Source: Arthrobacter woluwensis
GTDB lineage: Bacteria; Actinomycetota; Actinomycetes; Actinomycetales; Micrococcaceae
NCBI RefSeq assembly: GCF_900105345.1
Contig: NZ_FNSN01000003.1
Coordinates: 2,852,001-2,916,000 of the forward strand
Reading direction: 5' to 3'
Length of the DNA stretch: 64,000 nucleotides
The position numbers and the translations under genes were made by a program. This document shows positions 1 to 64,000 of the stretch, piece after piece. Numbering within the stretch: the first letter of the stretch is position 1; every line of letters starts with the position of its first letter. The notes beneath the pieces were generated by a model. That model saw only the letters and a list, made by a program, of their open reading frames with translations, was not told where the DNA came from and ran no database searches.

Positions 1-460
1 CGGGGATGCGGTCCAGGTCCCACGGGTTGCGGGTGGAACCGTACGCGGAGTGCTCCGTGGAGGAGCCCATGGCGAATTCGTCCAGGTTGGTCTTGCCGAG
101 GATCGGCATCTTCGCGGCGCGCAGCTTCTTGATGACGGTGGCGTCATACGGGCTGTGCCAGCCTTCGAGGATCTTGGACCCGGCGGTGGTGGGCTGGCCC
201 ACGGTCACGATCAGGTCCTTGACGGCGATCGGGACACCGGCGAGCGCGTGGAGGTCCTCACCGTTGGCGCGGGCGGAGTCCACCTCGGCCGCGACGGAGA
301 GCGCTTCCTCGGTGTTGACGTGCAGGAACGCGTTCACGTCGCCGTCGACGGCGGCGATGCGGTCCAGGTGCGCCTGGGTGACCTCGACGGCGGACAGTTC
401 CTTGGCGGCGAGCTTCTCGGCGAGCTGCGCGGCGGTGGAGTGGATGATCTCCTGGGTCAT
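1..460 (-). CDS. gatA: Glutamyl-tRNA(Gln) amidotransferase subunit A, N-terminal part
   Basis: This is the first 153 residues of the amidase subunit of GatCAB, which converts misacylated Glu-tRNA(Gln) (and Asp-tRNA(Asn)) to the amidated form using glutamine-derived ammonia. The start [17 protein letters not shown], the AVKDLI segment carrying the amidase-family lysine, and the stretch ending near [12 protein letters not shown] are all typical of GatA. The window edge cuts the gene before the Gly/Ser-rich amidase signature that carries the nucleophilic serine. The ATG lies 3 nt after the gatC stop, and its ribosome binding site (GAGGAG) sits inside the gatC tail, so the two are translated together. 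gatB is probably next, outside the window. Confidence 0.96.
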
Positions 461-463
461 GGC

Positions 464-760
464 TTACTCCTCATCCAGGATTGCGGGGACCTTGAAACGG
501 TTCTCGTCGGCGTCGGGCGCACCGGAGAGGGCCTGCTCCGCGGTCAGCACATGCCCCACCACGTCCTCGCGGAACACATTGCTCAGCGGGATGGGGTGCG
601 AGGTGGCGGGCACATCGGCGCCGGCGACCTCACTGACGGACTTGACGGAGTCGACGATGACGGCCAGTTCGCCGGCCATACGATCGAGCTCCTCATTGCT
701 CATCTCAATGTGAGCGAGACGCGCCAGATGCGCGACGTCGTCACGATCGATCGCAGCCAT
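464..760 (-). CDS. gatC: Glutamyl-tRNA(Gln) amidotransferase subunit C
   Basis: This 98-residue small subunit stabilises GatA and bridges it to GatB. MAAIDRDDVAHLARLAHIEM matches the conserved GatC N-terminus (DVxxLAxLAxIxL). The C-terminus contains the family's proline-rich segment that leads to FREDVV. A longer in-frame start 48 nt upstream exists, but the ATG at 760 is preceded by AGGGGAG at good spacing and matches usual GatC length. A plausible -10 (TAAACT, read on the minus strand, 798-803) gives a leader of about 30 nt. gatA follows after 3 nt. Confidence 0.95.
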   Translation of the reverse strand: MAAIDRDDVAHLARLAHIEMSNEELDRMAGELAVIVDSVKSVSEVAGADVPATSHPIPLSNVFREDVVGHVLTAEQALSGAPDADENRFKVPAILDEE

Positions 761-867
761 GGATCTCCCCTGCAATTGGTGAAAAGGTTTCTGGTCCAGT
801 TTAGTCACTCCGCCGCGGCCCGTCCGACCGCGGCGGGGGCGTGGGGTCGGCAGGGCGTCGGACCCAC

Positions 868-937
868 GGTTTCGGTGTCTTTGTTTCCTCTGGGTGCGGC
901 AATTGTGGCACCCAGCGGAAACTAGGACACCGAAACC
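868..937. repeat. Long imperfect inverted repeat between divergent genes
   Basis: Two 30-nt arms (868-897 and 908-937) are separated by 10 nt that contain CAATTG. Only three positions fail to form Watson-Crick pairs. It resembles the terminator hairpins elsewhere in the window, but it lies between two divergent genes (gatC leftward, GNAT rightward), so no annotated gene ends into it. Confidence 0.85.
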
Positions 938-1004
938 GGAACGACAGGTGAGGAGGTGTGAGCACGCCCGGTTCTCGCGACCAGAGGGTGACCCGGCGCA
1001 CCCC

Positions 1005-1010
1005 TAGTAT
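1005..1010 (+). promoter_or_regulatory. -10 box TAGTAT for a leaderless gene
   Basis: TAGTAT ends 7 nt before the ATG at 1018. That places the transcription start at or next to the A of the start codon. I see no good -35 box and no ribosome binding site. Confidence 0.6.
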
Positions 1011-1017
1011 GTGGACC

Positions 1018-1563
1018 ATGCTCCCTGTGCCGGATGACTTCGCCCTCCGTGTCCCGACCTCGGACGACGTCGGCCGCGTCCATGAGCTCTACAGCGACCC
1101 GGCTGTCTGGCGGCACGCGCCCCACGGACGGCACGTCTCACTGGCGACCACGCAGCGACTGGTCGACCGGTGGGTGTCGGACTGGGAGGACCACGGGCTC
1201 GGCTCGTGGCTGGTGGAGGACGCCGGAACCGGCGAACTACTCGGCAACGCCGGCTGTTCTCTGCGGAACGGCACTCACTGGAACCTCGGATACCGATTCG
1301 CGCCGGCCGCCCAGGGCCGCGGCCTCGCGACCCGTGCAGCCCGCCTCGCCCTGGCGGCAGCATGGGAGAAGGACGCCTCGCTCCCCCGGGTCGCGTCGAT
1401 CCTGGAACACAACGCCGCTTCGGCCGCGGTGGCGGTCCGGGTGGGTCTCACCCTCCGATTCCGTGGACCGGACGCAGGCAACCCCGACCCGTCGGCGATC
1501 CGTCTGCTCTACGCCGACCGGCCGCTGACCCCGGACACGGTCGCCCTGATCCTGGGGCACTGA
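1018..1563 (+). CDS. GNAT family N-acetyltransferase (RimJ/RimL type)
   Basis: This 181-residue single-domain acetyltransferase should use acetyl-CoA. Its substrate is unknown. The region WLVEDAGTGELLGNAG is the beta2-beta4 core, and the acetyl-CoA pyrophosphate loop is AQGRGLATRAARLAL (Q/R-x-x-G-x-G/A). VASILEHNAASAAVAVRVGLTLRFRG is the usual C-terminal 'N-x-x-S-x-x-v-x-x-k-x-G-f' segment of the RimJ/RimL group. In-frame starts exist at 958 and 1009. I chose 1018 because TAGTAT lies 7 nt upstream, which suits a leaderless mRNA. The gene stands alone, convergent with the EamA gene. Confidence 0.85.
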   Translation: MLPVPDDFALRVPTSDDVGRVHELYSDPAVWRHAPHGRHVSLATTQRLVDRWVSDWEDHGLGSWLVEDAGTGELLGNAGCSLRNGTHWNLGYRFAPAAQGRGLATRAARLALAAAWEKDASLPRVASILEHNAASAAVAVRVGLTLRFRGPDAGNPDPSAIRLLYADRPLTPDTVALILGH

Positions 1564-1632
1564 ACTGGCCGACTCGTCGGCCGGCTGGTGGACTCGCCGG
1601 CGTCGTCGCGTCTGGCCGCACCCGAGTTCGCA

Positions 1633-1677
1633 TTCTGCGCCCCAATGGGGGCGCACAACGTGGAAGAGGGCGCAGAA
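1633..1677. terminator. Bidirectional terminator-like hairpins
   Basis: TGCGCCCC (1636-1643) pairs with GGGGCGCA (1648-1655). An alternative larger pairing joins TTCTGCGCCC (1633-1642) with GGGCGCAGAA (1668-1677). The site lies between convergent genes ending at 1563 and 1699. There is no U-tract. Confidence 0.55.
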
Positions 1678-1698
1678 CCCGCGAGAAGCGAGCGGCCG

Positions 1699-2616
1699 TC
1701 AGGCCCCCCGCGCACGGCGGGACGTGCGCAGCACCACCAGCACGACGGCGGCCAGCGTGAGCGCCGTCGCCGCCCACTGCCCGGGCGACGGCCACGGTCC
1801 GAGTCCGGCGAGCGCCGCGGCGACCCCGACCACGGGCGGCACCGCGAGCCCGAGCAGCGCCGAGTACGTGGCACCCGCCGCGACCAGGATGCGGTGCTGC
1901 AGCAGGTACGCCGGCACGTACACCACGACGCCGAGGATCACGAGCGAGAGCAGCGCGCCGGGGGTGACCGTTCCTCCGCCCAGAAGGTCGGCCCCGGCCC
2001 ACGCGAGCAACGGCAGGCACCCGAGTCCGAAGATCGGAAGGATCCGGGGCGCCATCGGGCCGGAGTACCCGGCGTTGGCACGGGAGAAATGGACGCCGTA
2101 CCAGGCCATGGACAGCATTCCCGCGACGCCGGCGGCGATGCCGAGCCCCAGCGATTCCCCCTGCTGACCGGGCGGTTTCTGGACCACGTACAGTGCCGCG
2201 CCCGCCACCGCGAGCAGCGCGACGCCGAGGAACCAGACGCCCGGAGACCGACGGTTCAGCACCGCCTCGGTCACCATGACGGTCAGCGGCGTGCCGACCA
2301 TGATGAGGGCCGGGACCGCGGCGCCCGCGAAGTGGATCGCCGCCGTGGAGAAGATCGTGTAGGCGCTCACTCCGGTGATCGCCAGGAGGACCGTGGTGCC
2401 CCGTCGCATCCTCGGGAGGGCCGCACCGCCGGCTGAGGCCCTGCCTCGGGCCACGAGCGCGCTCAGCAGGGCCAGGCCTCCGACCGTGAAAACGGTCCGC
2501 CCGGCCGACGCCACGGCCACCGAGGTCCCGGTCAGGGTGAAGGCCACGAGGATCCAGGTCGAGGCCAGGAGAAGGACGAGCAGGACGGAGTCGACGGCCA
2601 GCCGCCACGGCTTCAT
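1699..2616 (-). CDS. EamA/DMT-superfamily membrane transporter
   Basis: This 305-residue membrane protein has about ten hydrophobic segments arranged as two EamA halves. The first half starts LAVDSVLLVLLLASTWILVAFTL. The second ends ATALTLAAVVLVVLRTSRR, with the Arg-rich C-terminus on the cytoplasmic side. Such proteins usually export amino acids or other metabolites, and the substrate cannot be read from the sequence. The open frame extends 40 codons upstream, but the ATG at 2616 has GGAGAG about 8 nt ahead and starts just before the first membrane segment. It neighbours a LysR gene on the same strand, 177 nt away. Confidence 0.85.
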   Translation of the reverse strand: MKPWRLAVDSVLLVLLLASTWILVAFTLTGTSVAVASAGRTVFTVGGLALLSALVARGRASAGGAALPRMRRGTTVLLAITGVSAYTIFSTAAIHFAGAAVPALIMVGTPLTVMVTEAVLNRRSPGVWFLGVALLAVAGAALYVVQKPPGQQGESLGLGIAAGVAGMLSMAWYGVHFSRANAGYSGPMAPRILPIFGLGCLPLLAWAGADLLGGGTVTPGALLSLVILGVVVYVPAYLLQHRILVAAGATYSALLGLAVPPVVGVAAALAGLGPWPSPGQWAATALTLAAVVLVVLRTSRRARGA

Positions 2617-2793
2617 CGCCGTCTCTCCAGCCACGTGCACCCCGCTCCCCCTGACGATTCCGCGCCGCCCCGACGACGGCGTGCCCACCGGCACCCGCCG
2701 GCACGCCCAGTCAATCACGGGAGGCGGCTCCATCACGGAACGCGGCCGCCGTCGTGGAGGATGCGGTGTCGCGGCGGGACGGCGCCGGGCCGG

Positions 2794-3732
2794 CTACCGG
2801 TAGTCCGCGGCCCGTTCCCGGGCGACCTCGAGGAGTGTCGAGTGGAAGGCGACCTCGGCCGGCGCGTAGACCTTGTCCTGACGCTGCGCCAGGAACACGC
2901 GGCGGGACGGGGCCCCCGGTCCCAGGCTGATCACCTTGACATCCGGGTGCTGGAGCGCGACGGCGGTCTTCGGCACCATCGCCACACCCATCCCGACGCT
3001 GACCATCGCCTGAGCCTCCTGATAGTCGTTCGCCAGGAACCCGATCGCAGGTTCGAACCCGGCATCGTGGGCCGAACGCTGGAGGACCTCCACCACCGGA
3101 TGCGATTCGGCGCGGACGATCCAGGACTCCTTTCGCAGCTCCTCCATCGAGATGACGTCCCGGTCGGCGAGCGGGTGGCTGCGGGAGACGAGGAGCACCG
3201 TGCTTTCGTCGAAGACCTCGGTGATCCGGATCGAATCGTCCTCGAACCGGTTCCACGGGTAGTCCCAGAGCAGGCACAGCCCCATGGCCCCGGAGTGCAG
3301 CCCCTTGAGCAGTTCGTCGAAACGCGCGCTGCGCACGGACAGACTGATGGCCGGATTCCGCTTCTTGAACGTCCGGAGGACCACCGGCAGGAAGGACCCC
3401 GCGAGCGTGGGAAAGGTGCCGATGGTCAACGAACCCCGCTTCAGGCCGGCGAGCTCGGCCAGATCCGCCTGCGCCGCCTGCATCTGGGCGACGATCTTCC
3501 GCGCGTGGCCCGCCAGGAGCTGGCCGGCCTCCGTCGGCACCACGCCACGGGATCTCCTGGTCAGGAGAGGCTGCCCCACCTCCTGTTCCAGCTTTCGCAA
3601 TTGCTGTGACACGGCGGAGGGCGTGTACATCATGGCCTCGGCCGCGGCGGTCACCGATCCCTGCTCGACCACCTCCACCAGGAGCGCCAGGCGGCGGATA
3701 TCGAACAATTCCTGAAAGTCATCGTTCAGCAT
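2794..3732 (-). CDS. LysR-family transcriptional regulator
   Basis: A 312-residue LysR protein. The N-terminal winged helix-turn-helix spans about residues 12-70 (VVEQGSVTAAAEAMMYTPSAVSQQLRKLEQEVGQPLLTR is the family signature). The periplasmic-binding-protein-like effector domain follows (SLTIGTFPTLAGSFLPVVLRTF onwards). The ATG at 3732 has GAGGAGG upstream. The gene is divergent from the prpF-matC pair (intergenic 239 nt), the usual layout in which a LysR protein controls the divergent catabolic genes in response to their substrate. The effector is therefore probably a di- or tricarboxylate, by inference only. Confidence 0.92.
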   Translation of the reverse strand: MLNDDFQELFDIRRLALLVEVVEQGSVTAAAEAMMYTPSAVSQQLRKLEQEVGQPLLTRRSRGVVPTEAGQLLAGHARKIVAQMQAAQADLAELAGLKRGSLTIGTFPTLAGSFLPVVLRTFKKRNPAISLSVRSARFDELLKGLHSGAMGLCLLWDYPWNRFEDDSIRITEVFDESTVLLVSRSHPLADRDVISMEELRKESWIVRAESHPVVEVLQRSAHDAGFEPAIGFLANDYQEAQAMVSVGMGVAMVPKTAVALQHPDVKVISLGPGAPSRRVFLAQRQDKVYAPAEVAFHSTLLEVARERAADYR

Positions 3733-3937
3733 TGCTTCACCCTCCTCGAAGATCGGTTCATTCTATACAGCAGCCCTTGATCCTCAGTGGTGGCGGGCCC
3801 AGCGGTCAGGTGGATTCGCCAGGCGTCCAGGGCCCGGTTCGCCTCATCCTCAATGAATGAAGAATCACTACATAACCCCTCAACTATCCAACATTGTCTT
3901 CAAGTGTGATCTGCGTCAATCTCGAATCACCCGGGAT

Positions 3938-3956
3938 TTCACTGACCATCACTGAA
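3938..3956. promoter_or_regulatory. Candidate LysR-type site TTCA-N11-TGAA
   Basis: A dyad TTCA-N11-TGAA fits the T-N11-A pattern of LysR regulators. It ends 15 nt before the prpF-like start codon, so binding there would more likely repress. The rest of the 239-nt interval is relatively AT-rich around 3860-3900 and probably holds the promoters. Confidence 0.4.
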
Positions 3957-3971
3957 GGCAAGGACCATCTC

Positions 3972-5090
3972 ATGAAGATCGAAGCAGAGTGGATGCGCGG
4001 AGGCACCAGCAAATGCTGGGTCTTCGAGAGCGCGCAGCTCGGAGCGGCTTCCGCCGGACCGGATGTGCTGCTTCCACGCCTGTTCGGCAGCCCGGACAGC
4101 CGCCAGATCGACGGCGTCGGCGGCGCCACCTCGACCACCAGCAAGGCCGTCATCCTGGATCGCCCGACCGGCGGGGACGTGGACGTCGAGTTCACGTTCG
4201 CCCAGGTAGGGATCGAGGAGGCCACCGTCGACTGGGGCAGCAACTGCGGCAACTGCTCCGCCGTCGTCGGGCTGTACGCCATCGAAAAGGGCTGGGTGGT
4301 GCCCACCGGGGACGTCACCCGCATCGTCACCCGCAACACCAACACCGGGCAGATCATCGTCCAGGAGGTGTCCACCCCGTCCGGCGCGCTCCCGATCGTC
4401 CCGCAGGCCGAGATGCCCGGCGTCCCGTTCCCGGGCTACCGGGTGGGCCTCGGCTTCCGCGACCCCGCCGGCAAGACGACCGGCGCGCTGCTGCCGACCG
4501 GGTCCCCCGTGGACACCCTGACGGCGGCCGGCGCCTCCTGGACCGTCTCGATGGTCGACGCCGGCGCACCGCTCGTGATCCTCCGCGCCGAGGACCTCGG
4601 TCTGGACCCGGAGCTCCACGAGGACTGGAGCGACGCGGTCGTCCCGCACCTGGCCGTCCTGGACGCCATCCGGCGCGAAGCCGCGGTGCGCATGGGCATG
4701 GCCCGCACCCCGGAGGAGGCGGCGAGGGCGGTGCCCAAGCTCGCCGTCGTCGCGCCCCCTGCGTCCTCCGACGCGGACAGCGACCTCAGCGTCCTGATGC
4801 TGTCGATGGGCAAGCCCCACCCGGCTCTGGCCATCACCGGCAGCATCGCCCTGACTCTCGCCGCGCGGACACCCGGCACCCTGCCGTCCGTCGCGGTCCG
4901 CGCGACCCCCGGCGCCACCCTCCGGCTGCGCACGCCCGCCGGGGTCATCGACACCTGGTCCGAGGAACGGAACGGCTCGCCGCTCATCGGCGTCGACCGG
5001 ACCGCCCGCACCATCGCCAGCACCGTCATCCACCTTCCGGAGGTCCTCGGCAGCGCCGTCGACGCCTCCTTCGCCGGCGCCACTCAATGA
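3972..5090 (+). CDS. PrpF-family isomerase/tautomerase (methylaconitate or oxalomesaconate type)
   Basis: This 372-residue PrpF-family protein has the diaminopimelate-epimerase-like double fold. The N-terminal MRGGTSK (residues 8-14), ATSTTSK (K58) and DWGSNCGNCSAVVG (C92 region) are the conserved family blocks. Known members isomerise 2-methylaconitate (PrpF) or tautomerise 4-oxalomesaconate (GalD). No prpBCD or gallate genes are visible here, so the substrate is open. The ATG at 3972 was chosen over the 26-codon longer frame because AAGGCAAGGA precedes it. The stop lies 10 nt before the MatC-like carrier, which indicates an operon, and LysR is divergent. An unsaturated di/tricarboxylate pathway is likely. 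Confidence 0.85.
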   Translation: MKIEAEWMRGGTSKCWVFESAQLGAASAGPDVLLPRLFGSPDSRQIDGVGGATSTTSKAVILDRPTGGDVDVEFTFAQVGIEEATVDWGSNCGNCSAVVGLYAIEKGWVVPTGDVTRIVTRNTNTGQIIVQEVSTPSGALPIVPQAEMPGVPFPGYRVGLGFRDPAGKTTGALLPTGSPVDTLTAAGASWTVSMVDAGAPLVILRAEDLGLDPELHEDWSDAVVPHLAVLDAIRREAAVRMGMARTPEEAARAVPKLAVVAPPASSDADSDLSVLMLSMGKPHPALAITGSIALTLAARTPGTLPSVAVRATPGATLRLRTPAGVIDTWSEERNGSPLIGVDRTARTIASTVIHLPEVLGSAVDASFAGATQ

Positions 5091-5100
5091 GGAGAAAGCC

Positions 5101-6543
5101 ATGAGCAACACCGCAGAACAGACCAGACCGACTTCCTCCACGGGGAGCACCCCTCCGACCCGGCCCGACCGGCGTCGCCGTATCCTTCTGGTGACGGTGG
5201 CCGCGATCGCGGCCGTGGGCCTGCTCGCCCTCCTGTTCGGAGGCGTCCTCTCCGGCCCCGCGGCGGCCACGGGATCGGAGAAGACCATGACCGCGACGCA
5301 GATCATCCCGCTCATCATCCTGGTAGTGATGTTCGTCGTCGCCACCAAATGGCCCCTGAACATCGGCGTGATGGGGCTCGTGGCCTCGTTCGGCGTCGGT
5401 TACTTCATGCTCGGCATGAGCGATAAGGAGATCCTCGCCGAGTTCCCCGCCAACATCGTCCTCACGATCATCGGCGTCACGTACTTCTTCAGCATGGCCC
5501 AGCGGAACGGGACCATCGACATCATCGTCCAGGCCTGCGTGCGGATGGTCCGCGGCAAGACCATGCTCATGCCCTGGGTCTTCTTCCTCATGGCCGCCGC
5601 GCTCACGTCGCTCGGCACCTTCTCCCCCGCCGCCGTCGCGCTGCTGGCCCCGGCCGCCCTGGGTCTCGCCTATGAATCGCGCATCCACCCCGTGGTCATG
5701 GGCGCGTTCGTCATCAACGGCGCCCACGCCGGAGGGTTCTCGCCCCTGTCCGTGGCGGGCGTGCTGGTCCACGACATCGCCCTGAAGAACGGTTTCCCCG
5801 TCTCCCAGGAGGCGCTGTTCCTCTCGAGCTTCGCCGTCAACGTCATCCTGTCCGCCCTGACCCTCGTGGTCTTCACACTCATGGGCAAGCTGCGGGACCA
5901 CCACGCCAACGGCTACACGGGTCTGGAGGCCGGGCAGCGCACCCGACCGCACGGCCAGCAGATCCTGACGCTCGTCCTGATCTTCGCCATCCTCGTCTGC
6001 ACGCTGGGCTTCCACCTGCCCATCGGCTTCGTCGCGCTGTCCGCCGGCCTGCTGCTGGCCTTCGTGAACATCAAGGAGCACACCACGTTCATCGGCGGTG
6101 TCTCGTGGTCCACGGTCCTCCTCGTGGCCGGCATGATCACCTACGTCTCGCTGCTGCAGCACCTCGGGGTCATCGACACCCTCGCCGAACTGGCCCTGGC
6201 CCTCGGCGCACCCCTCCTGGTGGCCCTCGTGCTCTGCTACGTGATCGGCGTCGGCTCGGCGTTCGCCTCCTCGACGGCGCTCCTGACCGCGTTCATCCCC
6301 CTGGCCGGGCCACTCCTGGCGACCAGTTCCCTGAGCGCCTCCGGCACCGTGGCCGCGCTCGCCATCGCCGCCACGGTCGTGGACGTCTCGCCCTTCTCGA
6401 CGGACGGCGCCCTCGTGGTGGCCAACGCCAGGGAAGACGACCGGCAGCGCGTCTACCGCCAGCTCATGATGTACGCGGGCGCCGTCGTGCTCACCGGCCC
6501 CGCTCTCGCCTGGGCGCTCCTGGTCCCCACGGGCATCCTGTAG
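5101..6543 (+). CDS. MatC-like dicarboxylate carrier (ion transporter superfamily)
   Basis: This 480-residue membrane protein has a polar, Arg-rich N-terminus (residues 1-27) and about 12 hydrophobic segments. The region from IIPLIILVVMFVVATKWPLNIGVMG to the HAGGFSPLSVAGV motif resembles the MatC N-terminal family (malonate/dicarboxylate carriers). The two-fold repeat continues with TYVSLLQHLGVIDTLAELAL and a final FSTDGALVVANA motif. It probably imports the substrate of the PrpF-like enzyme encoded 10 nt upstream. AGGAGAAA precedes the ATG. The downstream gene is convergent, separated by a strong hairpin. Confidence 0.8.
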   Translation: MSNTAEQTRPTSSTGSTPPTRPDRRRRILLVTVAAIAAVGLLALLFGGVLSGPAAATGSEKTMTATQIIPLIILVVMFVVATKWPLNIGVMGLVASFGVGYFMLGMSDKEILAEFPANIVLTIIGVTYFFSMAQRNGTIDIIVQACVRMVRGKTMLMPWVFFLMAAALTSLGTFSPAAVALLAPAALGLAYESRIHPVVMGAFVINGAHAGGFSPLSVAGVLVHDIALKNGFPVSQEALFLSSFAVNVILSALTLVVFTLMGKLRDHHANGYTGLEAGQRTRPHGQQILTLVLIFAILVCTLGFHLPIGFVALSAGLLLAFVNIKEHTTFIGGVSWSTVLLVAGMITYVSLLQHLGVIDTLAELALALGAPLLVALVLCYVIGVGSAFASSTALLTAFIPLAGPLLATSSLSASGTVAALAIAATVVDVSPFSTDGALVVANAREDDRQRVYRQLMMYAGAVVLTGPALAWALLVPTGIL

Positions 6544-6565
6544 CGGGCGGGCCTCCCCCCAACGC

Positions 6566-6607
6566 CAGCAGGACGGCGAGTGCGCCGGTGCACTCGCCGT
6601 CCTGCTG
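6566..6607. terminator. Bidirectional terminator, 18-bp perfect stem
   Basis: The arms at 6566-6583 and 6590-6607 are perfectly complementary with a 6-nt loop. The site sits between convergent genes ending at 6543 and 6627. There is no U-tract. Confidence 0.8.
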
Positions 6608-6626
6608 TAGTGTTCCCGGAGAGGCC

Positions 6627-7472
6627 TCAGAGCACCTTGCCCTGCGCGGCCAGGAGCATCCGAGCCCGGTACTCCGGGGAGTCCGCCGGTTCGCTCGTGC
6701 CGAAGACGGCCCGGATCCAATGCCCGTCCGTGTTGTTCGGGAAGAGGATGAAGTCACGGCCGAAGCGCTCGGCGTCCTCGGCGGCCAGGGCGCGGCGCTC
6801 CTGGACCGACTTCACGTAGTAGCGACGGCGGAAGTCGTTCAGGTTGTCGCCCAGGAACGCGATGACCTGGTACTTGTCGGCGATGGCCTGCTGGGCCGGT
6901 TCCTTGTTGGAGGACTCGCGCTGGAACACGGCGTGGTCGTCATCGGCGAAGGCCAGACCCGCGTGCCGCAGGTTCGCGACGCCGATCCGCTGGGTGTCCG
7001 GGCCCTGGTCGCGCTGGGAGACGTAGAAGATCTCGACGCCCCGGCTTTCCGCGTACCGGGAGAACTCGACGGCGCCGGGCGTCGCGGTGGGGCCGTTCTC
7101 CCGGACCCAGGCGTCCCACAGGTCGTCGTCGAACGCCTGCTTGCCGGCCGCGATCAGCATCTCCCAGTAAGGGTTGGAGGACAGGACGGTGTCATCGACG
7201 TCGGAGATGAAGGCGAGCGGTTTGGCGCCCCGGCGCCGCTGACCGACGCCCCGGAGGACGTTGTCGAGGCGGTCACGGGCGATGTTGAACGCCTGCCGGT
7301 ACAGCATGTCGCGCTCGGCGGCGGTGACCCGCCATGCCACGGCCGCGGACAGGATGTTCTGTACCTCCGGCGACGTTTCGGCCTGGGCGGGTCCGGCGGT
7401 GAACAGTGCCAGGCCTCCTGCCACTCCGCTGGCGCCCAGCCCCTTCAGCATGGTCCAGCGTTCAATTCCCAT
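6627..7472 (-). CDS. Exported HAD-superfamily acid phosphatase (class B/C, e(P4)-like)
   Basis: A 281-residue secreted phosphatase. Residues 1-31 form a signal peptide (MLKGLGASGVAGGLALFTAGPAQA, probable cleavage after AQA). HAD motif I is FISDVDDTVLSSNPY with nucleophile D91 and acid/base D93. Motif II lies near IFYVSQRD, and the acidic motif IV is FLGDNLNDF. The layout is that of the acid phosphatase B / lipoprotein e(P4) family, which dephosphorylates nucleotides outside the membrane. There is no lipobox, so it is probably soluble or loosely wall-bound. ATG 7472 is preceded by GAGGAGG; the longer frame has no support. Confidence 0.88.
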   Translation of the reverse strand: MGIERWTMLKGLGASGVAGGLALFTAGPAQAETSPEVQNILSAAVAWRVTAAERDMLYRQAFNIARDRLDNVLRGVGQRRRGAKPLAFISDVDDTVLSSNPYWEMLIAAGKQAFDDDLWDAWVRENGPTATPGAVEFSRYAESRGVEIFYVSQRDQGPDTQRIGVANLRHAGLAFADDDHAVFQRESSNKEPAQQAIADKYQVIAFLGDNLNDFRRRYYVKSVQERRALAAEDAERFGRDFILFPNNTDGHWIRAVFGTSEPADSPEYRARMLLAAQGKVL

Positions 7473-7580
7473 GGGTCCTCCTCGATCACAGTGACGCATG
7501 TCACGTCGGCTAGTAAACCAATGTTTATCGGGAGGCACCAGAATCCACTGGAATATGTCTCGCATCGGACCTGGACCCAC

Positions 7581-7643
7581 GAATGCGGGGTCACGTCAGG
7601 CCGGATGACGACGATTCATCCGGCCTGACGTGACCCCGCATTC
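7581..7643. terminator. Terminator of the citrate transporter, 28-bp perfect stem
   Basis: Perfect 28-nt arms (7581-7608, 7616-7643) are separated by 7 nt. It lies 13 nt beyond the stop of the minus-strand CitMHS gene. It is the longest hairpin in the window and has no U-tract on either side. Confidence 0.8.
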
Positions 7644-7656
7644 CAGAAGCGAGAGG

Positions 7657-9120
7657 CTAGTGGCCGATGCCGATGGCCCCGGTCAGGACGCCGACCAGCA
7701 GCATCACGAGGGACACCACCGCGGCGCGCCACAGCACCTTCTTGTGGTGGTCACCCAGCTCCACCTTGGCCAAGGAGACCAGCAGGAGGATGGCCGGGAC
7801 CAGCGGGGACTGCATGTGGAACGGCTGACCCGTGATGGAGGCCCGCGCCATGTCCGCGGCACTCAGGCCGTAGTGACCGGCGGTCTCGCTCAGGATCGGC
7901 AGCACGCCGAAGTAGAAGGCGTCGTTGCTCATGAAGAACGTCATCGGGATGCTCAGCAGGCCGGTGATGACCGCCATGAACGGGCCCATGCTGGACGGGA
8001 TGATCGCGACGAGCCACTCGGACATGGCCTTGACCATGCCCGTGCCGTTCAGCACACCGGTCAGGACGGCGGCCGCCATGACCATGCTGACCACGGCCAC
8101 GATCGACTGACCGTGCGCGACGAGGGCCTTCGCCTGGTCCTTGACGTGCGGGAAGTTCACCAGGAGGGCGATGCCCGCGCCGACCATGAAGATGTACGGC
8201 AGCGGCAGCACGTCCATGACGAGCAGGACCATGATGGCCAGCGTCAGGGCGAAGTTGAACCAGATCAGCTTGGGCCGCAGCGTCTCGCGGGTCGGATCCA
8301 GAGCGGTCTCGGCCAGGGTGCCGGAACCGTCGGACGAGCCACCGGCGGAGCCGCCGCCGGGGGTGATCTTCTGCAGGAGGGCCGTGCGGGTGCCGATGCG
8401 GCCGCCGCTCGCCTTGGACAGGGCCGAGCCGTTCTTGACGTCGGCGACGTCGAGGGCGGTGCCGCCGTCGTACGACGCCGCGGCGCCCCAGCGCTCCGGC
8501 TCGGCGACCATGAGGCGCTTGCGCTCCATGAGGCCCAGGCTCCAGGAGAACACCAGCACGACGACGAGGCCGGCCAGCAGGCCCGGGACCATCGGGACGA
8601 AGACGTCGGAGACGTTGATCTTCAGGGCGGACGCGGCACGGGCGGTCGGGCCGCCCCACGGCAGGATGTTCATGGTGCCGTTGGCGAGGCCTGCGACACA
8701 GGTCAGGACCACCGGGCTCATCTTCAGGCGCAGGTAGACCGGCAGCATCGCGGCCGTGGTGAGGATGAAGGTGGTGGAACCGTCACCGTCCAGGGAGACC
8801 GCCATCGCCAGGACCGCGGTGCCCAGGACGACCTTGGCCGGGTCGTTGCCCAGCTTGCGGAGGATGAACCGGACCAGCGGGTCGAAGAGGCCCACGTCGA
8901 TCATGGTGCCGAAGTAGATGATGGCGAACATGAGCAGTGCGGCCGTGGAGGTCATGGACTTCATGGACGTCATGACCATGTCCCCGATGCCCAGACCGGC
9001 TCCGGCGAAGAGGCCGAAGATGGTGGGCACCAGGATGAGCGCCAGCACTGGCGTCATCTTCTTGGTCATGATCAGAACCATGAAGACTGCGATCATGGCG
9101 AAGCCGAGCAGGACTAGCAT
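7657..9120 (-). CDS. CitMHS-family citrate-divalent metal/H+ symporter
   Basis: This 487-residue membrane protein has about 11-12 hydrophobic segments. MLVLLGFAMIAVFMVLIMTKKMTPVLALI at the N-terminus and AVSLDGDGSTTFILTTAAMLPVY plus NGTMNILPWGGPTARAASAL are typical of CitM/CitH, which import citrate complexed with Mg2+ or Ca2+. A long hydrophilic loop (about residues 198-285, rich in Gly/Ser) separates the two halves. The ATG has AAGGAG upstream. It is divergent from a CitA/CitB-type two-component system that most likely switches it on when citrate is present, as in Bacillus CitST-citM and relatives. Confidence 0.92.
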   Translation of the reverse strand: MLVLLGFAMIAVFMVLIMTKKMTPVLALILVPTIFGLFAGAGLGIGDMVMTSMKSMTSTAALLMFAIIYFGTMIDVGLFDPLVRFILRKLGNDPAKVVLGTAVLAMAVSLDGDGSTTFILTTAAMLPVYLRLKMSPVVLTCVAGLANGTMNILPWGGPTARAASALKINVSDVFVPMVPGLLAGLVVVLVFSWSLGLMERKRLMVAEPERWGAAASYDGGTALDVADVKNGSALSKASGGRIGTRTALLQKITPGGGSAGGSSDGSGTLAETALDPTRETLRPKLIWFNFALTLAIMVLLVMDVLPLPYIFMVGAGIALLVNFPHVKDQAKALVAHGQSIVAVVSMVMAAAVLTGVLNGTGMVKAMSEWLVAIIPSSMGPFMAVITGLLSIPMTFFMSNDAFYFGVLPILSETAGHYGLSAADMARASITGQPFHMQSPLVPAILLLVSLAKVELGDHHKKVLWRAAVVSLVMLLVGVLTGAIGIGH

Positions 9121-9151
9121 CGCTGCGCTCCTTAGGTGAAAAGTGTCGGGT

Positions 9152-9223
9152 GCGTCACACCGATGTGACGCTCGCCATAGACGCTAAGGTGGCGCGCATC
9201 ACGCGCCGGTCTTAAGCGCGCTT
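9152..9223. promoter_or_regulatory. Cluster of palindromes between the citrate transporter and its sensor kinase
   Basis: Three perfect palindromes are visible: GCGTCACA-N4-TGTGACGC (9152-9171), GGCGCG-N5-CGCGCC (9191-9207) and AAGCGCGCTT (9214-9223). They fill the 186-nt divergent interval. A -10-like TAGGCT at 9282-9287 fits the kinase promoter. Any of the palindromes could bind the CitB-type regulator or a CRP-like protein, and I cannot decide which. Confidence 0.45.
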
Positions 9224-9306
9224 GATGCCGCTTGTGCTTGTTGAGCGCGTTCTGCTCATTTAGCTCAGGGCGCTTTTGGGGTAGGCTCGCCGCCGAAGGG
9301 AGTGCG

Positions 9307-11076
9307 ATGCGAACACTGAAGTTCTCCACGCAGACGCTGCTGCTGCAGATCGCGGTGGTGCTGCTGACCGTCCTCCTCTTCGCCCTGGCCTTCGGCGTCA
9401 TCATGGTGGAGCGGATCACGCAGGAGGCCGAACAGCGCGCCCTCACCCTGGCCCGCACCATCGCGTCCCAGCCCCAGGTCCGGCAGGAGGTGGCCCGGAT
9501 CAGCGCGGCCGCCGGCACTCCCCCGTCCACGGTCCTGGACCGCGGTCCCCTGGAGTCCATCGCCGAATCGGCACGGCAGAGGACCTCCGCCCTGTTCGTC
9601 GTCATCACGGACGAGACCGGCGTCCGCCTCGCCCATCCCGACCCCCAGCGTCTCGCCGAGAAGGTCAGCACGGACCCGTCCGAGGCCCTCGCGGGCAAGG
9701 AGGTCGTCACGCGCAACACCGGCACGCTGGGACCTTCGGCAGGGGCCAAGGTCCCCGTCTACGCCCCGGACACGACGGCGGGCGGCGGCGCCGTCGTCGG
9801 CGTGGTGAGCGTCGGCTTCGCCCGGGAGCCACTGGGCAGCGCGCTGCTCGGAGCGTCCGGGCCGGTGATCGTGACCGCGTGCGGCGCCCTCGCCGCCGGA
9901 GTGGGCGCGTCGATGCTGCTGCGCAAACGGCTGCGGCGTCTCACCCTCGGCATGGAACCGGAGGAGCTGACCACCCTGGTCCAGGACCAGGTCGCAGTGC
10001 TGGAAACCACGCACGAAGGCGTGATCGGGGTGTCCACGAGCGGCCGGGTGACCGTGGTCAACGCGACGGCGCAGGAGCTTCTCGGGCTTCCGGACCTGCA
10101 GGGCACCTCCTGGGCCGAGGCCCCCGTCCCCGAGCAGCTGCGCGACCTGACGCGGCAGGAGGCCGCCGAGGACGACGTCCTGGAGCTCGTGGCCGGCGCC
10201 CGCGTCCTGCTCGCCACCGCCCGGAAGGCCGTGCACGACGGCGAGGACCTGGGCTGGGTGGTCTTCCTCCGGGACCGCACGGAGCTGGCCCAGCTCACCC
10301 GCCAGTTGGAGTCGGTCAGCACCATGAGCTCCGCCCTCCGCGCGCAACGCCATGAGTTCGCCAACCAGCTGCACACCATCTCCGGCCTCCTGGACCTCGG
10401 CGACACCGCACGCGCCGCGGAGTACGCACACCGGCTCGTGGCGACCGGCCCCCTCGAGTTCCCGGTCGAGGGCCTGGAACGCCTGCCCGAGCCGTACCTG
10501 CAGGCGTTCATCGGGGCGAAGGGCATCCGGGCCCGCGAGCGCGGCGTGACCCTGCGGGTCGGGGAGGACACCTTCATCCGGGGCTCCGTGAAAGCGCCGC
10601 ACGACGTCACCACGGTGCTCGGGAACCTCATCGACAACGCCATCAACGCGGCGGTGTCCGGGACCCGGGTGGGCGGCCGAGAAGGCGGCGAGGGCGCTGC
10701 TGACGGCGCTGACGGGGCTACCGGCGCCGGCGGCGGCCGGTGGGTGCGCGTGGATCTGCTGGACGAGCCCGGCCCGGAACCTCTCGACGGCTCTCCCCGG
10801 CTGGGGACGCTGCACGCCGTGGTCGCAGACTCCGGGGATGGGGTGGCTGAACCCGAGCGGCTCTTCGAGAAGGGCTACACCGCGTCCCGCGTCCCGGGGC
10901 ACGGGCTGGGCCTGAAACTGGCGCTGGAACTCGCGCAGCGCCGCGGCGGCGAGGTGAAGCTCCTCGACGCCGGAGGGCCTGGTCCTGATCCAGGCGGGAC
11001 CGGCTCGGGCGCCGTGTTCGCCGTCCGCCTGCCGACCGCCATGATGTTCACCACCACGTCCGGGGAGGGCGCATGA
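9307..11076 (+). CDS. CitA/DcuS-type sensor histidine kinase
   Basis: A 589-residue membrane kinase. TM1 is at about 9-33 and TM2 at about 178-200. They enclose an extracytoplasmic PDC-type sensor domain (35-177), which in CitA/DcuS binds citrate or C4-dicarboxylates. A PAS domain follows (about 215-315). RHEFANQLHTISGLLDLG near residue 348 is the H-box of the CitA/SpoOB type. The N-box is LGNLIDNAINAAV (about 436), and the G-boxes are DSGDGV and GHGLGLKLA. A Gly/Ala-rich insert (about 458-480) interrupts the ATPase domain just after the N-box. The ATG at 9307 has AAGGGAG upstream. It overlaps its regulator by 4 nt and is divergent from the CitMHS gene. Confidence 0.93.
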   Translation: MRTLKFSTQTLLLQIAVVLLTVLLFALAFGVIMVERITQEAEQRALTLARTIASQPQVRQEVARISAAAGTPPSTVLDRGPLESIAESARQRTSALFVVITDETGVRLAHPDPQRLAEKVSTDPSEALAGKEVVTRNTGTLGPSAGAKVPVYAPDTTAGGGAVVGVVSVGFAREPLGSALLGASGPVIVTACGALAAGVGASMLLRKRLRRLTLGMEPEELTTLVQDQVAVLETTHEGVIGVSTSGRVTVVNATAQELLGLPDLQGTSWAEAPVPEQLRDLTRQEAAEDDVLELVAGARVLLATARKAVHDGEDLGWVVFLRDRTELAQLTRQLESVSTMSSALRAQRHEFANQLHTISGLLDLGDTARAAEYAHRLVATGPLEFPVEGLERLPEPYLQAFIGAKGIRARERGVTLRVGEDTFIRGSVKAPHDVTTVLGNLIDNAINAAVSGTRVGGREGGEGAADGADGATGAGGGRWVRVDLLDEPGPEPLDGSPRLGTLHAVVADSGDGVAEPERLFEKGYTASRVPGHGLGLKLALELAQRRGGEVKLLDAGGPGPDPGGTGSGAVFAVRLPTAMMFTTTSGEGA

Positions 11077-11759
11077 GTCACGATTTCACCGTGCTGATCG
11101 TCGATGACGACTTCCACGTCGCCACGCTGCACTCCAACTACGTCCAGGCCGTGCCCGGGTTCTCGGTGGTCGGCCACGCGGGCACTGCGCAGCAGGCCCT
11201 CCAGGCGTTCCACTCCCTGCGCCCGGACCTCGTGCTGCTGGACGTGTATCTGCCGGACGGTTCGGGGCTCGACGTGCTGCGCCAGCTGGACTGCGACGTC
11301 ATGATGCTCAGCGCCGCGGCCGACGCCTTGTCCCTGCGGATGGCCTTCCGCCGCGGAACCCTGGCCTATCTGCTCAAGCCGTTCGGCGGAGAGGAACTGG
11401 CTCAGCGCCTCCGCGCGTACGCACGATACCGGCGACTGCTGGAAAAGACGACGGGCCTGGATCAGGAGGCCGTGGAGCGGGCCCGGCGTGCGCTGCTCAG
11501 CTCGGACGGCCCGGTGGTGTCCTCACCGGCAAGGACCCGCAGCGCCACCGAACAGTCCATCCTGGAAGCACTCGGCGGCGCCGCGGGCGGACCTGCCGGG
11601 GAAGCCCTGTCGGCGCTGGAGGTCGCAGAGCGGGTCGGGGTGTCCCGCGCCACGGCGCAGCGGTACCTGTCCTCGCTGGCCGACGACGGCGCCGTCGAGA
11701 TCCAGCTGCGCTACGGCACCACGGGGCGGCCGGAACACCGCTACGCGCGGCGGGCGTGA
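11073..11759 (+). CDS. CitB/DpiA-type response regulator
   Basis: A 228-residue regulator. The receiver domain (1-120) has the acidic pair D11/D12, phosphoacceptor D57 (LVLLDVYLPDG) and K102 (LLKPFGG). The C-terminal helix-turn-helix (about 175-205, ALEVAERVGVSRATAQRYLSSLADDG) is the winged-helix type of CitB/DpiA/CitT. The ATGA overlap with the kinase indicates strict pairing. The expected target is the divergent citrate transporter promoter. The next gene is convergent only 7 nt away, leaving little room for a terminator. Confidence 0.93.
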   Translation: MSHDFTVLIVDDDFHVATLHSNYVQAVPGFSVVGHAGTAQQALQAFHSLRPDLVLLDVYLPDGSGLDVLRQLDCDVMMLSAAADALSLRMAFRRGTLAYLLKPFGGEELAQRLRAYARYRRLLEKTTGLDQEAVERARRALLSSDGPVVSSPARTRSATEQSILEALGGAAGGPAGEALSALEVAERVGVSRATAQRYLSSLADDGAVEIQLRYGTTGRPEHRYARRA

Positions 11760-11766
11760 GCGTCGC

Positions 11767-12273
11767 TCAGGCGACGTCCAGGCGGTAGACGAGCAGGCGC
11801 GCTTCCTTGTTGGGGGTCCACCAGTCACGCTCGGGGACGCGTTCGAAGCCCATCGAGCGGTACAGACCGTGCGCGCTCTCCCAGCTCTCGCCCGTGGTGA
11901 GGGAGACCGCGGAGATGCCGGGCCGGCGTCGCGCCTCGGCGAGGATGGCCTCGACCATGGCCCGGCCGGCGCCGCTGCGCTGCACGCCCGGGTCCACGAC
12001 CAGGAGGCGGAATTCGAGTTCACCCGCGCGGGCGATGTCCGACCACGCGTCGCCTTCGACCGCCAGCGTGACCGAGCCGATCACGGCGCCGTCGCGCTCC
12101 GCCACCCAGATCTCGGCCACCTCGGCGCGCTCCGCGACCTTGCGGATGTGCTGGAGGTAAGGGAACTCGGGATCCGTGAAGTACCCCGCTGCGAGGTAGG
12201 CGTCCACCGTGATCCGGGCGATCTCGGGGTAGTCGGCGGGCACGGCGGGGCGGATCAGAATCTCGGATGGCAC
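11767..12273 (-). CDS. GNAT family N-acetyltransferase
   Basis: A 168-residue acetyltransferase with the complete GNAT fold. AEIWVAERDGAVIGSVTLAV is the beta2-beta3 hairpin. ELEFRLLVVDPGVQRSGAGRAMVEAILAEARRR is beta4 plus the acetyl-CoA loop (Q-R-S-G-A-G). SAHGLYRSMGFERVPERDW is the C-terminal block. The substrate is unknown. The start is GTG: TACCAT (12280-12285, minus strand) ends 6 nt before it and there is no ribosome binding site, so the mRNA is probably leaderless. It is divergent from a second GNAT across only 59 nt, but the two proteins are not close paralogs. Confidence 0.87.
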   Translation of the reverse strand: MPSEILIRPAVPADYPEIARITVDAYLAAGYFTDPEFPYLQHIRKVAERAEVAEIWVAERDGAVIGSVTLAVEGDAWSDIARAGELEFRLLVVDPGVQRSGAGRAMVEAILAEARRRPGISAVSLTTGESWESAHGLYRSMGFERVPERDWWTPNKEARLLVYRLDVA

Positions 12274-12279
12274 CCATCA

Positions 12280-12285
12280 ATGGTA
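12280..12285 (-). promoter_or_regulatory. -10 box TACCAT for a leaderless gene
   Basis: Read on the minus strand, TACCAT is followed by 6 nt and then the GTG start at 12273. There is no Shine-Dalgarno sequence. Confidence 0.55.
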
Positions 12286-12320
12286 GTCGTTTCATGAAGT
12301 GCTCGCTTGACAACCGTGGC

Positions 12321-12326
12321 TAGGAT
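12321..12326 (+). promoter_or_regulatory. -10 box TAGGAT for a leaderless gene
   Basis: TAGGAT ends 6 nt before the ATG at 12333. A nearby TTGACA is only 8 nt away and cannot serve as its -35. Confidence 0.55.
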
Positions 12327-12332
12327 GGGCCA

Positions 12333-12854
12333 ATGGTGCCCAGTTTCACACTCCGCCCGCCCCTGCCGTCCGACGTCGAAAGCCTCGCCGTCCTTCATGT
12401 GCGCTGCTGGCGCGAGGCCTACGGGCACCTGCTCCCCGAGGAGTTCTTCACCGAGGAGCGCCTCGAGAGCCGACGCCGGCTCTGGACGATGCTGACCGCA
12501 TCGGCGGCCGCCGCGCCGCAGGGCCAGACGAAGGCGGCCCAGACCATCAGGGTGGCCGAGGCGGCCGGTGAGGTGGTCGGGTTCGCGGGCGGGGGTGCGC
12601 CCCTCGATCCCGAGGAGGCCGCCCTCGGCCAGAACCTCTCGATGCTGTATCTGCGACAGGACTTCCACGGCAGCGGCGCAGGTCAAGCCCTGTTCGACGC
12701 CGTGCTCCCGTCCGGCCCGGCCTTCCTGTGGGTGGCCAAGGACAACCCTCGCGCCCAGTCGTTCTACCGCCGGAACGGCTTCGCGCTGGATGGCACGGAG
12801 GACGTGCTCGAGGACTTCGGCAGGATCACGGAAGCGCGCATGGTCCGGCGCTGA
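12333..12854 (+). CDS. GNAT family N-acetyltransferase
   Basis: This 173-residue protein starts directly with the first GNAT strand (VPSFTLRPPLPSDVESLAVLHVRCWREAYGHLLPEEFF, a common start in small-molecule acetyltransferases). It contains VAEAAGEVVGFAGGG, then LSMLYLRQDFHGSGAGQALFDAVL (acetyl-CoA loop H-G-S-G-A-G) and NPRAQSFYRRNGFALDG. The substrate is unknown. TAGGAT ends 6 nt upstream and no ribosome binding site is seen, consistent with leaderless translation. It converges on the inositol-monophosphatase-like gene across a long hairpin. Confidence 0.87.
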   Translation: MVPSFTLRPPLPSDVESLAVLHVRCWREAYGHLLPEEFFTEERLESRRRLWTMLTASAAAAPQGQTKAAQTIRVAEAAGEVVGFAGGGAPLDPEEAALGQNLSMLYLRQDFHGSGAGQALFDAVLPSGPAFLWVAKDNPRAQSFYRRNGFALDGTEDVLEDFGRITEARMVRR

Positions 12855-12858
12855 AAAA

Positions 12859-12916
12859 CCCACGGTTCCGTGGTTCACCCCCTCAATTTTCCGTGGGTGA
12901 ACCACGGAACCGTGGG
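12859..12916. terminator. Bidirectional terminator, 22-bp perfect stem
   Basis: Arms 12859-12880 and 12895-12916 are perfectly complementary with a 14-nt loop. Each arm itself contains a smaller palindrome (CCACGG-TT-CCGTGG), so alternative cruciform pairings are possible. It lies between convergent genes. Confidence 0.75.
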
Positions 12917-12951
12917 TCGGATGGCGTCGGTCCGGACGGCAGCGATCCGGT

Positions 12952-16340
<3,389 letters not shown>

Positions 16341-16359
16341 ACCCTTGCGTTCTCCAGGA

Positions 16360-19300
16360 TCAGGCCTCCGGGGGCAGCGCCACCTGGACCTTGCGGACCT
16401 TGCCACGGGCGATGACGTAGCCACGGCCCGGGATGAACTGGTCCTTGATCCGGCCGAGGCTCGTGCTCAGGAGCGAGTCGCCGTCCATGTCGCCCGGGTT
16501 GAGCAGGAGGCCGCGGCGTCCGGACTTGAACGGCTGTGCCAGCTGCCACGCGGAGGACCAGGTCGACGTCTCGGACTCGGCCACCACCCACTGGCCCGAC
16601 TTCACGGACTCGGTGACCAGACGGGCGAGGCCCGGCTCCGCCATGGAGTCCGTGAACTCGGTGAGGCCCTCGATGAAGAAGGCGACCCGGCCCGGCCGTT
16701 CCTGCGCGAACTCGAGCAGCTCGTCCACGCCCATCTCGACGTCGTCGGTCCCCACGAACGCCTTGTCCCACACCTTGAGCGAGCCGACGGCGGAGCGCCG
16801 GGAGCCGAGGTACACGGCGGTGCCGCCGGGGTTGGCCTTCTTGTACGCATGCGCCAGGGTGACCAGGGCCGTGGTGCGGCCCGATCCGGGAGGGCCGGAC
16901 ACCATGAGCGCGCCTTCGGTCGGCACCTGAGCCGAGGTGAGGGTCTCGTTGTCCACGCCGAAGGCCGCCATGCCGGGAGGGGCCACCGGCAGGATGCCGA
17001 GGTCGACCGATTCCGGCAGACGCTGGATCCCCGGCGCCTGCGGGATGCCACGTCGGAGCATCGCCTCACGGAGCTTCTGCACACCACGGGCCTGCAGCGC
17101 GAGGTTCGGGGTGCCGCCCAGCACGGCCAGCTGCACTTCCAGGCCGTCCAGCATGCCACGGCCCGGAGGGGACGAAGCGTCCAGGACGTCCTTCGGGGCG
17201 TCCAGGGTGATGTAGTCGTCGACGGCGGACAGGCGCAGGATCAGACGCTTCTGGATGGAGGCCAGCAGCGCGGTGGGCACGGAGCCGGGGCGGTCGCCGG
17301 TCACCACGAGGTGGATGCCGAGCGGGCGTCCGTCCGTGGCGAGCTGGAGGAAGATCTCCCAGATCCCGGCGCTGCTGGAGTACTCATAGGAGTCCCGGAA
17401 CGCGCTGATGCCGTCCACCAGGACGAAGATCCTGGGCTCGTCCGGCCGTTCGGCGAGCTTCCGGTATTCCACGATCGTGGAGGCCTTGACCTCGGAGTAG
17501 CGGCGCGCCCGCTCCTCGGAGACGTCCCGGAGCCAGCGGAGCAGACGGCCCACGCGCTCCTCGTCGTCGCCGTCGATCACGGCGCCGACGTGCGGCAGGA
17601 CCTCGAGCATCGTCAGACCGGCGGAACCGCAGTCGATCCCGTACACGTGCACGGGGCCGCCGCGCGGCGTCACGGCGGCGGCCACGGCGATGCTGCGCAG
17701 CGCCGACGACTTGCCGGAACCGCCGGTGCCGAAAATGGCCATGTTGCCATCGCGGTCGGGACGGTAGAACACCAAGGGCTGGCTCTGATGCGCCGCGTCA
17801 TCCCCGACGCCGAGCAGCAGCTCCTCATCGGTGAGCGGACCCTGCAGCTCGGAGAAGTCGTAGGCCGACTGCAGCACGGGCAGCCACGGCTTGCGGGGCG
17901 GCTCGATCGCGAGCAGATCCGCCGCGGCCTTGATGGTCTCCGTCATCCGGGCGATGTCGTTCGGGCCGGTGGGCTCCGGCTCCGGCTCGCGCAGGCCGGC
18001 GTCGACCTCCCACACGGCGCCCGCGCCGAAGTTCATCTCCACGATGTCGATCTGCGGACGCGGCGGACGTTCCGTGGTCCAGCCACCGGCGTACCCGGTC
18101 TGGAAGCTCTGGAGACGGCCGGGACCGGTCTTGGCGGCGGCACGGCCCGGGATCGCGGGGTCGAAGTACGCCGCCATCGGGTCCCCGATCACGTCCGTCG
18201 CGTCATCCACGTCCGCCATGCGCAGGGCGACGCGGAGGTTGGTGTTGGCGCGCAGGCTGCCGCGGATCACACCGGAGGGCTGCTGCGTGGCGAGGATCAG
18301 ATGCACGCCGAGGGAACGGCCACGCGCGGCGACGTCCACGACGCCGTCCACGAACTCCGGCATCTCATTGGCCAGAGCGGCGAACTCGTCCACGATGATG
18401 ACGAGGTACGGCGGGGCGTCCGGATCGGCCTCGCGCTGCATCGCCAGGAGGTCCTTGGCCTTCTTCCGGTTGAGCAAGTGCTCCCGGTAATGCAACTCGG
18501 CCCGGAGCGAGGTCAGGGCGCGGCGCACCAGGTGCGGCGAAAGGTCCGTGACCAGGCCGACCGTGTGCGGCAGCTGGACACAGTCGGCGAACGCGCTGCC
18601 GCCCTTGTAGTCCACCAGGAGGAAGCTGAGCCGGTCGGGGCTGTAGGCGGAGGCCATGCCCATGATCCAGGACTGCAGGAATTCGGATTTGCCGGCGCCG
18701 GTGGTGCCACCCACCAGGGCGTGCGGGCCCTCGTTCTTCAGGTCCAGGAACATCGGTTCGGAGCCCTTGGAGCCCACCAGCGCGCGGAGCGTGCCGTTGT
18801 CCTTGCGGTTGGGGATCGCGGTGCTGTGAATGGAGTTGTTCTCCTTCCACCGCTCCCCCACGGCGTTCGCGGAGTCCAGCAGGTCGCGCCCGAGGAGGTT
18901 CACGAAACTCACGCTGCGCGGCAGGTTCGAGTCGTCCTCGAGTGGACGTCCGACGTCGACGACGGAGGTCAGCATGCGGGCCAGCTGAGTCGCCAGCTGC
19001 TCATCCACGCTCTCGCAGCTCACGGGGTAGCTGTGCCGCCCCAGCCGGACCTGGCCGGTGGTGGCGCCCTGGCCGCCGTCGACCACCATGAAGTCGCGGC
19101 AGGCCGCGGGCAGCGACTGGACGTCCGCGGCGAGCCACATGATGTGCACACCGGTGTCGGCGCCGCGCTCCACCAGACGGGTCAGGCGGCCGCGGTCCAC
19201 GGGGGCGTCGTCCTCGACGACCACCAGGACCTCGGGGACCACAGGGGCCGGAGGGTCGACCAGATCGTCCTTGAGCTCGCCCCGCGGGGACGGCACGGGC

Positions 19301-20799
19301 TCCTTGCGGCCCGCGGCACGCTCGTCCACGAGAGCCTCGAGACGTTCCAGGAGGGCGGTGCCCGCCGCCTGGCCTGCGGCGAGGTGGTCGCCGGAGAGCG
19401 GGCTGTGGCCCGAGCCGACGTGCGGCAGCCACTTGAGCCACGCCCAGCGGTCCTTCGACCGGGTGGAGGTCATCGCCGCGATCACGACTTCGGCGGGCGA
19501 ATGCAGACCGACCAGCTGGACGACCAGGCCGCGCGCGACGTCGTCCATCACGGACCGTTCACCGGCCACGCCGAAGGAGCCGGAGTGCCGGAGCTGGGAG
19601 ACGAGCGGCACGCCGTCGATCGTGGAGTAGTACGCGATGGCCTCCTGGATCTCCCGGGCGTACACCGCCTCGGTGTCCCGGTCCTGCGGCTCCTCGATCT
19701 CGACGCGCGACGGCGCCGTCCCCAGTCCGAGCCGCAGCGAGAGGAAGCCGCGGTGTTCGGTGCGGTGGGTCCAGAGCAGCGGACCCAGCCGGTAGATCGC
19801 GTCCACCGTGTCCGCGACCGACGGCGTCTCCTGCAGCCGGACGGACCGTTCCACCTTCTGCAGTTCCGTCATCTCCGAGCGGAACTGGTCCATGCCCTCG
19901 CGGAACTGCCGCAGCTGCTCCTTGAAGCGCTTGCCGGAATGCCGCTTCTGCTCCCACCAGTGGCCGATCGCGAAGAGCGGCATGAGCGCCATGAAGACGA
20001 CGCTCGTGATGTTCTGGGTGATGGCGAACAGCGCCGCGCCCATGAACAGCGGCAGCATCATCATCAGGATGGGGAAGGGCTCCTTCTCCCGGGGCTGGGG
20101 GCCCTTGGGCGGCACCTTCTTCCGCACGGGGAAGCGCGCCACGACGCGGGGGGAACGGTTGAAGTCCACCATGGGCTGGGTGGCGACCGCGGCCTGGTTC
20201 CGCTGGACCGTGATGATGGAGATGGTCGTGTCACCGAGCGTGATGGTGTCCGAGGAGCCCAGGACCGCGCGGGTCACCGGCAGCCCGTCCATGAGAAGGC
20301 CGTTGGCGGAGTTGGTGTCGACCACTTCCACGGTCTCGCCCACGAGGATGCGGGCGTGGCGCTTGGAGGTCAGCGGGTCGCTCAGACGGATGTCGCTGTC
20401 GCGCCCCCGGCCGATGTAGCTGGTGCCGGACGGCAGCGGGAACTCGCGGCCGGCGTCGGGCCCGGACAGGACCCTCAGCGTCGCGACGGCGGGTCCCCCG
20501 GCCTGCTGATGGGTCGCGAAAGCCTGGCTGACCGGGGCGATCGAGACGGCGGAGCCGGGCCGCAGGCCCGACTCGAGGAGCTTGGCGTCCGGATCCAGGA
20601 CCTGGCCGCGCATGGCGCCGCCCACATAGGACTCCTCAACCAGCAGGCTCAGCCGGCCGGGGTCGGAAGGATTGGGACGGTCAGGGTCGGCGAGCCAGAG
20701 TTCGCGGGCGATGTCCGAAACCGTGGCACTGCCGTCCACCGTGACGGCCAGGTCCTTGCTGTCGAGGTCTCCGCGGCGGAGTGTCAGGCGGAGTTTCAC
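16360..20799 (-). CDS. EccC/EssC-like FtsK-SpoIIIE ATPase with N-terminal ubiquitin-like and FHA domains
   Basis: A 1,479-residue membrane ATPase like those that drive type VII secretion. Residues 1-95 look like a YukD/EccD beta-grasp domain (LDPDAKLLESGLRPGSAVSIAP matches its C-terminal half). Residues about 105-190 are an FHA domain (SYIGRGRDSDIRL, SKRHARI, NSANGLLMDG). Two membrane segments lie at about 240-280. ATPase 1 has GGTTGAGKS (about 693) and LVIIVDEFAAL. ATPase 2 has GTGGSGKSS (about 1023) but IFVLVDG at Walker B. ATPase 3 has PPGSGRTT (about 1300, Lys to Arg) and FFIEG, so it is degenerate. Its start overlaps the upstream FHA gene by 4 nt. No WXG100 gene is next to it; substrates may be the giant proteins of the cluster or lie elsewhere. 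Confidence 0.9.
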   Translation of the reverse strand: MKLRLTLRRGDLDSKDLAVTVDGSATVSDIARELWLADPDRPNPSDPGRLSLLVEESYVGGAMRGQVLDPDAKLLESGLRPGSAVSIAPVSQAFATHQQAGGPAVATLRVLSGPDAGREFPLPSGTSYIGRGRDSDIRLSDPLTSKRHARILVGETVEVVDTNSANGLLMDGLPVTRAVLGSSDTITLGDTTISIITVQRNQAAVATQPMVDFNRSPRVVARFPVRKKVPPKGPQPREKEPFPILMMMLPLFMGAALFAITQNITSVVFMALMPLFAIGHWWEQKRHSGKRFKEQLRQFREGMDQFRSEMTELQKVERSVRLQETPSVADTVDAIYRLGPLLWTHRTEHRGFLSLRLGLGTAPSRVEIEEPQDRDTEAVYAREIQEAIAYYSTIDGVPLVSQLRHSGSFGVAGERSVMDDVARGLVVQLVGLHSPAEVVIAAMTSTRSKDRWAWLKWLPHVGSGHSPLSGDHLAAGQAAGTALLERLEALVDERAAGRKEPVPSPRGELKDDLVDPPAPVVPEVLVVVEDDAPVDRGRLTRLVERGADTGVHIMWLAADVQSLPAACRDFMVVDGGQGATTGQVRLGRHSYPVSCESVDEQLATQLARMLTSVVDVGRPLEDDSNLPRSVSFVNLLGRDLLDSANAVGERWKENNSIHSTAIPNRKDNGTLRALVGSKGSEPMFLDLKNEGPHALVGGTTGAGKSEFLQSWIMGMASAYSPDRLSFLLVDYKGGSAFADCVQLPHTVGLVTDLSPHLVRRALTSLRAELHYREHLLNRKKAKDLLAMQREADPDAPPYLVIIVDEFAALANEMPEFVDGVVDVAARGRSLGVHLILATQQPSGVIRGSLRANTNLRVALRMADVDDATDVIGDPMAAYFDPAIPGRAAAKTGPGRLQSFQTGYAGGWTTERPPRPQIDIVEMNFGAGAVWEVDAGLREPEPEPTGPNDIARMTETIKAAADLLAIEPPRKPWLPVLQSAYDFSELQGPLTDEELLLGVGDDAAHQSQPLVFYRPDRDGNMAIFGTGGSGKSSALRSIAVAAAVTPRGGPVHVYGIDCGSAGLTMLEVLPHVGAVIDGDDEERVGRLLRWLRDVSEERARRYSEVKASTIVEYRKLAERPDEPRIFVLVDGISAFRDSYEYSSSAGIWEIFLQLATDGRPLGIHLVVTGDRPGSVPTALLASIQKRLILRLSAVDDYITLDAPKDVLDASSPPGRGMLDGLEVQLAVLGGTPNLALQARGVQKLREAMLRRGIPQAPGIQRLPESVDLGILPVAPPGMAAFGVDNETLTSAQVPTEGALMVSGPPGSGRTTALVTLAHAYKKANPGGTAVYLGSRRSAVGSLKVWDKAFVGTDDVEMGVDELLEFAQERPGRVAFFIEGLTEFTDSMAEPGLARLVTESVKSGQWVVAESETSTWSSAWQLAQPFKSGRRGLLLNPGDMDGDSLLSTSLGRIKDQFIPGRGYVIARGKVRKVQVALPPEA

Positions 20800-21524
20800 T
20801 CGCCGGCCTCACCTTTCATTCGTTCGAGCAGGGGCAGATCCGCGGCGGTCACCAGATGCGAGGTGACCGCATGTTCCACGAGGCGGGCGCGGCGGTTCAT
20901 GGCGAGCTTGCCGCCGCCGCCCCGCAGCCCGGCGACGCCGACACGGTCCAGCTTGTCGCACACGTTGTCGAGCTTGCGGTTGAAGCGTGTGAGGGCCCAG
21001 CCGAGCCGGCGGGCGGCTTCTGCGGAGCTCGGGATGGCGCTGAACCCGGTGCCTTCACGGCGCAGCATGGGCTCGGCGAGCGCCACGATGATCGCCTTCT
21101 GGGAGTCCGTGAAGACCACCGGGCCGATCGTGGTCTCGCCGTCCGCCTCCTGGTCCTTCGCCTGGTGCCGGAACGCCGGGCTGTTCTGGTGCACGGAGAA
21201 CTCGTACGTGGTGGGTCCGGCGGTGAAGACGACCGTCGTCAGCCCGAACACCAGCGGGATCCGCGCGCCCGGCGCGAGCCAGGCCTGCATACCGCCGGAA
21301 CCGTCCGCGATGGTCGCCGAGATCATGGAGCCCACGTTGCTGAGCCACCAGATGCCGTCATAGCGGGCCACTTCCAGGAAGCGGCGGTGCAGATACGGGT
21401 TGTCATCGATCGCGAGGTCGCCCTCGCGTCCGATCACGAAGACCTCGTCGGGGACCGGTTCGAACCATTCCCCGCAGTAGTCGATGGAGAGTTCCCTCAC
21501 GGGTTCCTGCCCCGGCTCAATCAT
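20796..21524 (-). CDS. FHA-domain protein with C-terminal helical region
   Basis: A 242-residue cytoplasmic protein. An FHA-like domain occupies about residues 10-105 (ELSIDYCGEW, then FVIGREGDLAIDDNPYLHRRFLEV with the phosphothreonine-binding G-R and H-R positions, NVGSMISATI). After a linker, about 140-225 is helical and Arg-rich (SSAEAARRLGWALTRFNRKLDNVCDKL), resembling a winged-helix/wHTH segment. It should read phosphothreonine marks made by the kinase encoded just upstream. ATG 21524 has GAGGAG 7 nt ahead; ATG 21566 is also possible. It overlaps the EccC-like gene by 4 nt, suggesting direct partnership with it. Confidence 0.8.
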   Translation of the reverse strand: MIEPGQEPVRELSIDYCGEWFEPVPDEVFVIGREGDLAIDDNPYLHRRFLEVARYDGIWWLSNVGSMISATIADGSGGMQAWLAPGARIPLVFGLTTVVFTAGPTTYEFSVHQNSPAFRHQAKDQEADGETTIGPVVFTDSQKAIIVALAEPMLRREGTGFSAIPSSAEAARRLGWALTRFNRKLDNVCDKLDRVGVAGLRGGGGKLAMNRRARLVEHAVTSHLVTAADLPLLERMKGEAGE

Positions 21525-21589
21525 CCCTGCACTCCTCACGCTTTCAGTCCCCCGCTGCACGTTCATTCCGCCCCGCCTTCCGGCCCCGC

Positions 21590-23455
21590 TCAGGGGACGC
21601 AGACCTTCGCCGAGTCGGCATCTCCGGTGGAACTCGATCCATCCGTCCGGACCACGATCACCTGGATGCAGGTCGGCTGCCCTGCCGTCGGCTTCAGCCG
21701 GACATTGTTCTGTTCGGCCTTCACCCACTCACCCTGTTTGGTGGCGGAGATGGTACGCCACTTGTACGTGTCGCCATCCCGTGGATCCGGGTTCGTCCAG
21801 GAGAAGAAGATCTTGCCCGAGCCGTCCGGGGTGCCGCTGAGGTTCTTCACATCGGCGACCGTGCCGTCGCCCAGCGGATCGACCGGCTTGGCCGTTCCTC
21901 CCCCGGACAGACCGGAGGTGCTCGACTGGCTGGCCGCGTCCGTGGGACGGTCGCGGCCCTTCGTGCCGCCCTGGTTCAGCACGACCACGAGCACGACGCC
22001 GAGAGCCAGCAACAGCGCGCCGGCCACGACGCTGATCCACAGCTTCGTGCGGCCACCGCTCTGCGCGGAACCCTGGCCGCCGCCCTGGGTGTGCGGTGAG
22101 CCGGTCCACTGCTGGCCGGTGTGCTGCTGTCCCGTGGTGTGCTGACCGGTGTTCTGCTGGCCGGTCGAACCGGAATCCTGGAGGCCCCGGAGCACCGTGG
22201 CGCTCGTGGCGTCGTCCTCCCGGGTCCGTTCCCAAGCGGCCGGACCCGCAGGCCCGGCGGAGCCACCCGAGGGCGTCCCGGGCGCGCCACCGTGGTAGCC
22301 GTACGGGGCGTTCCCCTGAGCCGTGCCACCTTGCGGCACCGGGCCACCGGAGGCGCCCGGCGCCGTTCCGGTGGACCGCATCATGGTGGGGTCCTCGGGC
22401 AGCGTCTGGTTCGGCGCCGTGTAATTCGGTGTGGTCCTGTTCGGCGCTGTCCCCTCCCCGGAGGTGCCCGTGCTGCCCGTCCTGCCACTGGAGCTGTCCG
22501 GGTCGATCACGGAGATCCCGCGAAGCCGGGTGGCCTCCACCTCCTCATCGGAGTCCGAGTCGTCCTGGATGGGATCGCCCATGACCTCGAAGGGGGTGAC
22601 GGACAGGCTCAGTTCTGCCTGGATGCGCTGCAGCGCGAGACCGAACGCGTACGCCGACGGATACCGGGCCGCGGGGTTCTTGGCCATGGCGGTGGCCAGT
22701 GCCAATTGCAGGGCCTCCGGCACATCGGCACGCCCCAGCCGCGGCAGGGGCGTGTTGCTGATCCGGTTGATCATCTCCGCGTTGGAGTTGTCGGCTCCCG
22801 GGACGGCGAACGGCGAATGGCCGGCCAGCAGGGTGTACACGGTCGCTCCGAGCGCCCAGACATCGACCAGCACACCGTCGGTGGAGCTGGAGGCGAAGCT
22901 CTCCGGCGGCGACCACGGCACGGACATGGCGCCGTCGTTGCCGTCCTCCTCCGGGTCCCCGCCGATGATGCCGGAGATGCCGAAGTCCGTGAGGGCAGGC
23001 CGGTTGTAGTCCGTGACCAGGATGTTGGCGGGTTTGATGTCCCGGTGCGCGATCCCGGCCCGGTGGGCGGTCTCCACGGCCGAGGCCACCTGGATGCCGA
23101 TGGCGAGGGCCTCCTGGAGCCGGAAGCGCTCCTTCCGGTACCGGAGGTCCAGGCTGGGCCTGGAGCAGTACTCCATGGCCAGGTAGGAGTGGCCGTCCGG
23201 CGTGATGTCCGCTTCGTAGATCGTGACGATGTACGGGTGCGTGGACAGCTGTGCCATCAGGTTCGCCTCGGACTCGAAGGCGCGCCGGGCGCCTTCGGTC
23301 TTCAGACCCGCGTGGAGGACCTTGACCGCCACCTGACGGCGCGGCCTGTCCTGCTGGTACAGGTACACGTCGGCGAAACCACCGGATCCGAGGACCCGGA
23401 CGTAGTTGAACCCGTCGATCCGGGGCGGCGGGGCGGCGGGGCGTTTACGGCTCAC
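21590..23455 (-). CDS. Membrane Ser/Thr protein kinase (PknB-like) with FN3-like ectodomain
   Basis: A 621-residue kinase. The catalytic domain (about 15-285) is complete: glycine loop VLGSGGFADVYLY, K45, HRDIKPANIL (D139), DFG (157-159) and the APE-like WSPPESF. A Ser/Thr/Gly/Pro-rich linker (about 310-465) with possible phosphorylation sites follows, then one membrane segment (about 470-493). The outer part (about 525-621) has FN3-like spacing (GKIFFSWTNP, DTYKWRTI) and two cysteines (TCIQVIVV, AKVCVP). There are no PASTA repeats, so the ligand is unlikely to be muropeptide as for PknB. It overlaps the upstream FHA gene by 4 nt. Confidence 0.92.
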   Translation of the reverse strand: MSRKRPAAPPPRIDGFNYVRVLGSGGFADVYLYQQDRPRRQVAVKVLHAGLKTEGARRAFESEANLMAQLSTHPYIVTIYEADITPDGHSYLAMEYCSRPSLDLRYRKERFRLQEALAIGIQVASAVETAHRAGIAHRDIKPANILVTDYNRPALTDFGISGIIGGDPEEDGNDGAMSVPWSPPESFASSSTDGVLVDVWALGATVYTLLAGHSPFAVPGADNSNAEMINRISNTPLPRLGRADVPEALQLALATAMAKNPAARYPSAYAFGLALQRIQAELSLSVTPFEVMGDPIQDDSDSDEEVEATRLRGISVIDPDSSSGRTGSTGTSGEGTAPNRTTPNYTAPNQTLPEDPTMMRSTGTAPGASGGPVPQGGTAQGNAPYGYHGGAPGTPSGGSAGPAGPAAWERTREDDATSATVLRGLQDSGSTGQQNTGQHTTGQQHTGQQWTGSPHTQGGGQGSAQSGGRTKLWISVVAGALLLALGVVLVVVLNQGGTKGRDRPTDAASQSSTSGLSGGGTAKPVDPLGDGTVADVKNLSGTPDGSGKIFFSWTNPDPRDGDTYKWRTISATKQGEWVKAEQNNVRLKPTAGQPTCIQVIVVRTDGSSSTGDADSAKVCVP

Positions 23456-25461
23456 GGGAGATCCTCGAAGACGATGTAGACCTGGTCGCCGAGTTCGGCG
23501 ACGTCGCCGCTCAGCACGAGCGCCGTCTCCGACTGGCCGAGCCGGCGCGGGGACTGGCCTTCACGCAGCAGAACCGTGCCGTTGCTCGAATTCAGATCGC
23601 ACAGCACGACGTTCCAGCCTTCCAGCCGCACCTCGGCGTGCGAACGGGAGATGTCCCGCTTGGGGCTGTCCACCTGGACCAGGTGGGGCATGTCCCCGCT
23701 GGAGACGCGCGAGACGGACGGCTGACGGCCCAGGATCACATTGCGGTCCAGGACCACGGTCTCGCCGCTGGGCAGCCTCAGCCGGCCGAGAGCCGGGCGC
23801 GGAACGCTCGCGGCGTCACCCGTGATCAGCTCCTCGCAGTTCAGGCAGTGCGTCCGGGTGGGCGGATTGGCGTGGCCTCGCGGGCACATCCGGGCCAGGA
23901 CCCGGGGGCCGTTGGCCGGCGGAGCCGTCGGGGCCGCCTGCGGCGCGCCCTGCGGGACGCCGGTGGGCAGCTCGCTGCGGAACACCGTGTGACCGTCGTG
24001 GTCCAGATCGTCGCCCTGCGGCGCCCCGGGAGGGAACGACGGCGGCGCGGGCGGCAAGGGCGGAGCGGCGGGCGCGGCGCCGGGTCCCTGCGCCGGGGTC
24101 GCCAACGGCGCCGAGCCGACCCCGGGCGCGGCGACGGGAGCCGGCGCCACGCCTGACGCCGAGCCTCCGGAACGGGCCCAGGGCACCTCGTCGATGAGCG
24201 ATTCGCCGTGCTCCGCAGAGGGCAGGAGCGTGTTCTCGGACTCGTCGTGTCGGGCGGGGCCCGCTGTGCCGGAAGTAGGCTCCGGAGTCTCGGACGACGC
24301 CGGTTCCTCGCCGGCGCCGTGTCCGTCGCCGGAACCGGCGGTCGCGGTGGAGACGGAAGTGCCTGTGCCCCCCGGACGATCGTCGCTGTCCTGTGTCCCC
24401 GCGCCGTCCTGGGTCCCCGCGCCGTCCGGCGTGGCCGGGACCTGGTCCCAGAGGTGGTCGTACGTGGTGGTGAGGTCGTTGGGCGCGTCGGCATCATGGT
24501 GGTGCGCGGGAACGTCGCCGGAGTGCGGCCCGGCGACGGACACCGGGCCCTCGCCCGCATCCTCGGCCCCCGGCGCCTGAGCCTCCTCATCCGCGGCCTC
24601 GTCCGCGGCCACGACCGCGCCGTCAGCAGCGGCACTGTCAGTAGAGGCGCCTTCGCCCCGGGCGAGGGCGTCGTCCGACTCGTCCTCGGACCTGTCCTCC
24701 GGCCCGTCCGGGGTGGCCTCGGCGTCCACGGAGTCCCCCGCCCCTGCGTCCTCGCGGGCCGCCCGGGCGCCCAGCAGCTCGGTCGCCAGGCTGTCGGTCT
24801 GGCCGTCGAGGCTGAAGGCTGACTCGTCGTCGTCCTCCTCATCCGACGGATCCCAGGACGACGCCGCGGCACCGGTGTCAGGCGCACTGTCAGAAGGCGC
24901 ACTGACGGGAGACGCTGCCGCCGGCGGGTTCCACGACGTCGCGGGCGCGGCGAAGAGCGGCGCGTCCGCGGTGTCCTCGTGGGCCGTCGCGGAAAGGTCC
25001 TCCTCGAGCGGCTTCTCGGCGGGCAGCTCCCCCACCACCAGCACGGACGCCGTCACGACGCCCGCGTCCAGCGGCATCCACGGGTCCTCGTCGTCGCCCG
25101 GCTCGCCGCCGCGGATCTCGAACGTGTCGCTGGAGGGGAGGGTGCGCTCGTTCCAGGTGGTCACCCCTCGCCCGTGCACCTCGTGGCCACTCCCATCCAG
25201 GGTGCGGACCTGGAGATCACCGCGCAGGAACACCCGGAGGGAGTCCCGGTGATCGACGACGGCGAAATCGGGCAGGCCGGTGACCGAGGTCCCGAACGAC
25301 CGGGTGACCTCGTTGAGCAGCTGGTCCACGGACGGGTTGCGGCCCAGGAGCTCCCAGAGCTGCTGGATCCTCTCGGTCCCGGCGTCCGGGGACACGACCA
25401 CGGCGATCCCGTTGCGCAGGACGTACAGCCAGGGGCCCTGCCGGTAATGATTGGTGTTCAT
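23452..25461 (-). CDS. Large FHA-domain protein with acidic disordered middle and zinc ribbon
   Basis: A 669-residue cytoplasmic protein without membrane segments. Residues 1-100 form a folded N-terminal domain of unknown type (GPWLYVLRNGIAVVV). About 140-505 is Asp/Glu/Ala-rich and then Pro-rich, evidently disordered. A small zinc ribbon follows (CPRGHANPPTRTHCLNCEELI, about 525-545) and then the C-terminal FHA domain (about 565-669: VILGRQPSVSRV, SRSHAEVRLEGWNVVLCDLNSSNGT). This is a scaffold-like layout that binds phosphothreonine proteins. It sits between the kinase and PP2C phosphatase genes with 4-nt overlaps on both sides, so it is likely a substrate of both. Confidence 0.85.
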   Translation of the reverse strand: MNTNHYRQGPWLYVLRNGIAVVVSPDAGTERIQQLWELLGRNPSVDQLLNEVTRSFGTSVTGLPDFAVVDHRDSLRVFLRGDLQVRTLDGSGHEVHGRGVTTWNERTLPSSDTFEIRGGEPGDDEDPWMPLDAGVVTASVLVVGELPAEKPLEEDLSATAHEDTADAPLFAAPATSWNPPAAASPVSAPSDSAPDTGAAASSWDPSDEEDDDESAFSLDGQTDSLATELLGARAAREDAGAGDSVDAEATPDGPEDRSEDESDDALARGEGASTDSAAADGAVVAADEAADEEAQAPGAEDAGEGPVSVAGPHSGDVPAHHHDADAPNDLTTTYDHLWDQVPATPDGAGTQDGAGTQDSDDRPGGTGTSVSTATAGSGDGHGAGEEPASSETPEPTSGTAGPARHDESENTLLPSAEHGESLIDEVPWARSGGSASGVAPAPVAAPGVGSAPLATPAQGPGAAPAAPPLPPAPPSFPPGAPQGDDLDHDGHTVFRSELPTGVPQGAPQAAPTAPPANGPRVLARMCPRGHANPPTRTHCLNCEELITGDAASVPRPALGRLRLPSGETVVLDRNVILGRQPSVSRVSSGDMPHLVQVDSPKRDISRSHAEVRLEGWNVVLCDLNSSNGTVLLREGQSPRRLGQSETALVLSGDVAELGDQVYIVFEDLP

Positions 25462-26348
25462 TCTTCCTCCCCCGACGCCGCGGCTGCCGCGGCGCTCTCC
25501 TCGCGGAGCGCCAGGAGCTCCCGTGGCAATGTGTCCTCCGTCTCCGCGTCGATGCGGGGAGAGGTGGTCAGCTCGCCGTCGTGGGCGAACGCGTCGACCA
25601 CCACCACGCTGACATTGTCGCGGCCCCCGTTGCGCAGGGCGGCCTGGATCAAGGCGTCCGCGGCCTCCTGCGGGTCGAACGTGTTCTGCAGGGTCCGGCG
25701 GATGAACTCGTCCGAGACCTCGCCGGTCAGGCCGTCCGAGCAGACCATGACCCGGTCACCGTCCTCGATGGGCAGCAGCCAGTAATCCGGCGCCCCGCCG
25801 TCGCCGCTGCCCAGGGCACGGGTCACCACATGGCGGCGCGGGTGCCGCAGGGCCTGGGTCGCGGAGATGGAGCCGTTGTCGATCAGCTCCTGAACCTCCG
25901 AGTGATCCACGGTCACCCGTTCGAAGGCGCCCCGGCTGAGCCGGTACGTCCGGGCATCCCCGACGTTGAAGACCAGCCAGTACGGCTTCTGGTTCTGCTC
26001 GACCACCGCGACGCCGCTCAGGGTGGTCCCGGCGCGGCCGGAACCCTGCTGCCGGATGGCCAGGTCGGCTTCCTGGAGGGCCTGCTGCAGACGGGTCACG
26101 TCCACGTCGCGGTTGCCTTCCGGGGTGGCCAGGCGCTGGGCGAGGGTACGGACGCAGATGCCACTGGCGATCTCCCCCGCTTCGTGCCCGCCCATGCCGT
26201 CGGCGACGGCGAACACCGGGTCCTGCGCGATGAGCGAGTCCTCGTTCAACTCGCGGCGGAGGCCCCGGTCCGTGCCGAAGCCGGCGGTCAGGGTGAGAGG
26301 CCCGGCGCCGTGGGCCGAGGCGAAATCAGAGGGTACTTCGGAGATCAT
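25458..26348 (-). CDS. PP2C-family Ser/Thr phosphatase
   Basis: A 296-residue cytoplasmic PPM phosphatase that should reverse the cluster kinase. All metal and phosphate-binding motifs are present: the GLRRELNEDSL Arg and acidic residues, VADGMGGHEAGE, FNVGDARTYRL, CSDGLTGEV and GGRDNVSVVVV. Length and order match PstP/PrpC, but the protein has no membrane anchor; after the catalytic core (about 245) only an acidic tail follows. The 4-nt overlaps with both neighbours tie it to the RDD-FHA and FHA proteins. Confidence 0.95.
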   Translation of the reverse strand: MISEVPSDFASAHGAGPLTLTAGFGTDRGLRRELNEDSLIAQDPVFAVADGMGGHEAGEIASGICVRTLAQRLATPEGNRDVDVTRLQQALQEADLAIRQQGSGRAGTTLSGVAVVEQNQKPYWLVFNVGDARTYRLSRGAFERVTVDHSEVQELIDNGSISATQALRHPRRHVVTRALGSGDGGAPDYWLLPIEDGDRVMVCSDGLTGEVSDEFIRRTLQNTFDPQEAADALIQAALRNGGRDNVSVVVVDAFAHDGELTTSPRIDAETEDTLPRELLALREESAAAAAASGEEE

Positions 26349-27913
26349 GGTGTGCTCAGCTTAAAAGTCCGGTCCCCGAATTTCACAGTCGACCCGGGGC
26401 GGACGAAACGTGCCTCTCCCGCGACCAGCCGGACCAGGGTGCCATCGGCCAGCATCTCACCGCTGCCGTTGGTCGACTGGCGGTCCGTCACCCAGGCGCC
26501 GCCCGAGGCAGGGACCACGAGCAGATGGGTCTTCGAGATGGACCGGCCGGCGTCGTCGAGCGCGAGGAGACGCAAGCGCTCCTCCCCGGCCCGCGCCGCG
26601 GGATTCCGGCCGATCAGGACGCCCTCATCGAGCGCGACCTGCGCGCCGTCGTCGAACAGGAGGACGAGCGAGTCCTGCTGTCCGGCGGACCCGGACGGCA
26701 GATGGGCACGGAGCATCGTCTCCCCGTGGTCGGCAGGCGCCGACGGCGGAGCGAACTGCTGCTGTGGCGGAGCGAACGGCGCGGGCTGGCCGTGCTGCTG
26801 GTGCTGCGGCTGCTGCGGCTGCGGCGACGAGGGCTGCTGGTGCCCGAACGGCGCAGGCTCCCCGAACTGGCCCGGCTCCCCGAACTGGACGGGGAACGGC
26901 GCCTGAGGCACCGGCGGGACCTGACGGCCGTGCTGCTGCGGGGCGGCTGGACCGGGCTGCGGCACGACGACGGGCGTCACCGCCTGCTGCGGCTGGGACT
27001 GCTGCTGGGGCTGCTGCTGCGCCGGCCGGCTCTGACCCTGCGCGGCCAGCGGGGACGCCACCGGGCGCACGGCCGGCAGGTCGAGGGTCGGGTAGCTGTG
27101 GCTTCCCGCGATGCCTTCGGTGGTCACCGGGTTCCGGCCGTTCCGGACATCGAACACGAGGGTGCGGGCGACCTTGTCATGCCAGCCCTGCTTGCGCTCG
27201 TTCGGGTCCCAGGCGTTGGACACACCGGCCACGATCAGCCAGAGGAAGGACACGATCGAGCCGATGCTCCCCACGATCTGCACCACGCCGGCCGGTGCGA
27301 AGAAGGCCATGATGCCGCCCACGAGGGAGAACAGGATGTTCGGGGCCAGCAGCACGAGCCAGCGCAGGAACACCGCGCCGGCGCCCGGGGCATAACCCTC
27401 GAGCTCCGTGGTCCTGATCCCGAAGATCGCGTTGCCCAGCGAATTGCCGCTCCGCGCCTCCATGATCCACATCGTCACGACGTAAGCCAGCCAGATCAGC
27501 ACGGCGAGCCCGGACATGATGAGGGCGAAGACCACGTCCTCCTGGCTCGGTCCCAGGTTGGCGGACCCGGCCAGGCCGTTCTTCAGCAGTGCGGCGGCGC
27601 CCACCGACAAAAGGATGCCGGCGATGATGCCGGGCACGGCCAGGTCGATGACCTTGGAGAAGAGACGCTTGACGGCGCCCGCACGCACCACGGGCTGCGT
27701 GGCGGGCAGCTGATCGGGATGCTGGGCCACGATCCCCGGGCTCGAGGACTGCCACGGGCCGCCCTGCGGTGCTCCGCCCGGCTGCTGCGGATGCTGCACA
27801 CCGTTCCTCAGCGCCGCCCGGTTGCTCAGGGACGTGCCGCAGGCGAGGCAGAACCCCGCTCCCGGGGTGAGCTGTTGCTGACACTGGGGGCAGCGTTCAA
27901 CGTTGATGCTCAT
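26345..27913 (-). CDS. RDD membrane protein with zinc ribbon and C-terminal FHA domain
   Basis: A 522-residue protein. An N-terminal zinc ribbon (CPQCQQQLTPGAGFCLACGTS, residues 8-27) leads to an RDD domain with about four to five membrane segments (about 85-255: VKRLFSKVIDLAVPGIIAGILLSVG onwards, closing with the KQGWHDKVARTLVFDVRNG motif). A Pro/Gln-rich linker (about 295-395) follows, then the FHA domain (about 410-520: VLIGRNPAARAGE, ISKTHLLV, STNGSGEM). The FHA domain would recruit phosphorylated partners to the membrane. It has 4-nt overlaps with the transglutaminase-like and PP2C genes. Confidence 0.88.
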   Translation of the reverse strand: MSINVERCPQCQQQLTPGAGFCLACGTSLSNRAALRNGVQHPQQPGGAPQGGPWQSSSPGIVAQHPDQLPATQPVVRAGAVKRLFSKVIDLAVPGIIAGILLSVGAAALLKNGLAGSANLGPSQEDVVFALIMSGLAVLIWLAYVVTMWIMEARSGNSLGNAIFGIRTTELEGYAPGAGAVFLRWLVLLAPNILFSLVGGIMAFFAPAGVVQIVGSIGSIVSFLWLIVAGVSNAWDPNERKQGWHDKVARTLVFDVRNGRNPVTTEGIAGSHSYPTLDLPAVRPVASPLAAQGQSRPAQQQPQQQSQPQQAVTPVVVPQPGPAAPQQHGRQVPPVPQAPFPVQFGEPGQFGEPAPFGHQQPSSPQPQQPQHQQHGQPAPFAPPQQQFAPPSAPADHGETMLRAHLPSGSAGQQDSLVLLFDDGAQVALDEGVLIGRNPAARAGEERLRLLALDDAGRSISKTHLLVVPASGGAWVTDRQSTNGSGEMLADGTLVRLVAGEARFVRPGSTVKFGDRTFKLSTP

Positions 27914-30309
27914 TGCCCATCTCCTTTACTGCGTCGTACCTTCTCCAGGAGGCCTCGAGGGCCGGACTCCAGGACCGTGCGTGCTTCCACCAGCAGCGAG
28001 CGAGGCGAGAACCTGGCCCGCTGGCGGCGCCAGAAGCCCATCCCCTCGGTCATGCTGCTCAGCGACTGGTCCACATTCTCCCAGTACGCCCGGACCTCCT
28101 CCTCGGCCGGTTCCCCGGCCCCGAACACGGCCGCGTCCGCCCGCTGAGCGAGCAGCACCGTGCCAGGGGCCGCCGCCGGGAAGGCCTCCCCCACCAGGGA
28201 CGAGGTCTCGCGGCGCGTGGCCTTCGGATCGACCGGTGTCCCGAGGTCCGTGGCCAGGCTGACCACTTCGCTCCAGCCACCCGAGAACCGCTGCGCCGGA
28301 GGCCCTTCGAGGGCCCTCTTCTTGCGGCGCCGGTTCTTCAGGACGGCGATCAGCACCAGTGGCAGCGCCAGGATCAGGACCGGGATCGCCGCCAGGCCGA
28401 TCGTGGCCAGGATCGGGCCGAGGATGGACCAGAAGTCGTTCTTCTTCTGGTCGGCGTCCGCGGCCTCCGGCTGGGAGTCCGGCGGGAGTTCGGCCGGCTC
28501 CTGCGGCGGGGGCGGCGGCTGCAGGACCTGAGGCTTCGGCTTGGAGTTCTTCTCCGGATCCGGCGGGATCGGGACGTTGTCCTTCGGCGGGGTGGGGTCG
28601 AAGGGGATCCAGCCTGCGCGGTCGAAGTTCACCTCGACCCAGGCGTGCACGTCCTTGCCCTTGATCTGGATGTCGCCGCCACCGTTCTGCGGGCTCTTGG
28701 GGTCGGGGTAGAAGCCCATCACGACGCGCGCCGGCATGCCCAGCTGGCGGCAGACGAGCGCCATCGCCGAGGCGTACTGCTCGTCGTCGCCCAGCATCTG
28801 CTTGGCGGTGAACAGGGTGGTGAGACGTGATTCGCCGTGGCCGGACAGGCTGGGAACCTGCCCCTCGGTGACGAGGCCGTTGCTGAACGCGCCCTTGGTC
28901 CGGAAGTAGGCCTCGATCTGGCGCACCCGGTCGATGTCCGTGGGCGCGTCGCCGGCGATCTGATCCGCCTTCTGGGCCAGCGCCGGCGGAACCCCGTCCG
29001 GCTTCGGCAGCGAGTCGGCGGCCACCCGGTACTGGGTCAGCTGACCGTGGCTGAGCGTGGGCGGGACCTGCACCTGAACGGTGTAGTGATCGCCCTTGCC
29101 GAGGCCGAGCGTGGTGATGGCGGTGTCCGAACCGGAGTTGAAGTAGAGACCGCCGCCGGCCGCGCTCGAGACCGGGAAGTCGAAGCCGACCGTCCGCGTG
29201 CCTCCCGGCACGAAGTAGCCCTGGTAGTCCCCCACCGTCACGTCGATCGTGTAGTCGGAGGTGCCGTCGCCCGTGGGCGCCTGCGGGTTCAGCGCGCGAG
29301 CATCGCCCACCTTGCTGAAGTTGCCGGTGCCGTTCGGGTCCACGTTGTAGACCGTGCCGTTGTAGCTGTCCAGAGCGGCGAGACGCACTCGGCCGTCCTT
29401 GGGCAGGCCCTTGACCTCGAAGAGCGTCTTGTCCTTCTGGTCCTTGACCATGGTGCGGAAGGACGCGAGCGGGGTGATGTAGTTGCGCGGATCGAACGGC
29501 GGCACGACGACGTCGCGCAGCACCTGCCGCTCGCTGGTCGCCGTCACGGCCGGGGACGCCAGAGCCGTGACGACCACCGCGCCGGCCAGCACCCCGGCGC
29601 CGAGCGCCAGGCGGTTGAACCGTGCGCGGCGGACGGCGCCTGCGTCGTGCTCCGCACCCTTGGCGACGATCCTGGCCTCCGCGCCTCGCAGACGGGACCG
29701 GCGCCAGGACGCCCAGACGAGGGCTGCCACACCGAGCGCGGCGCCGCGTGGCACCGTCAGGAAACTCGCGTTGGTGCTGAAGGCGACGCCGACCACGAAC
29801 AGGGCGAGCACGGGCAGGAGGGGCCAGAGCGCGCTGCGCAGCCGCCAGGTCAGCAGCCCGGCCGCCACGGCGCAGATCAGCCCGGCGAGGAACGGCACGA
29901 TCAGCATGCCGTCCGCGACGCCTACCGGGACGCCGACGGTCAGCATGTCCTTCCAGGAGAAGACGATGCCGAGCAGGAGCGTCCGCAGGGAATCCAGGCT
30001 CGGCAGAACTCCGAACAGGGCCTGTGTGGGGGTGGCGAGAGCACTGCCGAACAGGAAGTACACCAGGACGCCGGAGCCCGCCGTGGCCAGGAGGCCCAGG
30101 CGGAGCCGGTGGCTCAGGGCCGCGACGCCGAGACCGAGGGCGACGCCGCCCAGCCCCGCCAGGAGGTACCGGGGGTCGCCGCCGTAGCTGAGGTGGAGAC
30201 CGAGGATCCCGAGTCCCAGCAGGACGAACAGCGCCCCGGCGTCGGCGAGGTCCTGCCAGGCCGGGAGCCCCCGCCTGCCGAGGACGCGAGTGGTGGACGC
30301 GGTGCTCAT
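27910..30309 (-). CDS. TgpA-type transglutaminase-like membrane protein, catalytic Cys absent
   Basis: A 799-residue protein. About six membrane segments occupy residues 20-230, and an extracytoplasmic region follows with a transglutaminase-core domain (about 470-580). One more membrane segment (about 630-655) and a cytoplasmic tail complete it. In the core, His (KDVHAWVEV) and Asp (WIPFDPTPP) of the triad are present. The position of the catalytic Cys in the usual G-x-C-x-x-(F/Y)-A pattern reads G-D-D-E-Q-Y-A, with Asp instead. It is therefore probably a binding or structural pseudoenzyme. MoxR, DUF58 and TgpA-like proteins recur together in bacteria. The 4-nt overlaps with DUF58 and RDD-FHA show tight coupling. 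Confidence 0.87.
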   Translation of the reverse strand: MSTASTTRVLGRRGLPAWQDLADAGALFVLLGLGILGLHLSYGGDPRYLLAGLGGVALGLGVAALSHRLRLGLLATAGSGVLVYFLFGSALATPTQALFGVLPSLDSLRTLLLGIVFSWKDMLTVGVPVGVADGMLIVPFLAGLICAVAAGLLTWRLRSALWPLLPVLALFVVGVAFSTNASFLTVPRGAALGVAALVWASWRRSRLRGAEARIVAKGAEHDAGAVRRARFNRLALGAGVLAGAVVVTALASPAVTATSERQVLRDVVVPPFDPRNYITPLASFRTMVKDQKDKTLFEVKGLPKDGRVRLAALDSYNGTVYNVDPNGTGNFSKVGDARALNPQAPTGDGTSDYTIDVTVGDYQGYFVPGGTRTVGFDFPVSSAAGGGLYFNSGSDTAITTLGLGKGDHYTVQVQVPPTLSHGQLTQYRVAADSLPKPDGVPPALAQKADQIAGDAPTDIDRVRQIEAYFRTKGAFSNGLVTEGQVPSLSGHGESRLTTLFTAKQMLGDDEQYASAMALVCRQLGMPARVVMGFYPDPKSPQNGGGDIQIKGKDVHAWVEVNFDRAGWIPFDPTPPKDNVPIPPDPEKNSKPKPQVLQPPPPPQEPAELPPDSQPEAADADQKKNDFWSILGPILATIGLAAIPVLILALPLVLIAVLKNRRRKKRALEGPPAQRFSGGWSEVVSLATDLGTPVDPKATRRETSSLVGEAFPAAAPGTVLLAQRADAAVFGAGEPAEEEVRAYWENVDQSLSSMTEGMGFWRRQRARFSPRSLLVEARTVLESGPRGLLEKVRRSKGDGQ

Positions 30310-31901
30310 GCGACCGCCTTTCGCAGAACGAGGGCCAGATCGTCGAGACCGCCCAGCGTGAGGACGGTCAGATCGGCGATGGTGGCGCGGGACGGCGCGG
30401 CCCCGGGCTGGATGCGGATGGCCATCGCCCGGACACCCGGCAGGACGGAAGCGGCGCAGGAGCGCAGCTGGGCCGGGGTGACGCCACTGCCCACCACGAA
30501 GAAGACCACGGACGCGTTCGGGACGCGGTCCGCCAGGCGGCGCGCCAGATCCACGGCGTCACGGCGTCCGGTCATGCTCTGGAGCCGCGTGGCGTCGTCG
30601 AGCATCGTCCGGCCGGTGGCACAGCGGAAGGGGCCACGCTGGGTGAGGATGTCCAGTTCGCGCTGTTCGACGAGGGCCTGACGGCCCACGGAGCACGCGA
30701 CGGAGATGGCCAGTTCGAACTCGAGTTCCGAGGCGTATTCGTCCAGATTGGCGGAGAGGGCGATCGCCAGGTGTGCTCGGCGGGTCTCCTCGAACTGGCG
30801 GACCATGAGGGTGCCCAGGCGGGCCACGGTCTTCCAGTGGATGTGGCGGCGGTCATCGCCCGGCGCGTACTCCCGCAGTGCGTGGAAGGACACGTCCGTG
30901 TTGGACAGTTCCTTGGTGGTCATGCCTTCCAGGTCCCGGATGAAGCCGGCAGCAGGACTGCCGAGAGCGACCGTCCTGGGATGCACGAAGAGCTCCACCG
31001 GCTCGGTCCAGCGGATCTGGCGCTTGAGGAGGTGGAACGGATCGGCCCGGACGGAGACGGCCGGACCCACCATGATGACCTGGCGACGGTTCGTGGGAAT
31101 GCTGAAGAGATCCTCGTGGAGTTCCTGGGGCCGCAGGCGCGGAATGGGGAAACTGGCCACCGCCCGGCCCACCGGAAGCTCCAGCGTGGAGTGCATGACG
31201 GGACGCGGCGCCGTGTTGATGACGGAGATGCCACCCACGGCGTTGTCGCCCACCGCCACGCGCGTGCGGGTGAGATCGAGCGTGACCTGGTAGGAGGAGC
31301 GGCCCACAATGAACGCGCAGCCCACCACCAGGAGGACTCCCAGAAGGATGCCGAGTGCTGCGGCCTCCTGCCAGCCGAATGCGGTGGCGAACCATGCCAT
31401 GCACACGACCAGCGCCAGGCAGGCCCAACCCAGCGGCGTGACGACGGAGACCACGGGGCCCACCGTGCGGACCAGGACGTCGCGGACCCTGCCGGTCACG
31501 GGACCGCAGACGTCCACGATCACGCGCCAGGCCTGCCGGAGCAGCGAGACCGGACGCTCCGCGACGGTCCTGAGACCGTCCAGCGGAGCGCCCTTCGCTT
31601 CGGAGCCCGCCGCCCGTGCAGGCCGTGTGGCTTTGCCGGGGCGCGGAGCCTTGACCTGCCGCCGGGCCTTGTCGGGACGCCGGGCGCCGCGGGCCGGGCG
31701 CGACGACGACGGCCCGGCGCCGCCTGCCGGCCCGGGCGAGCCGGACGGCTGAGCGGGCGGTGCGGACGGCTGGGGCGGGGCCGCCGGGGCGGCGGGCCTC
31801 CGGATGGTCCGGTCCTCCCCCGCAGGGGCCGCGGCGCCCTGATCCTGGGCGCGCCGGGCCTCCCGCGCTGCGCGCCGCGATGTGGGGGCGTTCTCACTCA
31901 T
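30306..31901 (-). CDS. DUF58 protein (vWA-like), partner of MoxR
   Basis: A 531-residue protein. A Pro/Ala/Arg-rich, probably disordered N-terminus (1-110) is followed by two membrane segments (about 155-205). A cytoplasmic or surface beta-rich part leads to the DUF58 signature ALREYAPGDDRRHIHWKTVARLGTLMVRQFE (about 345-375), and a vWA-like C-terminal half (VVFFVVGSGVTPAQL) follows. DUF58 proteins are the usual partners of MoxR chaperone ATPases in maturing or assembling envelope complexes. MoxR is encoded 61 nt upstream and the transglutaminase-like gene overlaps by 4 nt. Confidence 0.9.
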   Translation of the reverse strand: MSENAPTSRRAAREARRAQDQGAAAPAGEDRTIRRPAAPAAPPQPSAPPAQPSGSPGPAGGAGPSSSRPARGARRPDKARRQVKAPRPGKATRPARAAGSEAKGAPLDGLRTVAERPVSLLRQAWRVIVDVCGPVTGRVRDVLVRTVGPVVSVVTPLGWACLALVVCMAWFATAFGWQEAAALGILLGVLLVVGCAFIVGRSSYQVTLDLTRTRVAVGDNAVGGISVINTAPRPVMHSTLELPVGRAVASFPIPRLRPQELHEDLFSIPTNRRQVIMVGPAVSVRADPFHLLKRQIRWTEPVELFVHPRTVALGSPAAGFIRDLEGMTTKELSNTDVSFHALREYAPGDDRRHIHWKTVARLGTLMVRQFEETRRAHLAIALSANLDEYASELEFELAISVACSVGRQALVEQRELDILTQRGPFRCATGRTMLDDATRLQSMTGRRDAVDLARRLADRVPNASVVFFVVGSGVTPAQLRSCAASVLPGVRAMAIRIQPGAAPSRATIADLTVLTLGGLDDLALVLRKAVA

Positions 31902-31962
31902 CTGTGGTGTGCCTTCAACTCCGTAGGGACGGTCATGTCGGGGCCGTGTGAACGGCGGAAGG

Positions 31963-32928
31963 TCAGGCCCTCTGCTGAGGCGCCGCGATCTCGGTGAGGA
32001 CGCGCGAGATCACCTGCTCCTGGGTCGCCCCGGAGAATTCCGCCTCCGGGTCCATGACCAGACGGTGGGTCCACACCACCGGGGCCAGTTCCTTGACATC
32101 GTCCGGCAGCACGAAGTTCCGGCCCTGCGCGGCGGCCCACACCTTGGCGGCCCGAACCATGGCGAGCGCGCCACGCACGGACACGCCCAGACGGGTCTGC
32201 GGCGCGTTGCGGGTCTCCTCGGTCAGGCGCGAGATGTAGCCGAGCACGGCGGGATCCACGTGGTTGGTGGACGCCAGGTCCGCCATGTCCGCGATCGCCT
32301 TGGTGGTGATGATCGGGGTGAGGGCCTTGGAGCGGTCCTTGAGGCTCGCGCCGCTCAGCAGTTCCACCGTGGAGTTGTGGTCCGGGTAGCCGATGCTGGT
32401 CTTGATCAGGAAGCGGTCCAGCTGGGCTTCCGGAAGGCGGTAGGTGCCCGCCTGCTCGATCGGGTTCTGGGTGGCGAGCACCATGAACGGGCGCTTGGCC
32501 TCGTAGGTCACGCCGTCCACGGTCACCCGGGATTCCTCCATGACCTCCAGGAGCGCCGACTGGGTCTTCGGCGAGGCACGGTTGATCTCATCCGCGAGCA
32601 CGATGTTGGCGAACACCGGGCCTTCGTGGAAATTGAACTGCTGCGTCTTCTGGTCGTAGATGTTCACGCCCGTCACATCGGACGGCAGGAGGTCCGGGGT
32701 GAACTGGATGCGGTTGTGCGTCCCCTGGACACTCGCCGCCAGGGCGCGGGCCAGGGAGGTCTTGCCCGTCCCCGGGGCGTCCTCGAAGAGCACGTGGCCC
32801 TCCGCGAGCATGCTCATGACCGTCAGCCGGATGACGTGCTGCTTGCCCAGCACCGCCTGGCCGACGTTGGCCACGAGTTTCTCGAAGGTCCCGGCGAACC
32901 ACGTGGCCTGCTCGGTGGTCATCGTCAT
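31963..32928 (-). CDS. MoxR-family AAA+ ATPase
   Basis: A 321-residue AAA+ chaperone. Walker A is EDAPGTGKTSLARAL (about 45-60), Walker B is IVLADEINRASPKTQSALLEVMEE, sensor 1 is VLATQNPIEQAGTYRLPEAQLDRF, and the C-terminal lid ends with DVKELAPVVWTHRLV. MoxR proteins act with vWA/DUF58 partners on protein complex assembly. ATG 32928 (AAAGGAA about 9 nt upstream) is preferred; the frame continues about 110 codons upstream, but that part is the shadow of the FN3 gene end. It starts 94 nt after that gene's stop. Confidence 0.94.
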   Translation of the reverse strand: MTMTTEQATWFAGTFEKLVANVGQAVLGKQHVIRLTVMSMLAEGHVLFEDAPGTGKTSLARALAASVQGTHNRIQFTPDLLPSDVTGVNIYDQKTQQFNFHEGPVFANIVLADEINRASPKTQSALLEVMEESRVTVDGVTYEAKRPFMVLATQNPIEQAGTYRLPEAQLDRFLIKTSIGYPDHNSTVELLSGASLKDRSKALTPIITTKAIADMADLASTNHVDPAVLGYISRLTEETRNAPQTRLGVSVRGALAMVRAAKVWAAAQGRNFVLPDDVKELAPVVWTHRLVMDPEAEFSGATQEQVISRVLTEIAAPQQRA

Positions 32929-33022
32929 GATGCTGTGTTCCTTTGTGTCGAGTGAATCTGTTGGGGAGTGTACTGGGCCAGGGCGTTTTCTGGATGGCCG
33001 GTGTATGCCGGGTGGACCGAGA

Positions 33023-36000
33023 CTAGCAACGCACGTTTCCGGAAACCACCCGCACGGTGTCGGCGCGGACCCAGCGGTCCGCGTAGGCGCCACCGGAAAT
33101 GTGGTACCAGCCCGAACCGCCAAACGGGTTGCCGCAGCGGTCCACAGGGACGTCGTTCCCGGTGTGGAGCCACGGGAACGGCGCGGCCGTGCCGCCACCA
33201 CTCGCAACTCCGTAGCAGGACTTGGGCGGTCCGGCGCTGTAACCGGTCCGGCCGTTCTGACCACCCGTCGCCTCCGTGCAACTGTTCACCGACGAAGCGG
33301 TCACCGAGACCTTGTCCTGTTCCGGTGCCGCACCCGAGGTCGAGGTGTCCGAGCCGGCCGGACCCACGACGACCGTGAAGGCCCTCACCCGAAGCGTCTT
33401 GGTGACGCTGTAGTTCGCCACGCTGCGGGAGTAGCTGTGGGTGCCGGCGCTCACATTCTGCCAGCCGTTGCCGTCGTAGTTGATCTGGTAGTACTGGATC
33501 GCCCGGCCGTTGTTCGCCGGGGTGTTCCAGGTCCAGCTGACGGTCTTGTCTCCGCGGGATGCCTGGCTGCCCTTCACCACCGGAGCGTCCGGCGGACCGT
33601 AGGGATTGCCGGAGCCCACGTTGGTGTCGTTGCCGGCCCGGCTGCTCCGCGTCGAGTGCGCCATGATGGTGATGGCGATGTTGCTGCCGTTCACGCCGAC
33701 GTTGACATTTCCGCCCCCTGCTGGGATGGATCCACCCACGCCGTTGCTGGAGCGCCAGGTGTAGCTGATCTCGTCACTCGTGGACCCGTTGCGCGCGGGC
33801 CCGCTCAAGGGGGTGAAAGTCACCTTGAGTTCTCCGGACTGCCCGGTGGGCGCGACCGACCCATTGGTCACCTGCCCGGGCTGCCCGGCAGCCCGGACCG
33901 CGTTTGACCGGGCACTCGTGGCACCCTTGCCCGCCTTATTCGTGGCACTCACCGTGAAGCTGTAATCCGCTTCGGAATTGTCCATGGAGACATTCGCGCT
34001 CGTCTGGCCGCCGGGAACGCTGAGGGTCTTGACCACGGCCCCACCTTGATAGGTGGTCAGAGTGTAGGCGGAGATCGCGGCGCCGTTGGGATCCGGGGCG
34101 GTCCATTCGACGGTCAACTGGCTCTGCGTACCGAGGGATTCCGCCGACGTCGCACGCGGCGCCTGCGGCTGCGCCGGGACGCCGGCCGGGGTTTCGGCCG
34201 CCGAATAGGCGCTGAACTCACTGGGCTCCGGGGCCTGGTTGGAAGCCCTGACCCGGAACTTGTACGCCACGCCGTTCTTCAGCCCCGTCCACACGGTGCT
34301 CGTGCCTTTCAGGCCCGGCTTGCTGGACACCCCGTTCGGAGCGGGCGGGGAGATCTCGAGCTCGTAGGACGTGACCGGTGAGCCCTTGGTGACCGGCGGC
34401 TGCCAGGCCACGGAGATCTGCTGGTCACCGAACTTGGTGGTCGGCGGGTTCGGCTGCTCCGGGCGGGTGTCCGGGCGGACCTCCGCCGACGGCGCCGAGG
34501 CCTGGGACTCGCCGACGGCGTTGGTCGCCGTCACCGTGAAGTGGTACTTCACGTTGTTGGTGAGGCCCGTCAGCGTGCAGCTGTTCGCCGGGCACTGCTG
34601 CGTGAAGCCGCCCTCGCCCTTGACGGTGTAGTGCTCGATGGGCGCGCCGCGGTCCGCGGGCGGACGCCAGGTCAGCAGCGCGGTGCGGTCACCCACATTA
34701 CTGGCGCTCGGTGTGCCCGGAACGTCCGGCTTGTCCCGCACGGTCAGCCTGATCCGCGCGGTGGCGGTACGGCTCGGGTCGTCCTTCTTGTCCCGGACCG
34801 CGTAGGCGACGACCATGGTGCCGCTGAAGCCCTGTGCCGGGGTCACCTGGACCTGGTCGCCCTGCACGAGCGCCGTGCCGTTGCCGGTCTCGACCACGGC
34901 GCTGGCGATCTTCAGCGGCGTCTCGGGATACGGGTTGACGTCATTGGCCAGCACCGGCACCGAACGGGGCTTGCCCGCGTCGGCATCCGCGACCGTGTCG
35001 TCGTTCGCCACCGGCAGCGGCCGGACGGAGGCCTTGGCCACGAGCGTGAAGGACGCGACGGCGGTGCCGCCCCGCCCGTCGTCGGCCTTGATCCGCAGCG
35101 TGCCGCGCGTGCCCGGCTTCGGTTCGCCCTTGAGCGAGGACTTGAGCGTCGCGCCGTCGACGCCGGCGTCGAAGCCCGCGGGGGCGTCGCCCTCCAGGGA
35201 GAAGCGCAGCTGGTCGCGGGAGTCGGGGTCGCTGGCGAGCTTGGACAGGTCCACCGTGGCGCCGCCGTCCTCCGCCACCTCGACGGTGCTGCCGAGGAAC
35301 CGCGGCGGGTGGTTTCGGTCGGGATCGGCGATCACCTTGGTGCGGATGGTGAGGGTGGCTTTGAGGCCCTTGGGATCGTCCGGCGCGTCGCCGTCGGTGA
35401 CCTCGAAGCTCAGTGAACCCGGGCCCACGTACTCCCGGTTCGCGGTGTAGCGCAGCGAGCCGCCGTTATCGCGGACGGCGTCCTGGGCGTTGGCGCCGAT
35501 CATGGTGACGCGGTCCACCTGGGTGATCCGCGGGGTGCGCCCGTCACGGACCTTCACCCATTCCTTGAGCTGGTAGTCCAGGCTGCTGCCGGCCTTGACC
35601 TCGAGCACGTCGTCCTTCGCCAGGACCGGGATCTGCTCCCCCACGCCCGGGACCCAGACGATCGCGGTGGCCTTGAGTCCGTCCACGTCCTCGACGGTGT
35701 ACGGGACGAGCTGCGCGTCCTTGGTCAGGTTGACCGCCAGGCCGCCCTTGCCGTTCGGATGGGCGTTGGGGTTCTCGCTGGAGATCTTGAGCTTCTCCCC
35801 CACGCCGTCAGGGTCCTCGTCGTTGTCCAGGACCGGCACGTCGACGCTCGTCTTGCCGAGTGTCTGCGCCTGGGTCACGCGGTCGTCCCGCGCGATGGGC
35901 GCCTTGAGCGGCACGTCCTTCCGCGCGATGATCCGCACGGAGGCGTCCGCCGTCGCGCCGCGGGAGTCGGCGATGGTGTACCGCAGGCTCGCGGTCCCCT

Positions 36001-39000
36001 CCTCCTGCGGAGCGGTGGCGAGGATCCGGTGGCTCGTGTCGCTCACAGTGGCCTTCAATGCGGCGTTGGCGTCGAGCCGGTCCTTGAGGATGCCGATGGT
36101 GTCGCCGTCCGGGTCCGAGTCATTCGCCAGGGCCGCGACTGCGACCTCACGCCCGGGCCGGACCGTGACCGAGTCGTCCACGGCGGACGGGCTCTGGTTC
36201 ACCTCGGGCAGCGGCGCCACGCCGACGGTCACGAGGGCCGTCGCGACGGCGCCCTGCCGGTCCTGGATCCGGTACTGGAAGGTGTCCGTGCCGAAGGCGT
36301 CCGTGGCGGCCGTGTAGTCGATGTAGTTGCTGCCGAGCTGGACCGTGCCCTTCTTCGGGGCGCTTTCCACGCCCACGAGCTGGACCGAGTCGCCGTCGGG
36401 ATCCACCGCGTCCATCGGGATCGCGATCCGCACCGTGCCGCCCGCGATCACGCGGCTGGTCACGCTCTTGGCCTGGGGCCGGGAATTCTCGCGGCCCTCG
36501 ATGGGCAGGATGTGGATGGTCACCGGCGCAGCGCTCTTCTGGCCCTGGGGATCCACGGCGTTGTAGACGACGCGCACGGTCTTCGGGGTCGGGCCCGCCA
36601 GGAATCGCACGGTCTTCTCGGAGACCCACGCCTTGCCCTCCGCGGCGTCGGGCAGCTCCGTGAGCTTCTGGTCGACGCTGAGCTCCTCACCCTGCGGGTG
36701 GGTGTCGTTGGCCAGGACGGGGATGGTCACGACGTCGTTCACCCGGACGTTGACCTCGTCCGGTTTCGGCTCGGGCGCCTGGATGACCGCCGGGGCCGGC
36801 ACGGGGATCACGGAGATGGTCCCCGTGGCGGACTTGCTGCCGTTGGAGATGGTGTAGCGGATGGTGCTCGGGGCGTTGGCGCCGCGGACATCGGTGATCC
36901 GCAGGACCTCGTGGTTCAGGATCGTCGCCGAGATCCCGGAATCCGGGTCGACGGTGATCGACTGGAGCACCAGCACACCGCCGGCGGGGTCGTCGTCGTT
37001 CTCCAGCGGCGCGACGAGCGCCTGGCCGCCGGTGGGCAGGAGCGCGACGTCATGCACGGCCGACGGCGCGCCCTCCTCGCGTCCGGACGCCACATCCACG
37101 CGGATGAGCCCCACATTGCTCTGCGGGCCGTTGCTGACGACGTAACTGAGGTAATAGGTGCCTTCGGACTTCGCCAGGAAGGTGAACGTCCCGGCATCGG
37201 TGACGGGGCCCAGCTGGGCCTTGCCCTGAGCGTCGACGCTCGCGAGGCGGAGGTTGCCGCCGTTCGGGTCGACGTCGTTCTTCAGCGGGGAGATCGTGGT
37301 CGGCTGGCCTGCCACCGCGTTGACGTGGTCAGCGTTGACCTGCGGAACCAGCGCGCCGTTGGGCCGCACGTCCACCGTGACGCGGCCCGTGGTGGATTCC
37401 CGTCCGTCCCACACCGTGATGGACACGGTCTTGCGGCCGGGGCCGGTGCCCGCGTCGTGGAAGGTGAGCATGCCGTCGCGGCGGACCTTCACCAGGTCCT
37501 GGGGGTTCTCAGTCTTGGCATCCATGAGCACGAGCTCATCGCCGTCCGGGTCCATCCAGTCGAGCAGGACGTTCTGGCTGACCTGTTTGCCGTTCTCCAC
37601 CACCAGGGTGGTCCTGCGCTCCGCCTTCAGCCGCGGAACCGAGTTCTCCTGGGGACCCACCACCCGCAAGGTGACCTGGGCGGTGTTCGTGCCGCTGCGG
37701 CCGTCGTTGGCGGTGTACCGGAAGGTCTCGGTGCCGGGCGCCGTGGAGGCCGGCACTGCGATCTGGAAGGCCGTCTTGCCGTAGATGGGCTCGACCGTGC
37801 CCGCCTTGGGCCCGTTGCCCTCCACGGACGCGGTCAGGACGTCGCCGTCGGGATCCGAGTCGTTCTCCAGCACGGGCAGGACCGTGGTCTGGCCGGGCCG
37901 CACGCCGAACGTGTCCGGTTTGGCCGTCGGGGGCCGGTTCGGTTTGGTGCGGTCCGGGAGGACGTTCCGAGCCGTGGTGTCGGAGGAATTGTCGTCCTGG
38001 TTCGAGTTGTGGTTCTTCGGAGGGATGACCTCGTCCCAGTTGTCCACCAGCAGCATGTCCTGGTTGACCAGCCACACGACGCCGGAGTTCACATCGTTCA
38101 GGACCACGTTGTCCCGGTTGACGCGGAAGACGTACTGCGGGCTTTTGCTGGCCTGCGGGATGTCCTGCTTCTTGTCATCCGCCGGGTTCTGGCACTGCCG
38201 GACGTACTTGTTGACACCGGCCCAGGCGGCGTAGGTGCAGCCGTTCAGCTGCACCGGGGCGGCCGGGGCGCCGGAGCCGTCGACCGGCGTCTTGGCGGCC
38301 TCGCCGCCGGACAGCGGAACCTTCCACAGCGCGGTAGGGGTCGCGAGCACGACGGCGTCCCCTCCGGAGCTGGGCTGCTGCAGTTTCGCATCGCGAGAGT
38401 CGGGGATCGTGATGCTGGAACCGTCCTCCCGGATCACCCGGCCGCTCGTCGCTTCAAAGGCGACCACGGTGTCACCCACCGTGGTGAGCTGAAGATCGCC
38501 GGTGTCCTTGAGCGCGGTCACGGTCCTGGTCTGGCGTTCGACACCGGCCCCCGGGGCGGACTGCCGCAGTTCCGTCAGCTCGCCTTTGGAGCGGTTCAGC
38601 GTGTGCACCGTCCCGTCCGGCCCGGTCAAGGTGTTCTGTCCGTTGGCGCCCTGAACGGCCACGGGCGTGTTCTCGGGATTGAAGCCGGAGAGCTCCTCGG
38701 GGGTCGTCACCCAGACCTTGCCGCTGGACACCTCGGTCAGCGCGACCGTCTGGCCGCCCAGGGAGAGGGAGGTGGTGGGTGGCAGCTTGAAGTCGGGGCC
38801 GAGCCGGACGGCCGCGGGATCCACCGCGTTCACGCTGCTTCCGGCGCCGTCCTGCACCAGGATGCGGCTCGCGTCCTGCTGGATGTCGAAGCGATTGCTG
38901 GCGGGCGTGACAGCTCCGTCAAGCACCCGGGACGCGTAGTTGAGCCGGCCCACGGCGTTGCGGGCGTTGGACGTGACCCAGACGCCGCCGTCGTTCAGGT

Positions 39001-39136
39001 CCACATCCGCGGTTTTGAAACCCGGGTAGGCGATCGCCGCGGCCGCCAGGGAGAGCGAAATGGCTGTCACCGAGGTCACCGCGATGACGCGCCGGGCTCT
39101 CCGCCCGAATCTGGGGAAGCTGCCGGCTGGGCTCAC
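33023..39136 (-). CDS. Giant surface protein A: propeller-like head, cadherin/Ig-like repeats, five FN3 repeats
   Basis: A 2,037-residue exported protein. Residues about 15-37 form a signal or signal-anchor segment ([24 protein letters not shown]). About 40-400 is a repetitive beta-strand region resembling a propeller. About 405-1465 holds roughly ten cadherin/Ig-like repeats with Ca2+-binding-type motifs ([35 protein letters not shown]). Five FN3 modules occupy about 1470-1935. The tail (about 1940-2037) has four cysteines and an SH3-like strand pattern ([22 protein letters not shown]). No LPXTG or choline-binding motif is seen, so anchoring would be by the N-terminal segment. Start is GTG with GAGGA upstream. 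It is a tandem paralog of the next gene. Confidence 0.88.
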
Positions 39137-39231
39137 GGTGCGGTCCTCACGGGTCGTAGTCGGTCAAGGAGAAGAACGGACCTCCCCCATGAGGTCAGTC
39201 ATATGTAGCGAGTCTTGCACTCACACTCCAG

Positions 39232-39244
39232 ACTCAAAAGTAAC
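39232..39244. promoter_or_regulatory. Shared 13-bp upstream motif, copy A
   Basis: ACTCAAAAGTAAC lies 95 nt upstream of giant protein A's start codon. The identical 13-mer sits 93 nt upstream of giant protein B's start. It may be part of a promoter or an activator site, duplicated along with the gene. Confidence 0.5.
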
Positions 39245-39265
39245 TTCGGCAGAATAACCGGTGCA

Positions 39266-39303
39266 AGCGTCTGCCATGGGGACTGCTCCCCATGGCAGAC
39301 GCT
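39266..39303. terminator. Terminator of giant protein B, 17-bp perfect stem
   Basis: Arms 39266-39282 and 39287-39303 pair perfectly across a 4-nt loop. It lies 21 nt beyond the stop of the minus-strand gene that ends at 39325 and upstream of the promoter region of giant protein A. The two giant genes therefore probably have separate transcripts. Confidence 0.75.
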
Positions 39304-39324
39304 CTCCCGCCTTCGTTTGGCGCC

Positions 39325-42300
39325 TCAGCAGTGCGGCACGTCGTTACCGCCGGGCTCGCCCAGGGTGGTGTGACCAGTGATGACGTACCGTCCCGCGTTC
39401 TTGGATCCATTCGCGACCTGGTACCAATTGAAGCTGCCCTTGTTACCGATTCCGCCTCCGTCGGCTTGGTATCGATTATCGAAAGTCACCCAGCACTTCA
39501 CCGCGAAGGAATCACCCGGGCCGAACCAGGGCGCGTTGTAATTGGCCTGACCGTCACAGGTGTGGTTGGCATCGCTCCAGTTCACTCCGTTGTAGGTGTA
39601 ACTGCAGCTCCGTTCCACGACCGCCGGATTCAAGGCAGTCTGCCATTCGGTCTTGTGCGCCCCCGAGGTCGCACTCGCCGAGGCGATCGACCCAGCGGTC
39701 CCGAGTGAATTGAAGGTCTGCACCCTGATGGTCGCCCTCTTGCTGTAGCCGCCCGTGTCGTAGGTCCGGGACCCGTTGGCCGCCACGGTCTGCCACGCGC
39801 CGTTATCGATGCTGATCTTCGTGACGGCCACGTCGTTGGTGGCATCCGGCGGCGAGGACCAGTTGAACTTCACGTTCGTGTTGTTGAGCGCTCCATCCTG
39901 GCCCGAGGCGCTCGGAGTGCCCGGCGCGCCATAGGGGGTGGTGCTGGACGGCGCGCTGGCGTCGGAACTGGGCGCCACAGTCGAGTCGGCCACCACGGTG
40001 ATCGTCTGAGCACTCCCGTTAGAGAGCCCCCCGATGGTCTGGCCGGGGGTAATCCTTCCGGTCTGCCCTGACGGGCTCGCGTTGTAGTGGTAGCTGACTT
40101 CGGAGACGCTGGACCCGTTGCGCTGCGCGGCAGTGAGAGGTGTGAAGTTCACCGTGATCTGGTGGCCGTTCCCTCCCGTGTTGGCCGGCGTCGCCTTGAC
40201 TCCCTGGGGTGTCCCCAGCTTGCCTGTCGCCCGGCGGGGGGCGCTCGGCGCCGAGACAGGGCTCTTGCCGGCCTTGTTCTCCGCTTGCACCGTGAAGGTG
40301 TACTCGGTCTCCTGGTTCGAAACCTGGAACTCCGTGCTGAGCGCGCTCCCCGACACGGTCTTGGTCAGATCTGCCTGTCCACCGCCGTGGCGGGTCACAA
40401 AGTAGTTCTTCACGGGGTCGCCGTGCGGGTCCGGGGCGACCCAGTCGACGGCGACCTGGTTCGTCGTGCCCACGGCGGAGAGCACGCGAGTGGTGGGGGC
40501 GGCCGGCTGCGCCGGCGGGGCCGCCGGGTGATCCGACGCGGAGTAGGAACTCCAGTCGGACGGCGTGGGCGCCTTGTTCACGGCCTGGACGCGGACCCTG
40601 TACTCGGTGCCGTTCGTCAGTCCGGACCAGGTGTAGCTCAGCCCGGTGACGCCGGTCTTGCTCCCCACACCGCTGGCGGGCGGCGGGGAGATCTCCAGGT
40701 TGTAGCTCGTCACCGGCGAGCCCTCCGTCTTCGCGGGGGCCCAGGTGATCGCCATGTTCTGGTTCCCGGCCTTCACCGTAGGGGCGTCCGGCTGGTTGGG
40801 CTTCACGTCCGGGCGGACCTCGTTGGATTCTGCCGACGGCTTCGAGTCCCCCACCTCGTTGGTCGCGACCACGGTGAATCGGTACGGGACATTGTTCTTC
40901 AGCCCCGTCAGCGTGCACGTGGTGGTGGTGCATTCCTGGGTGAACCCGCTGTTGGACCGCACCGTGTACTTGGTGATCGGCGCGCCGTTGTCCGAGGGCG
41001 GCGACCAGTGCAGCACGGCCGTCTTGTTGCGGACATCCGTCGCGGTGGGCGCGGACGGAGCGTCCGGCGCGGCCCGGACCGTGATCTTCACCCGGCCCGT
41101 CGCACGGCGGGACGGATCCTGCGTCTTGTCCTCCAGCGAGTAGCGCACCACCAGGACGCCGCGGTAGTCCGCTGCCGGCGTGACGGTGAGTGAGTCCCCG
41201 TTGATCACGGGCGACCCGTTCGTGCTCCCCGTCTCGACCTGGGCATCCACGACCTTCAGCGGGCTTCCCGGGAAGGGGTTGACGTCGTTCTCGGTGACCT
41301 TGACGGTCACCGGCTTCCCGGCGTCGGCCTTGTCCACCACGTCGTCATTGGCGACCGGGAGCGGGCGCGTGGACGCGACCGCCTGCAGGGAGATCTCGGC
41401 GCGCACCGGTTCCGATCGGCCATCGGTCACCGTCACGCCCACCACCTGGCGGGCGCCGGCGGCGGTGCCGGCTTTTCCGGTCACCTTGAGCTGTGACCCT
41501 TCGAGGGTGATCCCGAACTTCTCGGCCGACGGCGTGCCGTCCAGGGCGAAGCGCAGCTTCTCCTGATCGCCCTGATCGACGTCCTTCGCGAGACGGCTGA
41601 GGTCCAGGGTGACGGTCTCCCCGTCCGGAACGTCCAGCGGGCTCCCCAGGAACGTGGGCGCGTGGTTGGCGTTGGGATCCGGGTTGACCTTGGTGAGGAT
41701 GGTCAGGGTGGACTTGAGGCCGTCGGCGTCGTCCGGGCCGCTGCCATCCGTGACCTCGAAGGTCACCGAGCCCGGGCCCACGAAGTTCTTCAGGGCCGCA
41801 TAGTGCAGGGTGGCACCGTCGGAGCCGAGCACCTTCTCCGCGGAGGCGCCCATGACCTTGATCTTCTCGGCCACGGTGATGCGGGGCGTCCGTCCCGGGC
41901 GCACGGCGACATAGTCCGACAGTTTGAGGTCGACGCTCTGACCCGCCGTCACCTCGACCACCTGACTGTTCTTGAGTGCGGGCAGCATCTTGCCCTGACC
42001 GGGCACGTGCATGATGGCGGTGGCGGTCAACCCGTCCAGGTCGGTGACGGTGTACGGGATGAGCTGGGCGTTCTCCGCGAGTTTCACGCGCACCTTGCCG
42101 TCCGGGCCCAGGCTCGCGTTCGGGTTGCCGTCCGGGAACGTGATCTTCAGATCCTCGGTCACCCCGTCCGGGTCCGAGTCGTTCTTCAGCACCGGGATGT
42201 CGACGGCCGTCTTGCCGAGCGTCTCCGCGAGGGTCACGTGGTCATCGTTGGCGATGGGCGCCTTGGCCACGGCCTTCGGGTTGACCTTGAGGACGACGAC

Positions 42301-45300
42301 GGCACTCGCCTGCGCGCCCTTGTCATCGACGATCGTGTAGCGGATGTTGTGGGTGCCCTCCGCGCCCGGCGCGGTCAGAAGGACGCGCCCGTTCTCGGTG
42401 GCGGACGCGTTGAGACCGGACTCGCTCTCGAAGCGGTCCTTCACGAGCGCGATCGGGTCCCCGTCAGGATCCGAGTCATTGGCCAGGGCGTCGACGGCGA
42501 TCCGTCGGCCGGGCTTGACCTCGGCGTAATCGTCCACCGCCAGTGGTTTCTGATTGACGGACGCGGCCGGAGCCACCCCGACGATCACGGTGCCGGTGTT
42601 CTCGGCGCCGATGCGATCCCGCACCCGGTAGGTGAAGGTGTCCGTTCCGGCCGAGGCGGAGCCGGCGATGTACTCGATGACGCCCTCCCCCAGCACGGCC
42701 GTGCCCAGGGCCGGCGCCTTGTCGACGCCCACGAGCTCCACGGAGTCGCCGTCGGGGTCGATGCCGTCCAGCGGGATGGCGATCTTGATCTTCATCCCGG
42801 CCAGGACGCGCGCCGTGACGTTCTTCGGCTCGGGACGGGCGTTGCGCTCGTCGTCGCGGGCCTTGATCCGGATGGTGAGCTGCGCGGAGTCGGCCTGACC
42901 GGACTCATTCAGCACCTTGTACGTGGCGTAGACCGTCTTGGGGGTCGGGCCCGCGAGGAAACGGACGGTGTTGCCGGAGGTGAAGATACGGCCGTCGGCG
43001 CTGTCCGGCACCTCAGGCAGCTTCGAGTCCAGTGTCAGCTTCCCACCGTTCGGGTCGACGTCATTCGCCAGGACCGGGATGGTGACCACGTCACCCACGC
43101 GGACCGTGGCCTCGTCGTCCTTGGCCTGCGGGGCCGGCAGTTTCGACGGCGACGGGATCACCACGACGGCGATCTCGCCCGTGGCGGACGCCTTGCCGTT
43201 GGAGATGGAGTACTTGAGCGTCACGGTGCCCTGGGCGTGCAGATCCGTCACGCGGACGACGCTGTGGTCCAGGACGGAGACGCTCACGGGTGCGCCGTTC
43301 GCAAGCGTCACCGACTGCACCACCAGCACGCCGCCGGCGGGGTCGAAGTCGTTGCCGAGGACGTCCACCAGGGTGCTGCCGCCGCTCGGCAGCTGCGCGA
43401 CGTCGCGCACCGCGATCGGCGGGCCGTCCGCGTTCGACGGGACCACGTCCACGCGCACGAGCTGCTGCGCCGCGGCCGGGCCGTTGGTCACGGTGTAGGT
43501 CACATAATGGGTGCCCACCAGCGTCGAACTGAACTGGAAGGTCTGCTGGTCGGCGCCGATCACCGCCGTCGACTGCGCGTCGGGAGCCACTCGGGCGAGC
43601 CGGAGGGATCCGCCGAGCGGGTCGACGTCGTTCTTCAAGGGAGCGACGGTGATCTTCTGGCCGGCGGGCACGATGACCGAGTCCGCGTTGGCCAGCGGCG
43701 GCAGAGCGCTCGGCGGCTTGACGTCGGCCGTCACGCGGATCTCGGCCGTGTCGCGTCCGTCCGAGACCCGGAGCGTCAGGGTGCGCTTGCCCGGCGAGGA
43801 CCCCGCGTCCTGGAGCGTCAGCTGGCCGTCCGGCCGCGTGCGCACCACGTCGCCGGCATTGCTGCTGGTGGCGCCGGTGAGGAACATGTCATCCCCATCC
43901 GGGTCCATGAAGTCCGGCAGGACGTTCTGCACCACTTGCTTGCCCTGCTGCAGGACCAGGCTGGGCACGCGCCCCGGCTTGAGCTGAGGCTTGCGGTTGA
44001 CCTCGGGCGGGACGACGTCCAGCGTCACCTGCGCCGCGTCCTGACCTCCTCGTCCGTCGTCCGCGATGTACTTGAACTCGGCGCTGCCGCGTTTGTCCGC
44101 CGGCACGGAGACCTGGAATCCGGTCCCGCCGTAGATGCTCTCCACGCGTCCGATGGACGGCTGGCCTTCCGCCCGCACCCTCAGCACGTCGCCGTCGGCA
44201 TCCGAGTCGTTGTCCAGCACGCTGAGGATCGTGGTGCGGCCCGCGCGCACGCCATAGCTGTCCGGCTTCGCGACCGGCCGGGTGTTGGGCTTGCTGCGGT
44301 CCGGCAGCGTGGTCTGCTGCACCTCGTCGGCGGAGTCCTTGTCCGCGTCCTGCGAGGTGTTCTTCGGCGGAATCACGTCGTCCCAGTTGTTGACCAGCAG
44401 CATGTTCTGGTTCACCAGCCAGACGTTGCCGGCGTTGATGTCGTTCAGCACCACCAGGTCGCGGTTGACGCGGAACACGAACGACGGCGAGGCGCTGGCC
44501 TGCGGGACGTCGCGCTGCTGGTCATCGGCCGGGTTCACGCACTTGCGCACGTAGCGGTTGCTGCCGCTCCACGCACTGTAGACACAGCCGCCCTGCTGCA
44601 CCGGCGCGGCGGCCACACCGGTCCCGCCGGCGTCGACCGAGGTGGCCTTGCCGCCGTCGAGGGGCTGGACGATCAGCGCGGTGGGCGTGGCGATGGCCAC
44701 CTGATCCGCATCCGGCCCGCTCTGCTGGAGGCGGGCGTTCCGGGCGTCCGGCACCGGCACGGTGCGGCCGTCCGGCAGGAAGAGTTTGCCGCCGGCCGGA
44801 TCGAGCACCACGGTCTTCTGCCCGAGGACCGCCATCTGCACCTCGCCTGCGCCCTTGAGATCCGCCCAGTCCCTGCTGGCGCGGTCCGTGACGGCGCCGG
44901 AGTCGTCCAGGGAGAACTGCGTGACGGTGCCCTTGGCCGGATCCACCACGGCGACGTGGCCGTCGGCACTGACCGCCGCCCGGATCCCGGCGCTGCCCTT
45001 CACCGTGGGTTCGGCGGAGTCCGGTGAGTAGCCGCTCAGAGCCTCGGCCTTCATCGCCCAGACCTGGCCCTTGGACGGATCCGCCACCGCGATGACGTCC
45101 CCGCCGATCGAGGACGTGGAGGACGCCGCGAGTTTCTGCTCGCCGCTCAGCCGCACTTTGGCGGGGTCGACCTGGCCGAGGGCCGAGCCCTGACTGTCCT
45201 GCACGAGGACGTTCTGGCGGGACTGGAGGATGTCGAAGGAGTTGCTGGCGGGCGTGACCGCGCCATCCAGCACCCGGGAGGCGTAGTTGAGGCGGCCCAC

Positions 45301-45519
45301 CGCATTGCGGGCGTTCGAGGTGACCCAGACGCCGCCGTCGTTGAGGTCCACATCAGCGGTCTTGAAACCGGGATACGCGATGGCCGCCGCGGCCAGCGAC
45401 AACGACACGACCGTCACCGAGGTGATGCCCAGCACGCGCCGGCCGGTCCGGCCGAGGTTGAAGAACCGTCGCTTGCCCCCGGCACTGAATCCTTGTGGTT
45501 TCGTTCCGTCAGGGCTCAC
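39325..45519 (-). CDS. Giant surface protein B: propeller-like head, cadherin/Ig-like repeats, five FN3 repeats
   Basis: A 2,064-residue paralog of protein A with the same order: signal or anchor segment (about 25-46), propeller-like head (50-410), about ten cadherin/Ig-like repeats (about 415-1480, [36 protein letters not shown]) and five FN3 modules (about 1480-1950). Its Cys-containing tail (about 1960-2064) differs from that of A. Directly after the membrane segment both share a nearly 45-residue identical block ([13 protein letters not shown] to TPASN), while their codons differ at third positions, so protein-level selection keeps it. The start is GTG with GAAGGA upstream. The cyclase gene ends 130 nt upstream. 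Confidence 0.88.
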   Translation of the reverse strand: MSPDGTKPQGFSAGGKRRFFNLGRTGRRVLGITSVTVVSLSLAAAAIAYPGFKTADVDLNDGGVWVTSNARNAVGRLNYASRVLDGAVTPASNSFDILQSRQNVLVQDSQGSALGQVDPAKVRLSGEQKLAASSTSSIGGDVIAVADPSKGQVWAMKAEALSGYSPDSAEPTVKGSAGIRAAVSADGHVAVVDPAKGTVTQFSLDDSGAVTDRASRDWADLKGAGEVQMAVLGQKTVVLDPAGGKLFLPDGRTVPVPDARNARLQQSGPDADQVAIATPTALIVQPLDGGKATSVDAGGTGVAAAPVQQGGCVYSAWSGSNRYVRKCVNPADDQQRDVPQASASPSFVFRVNRDLVVLNDINAGNVWLVNQNMLLVNNWDDVIPPKNTSQDADKDSADEVQQTTLPDRSKPNTRPVAKPDSYGVRAGRTTILSVLDNDSDADGDVLRVRAEGQPSIGRVESIYGGTGFQVSVPADKRGSAEFKYIADDGRGGQDAAQVTLDVVPPEVNRKPQLKPGRVPSLVLQQGKQVVQNVLPDFMDPDGDDMFLTGATSSNAGDVVRTRPDGQLTLQDAGSSPGKRTLTLRVSDGRDTAEIRVTADVKPPSALPPLANADSVIVPAGQKITVAPLKNDVDPLGGSLRLARVAPDAQSTAVIGADQQTFQFSSTLVGTHYVTYTVTNGPAAAQQLVRVDVVPSNADGPPIAVRDVAQLPSGGSTLVDVLGNDFDPAGGVLVVQSVTLANGAPVSVSVLDHSVVRVTDLHAQGTVTLKYSISNGKASATGEIAVVVIPSPSKLPAPQAKDDEATVRVGDVVTIPVLANDVDPNGGKLTLDSKLPEVPDSADGRIFTSGNTVRFLAGPTPKTVYATYKVLNESGQADSAQLTIRIKARDDERNARPEPKNVTARVLAGMKIKIAIPLDGIDPDGDSVELVGVDKAPALGTAVLGEGVIEYIAGSASAGTDTFTYRVRDRIGAENTGTVIVGVAPAASVNQKPLAVDDYAEVKPGRRIAVDALANDSDPDGDPIALVKDRFESESGLNASATENGRVLLTAPGAEGTHNIRYTIVDDKGAQASAVVVLKVNPKAVAKAPIANDDHVTLAETLGKTAVDIPVLKNDSDPDGVTEDLKITFPDGNPNASLGPDGKVRVKLAENAQLIPYTVTDLDGLTATAIMHVPGQGKMLPALKNSQVVEVTAGQSVDLKLSDYVAVRPGRTPRITVAEKIKVMGASAEKVLGSDGATLHYAALKNFVGPGSVTFEVTDGSGPDDADGLKSTLTILTKVNPDPNANHAPTFLGSPLDVPDGETVTLDLSRLAKDVDQGDQEKLRFALDGTPSAEKFGITLEGSQLKVTGKAGTAAGARQVVGVTVTDGRSEPVRAEISLQAVASTRPLPVANDDVVDKADAGKPVTVKVTENDVNPFPGSPLKVVDAQVETGSTNGSPVINGDSLTVTPAADYRGVLVVRYSLEDKTQDPSRRATGRVKITVRAAPDAPSAPTATDVRNKTAVLHWSPPSDNGAPITKYTVRSNSGFTQECTTTTCTLTGLKNNVPYRFTVVATNEVGDSKPSAESNEVRPDVKPNQPDAPTVKAGNQNMAITWAPAKTEGSPVTSYNLEISPPPASGVGSKTGVTGLSYTWSGLTNGTEYRVRVQAVNKAPTPSDWSSYSASDHPAAPPAQPAAPTTRVLSAVGTTNQVAVDWVAPDPHGDPVKNYFVTRHGGGQADLTKTVSGSALSTEFQVSNQETEYTFTVQAENKAGKSPVSAPSAPRRATGKLGTPQGVKATPANTGGNGHQITVNFTPLTAAQRNGSSVSEVSYHYNASPSGQTGRITPGQTIGGLSNGSAQTITVVADSTVAPSSDASAPSSTTPYGAPGTPSASGQDGALNNTNVKFNWSSPPDATNDVAVTKISIDNGAWQTVAANGSRTYDTGGYSKRATIRVQTFNSLGTAGSIASASATSGAHKTEWQTALNPAVVERSCSYTYNGVNWSDANHTCDGQANYNAPWFGPGDSFAVKCWVTFDNRYQADGGGIGNKGSFNWYQVANGSKNAGRYVITGHTTLGEPGGNDVPHC

Positions 45520-45612
45520 GTCAATCCTTCGATGTCATGCAGGAGAATGCGGTGTCGGAGCGGTCCCCGCCAGGACGCTCCTGTCCCCTGAGTTTTTCAC
45601 GCCGGTGATCCA

Positions 45613-45625
45613 ACTCAAAAGTAAC
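45613..45625. promoter_or_regulatory. Shared 13-bp upstream motif, copy B
   Basis: This is the second exact copy of ACTCAAAAGTAAC, 93 nt before the start of giant protein B. It lies in the 130-nt interval after the cyclase gene, so giant protein B has room for its own promoter. Confidence 0.5.
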
Positions 45626-45649
45626 ATCGAATGAATAATTACGGGAGGC

Positions 45650-46789
45650 TCAGTCCACCACGAGCCCCGGGCCCGCTCCCCGCTCCAGCAGAACCGGCGA
45701 GATCTCGCCGAATCCGCGCACGTTCTCCGGCTCCTGAGGAGTCAGGATGTAGCGCTCGTCCCCCGCCAGGACACTGGCCGTCAGAGAGTCGATCAGCACC
45801 GTCCCCGGCTCGGCGAGCGCGGTGAGGCGCGCGGCCAGGTTCACCGTGGGACCGTAGATGTCGCCCATGCGGGAGAGGATCCGCCCCCAGACCAGGGCCA
45901 CGCGGGTCTTCGGCAGGATCTCGTCGTCTTCGAAGGCCTGGGAGAGCGCCAGGGAGATCTCGGCGCCGGCGGTCGGGGTCTCGGCGACGTAGAGCACTTC
46001 GTCGCCGATGGTCTTGACCAGCCGGCCACCGCCCACGGAGATGATCTCCGCGCACTTGTTCTCGAACCGCTGGACCAGCTGAGCCAGGGTGCGCTCGTTC
46101 ATCCGGCGGGACAGGCTCGTGTAGGAGACCAGATCGGCGAAACCCACGGCGCGGGCCAGCGGCAGCGGAGCGTCGTCCTCGTCGCCTTCACGGCCTTCCT
46201 CGCTCGCCTCAAGGCCGGAGGCGGCGCGGACCGAGAGCCGCTGGACCGCGGCATTCAGCTGACGGCGCCAGGAGTACCGGAGCACCTGCTCGAGCGGGTC
46301 GATCAAGGCGGGAAGAACGTCCACGATGTTCTGCCGGGCTTCGGCGTCCGGGATGCCCTGGTTGGCCATGAGGTCTTCGACGAGCGCCTCGACCTGCCAC
46401 ACGACCATGCGGTCGGTCATCTGTCCGATGGAACGGGCGATCGAGATGGCGGTCTCCTCGGTGAGGAGGCCTTCGCGCACCAGTCCGACGATCGTCTCCA
46501 GCGCCTGCTGGTCCGACTCGGTGAAGGCGACGTCCTGGTCCCCCCAGTTCGGGAAGCCGAGCGCGCGCCAGATCTTGCGGGCGGAGTGCAGCGACACGCC
46601 CACGCCGGAGGCGACTTCACGACGGCGGAGGGTCCGGTCACCGCCGAGCAGCCGGCGCTGCAGTTCACGGACCGAGCCGACCTGGGGAAGGGAGGTGGTG
46701 GGCACGGGCACCACGGGGGTGTGTGCGTCGGAGTCCGTCTCGTGCGGGTCGACGGCGGGGGCGGCCTGTCCGGAGGTCTCCTCGCTCAC
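45650..46789 (-). CDS. Class III adenylate cyclase with N-terminal regulatory domain (Rv1264-like)
   Basis: A 379-residue soluble cyclase that makes cAMP from ATP. Residues about 35-205 form a helical regulatory domain (REVASGVGVSLHSARKIWRALGFPNW), as in the pH-regulated M. tuberculosis enzyme Rv1264. The catalytic domain (about 213-379) has all six key residues: metal-binding D219 (GFADLVSYT) and D263 (KTIGDE), adenine-selecting K259 and D310 (GDIYGPTVN), and transition-state N317 and R321 (NLAARL). It should be active, and specific for ATP. It overlaps the bPH2 gene by 4 nt and lies 130 nt upstream of giant protein B. Confidence 0.92.
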   Translation of the reverse strand: MSEETSGQAAPAVDPHETDSDAHTPVVPVPTTSLPQVGSVRELQRRLLGGDRTLRRREVASGVGVSLHSARKIWRALGFPNWGDQDVAFTESDQQALETIVGLVREGLLTEETAISIARSIGQMTDRMVVWQVEALVEDLMANQGIPDAEARQNIVDVLPALIDPLEQVLRYSWRRQLNAAVQRLSVRAASGLEASEEGREGDEDDAPLPLARAVGFADLVSYTSLSRRMNERTLAQLVQRFENKCAEIISVGGGRLVKTIGDEVLYVAETPTAGAEISLALSQAFEDDEILPKTRVALVWGRILSRMGDIYGPTVNLAARLTALAEPGTVLIDSLTASVLAGDERYILTPQEPENVRGFGEISPVLLERGAGPGLVVD

Positions 46790-47376
46790 TCTTCACCTTC
46801 TCTCAGTTCCCAGGGCAATGCGGGGTCGTGGAAATCGTCGATCGTGTCGTCCGGATAGATGACCCCGTCCGGGAGATCGTCGAGCGCATCCTGGATGAAG
46901 GACCGGAAGGTCTCCACCTCCGGGACGTCGCTCAGCACCCCGAATCCGCCATGCCGCAGTTCCAAGGTTATAGTCCCCGAACGCAGAGGCCGTTGCAGGA
47001 GTTCCTGGCGGGTCTGGACCGCTTGGACGCCGGCCAACAGGTACTGGCGCGTGACCTTGGCGAGGACGCCGTTGACGATCAGGATCCGCTGGCTCGTGAG
47101 CACGTAGCGGGTGCTGTTCCAGGCGATCACCCGCGGCAGGGTGAAGAGCAGCAGCACGGCCACGCCGAGGATCACACAGGCCAGCGTCAGGTACGGCGTC
47201 GATCCCTGCGGCAGCCACGGGAGGAGACGGTTCAGATTGCCCCGGCCCACCCAGGCCGCGGCGAACGACGCCGCGGCGAGGGCCAGGATCCCGGCGGTGA
47301 CGGGCCAGATGAGACTGCGGGCCTGGGGCCGGGTGGTGCAGATGAGCTGTTCCCCCGGAAGCAGGGCCTTACGCAT
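46786..47376 (-). CDS. bPH2-domain membrane protein
   Basis: A 196-residue protein with two membrane segments (about 24-48 and 60-88) followed by a bacterial PH domain (about 90-165: RVIAWNSTRYVLTSQRILIVNGVLAKVTRQYLLAGVQAV is the typical YdbS/YdbT pattern). The function is unknown. ATG 47376 overlaps the birA stop by 8 nt and starts MRKALLPGEQLICTTRPQ, where homologs usually begin. ATG 47400 is an alternative. Neither has a clear ribosome binding site, which suggests translational coupling to birA. The cyclase gene overlaps its end by 4 nt. Confidence 0.82.
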   Translation of the reverse strand: MRKALLPGEQLICTTRPQARSLIWPVTAGILALAAASFAAAWVGRGNLNRLLPWLPQGSTPYLTLACVILGVAVLLLFTLPRVIAWNSTRYVLTSQRILIVNGVLAKVTRQYLLAGVQAVQTRQELLQRPLRSGTITLELRHGGFGVLSDVPEVETFRSFIQDALDDLPDGVIYPDDTIDDFHDPALPWELREGEE

Positions 47377-48289
47377 AGCCGCCGGCGCCGTCGGGTCCAT
47401 GCAGGCGCAGGTGCACGACGTCGCCGGCCGTGACCGTGTGCTCCAGGCCGTCCTCGGTGAGGAGCACCAGGGAGCCGTGGTGATCGAGCCGTTCCGCGCG
47501 GCCCACCACGTCGCGGTCTCCGGGAAGGTGCGCCTTCACGGTCCGGCCCAGTGTCACGGTGGACTGCGTCAGACGGTGGTGCAGCGAGGCTTCCCCGGCA
47601 AGGCCGGCGTCGGGGTCGCCGTCCGAGTTGCAGTAGTCGCGGTAGAGCTGGACGAAACGGCGCAGATAGGCCGCCACCAGTGCGGTCCGGTCGAGGGGCC
47701 GCGCCCCGGCCAGCAGCAAGGAAGTGGCCGTGGGAACCGGCAGCTCCTCCGCGGTCAGGCTGACGTTCACCCCGGTCCCGAGCACGACGACGGGCGGCTG
47801 GCCGTCCGCCGGGAAGTGCAGCTGAGCGAGGATGCCGGCGAGCTTGCGCTCACCGAGGAGGAGATCGTTGGGCCACTTCACCCCCGCATGGACGCCGCAG
47901 ATGTCCTCGAGCGCCAGGCACCAGGCCTCGGCCGCGAGCAGCGAGAACCAGGAATAAGAATCGGTGGGCAGGGGCCGGCCCTGAGCGTTGACCGGCCGCA
48001 GCACGATCGAGACGGCCAGCGCCGACCGTGGCGGGGCCTCCCAGTGCCGGTCGAGCCGTCCCCGGCCGGTGCTCTGGTGATCGGCGATCAGGACGCTGAG
48101 GTCGGGGTACTCGGTGCGGCCCCGGCCGTCTTCGGAACCCAGGGCGGCCAGCAGGTCGGCATTGGTGGAGCCGGTGGTGTCCACGTGATCCAGCCGGGCG
48201 AGACCGAGGGCCTGGACCAGGCCGTTGCGGAGCATGCCCGCGTCGAACGGCTCACGCCCTTCCACGTGCTGAGAGTCCTGTGCGTCCAT
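47369..48289 (-). CDS. birA: Biotin-[acetyl-CoA-carboxylase] ligase
   Basis: A 306-residue class I biotin protein ligase with no N-terminal DNA-binding domain. It contains VDTTGSTNADLLA, the biotinyl-AMP loop STGRGRLDRHWEAP, VKWPNDLLLGERKLAGIL and the C-terminal SH3-like domain (LGRTVKAHLPG onwards). Its substrate in this window is the BCCP lysine K554 of the acyl-CoA carboxylase alpha subunit. TAGGCT (48297-48302, minus strand) ends 7 nt before ATG 48289, and no ribosome binding site is seen, so it is probably leaderless. It is divergent from the carboxylase beta subunit gene, a functional pairing. Confidence 0.94.
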   Translation of the reverse strand: MDAQDSQHVEGREPFDAGMLRNGLVQALGLARLDHVDTTGSTNADLLAALGSEDGRGRTEYPDLSVLIADHQSTGRGRLDRHWEAPPRSALAVSIVLRPVNAQGRPLPTDSYSWFSLLAAEAWCLALEDICGVHAGVKWPNDLLLGERKLAGILAQLHFPADGQPPVVVLGTGVNVSLTAEELPVPTATSLLLAGARPLDRTALVAAYLRRFVQLYRDYCNSDGDPDAGLAGEASLHHRLTQSTVTLGRTVKAHLPGDRDVVGRAERLDHHGSLVLLTEDGLEHTVTAGDVVHLRLHGPDGAGGYA

Positions 48290-48296
48290 ACTGTCC

Positions 48297-48302
48297 AGCC
48301 TA
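48297..48302 (-). promoter_or_regulatory. -10 box TAGGCT for leaderless birA
   Basis: Read on the minus strand, TAGGCT is followed by 7 nt and then the ATG at 48289. Confidence 0.55.
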
Positions 48303-48415
48303 GTACGCGAGGGGTCCCCCGCCGAGCGAAGCGAGAGCCGGGGAGCGGACTGGGCGCTAGTATGTGGAACCCTGTCGGCGACGCTCTCGCAGCAGTCCAT
48401 GCCTGGACACGGGAC

Positions 48416-48434
48416 TTTGTAGGGTTCCTACAGC
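48416..48434. promoter_or_regulatory. Putative acyl-CoA carboxylase operator, copy 1
   Basis: TGTAGG-GTT-CCTACA is flanked on the left by TT. The same architecture, TTTGTAGG-N3-CCTACAAA, occurs upstream of the alpha subunit gene. A -10-like TAGACT lies at 48456-48461, placing this palindrome around or just upstream of the -35 region of the beta-subunit promoter. No gene ends into it, so it is not a terminator. Confidence 0.6.
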
Positions 48435-48540
48435 GATCAGCGCCGGACCCCTGGCTAGACTGGCTCTCAGGCTTGTCGAATGTGCACAAGCAACACGTAC
48501 GCCAGCGGCACAGGACTGTGCCGGACCGGAAGTGAGGACC

Positions 48541-50124
48541 ATGAGCCACGACCTTGCCACCACCGCGGGGAAGATCGCCGACTTCCGGGACCGTCAGGCC
48601 CAGGCCCTGGTCCCGTCCGGCCAGGAGGCCGTCGAGAAGCAGCACGCACGCGGCAAGAACACCGCCCGTGAGCGCATCGACCTGCTCGTGGATGAAGGCT
48701 CCTTCGTCGAGTTCGACGCCCTCGCCACGCACCGCTCGACCGCGTTCGGCATGGAGAAGAAGAAGCCCCTGGGCGACGGTGTGGTGTCCGGCTACGCCAC
48801 GGTCGACGGCCGCCTCGTGGCCCTCTACAGCCAGGACTTCAGCGTCTACGGCGGCTCCCTGAGCCAGGTGAACGGCGAGAAGATCGTCAAGGTGCAGGAG
48901 TTCGCCCTGCGCAACGGCTGCCCGGTGATCGGGATCAACGACGGCGGCGGCGCCCGTATCCAGGAAGGCGTGGCCTCTCTGGCGATGTTCGCGGACATCT
49001 TCCGCAACAACGTGCACGCGTCCGGCGTCGTGCCCCAGATCTCGCTCATCATGGGTCCGTGCGCCGGCGGCGCCGCCTACTCCCCCGCCCTGACCGACTA
49101 CGTGGTCATGGTGGACAAGACGAGCCACATGTTCATCACCGGCCCGGACGTCATCAAGACGGTCACGGGCGAGGACGTGGACATGGAGACCCTCGGCGGC
49201 GCGCGTCAGCACAACGCCACCACCGGCACCTCCACCTACCTGGCGAGCGACGAGGCGGATGCGATCGAATTCGTCCGCGAGCTGCTCGACTTCCTGCCGA
49301 GCAACAACCTCGCCGAGGCGCCCATCCTGGAGCACGGCCAGGAGCTCGACGTGGACGAGGACGATCTCGCCCTGGACACCCTCATCCCGGACTCCGCGAA
49401 CCACCCGTACGACATGCGCCGCGTGATCGAGAACGTGGTGGATGACGGCAACTTCCTGGAGATGCAGGCGCTGTACGCCCCGAACGTCATGATCGGCTAC
49501 GCCCGGATCGAGGGCCACACGGTCGGCATCGTGGCCAACCAGCCCATGCAGTTCGCCGGCACCCTGGACATCGCCGCCTCCGAGAAGGCCGCCCGCTTCG
49601 TGCGGCACTGCGACGCGTTCAACATCCCGATCGTGACCCTGGTGGACGTGCCCGGCTTCCTGCCCGGCAAGGACCAGGAGTTCCAGGGCATCATCCGCCG
49701 CGGCGCGAAGCTGCTCTACGCCTACGCCGAGGCCACCGTTCCGAAGCTGACCGTCATCACCCGCAAGGCCTACGGCGGCGCGTACATCGTGATGGGCTCC
49801 AAGAAGCTCGGCGCGGACCTCAACCTCGCCTGGCCCACCGCGCAGATCGGCGTCATGGGCGCCCAGGGCGCGGTCAACATCCTGTACCGCCGCGATCTCG
49901 CCGCGGTGCAGGCGGAGGGCGGCGACGTCGAGGCCCGCCGTGCGGAACTGATCCGCCAGTACGAGGACGAGCTCCTCAACCCGTACCAGGCGGCGGAGCT
50001 CGGCTACATCGACGCGGTCATCGCCCCCAGCGAGACCCGCACCCAGCTCATCCGTGGCCTCCGGGCCCTGCGGGACAAGCGTGCCGGCCTGCCCGCCAAG
50101 AAGCACGGCAACATCCCGCTCTAA
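48541..50124 (+). CDS. Acyl-CoA carboxylase beta (carboxyltransferase) subunit
   Basis: A 527-residue AccD/PccB-type carboxyltransferase that moves CO2 from biotin to acetyl- or propionyl-CoA. Both crotonase-like halves are present: N half with [19 protein letters not shown] and [22 protein letters not shown] half with [50 protein letters not shown]. The frame stays open back to 48364, but ATG 48541 has GTGAGGA upstream and the family's usual start. The epsilon subunit follows after 8 nt, the alpha subunit is about 8 kb away, and birA is divergent. Acetyl- versus propionyl-CoA preference is not settled by sequence alone. Confidence 0.95.
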
Positions 50125-50132
50125 GGACGATC

Positions 50133-50381
50133 ATGGCCACCACCACCGACGCGCCCCAGGGTGACGCGGAGAACGCCCAGCCGTTCCTCACCGTCACCCG
50201 GGGCAACCCCACGCCCGAAGAGCTCGCCGCGCTGACCGCCGTCGTGAGCGCTCTCGCAGCGGGTCAGCCGCAGGAGACCGCGAGCCCCGCCCGTCACTCC
50301 GAGCGTTTCTGGCACCGCCGCGCCCAGTTCAACGTGCCGCTGAAGGCCGGTCCCGGCTCCTGGCGCCGGTCCCGGGGCTGA
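50133..50381 (+). CDS. Acyl-CoA carboxylase epsilon subunit
   Basis: An 82-residue protein of the actinobacterial ACC epsilon family. The N-terminus is variable, then FLTVTRGNPTPEELAALTAVVSAL is the conserved core and the C-terminus ends in a basic FWHRRAQFNVPLKAGPGSWRRS, typical of this subunit. It binds the carboxyltransferase core and raises its activity. It starts 8 nt after the beta subunit stop and is clearly co-transcribed with it. Confidence 0.92.
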   Translation: MATTTDAPQGDAENAQPFLTVTRGNPTPEELAALTAVVSALAAGQPQETASPARHSERFWHRRAQFNVPLKAGPGSWRRSRG

Positions 50382-50431
50382 GTCCCGCTCACTGATTCCG
50401 GCTGGCTGAGCCGGGCAGGCCGAATCCGCGG

Positions 50432-51490
50432 TCAGGACGCCGGGCGGTACCGCCGCACGGCGCCGTCAGGGACGCTGAACCAGAGCGGTGAACCCGGGCT
50501 CGCGTCCATGGCCGCGACCAGACTGACGTCCGCCTCGGCGTTCACCTCGTGCCCGGCGGCCTCCCCCGCCGCTCCTTCGGCGCGCAGCAGCACGGTCTCC
50601 CCGCGGGGTTCCAGGGCCTGGGCGGTGACCGGGAAGTGCTGAGCCCCGGAGGGCAGGCCGCTCCCCTCCGCACCGAGGCCGGGTTCCCGCGCGGACACGA
50701 CGACGTCGGCGGCCCGGAAGGCGAGCGCGTCCTCTCCGGTGCGGATCAGGTTCAGCCCAGCCAGCTTCGCGGCGAAGACGTTCGGAGGGCGGGTGAACAG
50801 CTCGCGCGTCGGCCCGGAGGCCACCACACGCCCGTCGTGCAGGATCGCCGTGTGACTGGCAAGCGTGAGGGCATCGAGGATCTCGTGCGTGATGAGGACG
50901 GCGCTCTGGCCGGCCAGCAGCTCCTTGAGGATGCCGCGCATCCGGGTCGAGGCCGTCACGTCGAGGGCGTTGAGGGGTTCGTCCAGAACCAGGAGCCGGG
51001 GCCGGGTGGCGAGCGCTCGGGCCAGCGCCACGGTCTGCGCCTGTCCGCCCGAGATCTGCCAGGGTTTTTCGCCCGCGAACTCTCGTCCTCCGACCTTGTC
51101 CAGCCAGCCGAGCGCCTCCTCACGGGCCCGGGATCTGGATGCGCCCCGGCTGCGGGGACCGAACGCGACGTTGTCCAGAGCGTCGAGATGCGGAAAGAGC
51201 ATCGGGGCCTGGGCCATGAGGGCCACCGACCGCCGGTGCGCGGGGACGTCGACGCCCCGGGCGCTGTCCAGCAGGGTCCGCCCGCCCAGGACGATCCGGC
51301 CCTCGGCCTGTCGCCGGGATCCTGGAAGGGTGCCCGTCACGGCCGCCGCGAAGGAGGACTTGCCGGCGCCGTTGGGACCCATGATCGCCAGGGTGTCGCC
51401 CTCCCCCAGGCCGAGCCGGAGGTCGAGGCCACGGGAGGGCACGCGGACGTCGGCGTCCAGGAAGGCGCCGCTCATCGCACGCCCGCTCAT
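50432..51490 (-). CDS. modC: Molybdate ABC transporter ATPase
   Basis: A 352-residue ABC ATPase with Walker [11 protein letters not shown], signature [16 protein letters not shown], Walker [15 protein letters not shown] and switch ITHEILDAL. The C-terminal part (about 270-352) is a TOBE/Mop-like regulatory domain ([21 protein letters not shown]) as in ModC. The ATG at 51490 overlaps the modB stop by 4 nt; a second ATG five codons later is possible. It is the last gene of the regulator-modA-modB-modC operon and converges on the epsilon subunit gene 50 nt away. Confidence 0.92.
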
Positions 51491-52401
51491 CGCACACCGG
51501 CCTTGCGCCGGACCCAGGGACCGTGAGCCAGCCCGACCACGAGCACCGCCACCGCCACGAGCAGCAGGGCGAGCGCGGCGGCCGCGTCGGGGTCGCTCTC
51601 GCGGGCGAGGTAGATCTCCAGGGGCAGGGTGCGGGTGACGCCTTGCAGATTGCCGGCGAAGGTCAGGGTGGCGCCGAACTCGCCCAGGCACCGCGCGAAC
51701 GCGAGGACGGCGCCGGAGAGCAGCCCCGGCAGGGCCAGGGGCAGCGTCACCCTCCACCAGGTGGCCGCGGGGCTGGAGCCGAGGGTCGCGGCCACCGTCT
51801 CGTAGCGCACGTCGCCGCTGGACAGCGCACCCTCCATGCTGAGCACCAGATACGGGAGCGAGACGAAGGCCTGGGCCAGCACCACCGCGGCCGTGCTGAA
51901 GGACAGCTCGACCCCCACGGCTCGAAGGGGCGGTCCCAGAAGCCCGAACCGGCCGAAGGCGTACAGCAGGGCCAGACCGCCCACGACCGGTGGAATCACG
52001 AGTGGCAGGAGCACCAGGGCCCGCAGCACTCGCTGGCCGGGGAACCGCGCCCGCGAGAGGACGGCGGCCAGCGGCACCCCGAGCACGATGCAGAGTACCG
52101 TGCTCAGGCAGGCCGTGCGAAGGCTGAGGGACAAGGCGTCGACAGAGGCCTGGCTCGTCACCAGGGGGATGAAGTGCGCCCAGTCGACCTTGAGGGCCAT
52201 GGCCAGGGGCGGCACCAGGATGAAGGCGAGCCCGAGCACGGCCGCCAGCAGCATCCAGCCGGGCACCCCGTTCAATCGGGCGCTGTTCGATCGGGTGTCG
52301 TTCAGCCGGCCACCGTCCAGCCGAGCACCGTCACGGCGGTTCCTCCCGACCCCGGCCCTGCCACGCGGAGCCCGGGTGGCCTCGCCACCCGGGTCGCTCA
52401 C
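51487..52401 (-). CDS. modB: Molybdate ABC transporter permease
   Basis: A 304-residue inner membrane permease. Residues 1-45 are a hydrophilic, repetitive N-terminal extension ([22 protein letters not shown]), followed by about six membrane segments. The EAA-type coupling loop is the [30 protein letters not shown] region typical of ModB. Start is GTG at 52401, overlapping the modA stop (GTGA). A 10-bp hairpin (CCCGGGTGGC with GCCACCCGGG, about 52370-52392) covers the first codons and could tune modB translation. Confidence 0.92.
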
Positions 52402-53210
52402 GGCTTGCCGAACCCGGCCTCGGCCAGGACCTTCTGCCCCGGCGCCCCGGTCAGGGCGGCGAGGAAGGTCCTGCCGCCGTCGCGGTCCGGAGCGCCCTGG
52501 ACCAGGGCCACCGCATAGGTGTTGACGGCGGCGCTACTCTGCGGGAAGTCGACCGCCTTCACGGCGCCCTTCGAACCTTGCGCATCGGTGCGGTAGACGA
52601 GCCCCGCGTCGGCTTCGCCGGACGAGACCTTGCCGAGCACATCCGTGACGGCGAGTTCCTCGCTGACCGGCTTGATGTCGAGCCCGGCCGCCTTCTCCAC
52701 CTTGTGGCTCGCCGCGCCGCACGGCACCTGCGCCGCGCACAGCACCGTCTTGACACCGGGCTTGGCCAGGTCGGCGAGCGCGGAGATGTTCGCGGGATTG
52801 CTCGGCGGCACGGCGATGGTGAGGGTGTTGCTGGCGAAGTTCTGCGCCGCGCCGTCGAGCGAGCCGGCGTCCTTCAGCTTGGCCATGGTCGCCAGGTCCG
52901 CGGTGGCGACCACATCGGCCTTGGCGCCGGCCTTGATCTGCGCCACGAGGTCCTGCGAGCCGGCGAAGTTGAACTTGAGGTCCAGCTCGGGGTGCTCGGC
53001 ACGGAGCTTCTCCGCAAGGGTGGTGAAACTGGATTTGAGGGAGGCCGCTGCGAAGACCACCACGGTCGTCTTGCCGGCGTCCTGCGGAGACGCGCTTCCG
53101 GAGGCGGGGCTTCCGGAAGCGCCGGAGCACGCGGTCAGAGCGAACGACGCCGCCACGAAGGCGACGGCGGCCTTGCCGAGGGGCGGCCGGGAGAGGATCT
53201 CACGCTTCAT
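52398..53210 (-). CDS. modA: Molybdate-binding lipoprotein
   Basis: A 270-residue periplasmic-type substrate-binding lipoprotein. The signal peptide ends in the lipobox LTAC (lipidated C28) and is followed by a Ser/Gly linker. The mature part starts [22 protein letters not shown], the usual ModA opening whose serines contact molybdate or tungstate. [26 protein letters not shown] and the C-terminal GVIYRTDA-like region ([10 protein letters not shown]) complete the fold. It overlaps the preceding regulator gene by 11 nt and modB by 3 nt. Confidence 0.94.
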
Positions 53211-53598
53211 CAGGGACCTCCACGATCACATTGGTCGCCTTGACCACGGCCACGGCGAGCTTTCCTTCACGGATGCCGAGTTCCTCGACGGCCTCCGTGC
53301 TCATGAGGGAGACGATCCGGTGCGGGCCGCACTGCATCTCCACCTGGGACATGACCTTGTCCGAGACGACGCGGGTCACCAGGCCGACCATCCGGTTACG
53401 GGCCGAACGGCCCACCTTCGTCGGGTCGGCGGGCTGCGCCGCCTGTTCCCGGGCCAGCGCGGCCAGGGACAAGGCGTCCACTTCGGTCACTCCCCCGCCG
53501 CGTTCCACCTTCAGGAGGCCGCTGTTGAGCCACCGGCGCACGGTGTCGTCACTGACCCCCAGGAAGGCGGCGGCATCCTTGATCCGGATTCCACTCAT
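53200..53598 (-). CDS. Molybdate-responsive regulator: excisionase-type HTH plus Mop domain
   Basis: A 132-residue protein. The N-terminal MerR/excisionase-like helix-turn-helix (about 3-32: IKDAAAFLGVSDDTVRRWLNSGLLKV) is joined to one Mop/TOBE domain (about 66-130: RNRMVGLVTRVVSDKVMSQVEMQCGPHRIVSLMSTEAVEELGI), which in such proteins binds molybdate oligomerically. It probably senses intracellular molybdate and controls its own modABC operon. It differs from E. coli ModE, which has a LysR-like HTH and two Mop domains. The candidate operators lie just upstream. Confidence 0.88.
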   Translation of the reverse strand: MSGIRIKDAAAFLGVSDDTVRRWLNSGLLKVERGGGVTEVDALSLAALAREQAAQPADPTKVGRSARNRMVGLVTRVVSDKVMSQVEMQCGPHRIVSLMSTEAVEELGIREGKLAVAVVKATNVIVEVPDEA

Positions 53599-53619
53599 GG
53601 TGCGAGCATAGCCAAATAT

Positions 53620-53662
53620 TCGCCTTTGCGGTTTTTCGATCGGCCTGGGATCGCAAATGCGA
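53620..53662. promoter_or_regulatory. Two inverted operator-like copies upstream of the mod operon
   Basis: On the plus strand, TCGCAAATGCGA (53651-53662) and, on the minus strand, CCGCAAAGGCGA (53620-53631) fit YCGCAAAKGCGA. Their centres are 31 bp apart, about three helical turns. They lie 22-64 nt upstream of the molybdate regulator start. This fits autoregulation by the HTH-Mop protein. Confidence 0.5.
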
Positions 53663-53735
53663 CCATTCCGTTCGACAGTGCCGTGTCCTCGTCACGACCG
53701 GCAAGGTTTTCAAGCACTCCTTTCGAAAAAATGCC

Positions 53736-53741
53736 TACGCT
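53736..53741 (+). promoter_or_regulatory. -10 box TACGCT for a leaderless gene
   Basis: TACGCT ends 6 nt before the GTG at 53748. There is no ribosome binding site. Confidence 0.55.
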
Positions 53742-53747
53742 AGGACT

Positions 53748-55430
53748 GTGACTGAGACCACCACGCGCCCCAAGACGGCCATCGACCATCTCGCCGACAG
53801 CTACACCGCACGTTTACTGGAACTCGATCCCGCCCTGGCGACGAGTCTGGGACTGCCGGGTCACGAAAGCGAGTACCCCGACTTCTCCCCCGCCGGTCTG
53901 GAGGCGTTCGCCCGCCTGGACCAGGAGACACTCGCCGCTCTCGACGGGCTGGAGCCCGTGGACGACGTGGACCGCGTGACCCTGGACGCCATGCGTGAGC
54001 GTCTGGGCCTCGCCGTGGAACGCCACGCGAGCGGCTGGACCCTCGCCGAGCTGAACAACATCGCCTCCCCCGCGCAGGACATCCGCGCCATCTTCGACCT
54101 CATGTCCACGGACACCGAGGAGCACTGGGCCCACATCGCGGGCCGCGCCCACAACGTCCCGGCCGCGATCGACGGCTACATCGAGTCCCTGCGGACCGCC
54201 CAGGCCCAGGACCTCGTCTCCGCCGCGCGCCAGGTGCGGATCGTGATCGACCAGGCCACCGGCTATGCCGCGGAAGACGGCTTCTTCGCGAAGCTCGCGC
54301 GGGAGGCCGCGACGTCGTCGGGGCCCCTGCCGCAGGAGCTGCAGGCCACGCTCGACGACGGCGTGCGCCGCGCACGGGAGGCCTACGGCACGCTGATCGA
54401 CTTCCTCCGCGAGGAGCTGCTTCCGGCCGCACCGGAGAAGGACGCCGTGGGCCGCCAGCGCTACGCCCTGGCCAGCCGCACCTTCCTGGGCGCGACGATC
54501 GATCTGGAGGAGAGCTACGCCTGGGGCGTGGCCGAACTGGACCGCCTGATCGCCGAGCAGGAGAAGGTCGCCCAGCAGATCAAGCCCGGCGCCACCATCG
54601 AGGAGGCCAAGGAGATCCTCAACGCGGACACCTCCCGCCAGCTCCAGGGCACCGACGCGCTGCGCGCCTGGATGCAGAAGCTCTCCGACGAGGCGGTGGC
54701 CGCTCTCGCCGGAACCCACTTCGACATCCCCGGCCCCATGAAGACCCTCGAGTGCATGATCGCCCCCACCCAGGACGGCGGCATCTACTACACCGGCCCC
54801 AGCGACGACTTCTCGCGCCCCGGCCGCATGTGGTGGTCGGTCCCGCCGGGCGAGGACGAGTTCACCACCTGGGCCGAGACCACCACGGTCTACCACGAGG
54901 GTGTTCCGGGACACCACCTGCAGGTCGCCACGGCCGTGTACCGCAAGGAGCTCCTGAACGACTGGCGCCGCAACATCTGCTGGGTGTCCGGTCACGGCGA
55001 GGGCTGGGCGCTCTACGCGGAGAAACTCATGCAGGAACTCGGCTTCCTGTCCGACCCGGGCGACCTCATGGGCATGCTCGACATGCAGCGGATGCGTGCC
55101 GCCCGCGTGGTCTTCGACATCGGCGTGCATCTGGAACTGGACATGCCGGAGCGCTGGGGCAGCGGCCCCTGGACGGCGGAGAAGGGCTACGAGTTCCTGC
55201 GCGCCAACCTGCCCATCAGCGAGGGCCAGCTCCAGTTCGAGTTCACCCGGTACCTGGGGTGGCCGGGCCAGGCCCCGAGTTACAAGATCGGCCAGCGCCT
55301 CTGGGAGCAGATCCGGGAGGAACTCCAGGAACGTGAGGGCGAGTCCTTCGACGTGAAGGCGTTCCATTCCAAGGCGCTGAACATCGGTTCGGTGGGTCTG
55401 GACGTGCTGCGCACCGCGCTGCTCGGCTGA
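53748..55430 (+). CDS. DUF885 family protein, metallopeptidase-like
   Basis: A 560-residue cytoplasmic protein of the DUF885 family, whose fold and HExxH-like motif recall zinc metallopeptidases. The key motif is VYHEGVPGHHLQVA (about residue 382), followed by a second conserved block GHGEGWALYAEKLMQELGFL that should supply the third metal ligand. ARVVFDIGVHLELDMPERW and YLGWPGQAPSYKIGQ close the core. Its substrate is unknown, and bacterial members are mostly uncharacterised. The gene begins with GTG, 6 nt after TACGCT, and looks leaderless. It is divergent from the mod operon but shows no obvious functional link to it. Confidence 0.88.
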   Translation: MTETTTRPKTAIDHLADSYTARLLELDPALATSLGLPGHESEYPDFSPAGLEAFARLDQETLAALDGLEPVDDVDRVTLDAMRERLGLAVERHASGWTLAELNNIASPAQDIRAIFDLMSTDTEEHWAHIAGRAHNVPAAIDGYIESLRTAQAQDLVSAARQVRIVIDQATGYAAEDGFFAKLAREAATSSGPLPQELQATLDDGVRRAREAYGTLIDFLREELLPAAPEKDAVGRQRYALASRTFLGATIDLEESYAWGVAELDRLIAEQEKVAQQIKPGATIEEAKEILNADTSRQLQGTDALRAWMQKLSDEAVAALAGTHFDIPGPMKTLECMIAPTQDGGIYYTGPSDDFSRPGRMWWSVPPGEDEFTTWAETTTVYHEGVPGHHLQVATAVYRKELLNDWRRNICWVSGHGEGWALYAEKLMQELGFLSDPGDLMGMLDMQRMRAARVVFDIGVHLELDMPERWGSGPWTAEKGYEFLRANLPISEGQLQFEFTRYLGWPGQAPSYKIGQRLWEQIREELQEREGESFDVKAFHSKALNIGSVGLDVLRTALLG

Positions 55431-55438
55431 CCACCTGG

Positions 55439-55485
55439 ACGACGACGGCGGGCGGCCCCGGACGGGTGCCGCCCGCCGTCGTCGT
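55439..55485 (+). terminator. Terminator of the DUF885 gene, 18-bp perfect stem
   Basis: Arms 55439-55456 and 55468-55485 pair perfectly across an 11-nt loop, beginning 9 nt after the stop. There is no U-tract. Confidence 0.8.
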
Positions 55486-55520
55486 ACCCGTCGGATATTC
55501 CCGGATTTGAGGAATCTCTC

Positions 55521-55587
55521 AGAAATCAGGCGGAAAAGTAACACTGCTCAACGCAAAGTGGAATATTGTTACGCTGATTTCTATTGT
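55521..55587. promoter_or_regulatory. Promoter of the symporter gene with nested inverted half-sites
   Basis: AGAAATCAG (55521-55529) and CTGATTTCT (55574-55582) are exact inverted copies. Inside them GTAAC (55538-55542) is mirrored by GTTAC (about 55568-55572). The right copy touches the -10 TATTGT (55582-55587), which ends 7 nt before the GTG start. This suggests a repressor that bridges two sites across the promoter. Confidence 0.45.
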
Positions 55588-55594
55588 CCTGTGG

Positions 55595-56998
55595 GTGAGT
55601 ACAGAGACCAACGCACCCAAGGCACCGAGCCGCCTGCCCCGCTGGGCCGGCAACTTCGGCGTCCAGATCATCGCCGCACTGGTGCTCGGCGTCGTCCTCG
55701 GCCTGGTGGCCAGGAACCTCGGGGGCACGAAAGATGACCCGAACGGCCTGACCATCACCCTCCAGACCATCGGCTCCAGCTACGTCGCGCTGCTGAAGAC
55801 CGCCGTGGTCCCCCTCATCTTCACCGCCGTGGTGAGCTCCATCGCCAATCTGCGCGCCGTCACCAACGCCGCCAAACTGGCCTGGAACACCCTCCTGTGG
55901 TTCGCCATCACGGCCCTCATCGCCGTGCTGATCGGCATCGGCCTGGGCATCCTGTTCCAGCCGGGCGCCGGCACGGGCATCAGCGAGGAAGGGGCCAAGT
56001 ACTCCGGCAGCGCCGGCAGCTGGTGGGCCTTCCTCCAGGGCCTTATCCCTCGCAACATCCTCGGCCTCGAGGTCAGCACCAAGATCACCGACGGCGTGGC
56101 CTCCACGAGCGTCAACTTCAACGTCCTGCAGATCCTGGTCCTCGCGATCGCCGTCGGCGTCGCCGCCCTGAAGGCCGGCAAGAAGGCGGACAAGTTCCTG
56201 GACTTCAACGCCTCCGCGCTGGCAGTCATCCAGAAGGTCCTCTGGTGGATCATCCGCATCGCCCCGATCGGCACCATCGGCCTGATCGGCAACGCGGTCG
56301 CCAGCTACGGCTGGGACACCATCGGCGCGCTCGGCAAGTTCACCGTGGCGATCTACGTGGGCCTCGCCCTCGTGCTGTTCGTGGTCTACCCGATCCTGGT
56401 CCGCAGCCATGGCCTGTCCATCAAGCAGTACTTCTCCGGCGTGTGGCCCGCCGTCCAGCTGGCCTTCGTCTCCCGTTCGTCCGTGGGCACCATGCCGCTG
56501 ACGCAGCGCGTGACCGAGCGCAACCTGGGCGTCCCCAGCGGTTACGCCTCGTTCGCCGTGCCGCTCGGCTCGACCACCAAGATGGACGGCTGCGCCGCGA
56601 TCTACCCGGCCATCGCCGCCATTTTCGTGGCCCAGTTCTTCGGCATCAACCTGGACTTCGGCCAGTACCTGCTGATCGTCCTGGTCTCGGTCCTCGGTTC
56701 CGCGGCCACCGCGGGCACCACGGGCGCCGTGGTCATGCTGACGCTGACCCTGTCCACCCTGGGCCTGCCGCTCGCCGGCGTCGGCCTCCTGCTGGCCATC
56801 GACCCGATCCTGGACATGGGCCGCACCGCGGTCAACGTCGCGGGTCAGGCGCTGGTCCCCACGCTCGTGGCCAAGCGTCAGGGCATCCTGGACCTCGACC
56901 TCTACAACGCACCGCGTCAGGGCGTGGCCTTCTCCGACGACGTTTCCGAGGACGTCGAGGAGGGTTCCGAGAAGGAACTGGTGGGCGTGGATCGCTGA
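55595..56998 (+). CDS. Dicarboxylate/amino acid:cation symporter (GltP/DctA family)
   Basis: A 467-residue SLC1-type secondary transporter. It carries the family's conserved features: LLKTAVVPLIFTAVVSSIANL (TM3), hairpin 1 SRSSVGTMPLTQR, the cation-binding STTKMDGCAAIYPAIAAIFVAQ (the usual NMDGT block) and DPILDMGRTAVNVAGQAL. The substrate should be an acidic amino acid or C4-dicarboxylate with Na+ or H+. The acidic C-terminal tail (DDVSEDVEEGSEKE) is cytoplasmic. The GTG start lies 7 nt after TATTGT and is probably leaderless. It is monocistronic, with a hairpin downstream. Confidence 0.93.
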   Translation: MSTETNAPKAPSRLPRWAGNFGVQIIAALVLGVVLGLVARNLGGTKDDPNGLTITLQTIGSSYVALLKTAVVPLIFTAVVSSIANLRAVTNAAKLAWNTLLWFAITALIAVLIGIGLGILFQPGAGTGISEEGAKYSGSAGSWWAFLQGLIPRNILGLEVSTKITDGVASTSVNFNVLQILVLAIAVGVAALKAGKKADKFLDFNASALAVIQKVLWWIIRIAPIGTIGLIGNAVASYGWDTIGALGKFTVAIYVGLALVLFVVYPILVRSHGLSIKQYFSGVWPAVQLAFVSRSSVGTMPLTQRVTERNLGVPSGYASFAVPLGSTTKMDGCAAIYPAIAAIFVAQFFGINLDFGQYLLIVLVSVLGSAATAGTTGAVVMLTLTLSTLGLPLAGVGLLLAIDPILDMGRTAVNVAGQALVPTLVAKRQGILDLDLYNAPRQGVAFSDDVSEDVEEGSEKELVGVDR

Positions 56999-57048
56999 TC
57001 CCGCCCGCGGCCTCCCTCGCCGCGCAGCCTCCGTGCTCGCGAAGTGAC

Positions 57049-57087
57049 AGTTGGCGCCCCTTCCCGTCCTGGGAAGGGGCGCCAACT
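57049..57087 (+). terminator. Terminator of the symporter gene, 17-bp perfect stem
   Basis: Arms 57049-57065 and 57071-57087 pair perfectly with a 5-nt loop, 50 nt after the stop. It separates the symporter from the ybjQ-like/maf pair. Confidence 0.8.
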
Positions 57088-57126
57088 GCTCTCTCGCGGG
57101 CCCTCTCGCGGGCGGCGATCCCGTAT

Positions 57127-57132
57127 TAGGCT
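57127..57132 (+). promoter_or_regulatory. -10 box TAGGCT for a leaderless gene
   Basis: TAGGCT ends 6 nt before the ATG at 57139, and there is no ribosome binding site. Confidence 0.55.
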
Positions 57133-57138
57133 CTAGAC

Positions 57139-57549
57139 ATGCTGATCGTCACCACGAATGAAGTCCCCGGGCACCGCATCGACGCCGTCTTCGGCGAAGT
57201 GATGGGCCTGACCGTCCGCTCCCGCGACATCGGGTCCCAGATGCTCGCCGGTTTCCGCTCGCTCGGCGGCGGCGAACTGCCCGAGATGACCAAGGCCCTC
57301 TATGAGAGCCGTCAGGAGGTCATGGGCCGCATGGTCAACGAGGCCCAGCAGCGCGGCGCCAACGCGATCGTGGCCATGCGCTTCGACACCTCGGAGATGG
57401 GCGGCAACTGGACCGAAGTCTGCGCCTACGGCACGGCGGTCTACATCATCCCGCTCAAGGAAGGCGAAGAGGGCGCCACCGGCCAGTCGGTCTACCTCAC
57501 GCAGCAGGGCCAGCAGCCGAACGACCAGCCCGGCAACACCCAGCTGTGA
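57139..57549 (+). CDS. YbjQ/UPF0145 family protein (putative heavy-metal-binding fold)
   Basis: A 136-residue protein of the YbjQ family. MLIVTTNEVPGHRIDAVFGEVMGLTVRSRDIGSQMLAGFRSLGGGEL is the highly conserved N-terminal half, and ALYESRQEVMGRMVNEAQQRGANAIVAMRFDTSEM the second conserved block. The family forms pentamers, but its biological role is not known despite the 'heavy-metal-binding' label. The C-terminal Gln/Asn-rich tail is variable. The gene appears leaderless and overlaps maf by 4 nt. Confidence 0.9.
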   Translation: MLIVTTNEVPGHRIDAVFGEVMGLTVRSRDIGSQMLAGFRSLGGGELPEMTKALYESRQEVMGRMVNEAQQRGANAIVAMRFDTSEMGGNWTEVCAYGTAVYIIPLKEGEEGATGQSVYLTQQGQQPNDQPGNTQL

Positions 57550-58244
57550 GCGGCGCACCCCGCCTCATCCTCGCCTCGCAGTCCCCCGCCCGGGCCAAGC
57601 TCCTCACGGAGGCCGGCCTGCGGTTCGACGTGATCGTCTCCGCCGTGGATGAGGACGCCGTCGCCGCCGCGGCCGGCGATCCCACTCCGGCCGAGACCGC
57701 CCTGCTCCTGGCCCGCGCCAAGGCGGAGGCCGTCGCGGCGCTCCCCGAGGCGCGGGACGCCTACGTGCTGGGCTGCGACTCCGTCTTCGAGTTCGACGGC
57801 GAGGCCCACGGCAAGCCCTACGAGCCCGAGGTCGCCATCGAGCGCATCTCACGGATGAGCGGTCGCGAAGGGGTGCTGCACACCGGGCACTGGCTCATCA
57901 CCCCGGCCACGGCGGAGTCCCCGGCACCTGGGAACGCGCCCGACGACGGCGGCCAGGCGCCGTCGTCGTCCATCGCGGCAGGCGCGGGCGCGACGCAGTC
58001 CGGGCTGGGCAGGCTGTCCAGCGCCACGGTGCGGTTCGCCGAGATCGATCCCGCGGAGATCCGGGCCTACGTGGCGACGGGCGAGCCCCTGCACTGCGCC
58101 GGCTCCTTCACGATCGACGGCATCGGCGGGGCGTTCATCGAATCGGTCACGGGCGACCCCCACGCGGTGGTCGGCCTTTCGGTCTCCACCCTCCGGGCGC
58201 TGCTGTCTGAGCAGGGCACGGGCATCACGGAGTTCTGGGTCTGA
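57546..58244 (+). CDS. maf: Maf family nucleotide pyrophosphatase
   Basis: A 232-residue nucleoside triphosphate pyrophosphatase that removes non-canonical or modified nucleotides. [19 protein letters not shown] (S/T-x-x-R substrate motif), the [12 protein letters not shown] block with its catalytic Asp and GKP, and [32 protein letters not shown] are all present. About residues 117-155 carry a Gly/Ser/Ala/Pro-rich insert, absent from typical Maf (about 200 residues), within the loop after HTGHWLI. GTG 57546 overlaps the ybjQ-like stop. Confidence 0.92.
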
Positions 58245-58261
58245 TCCTTCGTCTCCTCCGC

Positions 58262-58290
58262 GGGTCTTTGTAGGACTCCTACAAAGACCC
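58262..58290. promoter_or_regulatory. Putative acyl-CoA carboxylase operator, copy 2, within a 13-bp hairpin
   Basis: Perfect arms 58262-58274 and 58278-58290 flank a 3-nt centre. The core TTTGTAGG-ACT-CCTACAAA matches the palindrome upstream of the beta subunit gene (48416-48434). It lies 18 nt after the maf stop and 97 nt before the alpha-subunit start, so it may act as terminator, operator, or both. A -10-like TAATCT is at 58317-58322. Confidence 0.6.
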
Positions 58291-58386
58291 GCGGCTCTAC
58301 GCGCGGAAATCGTCAGTAATCTCGGCGGAACCCGCCAAGAGGTACTAAGGTCGATGTCAATTGACAATTTCGAGGAGTTCCCTGCC

Positions 58387-60156
58387 ATGACCCAGTTGAG
58401 CAAGGTGCTGATCGCCAATCGCGGCGAGATCGCAGTGCGCGTCATCCGAGCCGCCCGTGACGAAGGCATCCAGTCCGTGGCGGTGTACGCCGACCCGGAT
58501 CGCGACGCCCTGCACGTCAAGCTCGCGGATGAGGCGTACGCCCTGGGTGGCAACACCGCCGCCGAGTCGTACCTGGTCATCGACAAGCTCCTCGACGTGG
58601 CCCGCCAGTCCGGCGCCGACGCGGTGCACCCCGGCTACGGCTTCCTCGCCGAGAACGCCGAATTCGCCCAGCGCGTGATCGACGCGGGCCTGACCTGGAT
58701 CGGTCCCTCCCCCGAGGCCATCGACGCCCTGGGTGACAAGGCCAAGGCCAAGCACATCGCCCTCGCCGCCGGCGCACCGCTGGCCCCGGGTCTCAAGGAC
58801 CCGGTCAAGGACGCCGACGAGATCATCGCCTTCGCCCAGGAATTCGGTCTTCCCGTGGCCATCAAGGCCGTCTTCGGCGGTGGCGGGCGCGGCCTGAAGG
58901 TCGCCCGCACGCTCGAGGAGATCCCCGAGCTCTACGAATCCGCCGTGCGCGAGGCCGTGACGGCCTTCGGCCGCGGCGAGTGCCTCGTCGAGAAGTTCCT
59001 CGACTCCCCCCGCCACGTGGAGACCCAGTGCCTGGCGGACGCCCACGGCAACGTCGTCGTGGTGTCCACCCGCGACTGCTCGCTCCAGCGCCGCAACCAG
59101 AAGCTGGTCGAAGAGGCCCCCGCGCCGTTCCTCACCGAGGAGCAGAACCGCAGCCTGTACGAGTCCTCCAAGGCCATCCTCAAGGAGGCCGGTTACCTCG
59201 GCGCCGGCACCTGCGAGTTCCTGGTCGGCCAGGACGGCACCATCAGCTTCCTCGAGGTCAACACCCGCCTCCAGGTGGAGCACTGCGTCTCCGAAGAGGT
59301 CTCCGGCCTGGACCTGGTCCGTGAGCAGTTCCGTCTCGCCCGTGGCGAGGAACTGGGTTACGACGATCCCGAAATCCGCGGGCACTCCTTCGAATTCCGC
59401 ATCAACGGAGAGGACGCCGGCCGCAACTTCATGCCGGCGCCCGGCACCGTGGAGACCATCAGCTTCCCCAGCGGTCCGGGCGTGCGCGTGGACTCCGGCA
59501 TCCAGGCCGGCGAGGTCATCAGCGGCAACTTCGACTCCATGCTGGCCAAGCTGATCGTGACCGGTTCCAGCCGCAAGCAGGCGCTCGAGCGCTCGCGCCG
59601 CGCCCTGGCCGAGCTCGAGATCACCGGCATGCCGACCGTGACGCCGTTCCACCGCGCCGTGGTCTCCGATCCGGCATTCGCCCCGGAGGAAGGCCCGTTC
59701 CAGGTGCACACGCGCTGGATCGAGACGGCCTTCGACAACACCATTCCTCCGTTCGCGGGCGTCCCCGGCGCCGCGGACGACGCCGAACCGCGCCAGAACG
59801 TCGTGGTGGAAGTCGGCGGCAAGCGCCTCGAGGTCAGTCTCCCGGCGTCGTTCGCCTCCGTGGCGGCCGGCCCGGCCAAGGCCTCGAAGGCCCGCAAGCC
59901 GAAGAAGTCCGGCCGCGGAAGCGCGGCGGCCGCCGCCAGTGGTGATGACCTCACCTCCCCCATGCAGGGCACCATCGTGAAGGTGGCCGTGGTCGACGGC
60001 GATGTGGTGGCCGAGGGCGATCTGATCGTGGTCCTGGAGGCCATGAAGATGGAGCAGCCCCTCACGGCGCACAAGGCCGGCACCGTGACCGGTCTGACCG
60101 CTCAGCCGGGCGAGACCGTCACCGCGGGAGCCGTGCTCGCCACGATCGCGGACTGA
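58387..60156 (+). CDS. Acyl-CoA carboxylase alpha subunit (biotin carboxylase plus BCCP)
   Basis: A 589-residue biotinylated alpha subunit. The biotin carboxylase part (about 1-450) has [31 protein letters not shown], the ATP-grasp glycine loop [11 protein letters not shown] and the active-site region [21 protein letters not shown] charged linker (about 480-515) leads to BCCP (about 518-589) with the biotinylation motif EAMKMEQP, biotin on K554. It pairs with the beta and epsilon subunits at 48.5-50.4 kb, and BirA of this window should biotinylate it. ATG 58387 is preferred to 58354 because GAGGAG precedes it by 9 nt. Confidence 0.96.
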
Positions 60157-60174
60157 CCCTCTTTCGACCTTCCG

Positions 60175-60219
60175 ACGCCGACGGCGCGGCACCCTCACGG
60201 GGTGCCGCGCCGTCGGCGT
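60175..60219. terminator. Bidirectional terminator, 20-bp perfect stem
   Basis: Arms 60175-60194 and 60200-60219 pair perfectly with a 5-nt loop. It sits between convergent genes that end at 60156 and 60238. Confidence 0.82.
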
Positions 60220-60237
60220 TTCCGGACCTGTGCGCGG

Positions 60238-61104
60238 TCAGAGCCGGTTCAGGTGGCGCCGGTTCAGCTCCGCCAGCTCCTCGTCGCTGAGGTCGTCGAT
60301 GGCTTGAGCGTCGGCCTTGTCGCTGCGCTGGAACCGCATCATCATCAGGATGATCAACGGCAGGTCCACCACTTCGGCCACGAACCACAGGAGGTCTCCG
60401 GCGAGCTGCTGATCCCGCAGAGCCCCCGGGAACCAGCCCAGCGCGCCGGGCACGGGTCCAGCGAACCCGTCCAGCACGGTGCCGGACAGCCGGAGGAGGA
60501 TCCCCGGCACGGCGTCCGCCAGCAGCTCGATGAAGACGTAGATGAACCCCACCACCATCACGGCGCTGCTCGCGGGGCGTTCCTCCCCTTCGACCGCGGG
60601 CAGGACCATGAGCAGGCCGAGCGCGGGGGCCAGGAGCACGGTCAGGGCGCCCGCTAGCGGATCGGTCCGGAGCAGGTACAGGACAGGCGTCAGGAACGAT
60701 GCGAAGATCGCCAGACCCAGCAGCGGCGCTACCACCGGGTGGGACAGCACCCGGACCGGGCGGCCGGCCATGAAGGCGTCCACCCGCCGTCGTCCGTTCG
60801 GGCCGAGCGTCTCCCGCGCGAGCGCCAGGGGGCGGCCCGCGGCGAGCAGCAGCGGGACCACGAAGACGTATCCGGCCACCTTGACGGTGAAGACCCACCG
60901 CAGGGAGACGCCGTAGACGCCCGGGAAGCCGCACGAAAGGTACAGGAAGAGCAGGACCCCCAGCCCGAAGCTCAGGACCCGCCTGACAGGCCAGTGCCCC
61001 GCCTTCCGGACGCCCCGGGCATACAGCACCCCGACGACGGCGGCCAGCAGCAGCGCAGGGATGTCGGCGGTCCAGCTGGTGGCGAGAGAGCTCAAAGGGG
61101 GCAT
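60238..61104 (-). CDS. CtaG-like cytochrome c oxidase assembly family protein
   Basis: A 288-residue membrane protein with about seven hydrophobic segments, matching the caa3_CtaG family. The first segment is DIPALLLAAVVGVLYARGVRKAG, and the family's conserved pieces PLLLAAGRPLALARETLGP and VGFIYVFIELLADAVPGILL are present. The cytoplasmic tail contains DDLSDEELAELNRRHLNRL. Members aid copper delivery to or assembly of terminal oxidases, but many actinobacterial copies are uncharacterised. ATG 61104 has AGGAAGG upstream. Confidence 0.85.
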   Translation of the reverse strand: MPPLSSLATSWTADIPALLLAAVVGVLYARGVRKAGHWPVRRVLSFGLGVLLFLYLSCGFPGVYGVSLRWVFTVKVAGYVFVVPLLLAAGRPLALARETLGPNGRRRVDAFMAGRPVRVLSHPVVAPLLGLAIFASFLTPVLYLLRTDPLAGALTVLLAPALGLLMVLPAVEGEERPASSAVMVVGFIYVFIELLADAVPGILLRLSGTVLDGFAGPVPGALGWFPGALRDQQLAGDLLWFVAEVVDLPLIILMMMRFQRSDKADAQAIDDLSDEELAELNRRHLNRL

Positions 61105-61220
61105 GGTGCGGAACCTTCCTGATGACGGCGGTCTCCCCGCCCCCAGGGTCCCGCCCGGCCGATCCCGAGTGACCCTCCCATGGTACCGAGGCGAGCCCGC
61201 GGCTCTTCCCAGGAACGCCG

Positions 61221-61253
61221 ACGGCCCGGCCCCCATCAGGGGTGCCGGGCCGT
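61221..61253 (-). terminator. Terminator of the MHS transporter gene
   Basis: ACGGCCCGGC (61221-61230) pairs with GCCGGGCCGT (61244-61253), 33 nt beyond the stop at 61287. The loop adds further C/G pairing. Confidence 0.65.
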
Positions 61254-61286
61254 GCGCGTCGCCGGAGACGAGTCCGTCAGCCGGAC

Positions 61287-62708
61287 TCAGGCGACGTTGT
61301 TCTCGTAATCCACGTCCGCCGTCTCACGGGTCAGGAACAGCGCCACCAAGGTCAGCACCGCGGCCAGCGCCAGGTAGACGCCCACCATCCACGTGCTGCC
61401 GTGGCCGGCCTGCCAGAGGGCGATCGCCACGAAGGACGCCGGGGCGGCGCCGATGACGCTGGAGAGGTTGTACGCCACGGCCGAACCGGTGTAGCGGACG
61501 TTCGACGGGAACAGTTCCGGCAGATAGGCCGCCATCGGTCCGAAGGTCAGGCCCATCAGCGTGAAGCCGATGATCAGGCCGACCATCGCGGCGCCCGGGC
61601 CGGGGCCGAACATGAGCGTCCAGGCGCAGCCGAAGACGAAGATCCCGGCAGTGACCCAGATCAGGAACTTCCGGCGGCCGTACTTCTCGGCCAGCGGGCC
61701 GGAGACCACGGTGAAGATGCCGAAGAACACCACGCCGAGGATGAGCATCCACTGGAAGAGGGTCTTGTCGACGCCGAGACCCGGGACGAAGGCGGCCGGG
61801 TCGAAGGCCTTCCCGGCCTTCTTCGCGGCGGCTTCGGCCTTGGCGGCGGTGTCGGCCGCGGTGCCGTAGGTCAGGGTGAAGCTCGTCATGAGGTAGAAGA
61901 GCACGTAGGTGGCCAGCATGATGAACGTGCCCGCCAGCACCTGACGCCAGTGGAACCGGAAGGTGACGGCCAGCGGGACGCGGGCGACCTTGTCCTCGGC
62001 GATGACCTTCTGGAACGACAGCGACTCCTCGAGCTTGAGGCGCACGTACAGGCCGACGGCCACGATCACGGCCGAGAGGATGAACGGAACGCGCCAGCCC
62101 CAGTCCAGGAACTGCTGCGGGGTGAGCCAGGTCTGCAGGGCGACGAAGATCAGGTTCGAAAGGATGAAGCCGATGGGGGCGCCCAGTTGCGGGAACGTTC
62201 CCCAGATGGCGCGCTTGCCCGCCGGGGCGTTCTCGGTGGCCAGGAGCGCGGCGCCGGACCACTCGCCGCCGAGGGCGATGCCCTGCGCGAACCGGAGGAC
62301 CACGAGCGCCAGCGGGGCCAGCACGACCCAGCCGCCCGCGGCCGGCGGAAGGAAACCGATCAGGAAGGTCGCGATGCCCATGGTCAGCAGCGAGGCCACC
62401 AGGGTTCCCTTGCGGCCCAGCTTGTCGCCGAAGTGGCCGAACAGAATGGAGCCGATGGGGCGGGCCACGAAGGCCACGCCGAAGATGGCGAAGGCGCTCA
62501 GGATCGCGTTGATGTCCGTGGCGTTCGGGAAGAAGAGCCGCGGGAACACGAGCACGGACGCCGTGGCGTACGCGTAGAAGTCGTAGAACTCGATCGTGGT
62601 GCCGATGAGGCTGGCGAAGATCACGCGTCCTCGCGTGTTGGCGGCGGGCGCCGCCGCTGGTGCCCCCGGAGTTCCCGGGGCAGCCGGTGTGGCTGGAGTG
62701 GATGACAT
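61287..62708 (-). CDS. MFS transporter, metabolite:H+ symporter (MHS) family
   Basis: A 473-residue transporter with 12 membrane segments. It has the MHS start VIFASLIGTTIEFYDFYAYATA and the loop 2-3 motif GHFGDKLGRKGTLVAS. The R-F-A-Q-G-I-A-L-G-G-E-W block before TM5 is the strongest family mark (shikimate, proline/betaine, alpha-ketoglutarate or citrate transporters). The Pro/Ala-rich cytoplasmic N-terminus (1-27) is unusual but harmless. ATG 62708 has GGAAGGAAAG upstream. The substrate is unknown. A palindromic operator lies 88 nt upstream. Confidence 0.92.
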   Translation of the reverse strand: MSSTPATPAAPGTPGAPAAAPAANTRGRVIFASLIGTTIEFYDFYAYATASVLVFPRLFFPNATDINAILSAFAIFGVAFVARPIGSILFGHFGDKLGRKGTLVASLLTMGIATFLIGFLPPAAGGWVVLAPLALVVLRFAQGIALGGEWSGAALLATENAPAGKRAIWGTFPQLGAPIGFILSNLIFVALQTWLTPQQFLDWGWRVPFILSAVIVAVGLYVRLKLEESLSFQKVIAEDKVARVPLAVTFRFHWRQVLAGTFIMLATYVLFYLMTSFTLTYGTAADTAAKAEAAAKKAGKAFDPAAFVPGLGVDKTLFQWMLILGVVFFGIFTVVSGPLAEKYGRRKFLIWVTAGIFVFGCAWTLMFGPGPGAAMVGLIIGFTLMGLTFGPMAAYLPELFPSNVRYTGSAVAYNLSSVIGAAPASFVAIALWQAGHGSTWMVGVYLALAAVLTLVALFLTRETADVDYENNVA

Positions 62709-62795
62709 GGGTCCGGCTTTCCTTCCGGGCGGCCCGCCCCCTGAAGCGGCCGCCATGCTATGAGACGGCGTTCATCTTAACCACCGGGGTCCATC

Positions 62796-62817
62796 TACTG
62801 GACAACTGTGTCCAGTA
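62796..62817. promoter_or_regulatory. Perfect 22-bp operator-like palindrome upstream of the MHS transporter
   Basis: TACTGGACA-N4-TGTCCAGTA is a perfect 9-bp dyad. It lies 88 nt before the transporter start and 67 nt beyond the hydrolase stop. The dyad size suits a GntR-, IclR- or TetR-type dimer; no regulator gene is adjacent. Confidence 0.55.
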
Positions 62818-62883
62818 TGTGGAATGACTCGCACGGACCCTTTCAGAAAAGATCCGCCCGCCCTCGCCCCGCCGGGCGGGAGG

Positions 62884-63579
62884 TCACCGGGACGCAGCCT
62901 CCGCGATGAGGCCGGTGAGCCGCTCCGGGACGGAGAACTGGGGCCAGTGACCCGAACCGATGGTGACGACGTCGAGTGATTTCACGGCCGCGGCCTCGTC
63001 CGCGAACGCACCCCACTGGGCCAGCGCCGCGCGGAACTGCTCCTCGTCCATGCCGCCCGAGAGGACGGTCACCGGCACGTCGTACCGTCGCTCGTCCGTC
63101 AGGGAGATGGGCCCGGTGGGCACCTGCGCCGGAACACTGAAGGTGGCGTTCGCGGCACGTTCCCGCACCTCCGGGGTGAGGTCGTACACCTCTTCCTCGT
63201 CGAAGAAGTCCCAGCCCGGGAACGGGATCACCCCGTCCACCACGTCGAACTCCGAGATCATGGCGCCAGGCGGCGGCACGGCGGTGTCGACGAGGATCAC
63301 GCGCGACACCTTGTCCGGACGCGCATCCGCGGCGCCCCACACGACGTTGCCTCCGCCGCTGTGCCCGACGAGGACCACGGGCCCGTCCAGCGCGTCGATC
63401 TGCGTGACGGTCGCCGCGACCCAGTCGTCGATGGTGAGGGAGGACGACTCCGCAGCAGGCGCGCCGACACCGGGCAGAGTGAGGGGATGCGGACGGTGCC
63501 CGGCGGCGATGAGCCCCGGACTCACCTCATCCCAGGAGGACGCGTCGAGCCAGAGACCGGGTACGAGGAGGAGATCCAT
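62884..63579 (-). CDS. Alpha/beta hydrolase
   Basis: A 231-residue cytoplasmic alpha/beta hydrolase. LLLVPGLWLDASSWDEV is the first strand with the oxyanion loop, VVLVGHSGGGNVVWGAA contains the nucleophile serine, and the catalytic His is in GSGHWPQFS. The acidic member is probably in VTVLSGGMDEEQ. The substrate is unknown; the family covers esterases, lactonases and similar enzymes. The ATG at 63579 follows TAGGCT by 6 nt and has no ribosome binding site, so it is probably leaderless. Confidence 0.9.
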   Translation of the reverse strand: MDLLLVPGLWLDASSWDEVSPGLIAAGHRPHPLTLPGVGAPAAESSSLTIDDWVAATVTQIDALDGPVVLVGHSGGGNVVWGAADARPDKVSRVILVDTAVPPPGAMISEFDVVDGVIPFPGWDFFDEEEVYDLTPEVRERAANATFSVPAQVPTGPISLTDERRYDVPVTVLSGGMDEEQFRAALAQWGAFADEAAAVKSLDVVTIGSGHWPQFSVPERLTGLIAEAASR

Positions 63580-63585
63580 GGGGTC

Positions 63586-63591
63586 AGCCTA
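63586..63591 (-). promoter_or_regulatory. -10 box TAGGCT for a leaderless gene
   Basis: Read on the minus strand, TAGGCT is followed by 6 nt and then the hydrolase ATG at 63579. Confidence 0.55.
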
Positions 63592-63653
63592 CGCTCGCCC
63601 TCAGACGATTTTCGAGGGGTCTCGTGGCCGGTCGCCGGTGCCCGGATTCCAAA

Positions 63654-63696
63654 GCGGACCTCACCCCCGCAGAGCATCTGCGGGGGTGAGGTCCGC
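63654..63696 (-). terminator. Terminator, 19-bp perfect stem
   Basis: Arms 63654-63672 and 63678-63696 pair perfectly with a 5-nt loop. It lies downstream of the small membrane protein gene ending at 63762 and upstream of the hydrolase promoter. Confidence 0.78.
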
Positions 63697-63761
63697 GCGT
63701 TCCCGGAGGTACCAGGCGATTCACTCTCAGCACCGCCCGGTACCCTCGAAATTGAGTACCA

Positions 63762-63965
63762 CTATGTTGAGCGCCGTTTTCTTACAGCCGCCGTGCGTAC
63801 CCGAAGTACCACATAGAGCACCGCGCCAAGAAGCGGTATCACTAAGATCAGCGCCGCCCAGAGCAGTCGAGATCCCAAGGTCAAGTGCCGATCAGCAAGT
63901 GCTAGCACCAAAGTCGTCAGTATGAACGCAGCAACGAGGACCACGGGGATCGAAGCGATTCCCAT
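63762..63965 (-). CDS. Small PLDc_N-type membrane protein
   Basis: A 67-residue protein with two membrane segments (about 4-24 and 33-55) and a basic C-terminus. LLWAALILVIPLLGAVLYVVLR matches the phospholipase D-nuclease N-terminal (PLDc_N) pattern W-x3-I-x3-P-x2-G-x2-(L/I)-Y. Such stand-alone proteins have no known function. The start is ATG with only a weak ribosome binding site. Base composition here (63.7-64.0 kb) is noticeably less GC-rich than the rest of the window, hinting at a different history. The sequence from 63966 to the window end shows no gene. Confidence 0.75.
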   Translation of the reverse strand: MGIASIPVVLVAAFILTTLVLALADRHLTLGSRLLWAALILVIPLLGAVLYVVLRVRTAAVRKRRST

Positions 63966-64000
63966 TTCCCAATAGTTCGGATTGAGCTCAGATGGTTGGT

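Follow-up and report, generated by a model that had tools for sequence, protein, structure and literature searches.

A TgpA-like membrane protein without its catalytic cysteine, encoded in MoxR-DUF58 operons with giant Ig/FN3 proteins in actinobacteria

The window, the whole 64,000-nucleotide stretch of the Arthrobacter woluwensis genome analysed here (contig NZ_FNSN01000003.1, positions 2,852,001 to 2,916,000), carried on one strand a series of genes in the order of a giant protein (2064 aa), a second giant protein (2037 aa), a MoxR ATPase, a DUF58 protein, a pseudo-transglutaminase, a zinc-ribbon/RDD protein, a PP2C-type phosphatase, an FHA-domain protein and a protein kinase (Table 1). The genes from DUF58 through to the kinase were linked by 4-bp overlaps. 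Giant protein 1 possessed a single N-terminal hydrophobic segment, and no C-terminal anchor was detected in it. The C-terminal stretch of the zinc-ribbon/RDD protein resembled an FHA domain by eye, which was unreported by Pfam. In PADLOC, neither the pseudo-transglutaminase nor DUF58 had a match and MoxR had only a weak one to TRIP13, and assignment of the locus to a defence system was rejected on this outcome.

Table 1. Positions of genes, domains and catalytic slots in the window
Feature	Position	Strand	Remark
Pseudo-transglutaminase gene, 799 aa	27913..30309 (27910..30309 with stop)	minus	uninterrupted ORF
Transglut_core (PF01841), residues 447-572	28594..28971	minus	Pfam score 77.4 bits (cut-off 23)
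Asp508	28786..28788	minus	D or N in 99/100 clade representatives; Tyr/Phe in Cys-bearing enzymes
Asp509, codon GAC	28783..28785	minus	catalytic Cys slot; helix 509-522 starts here (alignments and AlphaFold2)
Cys520	28750..28752	minus	nearby cysteine; not conserved
His555 (VHAWVEV)	28645..28647	minus	catalytic His slot
Asp571 (FDPTP)	28597..28599	minus	catalytic Asp slot
DUF58 gene	30306..31901	minus	Pfam DUF58 35 bits; 4-bp overlap with pseudo-transglutaminase gene
MoxR AAA+ ATPase gene	31963..33264	minus	Pfam AAA_3 211 bits; true start probably internal
Giant protein 1, 2037 aa	33023..39136	minus	ten Big_9 and three fn3 stretches
Giant protein 2, 2064 aa	39325..45519	minus	ten Big_9 and three fn3 stretches; 49% identical to giant protein 1
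Zinc-ribbon and RDD membrane protein	26345..27913	minus	4-bp overlap with pseudo-transglutaminase gene
PP2C-type Ser/Thr phosphatase	25458..26348	minus
FHA-domain protein	23452..25461	minus
Ser/Thr protein kinase	21590..23455	minus	Pkinase 139 bits
Nucleotide-cyclase-domain protein	45653-46789	minus	directly upstream of the giants
Open frame, 1719 aa	16204-21363	plus	no Pfam match
Open frame, 1149 aa	35759-39208	plus	antisense to giant gene; probably a high-GC artefact

The pseudo-transglutaminase was predicted to consist of N-terminal membrane helices, an extracytoplasmic transglutaminase-like domain, one more membrane helix and a helical tail. Hydropathy analysis of the 799-aa protein gave clustered membrane segments at the N-terminus, a long soluble part, a membrane helix at approximately residues 639-657 and a positively charged tail. 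Besides Transglut_core, Pfam detected TgpA_N (PF11992) with 58 bits, and DUF4129 with 22.5 bits, slightly below the cut-off. The sole significant sequence match in the PDB was the periplasmic domain of Pseudomonas aeruginosa TgpA (6g49), and the AlphaFold2 model of the window protein (mean pLDDT 89.8) also had TgpA as its best Foldseek match (6g4h, E 4.8e-10). The profile and the structural match placed the protein in the transglutaminase-like superfamily (PF01841 fold), and the combination of a TgpA_N membrane region with an extracytoplasmic Transglut_core placed it in the TgpA family. Indeed, P. aeruginosa TgpA (PA2873; PDB 6g49, 6g4h) shares the membrane helices, the extracytoplasmic transglutaminase-like domain and the last helix with the window protein. 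The nearest named relative, among the best 80 named loci, was that of Arthrobacter horti with 82% identity.

The sequence-only reading had located the transglutaminase core at 28640-28800 and claimed that the catalytic Cys was replaced by Asp, with another Cys eleven positions off. The core block GDDEQYASAMALVCRQLGMPARVVMGF corresponded to residues 507-533 of the ORF, and Asp509 was paired by phmmer with the catalytic Cys of TgpA 6g49. A profile of 74 clade sequences agreed, as GDDEQYA was aligned to GFCAHYA of TgpA. Papain-like folds carry their catalytic Cys at the N-terminal end of the core helix (PMC10318531). The AlphaFold2 model placed Asp509 at the beginning of the core helix 509-522, His555 in the strand 554-562 and Asp571 after the strand 566-570, so the replacement of Cys by Asp was borne out by both alignment and structure prediction. 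The nearby cysteine was likewise found at the stated distance as Cys520, near the far end of the helix 509-522. Its role as a relocated nucleophile was rejected, since it was present in only 3/100 relatives and lay three helical turns from the slot on the same helix. Asp571 was situated just outside the interval given in that reading.

Homologs were collected from 246 genomes of the phylum, 248 of the order and 247 of the class, in addition to the best 80 named loci, nearly all of which belonged to Micrococcaceae. The clade yielded 212 distinct core sequences, and Cys occupied the slot in none of them, the residues being D in 148, E in 22, A in 16, S in 15, G in 9 and Q in 2; the corresponding numbers in 100 divergent representatives were D58, A14, E11, G9, S6 and Q2. 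In Micrococcaceae, the family of the window, Asp509 and His555 were present in all of 92 sequences and Asp571 in 83 of them. The absence of Cys was therefore ascribed neither to chance nor to sequencing error, because Asp509 was found in 92/92 Micrococcaceae and Cys in 0/212 clade members. Fixation of the Cys-to-Asp change, which had been proposed for examination by alignment, held within Micrococcaceae, but a strict clade-wide fixation was rejected with six residue types at the slot, A, E, G, S and Q occurring elsewhere besides D. The claim that His and Asp of the triad were kept was similarly valid for the family of the window but not for the wider clade, in which His was conserved in 32/100 and Asp in 58/100 representatives, and 28/100 lacked His and also had none of D/E/N/Q at the third slot. 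Within the clade, the invariance of Asp509 and His555 was limited to Micrococcaceae.

A tree of 127 proteins was constructed by a quick method without rooting, after the Cys slot, the preceding residue and the His slot had been masked wherever they were recognised by the motif search. A branch with full support separated all of the 100 clade rows from the rest. The other side contained the Cys-bearing proteins together with several other Cys-less kinds (GTSEQFA, GNSEQFA and GYAEQHA). One Cys-less protein (L288) was nested among the Cys-bearing proteins, indicating a separate loss. The direction of the change was taken as loss of Cys rather than gain, since proteins of the superfamily normally have Cys. 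The Cys-less TgpA-like proteins outside the clade were L012, L015, L020, L030, L033, L241, L284, L285, L288 and L289, with the motifs GTSEQFA, GNSEQFA, GTAEQFA, GYAEQHA, GYSEQHA and GSSEHFA, and MoxR and DUF58 adjoined in those examined. The clade is common in Actinomycetales, and the catalytic loss is old and clade-wide. We consider it very likely that cysteine catalysis has been lost.

The loss of the triad was not accompanied by decay of the rest of the protein. G507, Q511, R528, G532, W557, E559 and W567 were invariant in the clade, and E510, P574, A556, H491 and R495 were nearly so, whereas the triad columns 509, 555 and 571 ranked only 55th, 90th and 63rd in conservation among 134 sites. 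Relative to 17 Cys-bearing proteins, the clade differed most sharply, besides the slot, at sites including D/N508, occupied by Tyr/Phe in the enzymes, and R495, present in 98% of the clade versus no consensus in the 17 proteins. This pattern is that of selection on the fold and one surface, and not on catalysis. The bifidobacterial member L215 had zero triad residues (GDSEQYA, DIAAW and FYPTP), and TgpA was no longer retrieved by sequence search with this protein. Its model nevertheless gave a confident fold (pLDDT 84.2) with a helix beginning at the Cys slot, and the best Foldseek match was again TgpA 6g4h (E 1.6e-10, TM 0.69 on target). With Cys gone clade-wide, the rest of the triad eroded in most of the clade, and the fold and other residues under selection, the earlier designation as a pseudoenzyme was strongly supported.

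The gene context was investigated for those 185 clade loci whose upstream sequence covered 2 kb or more. All 185 encoded DUF58, and 181 of them MoxR. Among the 91 loci with more than 6.5 kb upstream, most of them from Micrococcaceae, 89 encoded an Ig/FN3 giant. Signalling genes were detected in at least 114 (PP2C), 85 (kinase) and 81 (FHA) of the 185 loci, lower bounds set by short flanks. The ORFs were intact in nearly all clade loci.

One of the families with clade members (f65) encoded a phosphoketolase near-identical to the PDB phosphoketolases 3ahc, 3ai7 and 8io6, which we take to be from Bifidobacterium breve and B. longum, and the family was identified as bifidobacterial on the basis of this near-identity. 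Its loci had the order of Ig/FN3 giant, MoxR, DUF58 and TGM, identical to the published order of PFNA. The PFNA operon of Bifidobacterium consists of pkb2, fn3, aaa-atp, duf58 and tgm, in which TGM has been termed a transglutaminase or a presumed cysteine protease, and a sensing role has been suggested (PMC6803598, PMC8430577). The window shared with this operon the order of FN3 giant, MoxR-type ATPase, DUF58 and transglutaminase-like protein, and in both the genes for a phosphatase and an FHA protein come next. Unlike the PFNA operon, it had two giants and a zinc-ribbon/RDD gene, and the kinase gene was located at the far downstream end rather than first, the cyclase-domain gene preceding the giants. 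The label of cysteine protease for PFNA TGM is, as far as the sequences compared here tell, unsupported. In the open-licence papers found, the missing catalytic residues of the PFNA transglutaminase were unmentioned. As the clade includes this bifidobacterial protein, annotated as transglutaminase/cysteine protease in papers on host-microbe communication, models that give the operon a part in crosslinking or cleavage of host or surface proteins would need revising if catalysis is impossible, and the question would become the ligand of the dead domain.

P. aeruginosa TgpA possesses the full triad and showed transglutaminase activity in vitro (PMC3507681), in contrast to the window protein with Asp at the Cys slot and its clade without any Cys there. 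The genome of the window also contained a separate canonical MoxR-DUF58-TgpA cluster (L242) with intact Cys (GYCIHYA, DAHAW and FEPTP), sharing the three-gene core and the TgpA_N/Transglut_core/DUF4129 architecture with the window. No FN3 giant was detected beside this cluster; since canonical TgpA adjoins MoxR-DUF58 without giants, the link to MoxR-DUF58 alone does not indicate giants. The persistence of the canonical enzyme in some of the same genomes makes enzyme and pseudoenzyme comparable in matching MoxR-DUF58 settings. Eukaryotes also have transglutaminase folds that are catalytically dead, namely EPB42, Rad4, FBXO21 and menin (PMC10318531). Like the window protein, they have retained a transglutaminase or papain-like fold after catalysis was lost, in their case for scaffolding; they are intracellular eukaryotic proteins of unrelated architecture, whereas the window protein is a bacterial polytopic membrane protein encoded in a MoxR operon. 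No description of a bacterial clade of TgpA-type pseudoenzymes was found in open-licence papers.

On balance, we lean towards a membrane pseudoenzyme that descends from a TgpA-like transglutaminase and is shared by the whole clade; its dead papain-like domain would be retained for binding or scaffolding in a MoxR-DUF58-giant operon under control of kinase, phosphatase and FHA proteins. The idea of the sequence-only reading that the module may serve the giant proteins rests on the invariant gene context, the giant occurring in 89/91 loci; a scaffold for the giants is plausible at slightly below even confidence, and the ligand of the dead cleft could differ from the giants. The protein would be placed in the membrane with the dead cleft outside and the helical tail inside, as predicted by the model. 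The cleft would then bind a peptide or protein and leave it unprocessed; the likeliest ligand would be an emerging giant or adjacent wall peptides. The tail might couple to DUF58 and MoxR, with ATP driving the loading, release or remodelling of the complex of giant proteins, a step suggested by the invariant neighbourhood and the known chaperone roles of MoxR. Kinase and phosphatase may gate this machine, as the operon composition suggests; in PFNA, the MoxR ATPase is a substrate of the kinase Pkb2 (PMC8430577). More tentatively, the pseudo-transglutaminases spread over the phylum may serve as receptor or loading platform in a hitherto undescribed, ATP-driven MoxR-DUF58 machine exporting or assembling Ig/FN3 giants on the actinobacterial surface, the cleft recognising them without cutting or crosslinking.

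The main rival to this assembly role, which we regard as rather unlikely, is that the protein is a receptor and not a part of an assembly machine; the dead cleft would bind a soluble or wall-derived ligand and signal across the membrane to the MoxR/kinase circuit, with the giants as outputs rather than ligands. The kinase, PP2C and FHA genes in the window operon and many relatives, as well as the sensing role proposed in the PFNA papers, are consistent with such a receptor, but the steadiest partners were the giant, MoxR and DUF58, and the signalling genes were present in fewer loci. It is very improbable that the pseudoenzyme tunes a catalytically competent TgpA paralog in the same cell. The intact-Cys TgpA in the genome of the window would suit this function, but 8/12 genomes of the bifidobacterial family, as well as two from other families, contained no other Transglut_core (PF01841) protein, and therefore the role cannot be solely the regulation of an active paralog, which was rejected as the general function.

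Another chemistry, in which Asp509, His555 and Asp571 hydrolyse a substrate or hold a metal at least in Micrococcaceae, is given an equally low likelihood. The invariance of Asp509 and His555 in that family leaves room for lineage-specific chemistry, and Asp509 was found in all of the 32 His-bearing representatives. However, syntenic relatives sharing the conserved motif lacked His (68/100) or had A, G or S at the slot, and the link between Asp and His was not significant after correction for the tree, so that coupling of the two residues as a new catalytic pair was rejected despite their 32/32 co-occurrence. Decay into a non-functional gene remnant has a negligible probability. The loss of catalytic residues alone would fit it, but it is already contradicted by the conservation: the intact ORFs nearly everywhere, the many invariant non-catalytic residues, the constant position in the operon and the confident native-like fold.

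With respect to the neighbouring DUF58 protein, the vWA-like Asp seen in enzyme-type clusters (LLLDTR) was Ser (AIALS) in the window and many clade loci. The DUF58 partner may be altered too.
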